Program-made: the position numbers and the translations under genes
In this document: in pieces, positions 1 to 39,813 of the stretch
How positions within the stretch are numbered: the stretch's first letter is position 1
Layout of the letters: every line of letters starts with the position of its first letter
The notes under the pieces: model-generated
Told to the model about the DNA's origin: nothing
Seen by the model: the letters and a program-made list of their open reading frames with translations, nothing else
The model's database searches: none
DNA from: Gammaproteobacteria bacterium
GTDB taxonomy: Bacteria; Pseudomonadota; Gammaproteobacteria; Steroidobacterales; UBA11654
Assembly (NCBI GenBank): GCA_012965065.1
Contig: DTSX01000112.1
Location: forward strand, 23,883 to 63,695
Reading direction: 5' to 3'
DNA: 39,813 bases

Positions 1-1736
1 CCAAACTGTTTCATTCTTTTTTTGCCTTTTTTTTGTTTTTCTAGTAATTTTTTTTTGCGAGTGACATCTCCACCATACAGTTTAGCTGTAACGTTCTTGC
101 GAAAGGGTTTCACGTTGCCTCGTGCAATTACTTTTGAGCCGATCACAGCCTGAAGTGCCACCTCAAACATCTGTCTTGGGATCAATTTGGTCAGACGTTC
201 GATGATTTTGCGACCTTGATAGTGTGCCTTATCCCTGTGGAGAATGGTGGAAAAGGCATCCACTTTTTCCCGATTGACTAAAATATCCAAACGGACCAGA
301 TTATTCTGTTGAAATCTAAGAAAACTATAATCAAAAGAGGCATAACCCTTGGAAACTGATTTTAATTGGTCAAAAAAATCAAGCACAACTTCTGCCAGTG
401 GCAGTTCGTAATCAAGGACAACCTGGCGACCTAGATATTGCAATCGTTGCTGGGACCCCCTTCTGCTTTGGCATAATTGTATGACATTGCCAATGTAGGC
501 AGGAGGGACCAAAATGGTTGCTTTGATGATCGGTTCACGAATTTCCTTTACCTGGCTCATCCCTGGCAAGGAGTCGGGATTGTCAATTCTAAGAACCTCG
601 TTACCGGTTGTTAAAACTTCGTAAACTACAGTTGGTGAGGTTGTTATCAATTTAAGACTGTATTCACGTTCCAGCCGTTCTTGAACAATTTCCATGTGCA
701 ACATCCCCAAAAAACCACATCGAAAACCAATACCCAGTGCCGAAGAATTCTCGGGTTCAAAATACAAAGATGCATCGTTCAATTTGAGTTTTTCCAATGC
801 TTCTCTAAATGCCTGAAGATCTTCCGATACAGACGGGTACAAACCAGAAAAAACCCTGGGTTGGATCGTCTTAAAACCTGACAATGCCGAAAAACTAGGG
901 TTGCTTGTGCTGGTAATGGTACCACCAACCGGAGCTCCGTAGATGTCCTTAATTCCAGCAATCACAAAACCTACTTCACCGGCAGATAAACACTCTCTGT
1001 TCTCGCTTTTAGGGGTAAAAACACCCACTGAGTTGACTGTATACTCATTACCCGTTGACATTACCGTTATTCTGTCGCCTCTGCTAAGCACACCATTCTT
1101 AATCCTTAACAACGATACAACGCCAACATACCGATCAAACCACGAATCAATAATCAGAGCTTGAAGACGGTCTTTTACATTACCGCTTGGGGCCGGAATG
1201 AATTCAACAATCTGTTTCATCAATAGTTCTATCCCCTCCCCCGTTTTGGCACTGATGAGTGTTGCATTGTTGGTATCGATACCAATGATCTCATTGATAT
1301 CCTTTATCACTTTTTCAGGATCGGCCGCAGGAAGATCGATTTTGTTGATCACAGGTAAAATCTCTAAGCCTTGTTCAATTGCACTGTAACAATTAGCAAC
1401 AGTTTGCGCTTCAACGCCTTGAGCGGCATCAACTACGAGCAAGGCGCCCTCACAAGCGGCCAATGATCTGGAAACTTCGTATGAAAAATCAACATGCCCA
1501 GGGGTATCAATAAGATTAAAGATATGCGGATCCTGATCTTTTGACGTGTACCTTAGAGCAGCGCTTTGGGCTTTAATGGTAATCCCTCTTTCCCGCTCCA
1601 AATCCATTGTGTCCAGTACTTGATTGCTCATCTCACGCTCATCCAGCCCCCCACAAAGTTGGATCAACCTATCTGCCAGGGTTGATTTGCCATGATCTAT
1701 ATGTGCAACAATTGAAAAATTCCGAATATGGTTCAT
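1..1736 (-). CDS. lepA: Elongation factor 4 (LepA), 3' end truncated by the window edge
   Basis: Manual minus-strand translation from ATG at 1736: [30 protein letters not shown]... to ...[22 protein letters not shown] at the edge; G1 motif and LepA C-terminal Lys-rich motif present. Missing from the ORF track because there is no stop in the window. Confidence 0.97.
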
Positions 1737-1999
1737 TTCAGTAGAAATCCCTCTTCTGTACCTATGATTTGAACAACGATGCTCCGATGATCTTGGTTGT
1801 CAATCTTCAATGGATTGGCGAACATTTCTATCAACACAGGATCTTGGAGCGAAAGTATTTCCTCAAAACAGGCTCTTTCAGCTTCATTGGCTTTTTGATA
1901 ATAGTTCTCAAAGTATGACAACAACAAATGATCCAACTCTTTTGTGCCTCTTCGACATCTCCATCTAATCTTAGATAATTGGATGGAGCGGGAACTCAT
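1733..1999 (-). CDS. sdhE: SdhE-type FAD assembly factor of succinate dehydrogenase (DUF339/YgfY)
   Basis: [32 protein letters not shown] with RGxxELD motif; start taken at 1999 rather than the track start 2101, which lies inside sdhB. Adjacent to sdhB. Confidence 0.9.
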
Positions 2000-2781
2000 T
2001 ATAAATCTCGGGTCGCAATCATTCTCTTGATCTCTGCGATTGCTTGACCGGGATTCAAATCTTTTGGACAGGCGAACGAGCAGTTCATTATGGTGTGACA
2101 ACGATACAATTTTGCTGAATCATTCAGTTCCTTTAGCCGCTCATCGGTTGCTTCGTCCCGACTGTCTTGCAACCAGCGATAAGCTGCCAACAATGCTGCA
2201 GGTCCCAGAAATTTATCACCATTCCACCAGTAACTTGGGCAACTGGTCGAGCAGCAAGCACAAAGAATGCAGGCAGAGGGTTGGTCAATCTTTTCTTGTT
2301 GTTCTTTGGTTTGATGGCGTTCCTTTCCTTCTGGTTGCGAAGAATTTGTTTTCAGCCATGGCTCCACAGCTGCATATTGATCGTAAAAATCAGACATATC
2401 TACGACCAAATCCTTAACCACTTTCATGTGTGGCAAAGGAAAAACCCGGACATCGCCTTTTAAATCATTGATGCTTTGCGTGCAGGCCAAGCCATTAACC
2501 CCGTTGATATTGAAAGAGCAAGATCCACAAATGCCCTCGCGGCATGAACGACGGAATGACAAAGATGGATCTGTGGTTGACTTGATCTCAATTAACGCAT
2601 CCAACACCATTGGACCACACTCATCGAGATCAATTTCGAAAGTATCAAAAGTGGGATTCTCATCGGTTGCAGGATCGTAACGGTAAACAATGAACTTTTT
2701 TGTATTGCCTGCCTTTTGAGGCAGAGTCACGGTCTTCCCTTTTTTCACTTTTGAATTCTGAGGTAAGATAAATTCTGCCAT
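1999..2781 (-). CDS. sdhB: Succinate dehydrogenase iron-sulfur subunit
   Basis: Fe-S cysteine motifs [38 protein letters not shown] and [18 protein letters not shown]. Confidence 0.97.
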
Positions 2782-2794
2782 CGTTCAGCTCCGA

Positions 2795-4582
2795 TTAATA
2801 CACTCTAGTTTTTAAAGGAATTGACTCAATTTCATCTGTCCTGGTATCCAGTTTCACAGGCTGAGAGTCTATTCTAGTGGTGTTGTCATCATTGAGCCAG
2901 CCGAGACTGTGTTTCAGCCAATTTTCATCGTCTCTTTCAGGAAAATCATCCCGTGCATGGGCACCTCGGGTTTCTTCGCGCTTCAGGGCACATTGCATCG
3001 TAATCATGGCCTGTCCCAGGAGATTTTCTAATTCAAATGTCTCAATCAAATCGGTGTTCCATATAAGCCCTTTATCAGAAACTGAAACAGCGTTGAAGGA
3101 CTCTAAAGTAGTTGCCAGTTTCTCAATGCCCTTCTTCAATGTTTTTTCGGTCCGAAAAACACCCGCATGATTTTGCATTATGAGTTGCATTTCATTCCTT
3201 ATTTCAGCCGTGGGTTTACCGCCATCTGCAAAACGAATTTTGTCAAATTTTGCAATAATTCTCTCAGAGGCTTCGGCAGGTAAATTAGAATGCTTTTGGT
3301 TAGCTGAAATTGTATCCGCACACTGCCTAGCTGCTGCTCTGCCGAAAATCACAAGATCAAGCAATGAATTAGAACCAAGCCGGTTGGCGCCATGAACGGA
3401 CACGGAAGCGCCCTCTCCCACTGCCATCAGCCCGGCAACAACTTCAATGTTTCCCTCTTGGTTTTTGGTAATGGCTTCAGTATCAACATTGGTTGGAATT
3501 CCTCCCATGTTGTAGTGAACGGTTGGAATAATAGGTATTGGTTCTTTGGTAACATCAACCCCTGCAAAGATTCTAGCTGTTTCTGCTATTCCTGGCAGTC
3601 TTTCATCAATCACCTTGGGATCTAAATGTTGCAAATTTAAGTTCATTTTATCTTTATTTTCACCAATCCCTCGACCCTCTAAAATCTCAATCGTGATTGA
3701 CCGACTCACCACATCTCTGGAGGCGAGATCTTTTGTATTTGGTGCGTATTTTTCCATAAAACGCTCGCCATCCGAATTGGTAAGATAACCCCCTTCTCCA
3801 CGAGCGCCTTCTGTAATTAAACACCCCACTCCATATATGCCGGTTGGGTGAAATTGAACAAATTCCATATCCTGCAAAGGGAGACCTGCTCTCAAAGCCA
3901 TTCCAGATCCGTCACCGGTGCAAGTGTGTGCTGCAGTGCAAGAAAAATAGGTTCTGCCATGCCCACCGGTGGCAAGGATCACTTTATGTGTTCTAAAACG
4001 GTGTAATTTACCGGTTGCCATTTCCAGTGCGATAAGACCTCTGCATCTGCCTTGCTCCATAATCAGTTCAAGGGCAAAAAACTCAATGAAAAATTCGGCT
4101 CTGTTTTTGATGGATTGTTGATAGAGCGTGTGCAACATGGCGTGTCCCGTTCTATCTGCAGCTGCACAAGTTCTTTGTGCTATGCCTTCGCCAAAGTGCG
4201 TTGTCATCCCTCCAAAAGCCCGTTGGTAAATTTTCCCATCAGTGGTTCTGGAAAACGGTATGCCATACCTTTCCAACTCCAAAACTGCTGAAGTCGCCTC
4301 TTTGCACATGAATGCAATCGCATCTTGATCCCCCAACCAATCCGAACCTTTTACGGTATCGTACATGTGCCAACGCCAATCATCTTCTCCCATATTACCC
4401 AGTGCTGCACTGATACCACCCTGGGCTGCAACCGTATGACTTCTTGTCGGAAATACTTTGGTAATGCAAGCGGTGGACAGTCCTGCTTCGACCAATCCTA
4501 AAGTTGCCCTCAAACCTGCACCGCCGGCACCAACGACGACAACGTCATAAGTATGATCAACCAATTCGTATTCTTTATTCAT
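2795..4582 (-). CDS. sdhA: Succinate dehydrogenase flavoprotein subunit
   Basis: [19 protein letters not shown] motif; [41 protein letters not shown]. Confidence 0.98.
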
Positions 4583-4606
4583 AAAAGATGCTTATCCAAC
4601 CTGCAC

Positions 4607-5017
4607 TCAAACCGGTGAAGCTCCACCACCTTTAATGATGCAACCGATGGCGACAAAAGAAATAACCACCACCATTACTCTCAGAAACCTTAAGAGATAA
4701 AGGGTGTAGGTTCTCAACCGTTCTGTAGCAACGTAATCCTCAAGCACCGTTTGTACCCCAAGTTCTGCGTGATAAATAGCATAAAGTGACAACAACAACA
4801 AAATAATAGCGTTGAGAGGATCCGAAGCCCAAGCAAAGACCTCGGGATGGTCAAAACTAGTTAAGACAAAAAGCAACTGGTAGACAAACCATAAACCAAG
4901 GATAACTATCGCTATGGATGTGATTCGTTGACTGACCCAATGTTGTCGGGCGTGTTCAAATGGTGCAAGACATAGTAATTTTAAAAACATGTGAAGGATG
5001 TTCATCGCTTTATCCAA
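4607..5017 (-). CDS. sdhD: Succinate dehydrogenase membrane anchor subunit
   Basis: Three predicted TM segments; YHAELGVQTVLEDYV resembles the SdhD heme-ligand region; lies between sdhC and sdhA. Confidence 0.85.
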   Translation of the reverse strand: MDKAMNILHMFLKLLCLAPFEHARQHWVSQRITSIAIVILGLWFVYQLLFVLTSFDHPEVFAWASDPLNAIILLLLSLYAIYHAELGVQTVLEDYVATERLRTYTLYLLRFLRVMVVVISFVAIGCIIKGGGASPV

Positions 5018-5399
5018 ATCTAGTTAGCAGGCAATACCAAAATAAAGCGGTAAGAATTACCGATAAGAAAACAACCAACAAACCAGTCAACTTGACTTGG
5101 GATTCCTCAAAACCCTTGCCAATGTCCCATAGCAAATGGCGTATTCCATTTAGAAAATGATAAAAGAAAGATAAACTGACTAAAACCCAGATAATGACCA
5201 AAATATTGGTTGAAAAAAAGCTTCTAACCCCTACATACGTATCGCCTCCTAGTGCTATAGATCCTAACCATATTGCAAAATCGAATGCGGCTAAAAAAAG
5301 CACCAAGCCTGAGAGCCTGTGGAGAATTGATAAGGTGCTTGTTATCTGCCATCGATAAATACTTAAATGTGGAGATAAGGGTTGCTTTTTATCGTTCAT
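5010..5399 (-). CDS. sdhC: Succinate dehydrogenase cytochrome b556 subunit
   Basis: LSPHLSIYRWQITSTLSILHRLSGLVL and HFLNGIRHLLWDIG SdhC signatures. Confidence 0.93.
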   Translation of the reverse strand: MNDKKQPLSPHLSIYRWQITSTLSILHRLSGLVLFLAAFDFAIWLGSIALGGDTYVGVRSFFSTNILVIIWVLVSLSFFYHFLNGIRHLLWDIGKGFEESQVKLTGLLVVFLSVILTALFWYCLLTRFG

Positions 5400-5406
5400 A
5401 TTTTTG

Positions 5407-5428
5407 TATGTACATATATATGTACATA
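5407..5428. promoter_or_regulatory. 22-bp perfect palindrome TATGTACATATATATGTACATA in the sdhC/ygfZ divergent intergenic region; candidate operator
   Basis: Read directly: the sequence equals its reverse complement over 22 nt, 8 bp from the sdhC start codon. Confidence 0.5.
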
Positions 5429-5490
5429 TACATGAATTATACTTAATAATATTTTTTCAAACATGTATTTTCATCCATCTAGTAATTGCA

Positions 5491-6357
5491 ATGGGACTTA
5501 TTAAGCAAACCACAAAACTTGACCATTTAGGCATAATCGAATTGCAGGGTAACGATTCAGCAGAATTCCTGCAAGGACAGATGACTCAGGATATTTATTC
5601 AATCGAAGATTCCAAAGCAGCATTAACTTCGATCCTCAACCCTCAGGGAAGAATTATCTCCACAGCCTTCATTTTTAAATGGGGGGAGTCGTTTATTTTA
5701 ATGGTCAGCAATGAGGTAAGAGATAAGCTAATTGCCTGGCTGAGTCGTTTTATTTTAAGATCCGAGGTACAAATAACACAATCGGAAGATTGTGTATTTG
5801 GGCTTAACCAAGAAAATGCCAGAAAACTATGTGTTGCATTGAATATTGACAGCAAAGACGTCAGTTTTGAATCCGATGCATCGTGTCTAAAAATCATTGA
5901 GGCTGATGACGAAAGGGCTTTTTTGGTAAGTAGATCAGAAAATTTTTTAGACAACCTCTCTATTTCTACCCTTGCAACCAAGGATTGGAAAATGGCTGAT
6001 ATAAATGCTGGTATCCCGACAATCTATAGGGAAAATATTGAGAAATTTATTCCTCAAATGGTCAATTTAGATCTAATCAATGGGATTAGTTTTAGTAAGG
6101 GATGTTATACCGGTCAAGAAATAGTTGCTAGAGTCCAACACAAAGGTAAAGTCAAACAAAGAATGTTTCACATTACTGGTAAGGCGAGTAACAAAAAAAT
6201 TGATCCAGGCACTGCCATTCTTTTTGAAGATACCAAGGTCGGTACGGTTATTGAATCTTTAGAAGACAATGGTCAAATGCATGCATTGGGAGTGATTAAA
6301 AATGATGCATCCAAAAAGAGATTGGTTGTAGACGGAACGGAGATAAAATTATATTAG
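5491..6357 (+). CDS. ygfZ: YgfZ/GcvT-like folate-binding Fe-S cluster maintenance protein
   Basis: KGCYTGQEIVARVQHKGKVKQRMF signature; likely start MGLIKQTTKLDHLGII at 5491 rather than 5404 in the track. Confidence 0.9.
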   Translation: MGLIKQTTKLDHLGIIELQGNDSAEFLQGQMTQDIYSIEDSKAALTSILNPQGRIISTAFIFKWGESFILMVSNEVRDKLIAWLSRFILRSEVQITQSEDCVFGLNQENARKLCVALNIDSKDVSFESDASCLKIIEADDERAFLVSRSENFLDNLSISTLATKDWKMADINAGIPTIYRENIEKFIPQMVNLDLINGISFSKGCYTGQEIVARVQHKGKVKQRMFHITGKASNKKIDPGTAILFEDTKVGTVIESLEDNGQMHALGVIKNDASKKRLVVDGTEIKLY

Positions 6358-6369
6358 AAGAATGGGAGG

Positions 6370-7860
6370 TTACTTCTCCCTCATCTGTGGGAAGAACAAC
6401 ACGTCCCTAATTGATGGGCTATCCGTTAAAAACATCACCAATCTGTCAATACCAACACCTAGTCCTGCTGTAGGTGGCAATCCATACTCAAGTGCTTGGA
6501 TGTAGTCCTCATCGTAAACCATAGCTTCTTCATCGCCACTTTCCCTCTGTTGTACCTGTAAGTTAAAACGCTCGGCTTGTTCGTCTGGATCGTTTAATTC
6601 CTGAAAACCATTGGCTAATTCCCGGCCAGCAACAAAGAATTCAAAACGGTCCACAAGCCAAGGATCTTCATCGTTTCCTCGCGACAAGGGAGAAACTTCC
6701 TTCGGATAGTCTGTGATAAATGTTGGTTGGGCAAGATTGCCTTCAACTGTTTTTTCAAAGATTTCCAACAACAATTTCCCCGAGCCCTGACCCTGCTTGA
6801 CCTCAATACCAAGATCGGCACATACTTTGGTTAAATAATCCTTATCTCTCAGTAAATCGACATCTAGATTTGGGTTGTGAGCTAGAACTGAATCCTCCAA
6901 TGTCACCCTTTGGAAAGGTTTTGATACATCGTAGTCGTTGCCTTGATAACGAACGGTATCGCTTCCCTTGATCTCCAAGGCAATTTGAAAAATCATGTCT
7001 TCCAGCAAGTCCATAATATCCTCGGCGGAACAATATGCCATGTACAGTTCAAGCATCGTAAATTCAGGATTGTGTTGGGTTGAAACACCTTCATTTCTAA
7101 AACATCGGTTGATTTCAAAAATTCGGTCAAAACCCCCAACGACGAGTCGTTTCAAATACAATTCCGGTGCAATTCTGAGGTAAAAATCTCTGTCCAGGGC
7201 ATTGTGATGCGTGACAAATGGCCTCGCCACCGCTCCACCAGGAATGGGATGCATCATCGGTGTCTCCACCTCAAGGATTTTTCGATCGCTTAAATAATTT
7301 CTCATTTTGGAAATAATTTTCGATCGGGTCTTAAAAACATCCTGACTATCCTGGGACATAATTAAGTCAAGGTATCGCTGGCGGTACCTTATTTCTGTAT
7401 CGGTTAGACCATGGTATTTCTCAGGCAAGGGTCTCAAGGACTTGGTTAGCAGTTCCAACTCCATCACATTAATGGTCAGTTCGTCGGTTTTTGTTTTAAA
7501 CAAAGGTCCTTTGACCCAGATAATATCTCCGACATCCAGGGTTTTAAATTGATCGTAGGTCTCCGGGGATAATTTCGAAGAACTTAAGAATATCTGGATC
7601 TCGCCTGTACCGTCTTTTATTTTAGAGAAGCTGGATTTTCCCATGACCCTTTTGGCCATCATCCGGCCAGCAACCATGATTTCTTTATTTCTTGATTGCA
7701 GGTCTTCTCCGGTAAGAGAGGCAAATTGTTCCTGCAGATCCTGGGCATAAGCATCGATCTCCAGTCCTCTTGGGTAGTTAAAACCACCTTCCCTCAGGGA
7801 CTCCAGTTTTTTTCTCCTTTCTAGAATTAGTTTGTTTTGATCGTTGGTATTGTCAGTCAT
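6370..7860 (-). CDS. lysS: Lysyl-tRNA synthetase, class II
   Basis: RFRNEGVSTQHNPEFTMLELYMAY motif 2, GLGVGIDRLVMFLTDSPSIRDVLFFP motif 3; start taken at MTDNTNDQNK (7860), since the track start 7908 overlaps prfB. Confidence 0.97.
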   Translation of the reverse strand: MTDNTNDQNKLILERRKKLESLREGGFNYPRGLEIDAYAQDLQEQFASLTGEDLQSRNKEIMVAGRMMAKRVMGKSSFSKIKDGTGEIQIFLSSSKLSPETYDQFKTLDVGDIIWVKGPLFKTKTDELTINVMELELLTKSLRPLPEKYHGLTDTEIRYRQRYLDLIMSQDSQDVFKTRSKIISKMRNYLSDRKILEVETPMMHPIPGGAVARPFVTHHNALDRDFYLRIAPELYLKRLVVGGFDRIFEINRCFRNEGVSTQHNPEFTMLELYMAYCSAEDIMDLLEDMIFQIALEIKGSDTVRYQGNDYDVSKPFQRVTLEDSVLAHNPNLDVDLLRDKDYLTKVCADLGIEVKQGQGSGKLLLEIFEKTVEGNLAQPTFITDYPKEVSPLSRGNDEDPWLVDRFEFFVAGRELANGFQELNDPDEQAERFNLQVQQRESGDEEAMVYDEDYIQALEYGLPPTAGLGVGIDRLVMFLTDSPSIRDVLFFPQMREK

Positions 7861-7879
7861 GGTGAATCCAAAATATTTT

Positions 7880-8975
7880 CTACAAACCTTGTTTGAGACT
7901 GGCTTCAAGAAATTTATTGATATCTCCGTTCAGTATAGCTTCTGGATTGCTGGATTCAATTTGGGTTCTTAAATCTTTAACCCGAGATTGATCAAGAACG
8001 TAAGACCGTATTTGACTGCCCCAGCCTATGTCTGCTTTGGTTTCCTCTAAGGCTTGAGCTTGTTCTTGTCTCTTTTGTTTTTCCAATTCAAACAACCGGG
8101 CTCGTATTTGTTTCATTGCAGTGGCCTTGTTCTTGTGTTGAGACCGGTCGTTCTGGCATTGAACAACCGTTCCCGTTGGCAAGTGGGTGATTCGAACTGC
8201 AGATTCTGTGGTGTTAACGTGTTGACCACCAGCGCCACTGGCACGATAAACATCAATACGCAGATCTGATGGATCAATCTCAACGTCAAAATCATCTTCA
8301 ATTTCAGGTGAGACAAATACTGCGGCAAATGAAGTATGCCTTCGGTTCCCAGAATCAAATGGTGATTTTCTGACCAATCTATGCACGCCGGTTTCCGTTC
8401 TCAGCCAACCGTAAGCAAATTCTCCCGCTACATGGATGGTTGCACTTTTGATTCCTGCCACTTCCCCAGGAGAGATTTCTATTAATTCAGCTGAGAAATT
8501 ATTGGACTCGCACCATTTCATATACATTCTCAGCAACATATTCGCCCAATCTTGAGCCTCAGTCCCCCCGGAACCGGCTTGGACATCGAGGAAGGAATTC
8601 GAAGTATCCATTTCATGTCTGAACATTCGTTGGATTTCCAATTGGCTGATCTCAGCATCAAATGCTTTGACATCGTTTGTCAAATCATTCAGTGTTTTTT
8701 GATCGTCCTCACTGATTGCGAGTTCCAACAGTATCGAGGCGTCCTCCAAATTACTTGAGAACGTTTCAAGTGTAGAAAGGGTTTTTTCGAGCCTCGCCCG
8801 CTCTTGATTGAGATTGCGTGTCAGTTCCCTGTTCTCCCATATATCAGGGTCGTTAAGGGTCTCCAGTATCTCATTTAGGCGTTCTGACTTTTTGTCAAAG
8901 TCAAAGGTACCCCCTAAGGGCGTTGAAGCGTTCCTTTAATTCATCAATCGCTAATTTAATCTGTGTTTCATCCAC
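7880..8975 (-). CDS. prfB: Peptide chain release factor 2, with in-frame UGA and programmed +1 frameshift
   Basis: GGQ motif GAGGQHVN and SPFDSG motif. Upstream zero-frame GTG at 8975: (M)[23 protein letters not shown] then TGA (8901-8903) in CTTAGGGGGTACCTTTGAC, followed by +1 frame [13 protein letters not shown]... Confidence 0.95.
8900..8918 (-). promoter_or_regulatory. prfB programmed +1 frameshift site (internal Shine-Dalgarno-like AGGGGG + CUU UGA C)
   Basis: Minus strand CTTAGGGGGTACCTTTGAC closely matches the canonical RF2 recoding site. Confidence 0.95.
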
Positions 8976-8994
8976 CCCAAAATCCTCTGTCTTT

Positions 8995-9666
8995 CTAATC
9001 TATTATGTCAAACTTTGCCCGCAAATCTTTGAACTGCTCAATATAATCCTCTCGCTTTCCATAAAATACCTGAGGCCCATGTTTTTCTACAGCAATTGCG
9101 ATTACAACTTGAGATACAGGCATTTGAGTTCTTTCTTCAAACATGACTGCGTATGCAGCCGACTGCATGAAGTAAGCATCAATCCAATCCACTCTCTTGG
9201 GTTTAGAACTGGTTTTAAAATCAATGACAGATAAAACACCGTCCCACTCCGCTACCAAATCGACGGTTCCACCCACTCTGAGTGCGTTGCTGTACAGAGG
9301 GGCTTCAATGGCTTTGACTGTGCCCACGTGTTTGTCTAATTCTTCTGCCAATTGATTAAACATTTCTCCAATGAGTGGCATTTCTTCCTCGAAGAGGCTG
9401 CTTTGTGAAACCAATTCATTCCGAAGGTACAATTCTGCCAGTTTGTGAACTTTAGTACCTCGGGTGGTAGCCGCCTTGGTTATTTTATTTGCCGCTTCCT
9501 CCCCCACTCTCAGGCGCCAAGCTTGAATGGCTTCCCTAGAGAGAAGTCCAGTAATGGTCGTTACGGAAGGGTAGCGATCGCCTTCAGGTGTTTCATAAAA
9601 CCGTTTGCTATTGCCAGTAACGGTCTTAAGCTGAAAGAGCTCAACTAATTCGTGTTTGAATTTCAT
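8995..9666 (-). CDS. PD-(D/E)XK superfamily exonuclease, phage/MGME1-like
   Basis: PSVTTITGLL; TRGTKVHKLAELYL; RVGGTVDLVAEWDGVLSVIDFKTSSKPK (D-x(n)-D-x-K); YFMQSAAYAVMFEE (QxxxY). Confidence 0.75.
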   Translation of the reverse strand: MKFKHELVELFQLKTVTGNSKRFYETPEGDRYPSVTTITGLLSREAIQAWRLRVGEEAANKITKAATTRGTKVHKLAELYLRNELVSQSSLFEEEMPLIGEMFNQLAEELDKHVGTVKAIEAPLYSNALRVGGTVDLVAEWDGVLSVIDFKTSSKPKRVDWIDAYFMQSAAYAVMFEERTQMPVSQVVIAIAVEKHGPQVFYGKREDYIEQFKDLRAKFDIID

Positions 9667-9736
9667 TACTTACTGATTTGTTTAATCATGAATTATAATC
9701 AATCGGGAGAATACGTAATCATAAATGATTTTTTAA

Positions 9737-10093
9737 ATGAAAGAGACATATAACTCACTTATAGAATCAGTTGGTAGTGGAAAAATTCAATACCAGGGCA
9801 AGTGGTATGAAGAGAGTTTAATCATAGGTATTGATAAGATTATTTACCCATGGAAACACCCTGGTGTTGCAGATTTGGAAGTGAGTGATTTTGAGTCAGC
9901 TTTTGAAGGCAACACCGAAGTTATATTGCTAGGGACAGGAAGGAAACAAGTCTTTCCAGACACACACCTCGTCACCAAGATCCTGAAAAGAGGAGTTGGC
10001 ATTGAAGTGATGGATTCGAAAAGTGCCTGTCGAACATTCAATCTGCTTGTGTCTGAATATCGCCGACCATTGGCTATGTTGATGTTGGAGTAG
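9737..10093 (+). CDS. Mth938/DUF498 (NDUFAF3-like) domain protein
   Basis: LIIGIDKIIYPWK...VILLGTGRKQVFP...GVGIEVMDSKSACRTFNLLVSEYRRPLAMLML resembles the Mth938 fold family. Confidence 0.8.
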   Translation: MKETYNSLIESVGSGKIQYQGKWYEESLIIGIDKIIYPWKHPGVADLEVSDFESAFEGNTEVILLGTGRKQVFPDTHLVTKILKRGVGIEVMDSKSACRTFNLLVSEYRRPLAMLMLE

Positions 10094-10106
10094 GATTACC
10101 TTTTTC

Positions 10107-10196
10107 TTATTTTTTTCCAGTTAAGCGAGAAATTATAAAATAAATCGCCAACGCAACTGCAAGGATTAACAATATTCTCAGCAGTCCGACAGACAT
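10107..10196 (-). CDS. Putative 29-aa single-TM small protein overlapping the yqaA stop (TAATG)
   Basis: Manual translation MSVGLLRILLILAVALAIYFIISRLTGKK*; hydrophobic helix plus basic tail; ATG shares a base with the yqaA TAA. Confidence 0.45.
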   Translation of the reverse strand: MSVGLLRILLILAVALAIYFIISRLTGKK

Positions 10197-10780
10197 TACA
10201 ACGACTTATAAACGACAAATAGAACAAACAGTATTAAAAGCAACCAACCCAGCCTATCGATATTTCTTCGAATAGCCGGCATTCCTTTCTCTCCGCCAAA
10301 ATACGCAGCCCAGGCGACCAGATAAAATCTAATTCCCCTCGAAGCCACTGCAGCGGTGACAAAGAAAACAAAATTCAGATCCATTGCACCTGCAGTGATG
10401 GTAAATAGCCAGTAGGGAACAATTGAGATTCCAGCAACGAAAACCACACCAACCCCCCAAGTAGAAAACCAATCCATGGCTTGGATATAAGTCGATTGCA
10501 GTCCCAGGGCCGTAAACAGTTCCAAAGCATAATCGAGAGCAAAAAATCCAATGGCAAAGCCAATACAGCTGCCAAGAACCGAGCCGAGTAAAGTTATGCC
10601 GGCGTAGAACCAGGCCTTCTTGGGCTTTGACAGAGTCATGGGTACCAAAACAACATCGGGGGGTATTGGAATAAAAAACCAAGACTCAAAAAAACTGTGC
10701 AGGAAAAGAAAATAAATTGCTCTGGGTCTGGATGCGACCTCCAGTGCATAATTAAATATCTTGGTAAAAAGACGCTTCAT
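10196..10780 (-). CDS. yqaA: YqaA-family (DedA/VTT domain) inner membrane protein
   Basis: FFESWFFIPIPPDVVLVPMTLSKPKKAWFYAGITLLGSVLGSCIGFAIG; multiple TM segments; next to surE. Confidence 0.85.
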   Translation of the reverse strand: MKRLFTKIFNYALEVASRPRAIYFLFLHSFFESWFFIPIPPDVVLVPMTLSKPKKAWFYAGITLLGSVLGSCIGFAIGFFALDYALELFTALGLQSTYIQAMDWFSTWGVGVVFVAGISIVPYWLFTITAGAMDLNFVFFVTAAVASRGIRFYLVAWAAYFGGEKGMPAIRRNIDRLGWLLLILFVLFVVYKSL

Positions 10781-11529
10781 AACAACTGACCATCAATCCA
10801 TTCTTGCAAATCCTTACCCACTGAATGCTCAGTAAAATCTGATATCAACGGTGTTATGGAAACGCAATCATGCTCAACGGCAAAAAAATCTGTGCCTTCT
10901 GAGCCATCTTTGGGTGGTGGGGGTGGTCCAAGCCAATAAACATTTTCACCAAAAAGGTCTTTGTCTGGCTTAAATAGATCGGGGACAGACCGCTTTCCCA
11001 ATCGAGTTATGGCATAACCCTGTACATTCTCAAAGGGGATATCCGGGATATTAACGTTTAAGGTTTTTGCTGGTACATTTGGGTTTTTTATTAAGGATTT
11101 AACTAGGTTATGAGCAACCTCTACTGCGGTATTCAAATGGATTGGTTTTCTATTTACAATCGATATAGCCAAGCACGGAACGTCAATAAAACGCCCTCCC
11201 ATGGCGGCACCAACGGTACCTGAGTACAAGACATCATCGCCTAAATTGGCCCCGAGATTTATCCCACTAATGACCAAATCGGGTCGACGATCGCAAATGG
11301 TTGTTGCTGCAAGATGGATGCAGTCGCATGGGGTTCCATTGACGTAATAACCGTTGTCTTGAAATTTTCTTATTCTTAAAGGATTTTTTATTGTCAATGA
11401 GCTGCTGGCCCCACTGCAATTGGTCTCTGGTGCAACGATGGTTAAATTTGCTAGATCCGATAATGCCGACTCAAGGGCTTTTATCCCCTTGGAATAGTAG
11501 CCATCGTCATTGCACAATAATATTTCCAT
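10777..11529 (-). CDS. surE: 5'/3'-nucleotidase SurE
   Basis: ILLCNDDGYYSKGI, VAPETNCSGASSSLT, VNGTPCDCIHLA, DLVISGINLGANLGDDVLYSGTVGAAM. Confidence 0.97.
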   Translation of the reverse strand: MEILLCNDDGYYSKGIKALESALSDLANLTIVAPETNCSGASSSLTIKNPLRIRKFQDNGYYVNGTPCDCIHLAATTICDRRPDLVISGINLGANLGDDVLYSGTVGAAMGGRFIDVPCLAISIVNRKPIHLNTAVEVAHNLVKSLIKNPNVPAKTLNVNIPDIPFENVQGYAITRLGKRSVPDLFKPDKDLFGENVYWLGPPPPPKDGSEGTDFFAVEHDCVSITPLISDFTEHSVGKDLQEWIDGQLL

Positions 11530-11538
11530 AACGGGATT

Positions 11539-11616
11539 TTACAAAGATGTAACTAAGGATTCCATCCGTGCCTGATGTTCATCAGAAAACCAATAGTTAG
11601 CTGCCCAGTTAGTCAT
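11539..11616 (-). CDS. Possible 25-codon ORF overlapping the ftsB 3' end and filling the ftsB-surE gap
   Basis: Manual translation MTNWAANYWFSDEHQARMESLVTSL*; ATG at 11616 lies inside the final ftsB codons. Confidence 0.2.
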   Translation of the reverse strand: MTNWAANYWFSDEHQARMESLVTSL

Positions 11617-11911
11617 CCGTCTTTGCTTCCAAATCTGGTCTTGGCTTAGTTAGCAAATAAAACTCTTCGCCCTCTTTAATCATTCCAATGTCCTCTCTGG
11701 CTTTTTCTTCAATTGCCGAATAACCGTCTTTTAGATCTTTTATTTCCTCTCTGAGCTGAGAATTTCTAGAAACCATTTCATTGTTCTCTTTCTGCTGATC
11801 TTGAATTAGTTCTTTAATCTCAGCAACACGGGAGTAGCCGTCTTTGGTTAGCCAAATATTAACTTGCATCATCACTAGGAGAAGAACCAACAGTAAAGCT
11901 ATAAATTTCAT
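11609..11911 (-). CDS. ftsB: Cell division protein FtsB
   Basis: N-terminal TM, coiled coil, EKAREDIGMIKEGEEFYLL; immediately downstream of eno. Confidence 0.9.
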   Translation of the reverse strand: MKFIALLLVLLLVMMQVNIWLTKDGYSRVAEIKELIQDQQKENNEMVSRNSQLREEIKDLKDGYSAIEEKAREDIGMIKEGEEFYLLTKPRPDLEAKTDD

Positions 11912-11926
11912 GCAATCAGTCTGGTG

Positions 11927-13213
11927 CTATAAATCAAAAAGAGAGCTGAATGCGTTCTGGCCTAAATACACTGCGTCCTGGGCTAATATTTCTTCTATCC
12001 TGAGCAACCGATTGTATTTTTCCACCCGATCAGATCGAGACAATGAACCTGTCTTAATTTGTGTAGCTGAACTGCTTACTGCAATATCTGCAATTGTGGT
12101 ATCGGCTGTTTCTCCTGATCGATGCGAAATAATCGCAGTGTAGTTTGAGGATTCTGCCATCTCCAGTGCTGCAAATGTTTCGGTCAAGGTTCCAATCTGA
12201 TTGGGTTTGATTAATATTGAATTGGCTATACCCTTGTTGATTCCTTCTTGGAATATTTTGGTATTGGTTACAAACACATCGTCACCCACCAATTGAACTC
12301 GATCGCCAATTGATTGGGTCAATTTTTCCCAACCAGCCCAATCGTCTTCAGAAAGACCATCTTCAATACTGATGATCGGGTAATCGGTCGATATTTTAGT
12401 TAAATATTCAACAAATTCGTCGGAGTCAAATGTTTGGCCTGTGGATGAAAAATGGTATTTTCCGTCTTCACAGAATTCCGAAGCTGCAACATCAAGACCC
12501 AAATAAATATCCTTTCCAGACTGAAAACCAGCTAATTCTATGGCTTCCTGGATAGTGTCCAATGCTGCGATATTACTCGGAAGATTGGGGGCAAATCCAC
12601 CTTCATCTCCAACAGCCGTGCTGAGTCCTTGATTCTTCAATACTGACTTCAATGAATGAAATACCTCAACACCCAACCGCAGTGCTTCACTGAAACTGTC
12701 AGCACCGATGGGTAAAATCATAAACTCTTGGATGTCGATATTATTGTCTGCATGTTCACCGCCATTGATTATATTCATCTGAGGAACAGGCAAACCACAA
12801 TTGCTCGGGTTGAAGTACTGAAATAATTCTTTTCCTAAAAAAGACGCTGCAGAGTGGGCAGAAGCCAAGGAAACCGCCAATATTGCATTTGCACCCAATC
12901 TCGATTTATTTTCCGTGCCATCCAACTCAATGAGCGTTTTATCTATCTCATTCTGTTCCAATACAGATTTACCTATGAGTGTTTTTTGAATTTCAGTGTT
13001 GATGTTTGTAACTGCCGAATAAACACCTTTGCCGTGAAATTCAGGTCTATCCCTATCTCTTAACTCAACAGCCTCTCGACTACCGGTTGAAGCACCTGAG
13101 GGAACAGATGATTTGCCTCTGCTTCCATTTTCCAAGGTAATTTCAACCTCCACGGTTGGATTGCCTCTTGAATCTAAAATTTGCCTGCCATGTATTGATT
13201 TAATTTCTGACAT
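11927..13213 (-). CDS. eno: Enolase
   Basis: [68 protein letters not shown]. Confidence 0.98.
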
Positions 13214-13252
13214 TTAAAACCCTATCTGATTGTCTGTGAGTTTTTTCAACAA

Positions 13253-14074
13253 TCAGTTGTCTTGCTTAACGATCGTATCGATCTCTTTTAAAACATGTAA
13301 AAGTGGGGCCAACTGATTGAGTGGCAACGAATTGGGTCCATCGCTGAGTGCCTTGTCAGGATCAGGATGTGTCTCCATGAAAATACCTGCAACACCGGTG
13401 GCAACTGCAGCTCTGGCCAATGCCGGAATGTATTCTTTCTGGCCTCCTGAAGAAGATCCTTGACCACCCGGGAGTTGCAGTGAATGTGTGGAATCAAAGA
13501 TGACAGGGCAACCGGTTTCCCTAAGAATAATTAAAGAACGCATGTCAGCAACCAAGTTGTTGTAGCCAAAGCTATAGCCTCTCTCACAAACTAATACATT
13601 CTCATTGTTCACCGATTTGGCCTTGTCTACGACATTCTGCATTTCCCAAGGCGAGAGGAATTGGCCTTTTTTGATATTCATAGGTTTGTTTTGTTTGGCA
13701 ACATTTAGAATGAAATTGGTTTGCCTGCATAAAAACGCAGGTGTCTGCAGGACATCAACCACCGAGGCAACCTCCTCCAGAGGGGTATCCTCATGAACAT
13801 CAGTCAAAACCGGCACCCCAATGGTTTGCTTAATGCTTTCCAAAATGCGGAGGCCTTCTTCTACACCTGGGCCTCTATAGCTTGACACAGAACTTCTGTT
13901 GGCCTTGTCAAAAGATGATTTGTATATGAATGGTATCTCCAGTTTCTTGGTGATTTCTGCAATACTGCCAGCAACATCGTGAGCAAGACCGGCCGATTCT
14001 ATAACACAAGGTCCTGCTATCAGGAGCATAGGCAGTTTATTACCCACATTAATATTTCCAATTTTAATCGTCAT
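13253..14074 (-). CDS. kdsA: 3-deoxy-8-phosphooctulonate synthase (KDO8P synthase)
   Basis: [45 protein letters not shown]. Confidence 0.97.
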
Positions 14075-14135
14075 TTTTTAACTCTTTATATTTTGATTTT
14101 ACCAAGAATCAGCTTTTTGATTGAACCAGTTTAAC

Positions 14136-15779
<1,644 letters not shown>

Positions 15780-15876
15780 TTATTTTTCTTTTGGGATTTT
15801 ATTATTTATATTGGGGAATCCCAATACCAATATCCCGGTATTTGAAGTTAACAGATATTGTCAGATTGGACAATCA

Positions 15877-17226
15877 TCAATTGTGTTTTATGGTGATGTT
15901 TCTGATCCAATTCACCATAAAACCATCCTCGTCTGTCGATGCAGTGTAATTCCGGTTAAACCAAAGATCACCCACACTGATTAATTCACTTTTTTGGTAA
16001 ATCAGAGGAATTTTATCTCTAACCCATGGAAGTATGTGATTCTCTTGAAAAAGTTTTTTAAGTTTCTTAGTTATTTTATGCCCCACAGGTTGTATTGATT
16101 CGCCTCCCTTGCGAAACTGTACATCAAGATTTTTATTGCACTTTTTGAGCGATAGACCTTGACCTTTGACCATAATCGCCGTCAAGGTGCTGCCGTTTTC
16201 ATCCAATACTAAAGGTTTATCAATGGACCAATTCATCGATCTATTGCTTTGATTTGGCTGTAATTCTGACAGTTTCAGAAAATAGAGCTTATCAAGATAC
16301 CGTTTAATGCAATAATCGCCCCAAACCATGGATGGGTTGACAGATTTTGGATTCAAAAGTGTATTGGTTCCAGAATTTAAGACTTTCATGGAGGGAACTG
16401 GAATTTCATTTTTCAAGATCATAAAACGGATGATATTAATAACTCGTCCAATTGATTTATTGTTGAACACTTCAATGTCTAAATTTTTAACCGGGTAGTT
16501 GAAACCTAAATCTTGTACGGCCAGCTCCTTCAACAAAGTCGATGTTTGGGTGGAAATATCTGATAGCCTTGAAACGGAACTTGAAAAAGTTGGCCATCTC
16601 TCCTTAAGCGTTGGAATTACCTTCATCCGCAAAAAATTTCGGTCGAAATAGGTTTCCTGATTGCTGGTATCCACCACCCAATCCAATTGTTTTTTCCTGG
16701 CATACGTGAGTATCTCATTTTTGGTAACATCCAAAAGGGGCCGCAAAATGTTTCCTCTTCCAAACTTAAATTGTTTTTGAATCCCTTGAAGACCCTCAAT
16801 TCCAGTACCTCTAGCCATCCGTAATAGTATTGTTTCCAATTGATCATCTTGGTGATGTGCGGTCATTAACCACTCTCCTTCTTGGATTGACTTTTGTAAT
16901 TTGTGATATCTGGCTTTTCGCGCTGCGGCTTCTATGCCAAAACCCTCTGTGGTACTTACCTTGACAGAATGGATATCTATTTGGATTTGGCTTTGATCAC
17001 ATGTTTTTTTACAGAAGTCTGCCCAACTTTGAGAGTCCTTAACTAAATTGTGATTAATATGAATTGCTCTGATGAAAATATCCTTGCCTACAACTTGATT
17101 TAAAGCATTAAGCAGCACGATGGAATCGACTCCCCCGCTTAATGAAACACAAATTTTTTTGATGTTGTGTGCTTGAATGTGGTGCTTTAAGGTCTCTTCA
17201 ATATTCTGGCTTTCGGTTTCAACCAT
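15877..17226 (-). CDS. tilS: tRNA(Ile)-lysidine synthase
   Basis: PP-loop SLSGGVDSIVLLNAL; MTAHHQDDQLETILLRMARGTGIEGLQGI. Confidence 0.95.
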   Translation of the reverse strand: MVETESQNIEETLKHHIQAHNIKKICVSLSGGVDSIVLLNALNQVVGKDIFIRAIHINHNLVKDSQSWADFCKKTCDQSQIQIDIHSVKVSTTEGFGIEAAARKARYHKLQKSIQEGEWLMTAHHQDDQLETILLRMARGTGIEGLQGIQKQFKFGRGNILRPLLDVTKNEILTYARKKQLDWVVDTSNQETYFDRNFLRMKVIPTLKERWPTFSSSVSRLSDISTQTSTLLKELAVQDLGFNYPVKNLDIEVFNNKSIGRVINIIRFMILKNEIPVPSMKVLNSGTNTLLNPKSVNPSMVWGDYCIKRYLDKLYFLKLSELQPNQSNRSMNWSIDKPLVLDENGSTLTAIMVKGQGLSLKKCNKNLDVQFRKGGESIQPVGHKITKKLKKLFQENHILPWVRDKIPLIYQKSELISVGDLWFNRNYTASTDEDGFMVNWIRNITIKHN

Positions 17227-17229
17227 CAG

Positions 17230-18189
17230 CTAGATCTCCTGAAATTCACCAATCGCTCTAAACTTCTTCCGACGACGATCTATAAGATCATCCAATGCCA
17301 GATTTTTCAACAACTGGACTTCATCGACGACGGCACTAGCAATGTCCTTATACATCAATTCTGGATCCCGGTGAAACCCTCCCAAGGGCTCTGGAATTAC
17401 TCGGTCGATAATGTCAAACTTTGATAGCCTTTTGGCTGAAATACCCATCGCATCCGCCGCAGCTTCAACCTCTTTTGGGTTCCTCCAAAGAATTGAAGAG
17501 CATGCTTCAGGCGATATCACTGAATAGATACTGTATTGCAACATCAAAAGCGAATCGCCCATCCCAATTGCCAAGGCACCTCCAGATCCACCTTCACCTA
17601 TTACCAGATTGATAATGGGAGTTCTGAGTGAAGCCAGGGTGAAGAGATTGCTGGCAATTGCCCCACTCTGCCCCCGTTCCTCTGCTCCGATACCTGGATA
17701 AGCGCCTGGAGTGTCTATGATGGTGACAATAGGCATTGAAAATTTTTCAGCAAGTTTCATCAACCTCTGCGCTTTTCGGTAACCCTCAGGTTTCGGCATT
17801 CCATAGTTCCTAAAAATTCTTGATTTCGTATCTTGACCCTTTTCCTGAGCGATGAACATAAGTGATAGATTCTCTATTGTCCCTAATCCAGAAACAATAG
17901 CTGCATCATCTGCATACATCCTATCACCATGCAATTCCTTAAAATCGGGAACTATGGCCTGGATCACATCTAGAGCTTTTGGCCTTTCTGGATGTCTTGC
18001 CAGTTGAGCTATTTGCCATTCGGACAAGTTAGAAAATATTTCCTTGGTTAAGGTTTCATATTTTCTAATTAAATTATCTATTTCATGATCCAGATCAACA
18101 GAAGATTCTGAATCAGCAGCAGTCAATTTAAGCTTTTCAATTCGCTTTTCTAATTCTATAATCGGCTGCTCAAAATCTAAAAAATCCAT
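17230..18189 (-). CDS. accA: Acetyl-CoA carboxylase carboxyltransferase subunit alpha
   Basis: MDFLDFEQPIIELEKRIEKLK; IDTPGAYPGIGAEERGQSGAIA; IGEGGSGGALAIGMGD. Likely start 18189 (track start 18198 adds MCT). Confidence 0.97.
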   Translation of the reverse strand: MDFLDFEQPIIELEKRIEKLKLTAADSESSVDLDHEIDNLIRKYETLTKEIFSNLSEWQIAQLARHPERPKALDVIQAIVPDFKELHGDRMYADDAAIVSGLGTIENLSLMFIAQEKGQDTKSRIFRNYGMPKPEGYRKAQRLMKLAEKFSMPIVTIIDTPGAYPGIGAEERGQSGAIASNLFTLASLRTPIINLVIGEGGSGGALAIGMGDSLLMLQYSIYSVISPEACSSILWRNPKEVEAAADAMGISAKRLSKFDIIDRVIPEPLGGFHRDPELMYKDIASAVVDEVQLLKNLALDDLIDRRRKKFRAIGEFQEI

Positions 18190-18268
18190 GGTGCACACTG
18201 TTTAATTGCAACGTTAATCCTATTCTACAATAGAATCGGTAAAAAAAGATTTAAAGCAAAGTTGGGAT

Positions 18269-21200
18269 TTAGTTGTCGGTTAGAAACTGAAAATTCCCTG
18301 AACCAAACTCAACTGTCAATTGGTCTCGAAGTTCCTTGGTTGCATTTACAGTCCATTCCTCACTCAACTGCAACCTATAAACGTCTATATCTGTCTTGTA
18401 GTGAATATTAACTTTACAGGATCCAGGAATATGGGCTTGGAGTATTGATTTTAGTTTATCAGGATCAAATTTTGTGCCGCACTTAATCAACAAAGTGTTT
18501 GCCTTCTTTTCTATTAACTGGTCTAGCCCATTGATTGCTTCTGCAACAAACTGCCATCTATCAGCATAGGCATCAAATCTAAGATTTCCTTTAAGATGAA
18601 GTACAGCATTTTCAACAAGCAAATCCCTAAAATTGTCTTTACGCTCTCCAAAGACAATTACATCGATTGTTGCGGTACCATCATCGAGTTTAAATATGAG
18701 ATTTTCCCCCCTCCGTTTCAATCCAGTGACCAGACCAGCAAGTTCTATCGTGTTTTTCTGGTTGGATCTAAATGACCCGTTGCTCGCTTCCATGGCAGCT
18801 TTTAATTTATCTAGTGGTGACTTAGTTATGTGGAGGCAATCTTTCCGGTAAGGGTCAAACGGATGGCCACTAAAATAAAAACCTAGACTTTGATATTCAT
18901 TGTGCAGTAAAACATTCAATTTCCATTCCTTTTTTCTCCTGAGTTTAGGAAGTGTTTGGAATTGATCTGTGTCTGAGTAAAACAAACTGTTTTGTCCGGA
19001 TTCCCGATCCATGGCTTTCTTATTTGAATAATTTAACCCGATCTCAATTGAATTGTTCAATGTTGATCTGTTTTCTTCCAAGCAATCTAAAGCACCGCTG
19101 TTAATTAATGCTTCAATCGTACGTTTAGACAATTTCTGCTCAGCGAGCCGTGAACAAAAGTCAAAAAAGTCTAGATAGCTGCCTTTGGTTAATCTTTCGT
19201 TGGTGATTGCTTCAGCAGCGTATTTGCCAATGCCTTTAATTGCCCCCAAACCATATCTGAGTGTTCTAGCGTCTTCGACAACAAAATCATAGCTGGAATG
19301 ATTAACACTAGGGGTCAAAATATCTAATTTAAAATCATAACAGTCCCCTTTTAATTGGATTAGTTTATCGGTGTTGTCAATATCTGCGGTCATTGAAGCG
19401 GCCATAAATTCTGCAAGATAATGAGTTTTCAACCACGCTGTTTGATAGGCAATTAGGGCGTATGAAACAGAGTGAGACTTGTTAAAACCATACCCTGCAA
19501 ATTTTTCTATGAGGTCATATATTCTTCTAGCAGTGCTTTCCTTGACGTTGTTGTCAATTGCACCCTGAATAAAAACACCTCTCTGCTTACTCATCTCTTC
19601 AGGAATTTTTTTACCCATTGCTTTCCGAAGTATGTCGGCACTGCCTTGAGAATAATTAGCTAACTTTTGTGCTATTTGCATAACCTGCTCTTGATAAACA
19701 ATCACTCCATATGTCGTTCTTAGAACTTGTTCCAACATTGGGTGGAAAGTGTTGACAAGGTTCAAATGGCCAGCTGCTTTTCTTTCAATGAAAAGATCTG
19801 CCATTCCCGATTGAAGGGGACCAGGTCGGAAAAGCGCAACCAAAGCCACGAGGTCATCAAATTCTGATGGCTGCATTCGCTTGATCAATTCTCTCATGCC
19901 TATCGATTCCAGCTGGAAGATTCCTACAGTTTTGGTTGAAGATAACAATTTGTATGTTTCAGAATCATTTGTGGGTATGGCTCGAATATCAATGCTTTTC
20001 TCTCCAGCTGCAATTAATTTTTCATTGATGAGTTCGACTGCATTTTGGATTACAGTGAGTGTTTTAAGTCCTAAAAAATCAAACTTAATGAGCCCAATCG
20101 ATTCGACATCATCTTTGTCAAATTGGGTGACAGTACCTGCTTCGCCCTCAACTTTATAAAGGGGCATAAAATCTGACAGATTTGAAGGTGCTATAACAAC
20201 ACCACCAGCATGCTTGCCGGCATTCCTTATCAAACCCTCTAGCTTGAGAGCCAAGTTAATAAGTGCTTGAACATCCTGTTCTTTTTCATACCTTTCACTC
20301 AGTGCGGGTTCTTTCTTTAGCGCCGACTTAATAGTGATTCCAATATCGAAAGGAATTAATTTTGCAATTTGATCAACCATCCCATAGGGGTAACCAAGTA
20401 TCCTGCCAACATCCCTGACAACTGCTTTTGCAGACATTGTTCCGTAGGTTATGATTTGAGAGACCATTTCTGATCCGTATCGATTGGATACATAATCGAT
20501 AACTCGGTCTCTGCCATTCACACAAAAGTCAATGTCGAAGTCTGGCAGTTGCCCCATCGAAACCCTCTCTGGATTCAGAAATCGCTCAAAAAGCAAATCG
20601 TATTTCATGGGATCAACGTCAGTAATGCCTAAACAAAAGGCGACTAAGGAACTGGGTCCTGAGCCTCTTCCCGGACCAACAGGTATGTTTTCTGATCTAG
20701 ACCATTGAATGAAATCAGCAACGATCAAAAAATAGCCTGAAAATCCTGTGGAGTGGATAATCTTGAGTTCATTTTCCAGTCTCTGAGTATAGGCTTCTTT
20801 TACCTCCTTGGTTGCAAGTGGAATTTGTTCTAAACCTTTATTCGCTGCTTTAATTAGAAAATTCTCTATTGTTTGTCCTTTTGGGACAGAGTAAGCAGGC
20901 AGTGCAGTCTGACCGGTAGTAAATTGAAAATTACATTTCTTGGCAAGATTTACCGTGTTGGTGACCGCCTCGGGTATATCTGAAAACAAATCAGCCATTT
21001 CTTTTTTGGTTTTGAAATATTGTTCAGTCGTGTATTCCCTAACCCGATTTGTGTTATCGATTACATCACCACGATCAATGCATACTCTTGCGTCCAAAGA
21101 CAAATAATCGTCCTGATTTAGGAATCTTGGGTTGTTACCTGCCAACAGAGGGACTTCGGCCAAGGAAGCAATTTCAACTGTTTTTTCCAGTAACTCTTCG

Positions 21201-21739
21201 TCCCTATTTCCCCCTAATTTGTGAATTTGGAGAAACAAATCTTCGGGGAAAATAAGTTGTAATCTTTCTACCTGTTTAGAAGCAGTTCTGGATTTTTCGG
21301 ATAAAAGTAGGTTCTGAATAAAGCCGTTGTAACCTCCTGATATTGCAACAAGACCTAAAGTGCTTTTACCATCCAGCCAATCAATATCGACCAAGACCTT
21401 GCCTTTATGGTAACCCTCCAGATACGATCGAGTAATCAAGTTTGATAAATTCTTATACCCAGTGGTGTTTTTACAAAGCAATATTAGTTTTGAAATTCTT
21501 TCTGATGCCCCTGGATGGATTGATACGGTTGCACCAATAATTGGTTTGATACCAATTTCAATTGCTCTTTTGTAGAACTTGAATGCCGCAAATAGATTAT
21601 TATCATCGGCAATTCCCAAGGCTGGCATCTGGTATTCAAGAGATTTTTCCAGCAAACCTTCAATTCGAATAACACTCTGACCTATTGAATATTCTGAATT
21701 AACATCCAGGTGAACAAATATTGGCTCCTCTTTAGCCAT
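18269..21739 (-). CDS. dnaE: DNA polymerase III subunit alpha
   Basis: GPGRGSGPSSLVAFCLGITDVDP, PDFDIDFCVNGRDRVIDYV, GKHAGGVVIAP, FRPGPLQSGMADLFI, FAGYGFNKSHSVSYA. Confidence 0.98.
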   Translation of the reverse strand: MAKEEPIFVHLDVNSEYSIGQSVIRIEGLLEKSLEYQMPALGIADDNNLFAAFKFYKRAIEIGIKPIIGATVSIHPGASERISKLILLCKNTTGYKNLSNLITRSYLEGYHKGKVLVDIDWLDGKSTLGLVAISGGYNGFIQNLLLSEKSRTASKQVERLQLIFPEDLFLQIHKLGGNRDEELLEKTVEIASLAEVPLLAGNNPRFLNQDDYLSLDARVCIDRGDVIDNTNRVREYTTEQYFKTKKEMADLFSDIPEAVTNTVNLAKKCNFQFTTGQTALPAYSVPKGQTIENFLIKAANKGLEQIPLATKEVKEAYTQRLENELKIIHSTGFSGYFLIVADFIQWSRSENIPVGPGRGSGPSSLVAFCLGITDVDPMKYDLLFERFLNPERVSMGQLPDFDIDFCVNGRDRVIDYVSNRYGSEMVSQIITYGTMSAKAVVRDVGRILGYPYGMVDQIAKLIPFDIGITIKSALKKEPALSERYEKEQDVQALINLALKLEGLIRNAGKHAGGVVIAPSNLSDFMPLYKVEGEAGTVTQFDKDDVESIGLIKFDFLGLKTLTVIQNAVELINEKLIAAGEKSIDIRAIPTNDSETYKLLSSTKTVGIFQLESIGMRELIKRMQPSEFDDLVALVALFRPGPLQSGMADLFIERKAAGHLNLVNTFHPMLEQVLRTTYGVIVYQEQVMQIAQKLANYSQGSADILRKAMGKKIPEEMSKQRGVFIQGAIDNNVKESTARRIYDLIEKFAGYGFNKSHSVSYALIAYQTAWLKTHYLAEFMAASMTADIDNTDKLIQLKGDCYDFKLDILTPSVNHSSYDFVVEDARTLRYGLGAIKGIGKYAAEAITNERLTKGSYLDFFDFCSRLAEQKLSKRTIEALINSGALDCLEENRSTLNNSIEIGLNYSNKKAMDRESGQNSLFYSDTDQFQTLPKLRRKKEWKLNVLLHNEYQSLGFYFSGHPFDPYRKDCLHITKSPLDKLKAAMEASNGSFRSNQKNTIELAGLVTGLKRRGENLIFKLDDGTATIDVIVFGERKDNFRDLLVENAVLHLKGNLRFDAYADRWQFVAEAINGLDQLIEKKANTLLIKCGTKFDPDKLKSILQAHIPGSCKVNIHYKTDIDVYRLQLSEEWTVNATKELRDQLTVEFGSGNFQFLTDN

Positions 21740-21740
21740 A

Positions 21741-22313
21741 TCAATTGCTATACATTTCAGGTTTAAACGTCATTCTATGAATTGGAGTTGGGCCAAATTC
21801 TTGAATGGCAGATAAATGTTCCTTAGTTGGGTAACCTTTGTTTTTATCAAATCGATATTGAGGGTATTTTATATGCATTTGTTCCATCAATTGATCCCTG
21901 GTCACTTTTGCCAGTATGGATGCTGCTGCGACAGAGGCATAAAGACCATCACCACCAATTTTGGGTTCCAATCTAAGACTCAAATTTGAGCGTACCACTG
22001 GACAGTGCGGCCCATCTATCAAGACCTGTATGTCATTTTGGTGCAACTGATCAATTGCTCTCTGCATTGCCAACATCGTTGCCTTAAGAATATTATATTG
22101 ATCCACTTCTAGGTGATTGGCAAGACCAATTGAATACTCTTGTGATTCGGATTTAATGATTTGGAATAATTGCTCTCTTTTTTTAGCTGACAGCCTTTTT
22201 GAGTCCCGCAAACCCTGTATGGTCTGATTTTTAAGGAACACGACAGCTGCTGCAACTACGGGCCCAGCAAGACATCCTCTTCCTGCTTCGTCAACACCTG
22301 CGATTAATTCCAT
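21741..22313 (-). CDS. rnhB: Ribonuclease HII
   Basis: MELIAGVDEAGRGCLAGPVVAAAVV; LRDSKRLSAKKREQLF; ASILAKVTRD. Confidence 0.97.
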   Translation of the reverse strand: MELIAGVDEAGRGCLAGPVVAAAVVFLKNQTIQGLRDSKRLSAKKREQLFQIIKSESQEYSIGLANHLEVDQYNILKATMLAMQRAIDQLHQNDIQVLIDGPHCPVVRSNLSLRLEPKIGGDGLYASVAAASILAKVTRDQLMEQMHIKYPQYRFDKNKGYPTKEHLSAIQEFGPTPIHRMTFKPEMYSN

Positions 22314-22333
22314 AAATAGACAAGAAAATTATT

Positions 22334-23476
22334 TTACTTTTGTTGTTCAAGCATTTTTAAAATTGTCGATGCTGCCAAAAAAGAAGCATTTTTTTGTAGC
22401 TGCAAGTGAAGAGAATCAAATTGTTGTTGCAATTCTACAACTTTATGTTGATTGGAAAGCCAGGATAAACTTTCTGCGAAAATTGTTTCAGAAGAAGCAT
22501 TCTCTTGAATCAACTCAGGAACTAATTTTTTACCTAAAAGAATATTTGGCAATGCTATGTAATCCGTATGCACCATCTTAGATATCTTTAAAAACCAATA
22601 ACTTAGTGGTGACATTTTATAAACGACAACCATTGGTTTTTTATGTAAAGCCGCTTCGAGTGTTGAGGTACCTGACTTAGTAATGACCAGATCACAGGCA
22701 GATAAAGCTGAATGTGTACTGTCGGTAATGGTCATCTTGAGATCAGTAAAATACATAGCAAGTATTTTCTTTAATTGCTCTCCTATTTTTGAATCCACAA
22801 CCGGTACTACAAACTCTATGTCTTCAATTCTATTGGTTATCAATTCGGCAGTTTCAAAGAATAATTTTGCATGACGGTTAATTTCAGAGCCACGACTACC
22901 AGGCATCAATGCAATAACAGTTTTTGCACTCAGTTTTAAATTATTTCTTGCAGTTTTAACATCAATTTTTTGTTGCGTTGAATCAGCCAATGGGTGGCCA
23001 ATAAAGACCGCGTTCACATTATGTTCTTTTAAGAGATCTTCCTCGAACGGAAAGAGACACAACAATAGATCTGCAGATTTGTTCAGTAATTTAACTCTGT
23101 TTTTTCGCCATGCCCAAAAACTTGGAGAAACCACTTGGATGGTTTTAATACCTCTGCGCTTTAATTTTTCTTCAAGCTTCAAATTGAAATCGGGGGAATC
23201 AATACCAATAAAAGCGTCCGGGGGATTTTTGAGGATTTTTTTTATCAGTTTTTCTCTAACTTTGAGTATTCTAGGCAAATGTTTCAGCACACCAAAAATA
23301 CCCATAACGGATAATTCGGAAGAATGAAACCACTGTTTGCATCCAGCTTGAATCATCTTTGGACCGGCTATTCCCTCGAAGGTTGCATCGGGACAAAGAT
23401 CTTGTATTGAGGCAATAATTTTAGAGCCTAACAAATCTCCTGAAGGTTCCCCAGCAACGATGACGAACTTAGTCAC
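22334..23476 (-). CDS. lpxB: Lipid-A-disaccharide synthase
   Basis: VAGEPSGDLLGSKII; GIDSPDFNLKLEEKLKRRGIKTIQVVSPSFWAWR; LMPGSRGSEINRH; KSGTSTLEAAL. Confidence 0.97.
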   Translation of the reverse strand: MTKFVIVAGEPSGDLLGSKIIASIQDLCPDATFEGIAGPKMIQAGCKQWFHSSELSVMGIFGVLKHLPRILKVREKLIKKILKNPPDAFIGIDSPDFNLKLEEKLKRRGIKTIQVVSPSFWAWRKNRVKLLNKSADLLLCLFPFEEDLLKEHNVNAVFIGHPLADSTQQKIDVKTARNNLKLSAKTVIALMPGSRGSEINRHAKLFFETAELITNRIEDIEFVVPVVDSKIGEQLKKILAMYFTDLKMTITDSTHSALSACDLVITKSGTSTLEAALHKKPMVVVYKMSPLSYWFLKISKMVHTDYIALPNILLGKKLVPELIQENASSETIFAESLSWLSNQHKVVELQQQFDSLHLQLQKNASFLAASTILKMLEQQK

Positions 23477-23497
23477 GATCGGTTGATTGGTTAGAAG

Positions 23498-24268
23498 TCA
23501 GCGGATGATCCCTCTTGTGGATGCTTGTAAAAAATCAAGCATTACTTGCAATTCATTTGAAACTTCGTCAAGACCAGAGATTTTTTCCAGGGCTTCTTCC
23601 AAACGAAGATCAGAAGTATACAACAGCTTGTAAGCGGTCTTAATATTTCGTATTTGTTCAGCGGTAAAATTTCTTCTTCTTAAACCCTCAATGTTAATTC
23701 CTCTAGGCATAGCAGGTTGTCCCACAACAATTACATAAGGGGGTAGGTCTTTGGCCACACCTGCGTATATTCCCAAAAAACTGTGGCTACCGATTTTGCA
23801 AAATTGATGAGCGCCCGAAAAACCGCCAAATATTGCGTAATCCCCAACCTCTACATGGCCACCCAGGGTTGCATTATTGGCAAATATAGTGTTGTTGCCT
23901 ATTTGACAGTCATGCGCTATGTGAACATAGGCCATGATCCAGTTGTCATTGCCTAGCCGAGTGATCCCTGTATCTTGAATCGTTCCTCTATTTATGGTGC
24001 AGCATTCTCTAATGGTATTGCGATCACCTATCTCTAATTGAGTATCTTCATCGTTGTATTTCATGTCCTGGGGACTATCACCTATTGAAGAGAATGGGTA
24101 GATGTGGTTCTGTTTACCTATTTTCGTTCGACCAGTAATCACCACATGCGATTCAATAATCGTGGCACTATCAATGGAGACATCTGGGCCAATAATTGAG
24201 TAGGGTCCGATGCTTACATCATCAGAAATATCAGCTTGTTCAGAAACAATCGCGGTTTTATGAATCAT
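23498..24268 (-). CDS. lpxA: UDP-N-acetylglucosamine acyltransferase
   Basis: Hexapeptide repeats; [71 protein letters not shown]. Confidence 0.97.
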
Positions 24269-25310
24269 TGTCTTCGCCCACTTTCTTATTGATTAGCGAC
24301 ACCAGTTTCTGCAGTTTATTTAACTTTTTAAAACTGGCAGCATTCTTTTGCCATTCTGAAGCTTTTTGATGTGAAAACAGATTGCCAGCATAGACACCTG
24401 GATCCTTGATGTCCTTTATGACAGTTGTCCTTGCAGCAATGGTTGTGTCATCGATTATTTTTAGATGGCCAGCAATTCCGACTTGACCGCCTATTCTACA
24501 ACGTTTTCCAATTTCAGTGCTGCCTGCTACGCCTGTTTGTGCAACGATTGCTGTGTGATCACCAACGATCACGTTGTGACCTATTTGTACTAGATTATCA
24601 AGTTTTACACCATTGCCTATGACCGTGTCAGAAAGTGTTCCTCGGTCTATGGTTGTATTTGCTCCCACCTCAACATCATCACCAATAATCACCCGACCCA
24701 TTTGAGGGATCTTGACCCATGCCGAGTCTTTCGCTTCTGAAAAACCAAAACCGTCAGCTCCAATTACCACACCTGGATGAATAATGGCCCTTGAACCTAT
24801 TTCAGTACCCTCATGGATAATGACCCCTGAACTGATCCAACTGGATTCACCTATTTTGGTGTCTTTCTCAACCACAGAGTTGGCCCCAACAAAAACATGT
24901 TCTCCCAACTCAACATTCATAGCTAGAACCACCCCCGCTCCAATCTTACAGGTTGATGGTACGTCGCAGGAGGAGTCAATCACAGCAGCGGAATGGATTC
25001 CTGGCTGAAATTGCTTGCTTATATCAAAGTCACTTGCGATTCTGGCAAACAACAAGTATGGATCAGTTGTTACCAATGAAGCAGTAGGGCAAAACTCCAC
25101 ATCATGTTCCCTGAGGACAACCGCTGCTGCGTTGGTTTCTTTCAACTCAGATTTATACTTACTATTGGCAAAAAATGTTAGCGAATCGTTGGATGCGTTT
25201 GATAGCGTTGCGACATTGGAAACAACAGTAGACGGATCACCTTGGATCTTGCAATCGTATTTTGAAGCTAAATGTTCAAGAGTAAAAGCAGTATCAGACA
25301 AAATTCTCAT
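24258..25310 (-). CDS. lpxD: UDP-3-O-(3-hydroxymyristoyl)glucosamine N-acyltransferase
   Basis: Hexapeptide repeats; [67 protein letters not shown]. Confidence 0.97.
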
Positions 25311-25340
25311 TCCCCGACATATTTATTGGCTAGCTTCTAT

Positions 25341-25910
25341 TTAGCCTCCGGCTTTATTTTCTTGAAACTTCTTTTCTAACATTTTAGCTATGTCATTCGT
25401 GATATCCACAGAAGCCCCTTTGTATAAAGTTCCGCCATTTAAAATGGTATTCTGACTGATTCTTCCTTCATTGATGATCAGATCATAGCTATTGTCTCTG
25501 CCAAACTTCTGAATCAAATTGATAATTTCAACAAAAATTTTATTTGCCTCAATTTGAGTTCTATTATTACGATCTTCTTGGAAGCTTTCGGCCAAATATT
25601 TCAACTCTCTCTGATCAGCGTTAATTTTTAACAGAGTATTCTGGCGTTCGTCATTGCTGAGGGCAAGATTGTCTTGATTCAGTTGATCTTTACTGGCGTT
25701 CAAAGCCGACTCCTTGGACGTAATGTCTCTTACTCTACCCGCGAATTCTTCCTCTATCACTGAGGTCATATCTAGGTATTGGGGAGATTCTTGAACAAGT
25801 TTATTCATGTCTACCACCCCGATCCTTGCTTGCGTTGCTTCCTGAGCGAAAATGGATTGGGCAACAAAAAGCGTGCATATTATTGTCAATACGAAATTTA
25901 GTTTTTTCAT
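25341..25910 (-). CDS. skp: OmpH/Skp-family periplasmic chaperone
   Basis: Signal peptide, RIGVVDMNKLVQESPQY, coiled coil, position between bamA and lpxD. Confidence 0.88.
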   Translation of the reverse strand: MKKLNFVLTIICTLFVAQSIFAQEATQARIGVVDMNKLVQESPQYLDMTSVIEEEFAGRVRDITSKESALNASKDQLNQDNLALSNDERQNTLLKINADQRELKYLAESFQEDRNNRTQIEANKIFVEIINLIQKFGRDNSYDLIINEGRISQNTILNGGTLYKGASVDITNDIAKMLEKKFQENKAGG

Positions 25911-25942
25911 AACTGTCCCTTTATCTTAATTAAAACCATTGT

Positions 25943-28336
25943 CTAAAAAGCTCCTCCAATTGTAAATTGGAATCGTTCCGTTTCGTCACCCCAAGAATCA
26001 CCAGTTGTAGGATCGTTATTTAAAGGAAGGGCATAACTGAATCGAAAGAGTCCGAGTGGGGCCAACCATTGTGCAGCCAATCCGACTGATTGTTTCAAAT
26101 TACCCGCATCAAAACCGTAGTCGAGAGGATTGCCAATTTTGTCATAAAAATCCAGTTCGCTGGTCGAAAATACATTGCCAACATCAAAAAATAAACTAAA
26201 CCTTGCCCTTGTTGCCCAATCTTGCGGTAAAGGTAAAATGACTTCCATTTGAGCTGAAATTAGAAGATTTCCTCCGTATGGGTTACCAAAGTTATCTCTT
26301 GGCCCCAAACGATGTTCTTTATAGCCTCTAATGGTATCCGGTCCTCCTGCGAAAAAGTTTTTGTAGGGAGGGACCCCAACAGAATCACCGTAAGCTCCGT
26401 TGTAGGCAATGTCAGCTTTTGCCATAAGTGTTAAATAGTTCACAAATGGAAACGGAACATTAAAATACTGTTTGTAGCTGTAATTAAAACCGTAATATTC
26501 AACCTCACTTCCAGGAATGGCTAGACTCGCCATGAATCTCTGTGTCATTCCTTGATCAGCAAAGATAAAGCGATTTCTCGAATCATAAACCCACCCGACT
26601 ATCGCTTCTGCAACTTTGAACTGTGTTTTACAAAAATTGAAAGCTCCTTCAAAGCAACTGCTGTCTCCATTGCTTCTAACCCACTGAAGGGCTTGACTAG
26701 CGCTATAATCGCCTGCGAGCAATTCAGAACTCATCAAGTTAGAGCCAAAAATAACTCGCTGATACTCGCTCAAGGGATACGAATATTCCAACCCGAGAGA
26801 AAAAGTTTTGGTTGAGAAATCTGAAGAAGATGCAGTGAACTGATTAAAGGATGAATAGGAAAATCTTGCCGTTCTCGCAATTTCATCAAGCCCAGTATAA
26901 GCATTTGTGTGTGAAAAGCTGTAAACGTCTCTGAACTTACTTGAGTTCAGATCCAGTGCAATTCTATTGCCTGTGCCAAAAAAATTAGTATGAACAAAAT
27001 TACCATTTAAAATAAGTTTCTGGTACCCAGAATAGCCTATTCCTCCACCAAATTGGCCCGGCAGTCCCTCTTTGATCGTAAACACCGCATCAACCAGATC
27101 TGTAGTCCCTGCAACTGGAATTGTGTCAAATTCTACGTCCTCAATAAAAGGCAGTCTTTGCAATCTAATTTTTGATCGTTCCAACCTGCTCTTTGACATA
27201 TACCCCCCTTCCATTTGCCTTAACTCACGTCTTAATACTTCGTCATTTATAGAAGTTGTATCAGAAAAGCTCACCCGCCGAACATAGACCCTACTTTTGG
27301 GTTGGATATAAAAAACTATCTTTGCTTCCATGTTTTCATCATCCAGTTCTGGAATCGCCTGTACTTCTGCAAATGAATAACCATCTTCTCCAAGTCTATA
27401 TTTGATTAACTCTGTAGCTTGCGTCAGCAGTCCCTGAGAAAATATTTGTCCCGGTTGTGCCAAAACCAGTCTCTGTATATCTTCTTTGGGTACAACAAAT
27501 TCACCAGTCAGCTTGACGTCTGATAATCGATAAACATCTCCCTCAGAAATATTAACGGTGACAAATATTCCAGTCTTGTCCGGTGAGATAGCTACCTGAG
27601 CGGAGTCTATCGTAAAATTAGCATAACCTCTGTCCAAATAAAAGGACTCAAGGGTTTCCAAATCACCTTGCAAATCTTCCCTTGAATATCGATCATCTTG
27701 TTGAATAAATGACAACCAATTGGGCATTTGTAACTTCAACTGATCTAAAAGATCTTCATCATTGAAAACATTGTTTCCCACAATATTTATCTGCCTAATT
27801 TGAGCACGATCACCTTCTTTAACATCGATTTTTATCCTAACAGTATTCCCAGGTAAATCTTCCACATCGGTTTCAATTTGAGCACTGTATTTACCGAAAC
27901 TAAAATATTGATCTATCAGTGATCTTTCAATTTCATCCAAAACTGAAGGGTCGTACGTTCGACCGATTCTAAAACCTATATTATTTAAGGATTCTTCTAG
28001 ATCTTCGGTTTTAATATCCTTATTTCCATCAATGCTTATATTTCCTATGGACGGCCTTTCCAGTACCGAAATAATAAGAATGTCATCAGAGGGGTCTTTT
28101 CTAAACTCGATATTCCTAAAAAAACCACTGGAATACACCGCTCTTATGGATTCCTTAATTTTAATCTCATCAAGAGTATCTCCAATGTTTATTGGGAGAT
28201 AATTTAATAAAGCGCCTTCAGAAATTTTCTGCAACCCTTCGATTCTTATGTCTTTGACGGCAAAGGGTTCTTCAGCCTGAACTGAAAAAATACAAAGAAC
28301 AGCGAATGCAACTATTGTTAATCTGAATTTCATCAT
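25943..28336 (-). CDS. bamA: Outer membrane protein assembly factor BamA
   Basis: Signal peptide, POTRA-type repeats, FAGGPDTIRGYKEHRLGPRD (VRGF-like), C-terminal beta-barrel ending in Phe. Confidence 0.96.
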   Translation of the reverse strand: MMKFRLTIVAFAVLCIFSVQAEEPFAVKDIRIEGLQKISEGALLNYLPINIGDTLDEIKIKESIRAVYSSGFFRNIEFRKDPSDDILIISVLERPSIGNISIDGNKDIKTEDLEESLNNIGFRIGRTYDPSVLDEIERSLIDQYFSFGKYSAQIETDVEDLPGNTVRIKIDVKEGDRAQIRQINIVGNNVFNDEDLLDQLKLQMPNWLSFIQQDDRYSREDLQGDLETLESFYLDRGYANFTIDSAQVAISPDKTGIFVTVNISEGDVYRLSDVKLTGEFVVPKEDIQRLVLAQPGQIFSQGLLTQATELIKYRLGEDGYSFAEVQAIPELDDENMEAKIVFYIQPKSRVYVRRVSFSDTTSINDEVLRRELRQMEGGYMSKSRLERSKIRLQRLPFIEDVEFDTIPVAGTTDLVDAVFTIKEGLPGQFGGGIGYSGYQKLILNGNFVHTNFFGTGNRIALDLNSSKFRDVYSFSHTNAYTGLDEIARTARFSYSSFNQFTASSSDFSTKTFSLGLEYSYPLSEYQRVIFGSNLMSSELLAGDYSASQALQWVRSNGDSSCFEGAFNFCKTQFKVAEAIVGWVYDSRNRFIFADQGMTQRFMASLAIPGSEVEYYGFNYSYKQYFNVPFPFVNYLTLMAKADIAYNGAYGDSVGVPPYKNFFAGGPDTIRGYKEHRLGPRDNFGNPYGGNLLISAQMEVILPLPQDWATRARFSLFFDVGNVFSTSELDFYDKIGNPLDYGFDAGNLKQSVGLAAQWLAPLGLFRFSYALPLNNDPTTGDSWGDETERFQFTIGGAF

Positions 28337-28348
28337 GTGGTTAAAAAG

Positions 28349-29713
28349 TTACCAACCAAATATTCTGATCAAATCATTGTACAACGCAAATATCATTAAG
28401 AATAATAGTGCGCCTATTCCGAATTGTTGAAAAATAATTTGTACTTTTTCTGGCAAGGGTCTGCCAATCAATTTTTCTATTAGCACAAATACAATTTGTC
28501 CCCCATCAAGAATTGGTAAAGGGAATAGATTGAGTATGCCTAAACTAATACTGATAATCGCCATAAAAGACAAAGTTGCAATAAGTCCTCTTTTTGCAAC
28601 CGTTCCTGCATCTTTAGCTATGCCTACTGGCCCACTTAGATTTTTCCCTGAAATTTGACCACGGACCATCTTGCCAAACATATTTAAGGTTAGGACAATC
28701 ATTTGATTTGTTTCATTGATTGCCATGGTTAAGCTTTTGGGAAAACGGTATTTTTGAATTGTCTGGTACTTCTTTACTTGATCTTCGTCAATTCGTGCTC
28801 TAAGTCCTATAAAACCTTGGTTTTCGTTATCGGCCTGGGCACCAAGAAATACAGTTTTCTGGTATATCCGATCCAGTCTCTTTATCTCCACCTCAACATT
28901 TTGGTTGGGCTTAGCAATAATGACTTCAGTAAACTGGCTCCAGTTTTTTATGTCAACATCATCAACTTTTAGAATCACATCTTCTGGTAAAAGGCCTGCC
29001 TTGTCAGCGGGTCCATCTGGAATTACTGCTTCTATAGTAGGCTTGATTGTTGGAATAAAAGGTTTAAATCCCAAACCAGGCATTAATGCATTTGGTGCAG
29101 TGAGCTCCTTGGTTCTTCCAGTAACATCCAGTGTTGCATGCTTCAGATTGCCAAATTTGTCTGTTGCGGTGATTTTGATTTGTTCGTCGTCTAAAATCTC
29201 GCCAAGAATTGAAATCAAAGAAGCTTGCCAAGTTTGAACCTCTTTTCCACCCACATTAATAATTTGGTCTCCAGATCTGAGGTTGTTCTGCCAAGCAATA
29301 GATCCCGATTCAATTTCCCCTATAATCGGAGCCACACCTGGAACTCCAACAGAAAACATTGTCATATAAGCAATAATTGCAAAGAGAAAATTAGCAAAAG
29401 GGCCAGCTAGTAAGATAAAAATTCTTTTGGTGGCTGATTGATTATTGAAGGCTCGGTGTTTTTCATTTTCGTCGACCTCTTCACTCCTCTCATCCAACAA
29501 TTGGACATAGCCACCTAGGGGGATGGCGGATAAACAATACTCTGTCTGATCTAAACCAGTTCTCTTACTCCAAAGCACCTTGCCAAAACCGATGGAGTAT
29601 CTCAAAACTTTGACATTGCAAAGTTTTGCTATCAGCAAATGTCCATATTCATGGATGGCGACGAGTACGCCAACCAAGATTACGAATGCAACAATTGAAA
29701 ATAAAAAATCCAT
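28349..29713 (-). CDS. rseP: RIP metalloprotease RseP (site-2 protease)
   Basis: HEYGH zinc motif; PDZ-like GPADKAGLLPEDVILKVDDVDI; LNLFPLPILDGGQIVF. Confidence 0.96.
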   Translation of the reverse strand: MDFLFSIVAFVILVGVLVAIHEYGHLLIAKLCNVKVLRYSIGFGKVLWSKRTGLDQTEYCLSAIPLGGYVQLLDERSEEVDENEKHRAFNNQSATKRIFILLAGPFANFLFAIIAYMTMFSVGVPGVAPIIGEIESGSIAWQNNLRSGDQIINVGGKEVQTWQASLISILGEILDDEQIKITATDKFGNLKHATLDVTGRTKELTAPNALMPGLGFKPFIPTIKPTIEAVIPDGPADKAGLLPEDVILKVDDVDIKNWSQFTEVIIAKPNQNVEVEIKRLDRIYQKTVFLGAQADNENQGFIGLRARIDEDQVKKYQTIQKYRFPKSLTMAINETNQMIVLTLNMFGKMVRGQISGKNLSGPVGIAKDAGTVAKRGLIATLSFMAIISISLGILNLFPLPILDGGQIVFVLIEKLIGRPLPEKVQIIFQQFGIGALLFLMIFALYNDLIRIFGW

Positions 29714-29802
29714 ATAGTAATTATCAGCAAAGATTATGAAGGAATTATAGAGAATCAGTTCAGCAAAGGAAGTAATAAGATGTGAAAATTTACATTTCAG
29801 CC

Positions 29803-30633
29803 CTAAAACCCAATAAGAGCAAGAGTCGAACCCAGTTCATTAATTCTGAAGGATAAAAATGTAAGCAAAGGAAGGGCCGCTATTGTTCCGTCTAATAGAT
29901 CGATGAAACCTCCATGCCCAGGAATTAAATTACTGGAATCCTTAATGCCTTTATTGCGTTTTAACAAGCTGAAAAATACATCTCCTAAAACAGATATGAG
30001 TGCTACCAGGAATCCAAGATATAAAAACTCCAACAGCCTATCCTGTAAACCATAAAATAAAGCGATTAAGCATGAGAATAGGGAGGCTATTAAAACACCT
30101 CCAATAAAACCTTCAATGGTTTTGCCTGGGCTGATGTTAGGTAATAAAGAGGTTTTTCCCATCGTCCTTCCTACAAAAAAAGCTGCTGAATCGGCAATTG
30201 ATACAACAATGACCACGTATAAAAAAATTCCTGGATTCATGACCATAAAAAACAAAGATGCAACAAATGGTAGGAGGATAAAATATCCAAAAATAAAGAT
30301 TAAGAAGTCATTGATATTCTTCTTTTTGTAGGTTAATACTTGGAATAATATGAATAACCATAGTAAACACAAAAACCAAAACAAATAGTTGCTTGTTTTC
30401 TCTAGGTATCCAGTAAAAAAAAGCATTTCTAAAAGACCACCAATAACCAGTATCGGAAAAAAAATCCGGATGAATCTTGATTTGAATAATCTCGAATATT
30501 CCCAAAGGATAATTAGGGAAATAAATCCAATAGCAGTAGCTTTTATGGGAATTGTTGTCGCAGGATGAATTAAGACCACTAGTATTAAAATGAGAACTGC
30601 TGCCGAACAGATTCTCTGAGTAAGGTTATTCAT
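29803..30633 (-). CDS. cdsA: Phosphatidate cytidylyltransferase
   Basis: LLKRNKGIKDSSNLIPGHGGFIDLLDGTIAALP, a near match to the CDP-diglyceride synthetase signature; multi-TM. Confidence 0.93.
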   Translation of the reverse strand: MNNLTQRICSAAVLILILVVLIHPATTIPIKATAIGFISLIILWEYSRLFKSRFIRIFFPILVIGGLLEMLFFTGYLEKTSNYLFWFLCLLWLFILFQVLTYKKKNINDFLIFIFGYFILLPFVASLFFMVMNPGIFLYVVIVVSIADSAAFFVGRTMGKTSLLPNISPGKTIEGFIGGVLIASLFSCLIALFYGLQDRLLEFLYLGFLVALISVLGDVFFSLLKRNKGIKDSSNLIPGHGGFIDLLDGTIAALPLLTFLSFRINELGSTLALIGF

Positions 30634-30642
30634 TGTAAAGAT

Positions 30643-31407
30643 TTAGGCTTTTTTCAACTCTGTTTCCTTTTCAACAGAACCAAAACGTCTTTCTGATTGT
30701 GAATAACTTTCTAAAATTTCAAAAAATTCCTGATCTTCAAAACTAGGCCAGAGTGTTTCAGTAAAATGGATTTCACTGTACGCCATTTCCCAAAGCATAA
30801 AATTACTCACTCTGGTTTCACCTGATGTTCTAATTATTAAATCGAGATCAGGCAGATCTGAGAAAGAAAGACGGTTGGATAAAGTTAATTCGTCTATTTG
30901 ATTTTTATTAATTCTGCCATCATCTACATCATCAATAATCTTCAATATACCTTTTACAATATCCTGTCTTGAGCCATATGCTAGTGCTAGAGTGAGTTTT
31001 AAACCAGTATTTTCTGAGGTAATTGCCTCCATTTGTTCCAATTTTCTAATTAAACTTTTAGGAAGCATGTCTTTACTGCCTACCTGTTTAAAACGAACAT
31101 TATTCTCAATTAAAAGTCCGGTGTATTTTTTGATGGTTCGCTCAAACAGTCTCATCAGACCATTGATTTCCTTAGCGGGTCTTTTCCAGTTTTCTGAACT
31201 AAAGGCATATAAAGTAAGTGCTTCAATTTCTAACCTAACCGAGTTTTCAACAATCTCTTTGGCCTTCAGAACGCCTGCCTCATGGCCGAAGATTCTTCTT
31301 TTACCTCTTAGCTTAGCCCACCGACCATTGCCATCCATAATAATGCCCAGATGCCTTGGTAAATTAATAATTTGCGGGATTTTTTTGTCTGCGTGAAGTT
31401 TCTTCAT
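30643..31407 (-). CDS. uppS: Undecaprenyl diphosphate synthase
   Basis: LGIIMDGNGRWAKLRGKRRIFGHEAG; YAFSSENWKRP; LIIRTSGETRVSNFMLWEMAYSE. Confidence 0.97.
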   Translation of the reverse strand: MKKLHADKKIPQIINLPRHLGIIMDGNGRWAKLRGKRRIFGHEAGVLKAKEIVENSVRLEIEALTLYAFSSENWKRPAKEINGLMRLFERTIKKYTGLLIENNVRFKQVGSKDMLPKSLIRKLEQMEAITSENTGLKLTLALAYGSRQDIVKGILKIIDDVDDGRINKNQIDELTLSNRLSFSDLPDLDLIIRTSGETRVSNFMLWEMAYSEIHFTETLWPSFEDQEFFEILESYSQSERRFGSVEKETELKKA

Positions 31408-31410
31408 AAC

Positions 31411-31977
31411 TTAGAAGCTCATCAATTCTTTTTGTTTTTCTTCACTTAGTGATTCTACGTTTTTGATCATATCATCAGTTATAGTTTGGATGTCTCCTTG
31501 CCCTTTATGAAAATGATCTTCTGATATCATTTTTTCTTTGAAGAAATCCTTAAGGTCTTGAATAGAGTCCCTTCGAATATTTCGAATGGAAACCTTTGCT
31601 ATTTCCTCTTCATGACTTACCTGTTTGGTTAGTTCAATTCTTCGTTCCTCGGTTAAATGAGGCAGTGGAATTCTAATAATGCTTCCACTTGTTATTGGGT
31701 TTAAGCCAAGATTTGCCTTAACTATGGCCAGTTCGATCTCTGGGATAAATTTTTGTTCCCAAGGTGAAATGGCCAGTGTTTGTGCATCTTCTACAGTGAT
31801 GTTTGCCAATTGCTGTATCGGCGTTGCGTTCCCATAGTACTCAATATGAACACTGTCTAGAATATCCGGAGTTGCTCTACCGGTCCTTATTTTTCTGAGA
31901 TTGGATGAAAAAACGTTGATTGACTTTTGCATCCTCTGGCTTGTCTCTTGGTTGATTTCATCTAACATTGACTTCAA
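31411..31977 (-). CDS. frr: Ribosome recycling factor
   Basis: LRKIRTGRATPDILDSVHIEYYG; PLPHLTEERRIELTKQV. Confidence 0.97.
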   Translation of the reverse strand: MKSMLDEINQETSQRMQKSINVFSSNLRKIRTGRATPDILDSVHIEYYGNATPIQQLANITVEDAQTLAISPWEQKFIPEIELAIVKANLGLNPITSGSIIRIPLPHLTEERRIELTKQVSHEEEIAKVSIRNIRRDSIQDLKDFFKEKMISEDHFHKGQGDIQTITDDMIKNVESLSEEKQKELMSF

Positions 31978-31986
31978 ATCCCTTAT

Positions 31987-32709
31987 TCATGATATTAATG
32001 TCCCAATGTTCTTACCCTTAACAATATCAAATAATGCATTGGGTATATTCATATCATAAACCCTAACAGGAAGATTGTTATCCCTACACATAACAATGGA
32101 AGTAGTGTCCATTACACTGAGTTTTTTGGAAATAAATTCATCGTAGGAAATGGATTCAAAATGCAATGCATCATCATTTTGCAAGGGATCTTGTGAGAAC
32201 ACCCCATTAACCCTGGTTGCTTTAATCAAAAGATCAGCCTCCATTTCAACAGCTCTCAAGGAGGCAGCAGAATCAGTTGTAAAATATGGATTTCCAGTGC
32301 CTGCAGCAAAAATTGTAACTCTGCCTTTTTCCAAATGTCTGATCGCTCTTCTTCGAATGTAGTCTTCACATACCTCATTGACTTTTAAAGCAGACATAAC
32401 TCTGGCCACCAGACCTTGTCGCTCCAAGGCATCTTGAAGGGCAAGAGCATTGATGATTGTGGCTAACATACCCATTTGATCTCCTGTGACTCTATCAATA
32501 CCTGATTGAGCTAGACCTTCGCCTCTAAATATGTTGCCACCGCCAATGACAATGCCTGTTTGAACACCAGCATCAACGATGGATTTAATTTCTTCTGCCA
32601 GATAAATCAGCACATCAGGATCAACACCAAACGGTTTTTTACCTAAAAGCGCTTCTCCACTCAGTTTTAAAAGTATTCTGTTTATCTTTTTACTTACCAC
32701 ATCAAACAC
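31987..32709 (-). CDS. pyrH: UMP kinase
   Basis: [66 protein letters not shown]. Confidence 0.98.
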
Positions 32710-32751
32710 TTAAAGATCCTGCGATTACAGGTCAAGACAGGGAACAGAGTA

Positions 32752-33633
32752 TCATTCACTTGCATCGACTTGTGCCTTGACTTCCTCTGCAAAATTTTTC
32801 TCTTCCTTCTCTATTCCATCACCAACTTCATATCTTACAAAAAGATTTACATTTGCATTCGATTTTTTTAACAATTGAGAAACCTTTAAATCTGAGTCCT
32901 TTATGTATTCTTGGCCAAGTAATGTTATTTCATTCAGTCGTTTATTTAACTTACCTGTGACTATTTTCTCCAGAATCTCCTGAGGTTTTCCTTCTTTTTC
33001 AGCTTGCAGCCTAAGGATCCTTGACTCCGTTTCTATCATTTCATCTGGAATCTCTCCTTGGTCAATATATTCCGGTTTTAAGGCAGCAATTTGCATAGCC
33101 AAATCCTTTGCTAGTCCGGTATTATCTATATCTAAATCAACTAAGGCTGCTATTTTTCTTCCATGTATGTAAGTTCCCAAGGTACCGTCAAAAAAAATTC
33201 TTCTGAACCTCCTGATACTGATGTTCTCACCTAATTTAGCAACAACAAATATCCGGTATTCCTCAACATTATTGAAGCCTTCGATGGCGGCATCCATGAG
33301 TTCTTTGATGGTTTCAATATTTGTGCTCAGCAACAATTTGGAGATTGTATCCGTGAATTCAATGAAATAATCATCTTTGGCAGCGAAATCAGTCTCACAA
33401 TTGACTTCCAAGATAATTGCAAGATGCTTGGGTTCGTTAACTTCTATAGAGACCATCCCTTGGGCGGCAATTCTAGCTGATTTGCTATCTGCTTGGCTTT
33501 TCCCTTTCTCTTTTAACAAGAGCTTTGCCTTTGCAAAATCACCATGAGATTCCAACAAAGCTTTCTTGCAATCCATCATGCCAGCATTTGTGAGGTCCCT
33601 AAGTTCTTTTACATCAGCTGCCGAGATTTTCAT
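32752..33633 (-). CDS. tsf: Elongation factor Ts
   Basis: AADVKELRDLTNAGMMDCKKALLESHGD; ILEVNCETDFAAKDDYF. Confidence 0.98.
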   Translation of the reverse strand: MKISAADVKELRDLTNAGMMDCKKALLESHGDFAKAKLLLKEKGKSQADSKSARIAAQGMVSIEVNEPKHLAIILEVNCETDFAAKDDYFIEFTDTISKLLLSTNIETIKELMDAAIEGFNNVEEYRIFVVAKLGENISIRRFRRIFFDGTLGTYIHGRKIAALVDLDIDNTGLAKDLAMQIAALKPEYIDQGEIPDEMIETESRILRLQAEKEGKPQEILEKIVTGKLNKRLNEITLLGQEYIKDSDLKVSQLLKKSNANVNLFVRYEVGDGIEKEEKNFAEEVKAQVDASE

Positions 33634-33650
33634 CTAGAAACCCCTCTCAA

Positions 33651-34694
33651 TTAAGATTTCTCCTGATCACTTTCAACCCCAGATTCTTTAGACTGATCAA
33701 GATCTTGTTCATCTTTGGACTCATCGTCACTTGGTACCTCAACAGCAGTTGATTCTGCAGATGACGGTTGTGATTCTTCCTGTGAAAGTTCTTCTTGCTT
33801 GTCTACAGAAGGTTCCTTCGGTTCACTTGTAAGATTAATTTTTTTATTTTCTTTCGCAGTTGCAAGGTCGCTGTTATCTTCTGGTTTCTGATTTTCAGGT
33901 TCTTTTTGTTCAACCACGGTGATCTTTCTCTTGCGTCTAATTCTTTTGTTGGAAATTTTTCCTTTAGCATCAACTTCAACAAAGTCATCCTCTATGTCAT
34001 CCAAAAGAGGAACGGATTTTTTACCTTTTAAAAATGCTTTTACAATTGTTGTTGTGATCAGCTTAGCAGTACTTCTTGAATCGTCATTGGATGGAATAAT
34101 ATAGTCAATATCCTCCGGCGAAGAGTTGGAATCGACAATGCTTATGATTGGTATCGCCAATGCCTTGGCTTCCTGAACGGCATTTCTCTCATAATTCACA
34201 TCAATGATGAAAATTGCGTCTGGTAATTTCTTCATATTTCTTATACCGCCTAAGCCTCTGTCTAACTTTTCATAGTCTCTCCTCAAGGTAAGTATTTCTT
34301 TTTTACTTAAATTTTCCGTATTTTCAGCCTTCAATGATTGTTCCAGATCTTCAAGTTTCTTTATTGATTTTGATATGGTTTCATTATTAGTCAGCGTACC
34401 CCCTAACCACCTGTTTGAAACGTAGGGCATATTGCAGTCCAAACCTGCATCTTTAATCTCATTCTTAACTGCAGGTTTGGTGCCAACAAATAAGATAGTC
34501 CCTGATTCTGCCCCGATATTTTCAACAAAGGCACAGGCTTCAGAGAACAGAGGCATGGTTTTTTCTAGGTTAATGATGTGAATCCCGTTGCGCTTACCAT
34601 AAATATATGGAGCCATTTTTGGATTCCAATACCTCGTTTTGTGACCGAAGTGGGCGCCAGCTTCAAGCATCTGGCGTAACGTAATATTTTCCAT
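33651..34694 (-). CDS. rpsB: 30S ribosomal protein S2 with long acidic C-terminal extension
   Basis: MLEAGAHFGHKTRYWNPKMAPYIYGKRNGIHIINLEKT; YVSNRWLGGTLTN; S2 core ends near residue 227, then ~120 residues of low-complexity sequence. Confidence 0.97.
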   Translation of the reverse strand: MENITLRQMLEAGAHFGHKTRYWNPKMAPYIYGKRNGIHIINLEKTMPLFSEACAFVENIGAESGTILFVGTKPAVKNEIKDAGLDCNMPYVSNRWLGGTLTNNETISKSIKKLEDLEQSLKAENTENLSKKEILTLRRDYEKLDRGLGGIRNMKKLPDAIFIIDVNYERNAVQEAKALAIPIISIVDSNSSPEDIDYIIPSNDDSRSTAKLITTTIVKAFLKGKKSVPLLDDIEDDFVEVDAKGKISNKRIRRKRKITVVEQKEPENQKPEDNSDLATAKENKKINLTSEPKEPSVDKQEELSQEESQPSSAESTAVEVPSDDESKDEQDLDQSKESGVESDQEKS

Positions 34695-34812
34695 TTTTTT
34701 CCTTTTTGGGTTTAAACTCCCATAAATCCCATATGAAACTTTCCAAAATTACTCGTAAGCACCCATCATATGTGTCGATTTATGTTCGAATTTTGTGCAA
34801 AATTGCCGAGGT

Positions 34813-34841
34813 TTTATAACATAATAATTCTAAAGCGACAA
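34813..34841 (-). promoter_or_regulatory. Candidate sigma70-type promoter upstream of rpsB
   Basis: Minus strand TTGTCG - 17 nt - TATAAA in the rpsB/map divergent intergenic region. Confidence 0.5.
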
Positions 34842-34868
34842 TAAGACTGACAAAAAAACTTATCTCCT

Positions 34869-35639
34869 ATGATGATTGATATTAAAAACGAAGATGATCA
34901 GGAAAAAATGCGAATTGCTGGAAAGTTAGCTTCACAGGTTCTGGATATGATTTCAAATTATGTTGCACCGGGTATAACTACTGGAGAACTGGATCGGATT
35001 TGCCATGATTATATTGTTAATGAACAGAATGCGATTCCTGCAAACCTAAATTACAAAGGTTTTCCTGCCACCATCTGTACTTCAGTAAATCATGTTGTCT
35101 GCCATGGAATTCCAGGTAATAAAAAATTGAAACATGGCGATATCATTAACATAGATGTTACCGTTATCAAAAATGAGTTTCATGGAGATACCAGCAGAAT
35201 GTACCAGGTTGGAAAGCCCACTACCCAGGGTGAACGTATTTCAAAAATAACTTATGAATCATTGTGGCATGGCATAAAAGCAGTGAAACCAGGAAATCAC
35301 TTAGGAGACATTGGGTATGCAATACAAAATCATGCAGAAAAACATGGTTATGCCATCGTAAAAGAATATTGTGGCCATGGAATTGGTAAAATTTATCACG
35401 ACCATCCACAAATTCTCCATTATGGAACTCCCGGTCACGGGATTGAAATAAAAGAAGGAATGACCTTTACCATTGAACCGATGGTCAATGCTGGCGGAGC
35501 ATCAGTGAGGGTATTGCCAGACCAATGGACTGTCGTTACTAGGGATCATTCGCTTTCAGCGCAATGGGAGCATACAATTTTGGTGACCAAAAGTGGCTAC
35601 GAAGTATTGACTCTTGCACCCAGCGAAAACACTTACTGA
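34869..35639 (+). CDS. map: Methionine aminopeptidase, type I
   Basis: TICTSVNHVVCHGIPG; GDIINIDVTVIKNEFHGDTSRMY; CGHGIGKIYHDHPQILHY; FTIEPMVNAGG; QWEHTILVT. Confidence 0.98.
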   Translation: MMIDIKNEDDQEKMRIAGKLASQVLDMISNYVAPGITTGELDRICHDYIVNEQNAIPANLNYKGFPATICTSVNHVVCHGIPGNKKLKHGDIINIDVTVIKNEFHGDTSRMYQVGKPTTQGERISKITYESLWHGIKAVKPGNHLGDIGYAIQNHAEKHGYAIVKEYCGHGIGKIYHDHPQILHYGTPGHGIEIKEGMTFTIEPMVNAGGASVRVLPDQWTVVTRDHSLSAQWEHTILVTKSGYEVLTLAPSENTY

Positions 35640-35707
35640 ATCATGTTGTGAAAAATTAGAGCAAAATCTTCACAAAACAATTGATCAACAGTAATAATTA
35701 ACTCTGC

Positions 35708-36208
35708 TCAATTATAGCGCCCTTGATGGATGGTCCAAACTCCATAGCTGCCTAGAAAAATTAACCAAATAATGACCCAAGCCGGCATGCTCAAAAAAGC
35801 GAAAGACCAACTGATTTCAGCGCATTCACCAGAACCACTAAAGACCATTTGGAAAACTTCACTCAATGGAAAATTAGCCATCATAAAATCAAGACCAGGC
35901 CCACACCCTGGAACCTTATCTGGGGGTAGATTTTGAAGCCAGACATGTCTAGCTGCTATCCCTACTCCCGCTGAGCTTATAATCGTCAAAAGTAGTGAAG
36001 CGAAGAATTTTGACTGCTTTGTTTGGGGATGTTTCAAAGCCATTAATAAAAAAGACAGACCTAATGCAATAACTGCCACTCTTTGTAATATACACAAGGG
36101 GCATGGCTCTAAACCCAGCACATATTGTGTGTATAGTGCGTAAGCAATAAGCAAAACAGAGCAAAGGAATCCCGTTAATAATAAATTTCTCCTTGTTATG
36201 CGCATCAT
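35708..36208 (-). CDS. dsbB: Disulfide bond formation protein B
   Basis: YVLGLEPCPLCILQRVAVIAL CxxC motif, four TM helices, second Cys pair GCGPGLDF...GECAEISW. Confidence 0.93.
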   Translation of the reverse strand: MMRITRRNLLLTGFLCSVLLIAYALYTQYVLGLEPCPLCILQRVAVIALGLSFLLMALKHPQTKQSKFFASLLLTIISSAGVGIAARHVWLQNLPPDKVPGCGPGLDFMMANFPLSEVFQMVFSGSGECAEISWSFAFLSMPAWVIIWLIFLGSYGVWTIHQGRYN

Positions 36209-36876
36209 CAATCTGCAACTTGATCCCTAAGGTAATTGGGTAAAGCCTCAAATGATTCTACCCCTTTACCTGATTTAAATTCCCTAATAGCTAGTTTTAT
36301 CATAGTTTTTGCATCAGGCAATATTTCTTGGGCTTGTTCGACAACTTCAACAGAGCATTGTTTCTTCAAATTTGTATATTCTTTCCAACCTTTGCCAACA
36401 CCAAAAAAATTTGTTCCAGAGAAATGAAATGCATCAACGTCAATTAGGCAATCTGAAATCGTTGATGCTACTAAACCATCTTCGGATTTCTGATAACACC
36501 CAAAATAAATCTGTTTTCTTCCTGCGTCCATTACCACGGCTATTTTATCTAAGGAATAGGTTTCCGAAGCAACTTGCGCAATGGTTGCAAGACTGGAAAT
36601 GCTGCAAACAGGTGTTTGCTGCGAATAGGAAATTGCTTGTGTTGCAGCCGCTGCAATTCTTAACCCAGTGAAACGGCCAGGTCCTGAGCCATAAGCTATA
36701 AAATCCAAGTCTTTTAATTCCAACCTTGATTCGGTCAATATGTTATTGATATTCCTGTAAATATCTTGCGCATGATCGATGCAATTCTCTTGGTTAAACT
36801 CAAACAACTCTCCGTCATTCATGGCGGCAAGTGTAAACCTGTCGGTTGAGGTATCAATGGCAATACATTTAGTCAT
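36208..36876 (-). CDS. tsaB: tRNA threonylcarbamoyladenosine biosynthesis protein TsaB (YeaZ)
   Basis: IAIDTSTDRFTLAAMNDGE; IAYGSGPGRFTGLRIAAAATQAISYSQQTPVCSISSLATIAQ. Confidence 0.95.
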   Translation of the reverse strand: MTKCIAIDTSTDRFTLAAMNDGELFEFNQENCIDHAQDIYRNINNILTESRLELKDLDFIAYGSGPGRFTGLRIAAAATQAISYSQQTPVCSISSLATIAQVASETYSLDKIAVVMDAGRKQIYFGCYQKSEDGLVASTISDCLIDVDAFHFSGTNFFGVGKGWKEYTNLKKQCSVEVVEQAQEILPDAKTMIKLAIREFKSGKGVESFEALPNYLRDQVAD

Positions 36877-36940
36877 ATACAGCTGTGTTGAATGGATTCA
36901 AGAAGAAACAATAAATTAATGACCCAATAATAAACATAGA

Positions 36941-36946
36941 TATAAT
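36941..36946 (+). promoter_or_regulatory. Candidate -10 element (TATAAT) upstream of pckG
   Basis: Exact TATAAT 29 nt before the pckG ATG; no clear -35 at consensus spacing. Confidence 0.35.
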
Positions 36947-36975
36947 AAACTTCCCCTGCGACTAGAGTAAATTAT

Positions 36976-38724
36976 ATGAATACAACCAATAAAGAGTTGC
37001 AAAATTGGGTTGATCAAGTAGCAAAACTAACCAATCCAACGGCAGTACATTGGTGTGATGGAAGCAACCAAGAGTATCAAAACTTCATCGCTCAAATGCT
37101 TGAGTCTGGGGATTTACTGAAACTCAATCATGAAACTTTCCCAAACTGTTATCTGCATCGATCGGATCAGACAGATGTCGCTAGAGTTGAACACTTGACA
37201 TTTATATGCACTTCCAAGCAGGAGGATGCGGGACCAAACAACAATTGGATGGACCCAGATGAGGCACACAGCAAACTGGATAACTTATTCAAAGATTGCA
37301 TGTCGGGTAGGACGATGTACGTTATTCCATATTGTTTGGGGCCGATAGATTCAGTTTATTCGCGCTGTGGAGTGGAAATTACGGATAGCCCATATGTGGT
37401 GGCAAACATGTTCCTGATGACCCGAATGGGAACAAAAGCCCTGCAAAGAATAGAGACAGAAAATAAGTTTGTTAAAGGAATGCATTCAATCGGAGACCTG
37501 AATCCAGAGAAACGTTTTATCATGCACTTCCCAGAAGAACTAACCATAAGAAGCATCGGTTCAGGTTATGGTGGCAATGCCCTGTTGGGAAAAAAATGTC
37601 ATGCCTTAAGAATAGCCAGTTGGCAAGCCTTAAAGGAGAAATGGCTCGCCGAGCACATGTTAATAGTTGAAATTGAAAATCCAGAAGGAGATAAGTTTTA
37701 CATTGCTGCTGCTTTCCCATCGGCCTGTGGAAAAACAAACCTTGCTATGCTGATACCCCCAGATACTTATCCAGGGTGGAAAGTTAGAACCATTGGTGAT
37801 GACATTGCCTGGCTGCATATGGACAACAGTGGTCGATTCTGGGCAATTAATCCAGAAGCAGGATATTTTGGGGTGGTCCCAGGCACCAACCAAGATACCA
37901 ATCAAAATGCTTATGAGACCCTCAAAAGAGATGCGATTTATACCAACGTCGGCATAACCGACAACAACGAACCCTGGTGGGAAGGAAAATTGGAAGGCAA
38001 CCCAACCAAAGACTGGAAAGGCGATGATTATTCTTCTGACTCCAATCAAGACTGCGCCCACCCCAATTCCAGATTTACCGTTTCTGCCAAAAATAACCCA
38101 GGATACTCAGAGTTAGCAGACTCGCCTTCGGGTGTACCCATTTGTGCCATTATCTTTGGTGGCAGAAGAAGTGAGTTAGCACCTTTGGTTTATGAAGCCA
38201 AAGATTGGAATCATGGTGTTTTGGTCGGAGCCAGCGTGGGTTCGGAAACAACTGCAGCCGCAGCCGGAGATGTGGGTATAGTCAGAAGAGACCCGATGGC
38301 GATGAAGCCTTTCTGTGGTTATAATTTTGCTGACTATTGGCGCCACTGGCTGAGTTTTTCGGAGCAATCACAAAATTTACCTAAAATTTTCCACGTCAAT
38401 TGGTTTAGAAAAAATGATCAAGGCTTTCTCTGGCCTGGTTTTGGAGAAAATCTTCGGGTCTTGGATTGGATTATTCAACGATGCCAGAACAAAATTGACG
38501 CCAAGGAAACACCAATCGGTTATGTGCCTATTAAAGGAGATATTGATACCTCAGGATTGGATATTGCCGATGAGAATTTGGATGCACTGTTCACCATTGA
38601 TCCGGATCAATGGCTGGCTGAAATGAATGAAATTAAAGAATATTTCAATGAATTTGGGGAACGACTCCCGAAGCAACTACTCAATGAGCATGCAAAAGTC
38701 GTGGATGCCCTGAGCAAGAAGTAG
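36976..38724 (+). CDS. pckG: Phosphoenolpyruvate carboxykinase (GTP)
   Basis: AAAFPSACGKTNLAMLIPP GTP-PEPCK P-loop; GDDIAWLHMDNSGRFWAINPEAGYFGVVPGTN; CAIIFGGRRSELAPLV; HVNWFRKNDQGFLWPGFGEN. Confidence 0.97.
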   Translation: MNTTNKELQNWVDQVAKLTNPTAVHWCDGSNQEYQNFIAQMLESGDLLKLNHETFPNCYLHRSDQTDVARVEHLTFICTSKQEDAGPNNNWMDPDEAHSKLDNLFKDCMSGRTMYVIPYCLGPIDSVYSRCGVEITDSPYVVANMFLMTRMGTKALQRIETENKFVKGMHSIGDLNPEKRFIMHFPEELTIRSIGSGYGGNALLGKKCHALRIASWQALKEKWLAEHMLIVEIENPEGDKFYIAAAFPSACGKTNLAMLIPPDTYPGWKVRTIGDDIAWLHMDNSGRFWAINPEAGYFGVVPGTNQDTNQNAYETLKRDAIYTNVGITDNNEPWWEGKLEGNPTKDWKGDDYSSDSNQDCAHPNSRFTVSAKNNPGYSELADSPSGVPICAIIFGGRRSELAPLVYEAKDWNHGVLVGASVGSETTAAAAGDVGIVRRDPMAMKPFCGYNFADYWRHWLSFSEQSQNLPKIFHVNWFRKNDQGFLWPGFGENLRVLDWIIQRCQNKIDAKETPIGYVPIKGDIDTSGLDIADENLDALFTIDPDQWLAEMNEIKEYFNEFGERLPKQLLNEHAKVVDALSKK

Positions 38725-38726
38725 AT

Positions 38727-39728
38727 TCAGCACAAACTTTCTTCATAACGCTCAACATAACAAAGCAATTCATCCAAAAATCCAATGGCACTGTTGGATT
38801 TGTGCTGGTTGAGACCGATGAGATTTCGCCACTCTTTGGCGCCTCTCAACCCTCTGAACAGTTGAGCCATATGCCGGGTCATCAAGTGCAGGTTAATGCC
38901 ATCTCCTATTTGGTTTTTGGTGTAGTCAATCATTTCCTTGATTATATGAAATTGCGTGGAATGATTGATTGACTTGCCTTCTGTCATGAAAAAATGCTGC
39001 TGGATCTCTGCAAGAAACAAGGGGTCCTTGTAAGCTTTTCGCCCAATCATTACTCCGTCTAAATGCAGTAAATGTTGTTCAATTTGCTCAATGGAGCTGA
39101 TTTCCCCATTGATTATGATCCTTAGATTATTAAAGTCATTTTTAAGTCGATAAACTTTGTCATAGTCGACCGGTGGAATGGTTCTGTTTTGTTTTGGATT
39201 CAACCCCTGCAAAAATGCTTTTCTGGCATGAATGATAAAGACTTGGCAACCTGCTTCAGACGTTTCAGCTACAAAATCGTACAAGAAATGATAATCGTCT
39301 TTGTCATCAACGCCAATTCTGGTTTTAATGGACAAAGGCAGATCCACCCTATCCCTAACAGCACCGACACAATTAGCAACAAGCAAAGGGTCTCGCATCA
39401 ATGCAGCACCTGCATTGCAGCTTTGTACACGCAGACTAGGGCATCCTATGTTGAGGTTAATTTCATTGTAATTGTATTTGGAAATTATTTTAGCTGCTTC
39501 AGCCATAATGGACGGATCATTGCCTGCAATCTGGATGCCAACAGCTTTTCGGTGATGGTTTTCTTGATGCAAAAATTTCTCAGAAGCGTAGACGATGGCA
39601 TCTGCATGTATCATGGGAGTGTAGAGTTTGAGATCAGGTGCCAACAAATCCACCAGATACCTGAAATGCCGGTCTGTTTGGCCCATCATTGGAGCCACCG
39701 AGATTTGCTTTGTTGTCTCTAAATTCAT
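38727..39728 (-). CDS. dusA: tRNA-dihydrouridine(20/20a) synthase
   Basis: ISVAPMMGQTDRHFRYLVDLL; EINLNIGCPSLRVQS; KTRIGVDDKDDY; IIHARKAFLQGLNPKQNRTIPP. Likely start MNLETTKQ at 39728, because the track start (39770) runs into the tRNA gene. Confidence 0.95.
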   Translation of the reverse strand: MNLETTKQISVAPMMGQTDRHFRYLVDLLAPDLKLYTPMIHADAIVYASEKFLHQENHHRKAVGIQIAGNDPSIMAEAAKIISKYNYNEINLNIGCPSLRVQSCNAGAALMRDPLLVANCVGAVRDRVDLPLSIKTRIGVDDKDDYHFLYDFVAETSEAGCQVFIIHARKAFLQGLNPKQNRTIPPVDYDKVYRLKNDFNNLRIIINGEISSIEQIEQHLLHLDGVMIGRKAYKDPLFLAEIQQHFFMTEGKSINHSTQFHIIKEMIDYTKNQIGDGINLHLMTRHMAQLFRGLRGAKEWRNLIGLNQHKSNSAIGFLDELLCYVERYEESLC

Positions 39729-39758
39729 GTCCAATAATATAAAAGTACGCTTATATAA

Positions 39759-39813
39759 TGGCGTCCCCAAGGGGATTCGAACCCCTGTTGCCGCCGTGAA
39801 AGGGCGGTGTCCT
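39759..39813 (-). tRNA. tRNA-Glu (anticodon UUC), 5' part cut off by the window edge
   Basis: Minus strand AGGACACCGCCCTTTCACGGCGGCAACAGGGGTTCGAATCCCCTTGGGGACGCCA: anticodon arm CCGCC-CTTTCAC-GGCGG, T arm with GTTCGAAT, encoded CCA. Confidence 0.96.

Follow-up and report, generated by a model that had tools for sequence, protein, structure and literature searches.

Exchange of the MEP pathway for the mevalonate pathway is a known kind of event that is already well documented in bacteria. A 2026 survey assigned the mevalonate pathway to 12% of bacterial species (PMC13001223), and a second count placed it in about 12% of the species surveyed (PMC10663253). Within the Gammaproteobacteria it has been reported in Wenzhouxiangella (PMC7691419). 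In Gram-positive cocci, Listeria and Wenzhouxiangella it takes the place of the MEP pathway through the same steps as those considered here, namely HMG-CoA synthase (MvaS), HMG-CoA reductase (HMGR), mevalonate kinase (MVK), phosphomevalonate kinase (PMK), mevalonate-diphosphate decarboxylase (MVD) and an isomerase. The pathway described here differs from these known cases in that HMGR and MVK form a single polypeptide. The original prediction for this locus had suggested a mevalonate route as in Legionella. The mevalonate reading held, but Legionella is a loose parallel, as no species of that genus analysed in the 2026 survey has a recognisable PMK, and HMG-CoA synthase is missing from most of them (PMC13001223).

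The window, that is the whole stretch of DNA analysed (39,813 nt; G000:C112:23883-63695), belongs to a 1.31-Mb draft genome of 131 contigs that is 88% complete. Comparison with relatives gave the gene order tsf-pyrH-frr-uppS-cdsA-rseP-bamA. On the minus strand, frr (31411..31977, assigned by gene order) adjoins uppS (30643..31407; TIGR00055, 271 bits) and is followed by cdsA (29803..30633; PF01148, 171 bits), the site-2 protease gene rseP (28349..29713; TIGR00054, 386 bits) and bamA (25943..28336), for which a homologous and syntenic ORF follows rseP in the relatives. The cdsA-rseP gap comprises 89 nt and extends exactly from 29714 to 29802 on the minus strand, as had been claimed. This is the site of dxr in relatives that possess the gene. 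The place of dxr in E. coli, between frr and uppS, is likewise empty because these two genes are adjacent, so that dxr was found at neither canonical position in the window. The retention of UppS, which uses the isoprenoid product, was borne out by the TIGR00055 match.

The gene order was compared across a sample of 59 genomes, consisting of the own genome and its relatives in the order, 56 of which contained a cdsA homologue. In all 18 dxr-positive genomes with a contig covering rseP, dxr was located between cdsA and rseP. All 37 dxr-negative genomes examined showed cdsA and rseP separated by a gap only, ranging from 5 to 444 nt with a median of 125 nt. A degenerate remnant of dxr was considered for these gaps and rejected, since none was detectable in any of them and the best tblastn match had an E value of 0.13. 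The second claimed absence, that of ispD and ispF after ftsB, was also verified. Neither gene is present in the ftsB-surE gap of the window (11530..11608, minus strand; SurE and FtsB identified by Pfam), and the dxr-positive relatives L226 and L227 have the order eno-ftsB-ispD-ispF at this position. truD is likewise missing from this gap; in L227 it is found after ispF.

Genome-wide searches covered Dxr (type I), IspH, IspF and Dxs, and IspE via the GHMP kinase family. In the own genome there was no match for Dxr (PF02670), with the same search positive in E. coli and nine other controls. IspH (PF02401), IspF (PF02542) and full-length Dxs, represented by its N-terminal domain (PF13292), were not matched in the own genome either, and each of these models was positive in E. 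coli and most of the other bacterial controls. IspE is absent as well, because the single GHMP-kinase match of the genome comes from the MVK half of a fused protein (see below). Hence neither dxr nor ispF was found elsewhere in the own draft, and both were also missing from ten sister genomes, each of which is 64-92% complete.

The original prediction had offered two explanations, namely that a mevalonate route supplies IPP or that the MEP genes have moved, and proposed a profile search of the genome. This search found HMG-CoA reductase, mevalonate kinase and the isomerase Idi, with HMG-CoA synthase unseen in the draft, and none of Dxr, IspE, IspF and IspH. Thus the first explanation stood and the second did not. 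The incomplete assembly in many contigs leaves some room for the idea that the MEP genes were moved or fall into the unassembled 12%, with the mevalonate genes as a mere addition. Against this, not one of four independent MEP families was matched, IspE is missing too, all ten sisters also lack dxr and IspF, dxr and the fusion occur together in no genome of the order sample, and dxr is missing exactly at its ancestral site, which is fully assembled. We therefore regard relocation as highly improbable; it was rejected on the basis of the searches for Dxr, IspH, IspF and Dxs, and loss of the MEP genes is supported.

The own genome encodes a single HMG-CoA reductase (PF00368, E 4e-111), which constitutes the N-terminal half of a protein of 753 aa (C41:29469-31730) with mevalonate kinase as its C-terminal half. 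Both halves scored well above the curated cut-offs of the respective models, with 421 bits for TIGR00532 (cut-off 260) and 245 bits for TIGR00549 (cut-off 163). The next frame (C41:31727-32308) encodes a type I isopentenyl-diphosphate isomerase (TIGR02150, 145 bits with a cut-off of 106; NF002995 also above its cut-off). The residues that we take to be catalytic are conserved in both halves. These were E83, K268, D284 and H386 of HMGR as well as K455 and H462 of MVK in 78 out of 78 fused rows of the alignment, and S548, E580 and D591 of MVK in all 76 rows spanning that region.

The HMGR half belongs to class II, and its nearest solved relatives are the enzyme of Pseudomonas mevalonii and related degradative enzymes. 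The glutamates, the lysine, the aspartate and the histidine regarded as catalytic align with those of the closest of these, 1QAX of P. mevalonii (E 4e-115), and are conserved. Position 146 is an aspartate in the P. mevalonii enzyme, presumably a determinant of its NADH use, and a histidine in 77 of the 78 fused rows, which suggests a cofactor preference different from that of P. mevalonii. The P. mevalonii enzyme represents the class II (degradative-type) reductases; the HMGR found here is fused to a kinase and would therefore have a biosynthetic role.

In public genomes the fused gene is common and was found in Gammaproteobacteria, Calditrichota, Acidobacteriota and Cryobacterium. In Bacillaceae (Oceanobacillus, Virgibacillus, Ornithinibacillus) HMGR and MVK are separate and encoded in side-by-side frames in the order HMGR, MVK, MVD, PMK, whereas they are a single gene in Gammaproteobacteria, Calditrichota and Cryobacterium. 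In a tree of the fusion the family of the window grouped with family f15. Common inheritance of the fusion locus by the window's family and the f15 group is suggested, because the named members of this tree group (L012, L013, L015) share the locus layout of the window's family, a FadD-like ligase divergent from the fusion and isomerase genes. No NCBIfam model for an HMGR-mevalonate kinase fusion was found, nor was a published report of such a fusion in the literature searched, the coverage of which was thin for subscription journals.

Across the order sample dxr was present in 19 and the fusion in 39 of the 59 genomes, one of the fusions being represented by no more than a fragment at the end of a contig, and not a single genome contained both. 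HMGR was detected in 42 genomes, 39 of which carried the fused type and were all devoid of dxr. In the three genomes possessing both dxr and an HMGR (G013, G019, G020), the latter is a stand-alone protein. Full-length Dxs was restricted to 20 genomes, these being the 19 dxr-positive ones and G017, which is fragmentary and has Dxs only; IspF was found in 17 genomes, all of them dxr-positive. The MEP and mevalonate pathways are thus mutually exclusive as wholes across the sample. A second, stand-alone HMGR of 391-443 aa with a strong PF00368 match was encoded at L092-L096 (G013, G041, G030, G016, G053). In tblastn these loci did not match the class II HMGR part of the fused protein, and they probably encode class I enzymes. 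One further genome, G009, contained an HMGR with three in-frame stops and two cdsA copies, one of which is 64-66% identical to that of the window and broken by a stop; this genome is probably a mixed bin.

A tree of seven neighboring proteins required at least five changes of pathway state, four of which were forced by starred branches, and a single clade of mevalonate users was rejected in this tree (p-AU 9e-68). Both states occur in sister families and even inside one family (f4). Since the position of dxr is constant, the gene appears to be ancestral and never regained, and under this assumption the tree suggests seven losses of dxr, an exact count that is uncertain given a quick tree with long branches and uneven composition.

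Neither HMG-CoA synthase, searched for with PF08540 and with a profile built from relatives, nor MVD and PMK, searched for with profiles from relatives, gave a match in the own draft. With these profiles, MvaS was detected in each of the ten sister genomes and MVD in six, and in five sister genomes MVD and PMK are located side by side and adjoin a GGPP synthase gene. The gene upstream of MvaS in the sisters is that for pyruvate kinase. Its counterpart in the own genome lies on C18, a contig that ends 916 nt beyond, and the contig with the far flank of the MvaS site, C81, ends there too. Similarly, C123 starts inside the GGPP synthase gene that neighbors MVD-PMK in the sisters. Because the assembly breaks at both expected loci, we treat the three genes as unseen in the own genome, and not as shown to be lost. 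Where the sisters have mvaS, the own contig ends carry a gene for an M20-type amidohydrolase after pyruvate kinase (L216:2894-3787) and one for a CDGSH iron-sulfur protein (L223:7678-7902). Since C18 and C81 carry these extra genes at the break, the locus is not identical to that of the sisters, and the presence of MvaS there is not proven. A match on C77 was considered as the GGPP synthase and rejected; it adjoins rplU and obgE and encodes an IspB-like prenyl synthase.

These observations bear on whether the pathway of this strain is complete. It could have kept HMGR-MVK and the isomerase, lost MvaS, PMK and MVD, and scavenge isoprenoids or an intermediate, as reportedly proposed for some host-dependent bacteria. 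The joint lack of the three genes in the draft, the small gene set, the deviating synteny at the MvaS site and the precedent of Legionella, in which PMK and, for most species, HMG-CoA synthase are reported missing (PMC13001223), would fit such a reduction. However, both expected loci fall at contig ends, sisters with similarly small genomes retain all three genes, and the catalytic residues of the fusion are intact. We consider an incomplete pathway unlikely, and the three genes are probably encoded in this strain as they are in the sisters. The HMG-CoA synthase of the sisters scored 171 against an NCBIfam cut-off of 360, and their PMK 91 against 166, so surveys relying on such thresholds would score both enzymes as missing. 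This calls for caution with surveys that apply curated cut-offs to this group, and it may be one reason why they report gaps in such pathways.

We are highly confident that this lineage exchanged the MEP pathway for the mevalonate pathway and that dxr was excised, with a predicted supply of IPP and DMAPP from acetyl-CoA and a putative promoter in the gap. The conserved operon frr-uppS-cdsA-dxr-rseP-bamA would have lost dxr from its interior, eno-ftsB-ispD-ispF would have lost ispD and ispF, and no copy of dxs, ispE or ispH would remain in the genome. UppS and the quinone prenyltransferases would then be supplied with IPP and DMAPP made from acetyl-CoA, starting with HMG-CoA synthase. The bifunctional HMGR/MVK is predicted to convert HMG-CoA to mevalonate and mevalonate-5-phosphate in one polypeptide, followed by the putative activities of phosphomevalonate kinase, mevalonate-diphosphate decarboxylase and the type I isomerase. 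The promoter in the gap may allow rseP-bamA to be expressed apart from cdsA.

The TATAAT hexamer noted earlier was confirmed on the minus strand at 29744-29749. The window contains 22 copies of TATAAT compared to 26 expected, so this hexamer is not enriched, and the match alone is meaningless; it is the comparison within the family that gives it weight. The hexamer is part of a conserved block of 17 nt, TATAATTCCTTCATAAT (29733..29749, minus strand), that we propose as the -10 region and start of a promoter for rseP-bamA. This block is identical in nine out of ten species of the family, with one mismatch in the tenth, and in all ten it is located 30-31 nt upstream of rseP. The CdsA proteins of these species are 39-66% identical to that of the window. 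Even with three mismatches allowed, the block is present in a single copy in the window. An A residue is found 7 nt after TATAAT, and an A about 7 nt past the -10 box is a usual transcription start point. Accordingly, the claim of a candidate new promoter is upheld by conservation over ten species and not by the TATAAT match alone.

The type of promoter is less clear. The -10 hexamer is perfect and conserved in the gaps of the window's family; a -35 hexamer TTGACA was matched there in at most three of six positions in any species and at any spacing. A sigma-70 promoter scan called no promoter for rseP at the gap and showed no excess over shuffled sequences in the region (30 versus 28.5). A consensus sigma-70 promoter was dropped, as the scan did not call it and there was no -35 element, and the element is retained as a conserved block with an uncertain sigma factor. 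A sigmaE-type motif, GGAAC-N16/17-GTC, was found in none of the ten gaps of this family.

In other families of mevalonate users a different picture emerged. On the sense strand before rseP, the motif GGAACY-N16/17-GTC was present in 15 out of 27 gaps (e.g. L214, L213, L171, L186). Shuffled gaps contained it with a mean of 0.04 and a maximum of 1 in 500 shuffles, the antisense strand of the 27 gaps did not contain it at all, and almost all other spacer lengths yielded zero. Anywhere between cdsA and rseP, the same motif occurred in only 1 out of 18 dxr-positive genomes (Fisher p 0.0005, uncorrected for relatedness). It was absent from families f1 and f15. In E. coli, GGAAC followed by GTC is the consensus for sigmaE, and rseP and bamA are envelope-stress genes. 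The motif shares the GGAAC -35 core, the spacer of 16-17 nt and the GTC start of the -10 element with the promoters used by sigmaE (RpoE) for envelope genes in E. coli. It differs from these in that it occupies the place of a gene that was deleted, and the family of the window has the TATAAT block instead. No report of a promoter at a dxr excision site was found in the literature searched.

Alternatively, the deletion of dxr might have left no more than a neutral scar, in which TATAAT arose by chance in AT-rich DNA. The lack of TATAAT enrichment, the poor -35 matches and the scan result close to that of shuffled sequences are what such a scar would produce. It would hardly account for 17 nt conserved over ten species as divergent in CdsA as these at a constant distance to rseP, nor for the sigmaE-type motif in more than half of the gaps of other families with next to none in the shuffled, antisense and dxr-positive comparisons. 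A neutral scar is therefore improbable, and a promoter in the gap is the reading we prefer.

For the order as a whole, we propose only tentatively, at slightly less than even chance, that several switches from the MEP to the mevalonate pathway took place, each by clean removal of dxr from within an essential operon, with the HMGR/MVK fusion as the vehicle, and that the vacated site then became a promoter separating the control of rseP-bamA. In this reading the promoter would be of the sigmaE type in most lineages and correspond to the TATAAT block in the family of the window. Full-length Dxs was lost together with dxr in all 39 mevalonate-type genomes. DXP for the thiamine thiazole (ThiG) and for DXP-dependent vitamin B6 synthesis should therefore be unavailable, and uptake of these vitamins or PdxST is predicted.

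Worth pursuing further are the fused enzyme, the clean and recurrent excision of dxr, and the candidate promoter that lies where dxr was excised. Comparisons of pathway swaps that concern an essential building block usually span distant phyla. Here the same operon surrounds the scar in both states, so that the replacement can be resolved into steps that can be put in order and tested: acquisition of the fused enzyme, disappearance of dxs, dxr and ispF, and rewiring of rseP-bamA. Fosmidomycin inhibits Dxr, and resistance to it together with sensitivity to statins is predicted for half of the order. If the proposed reading is true, rseP-bamA would be controlled separately from the phospholipid and isoprenoid genes.
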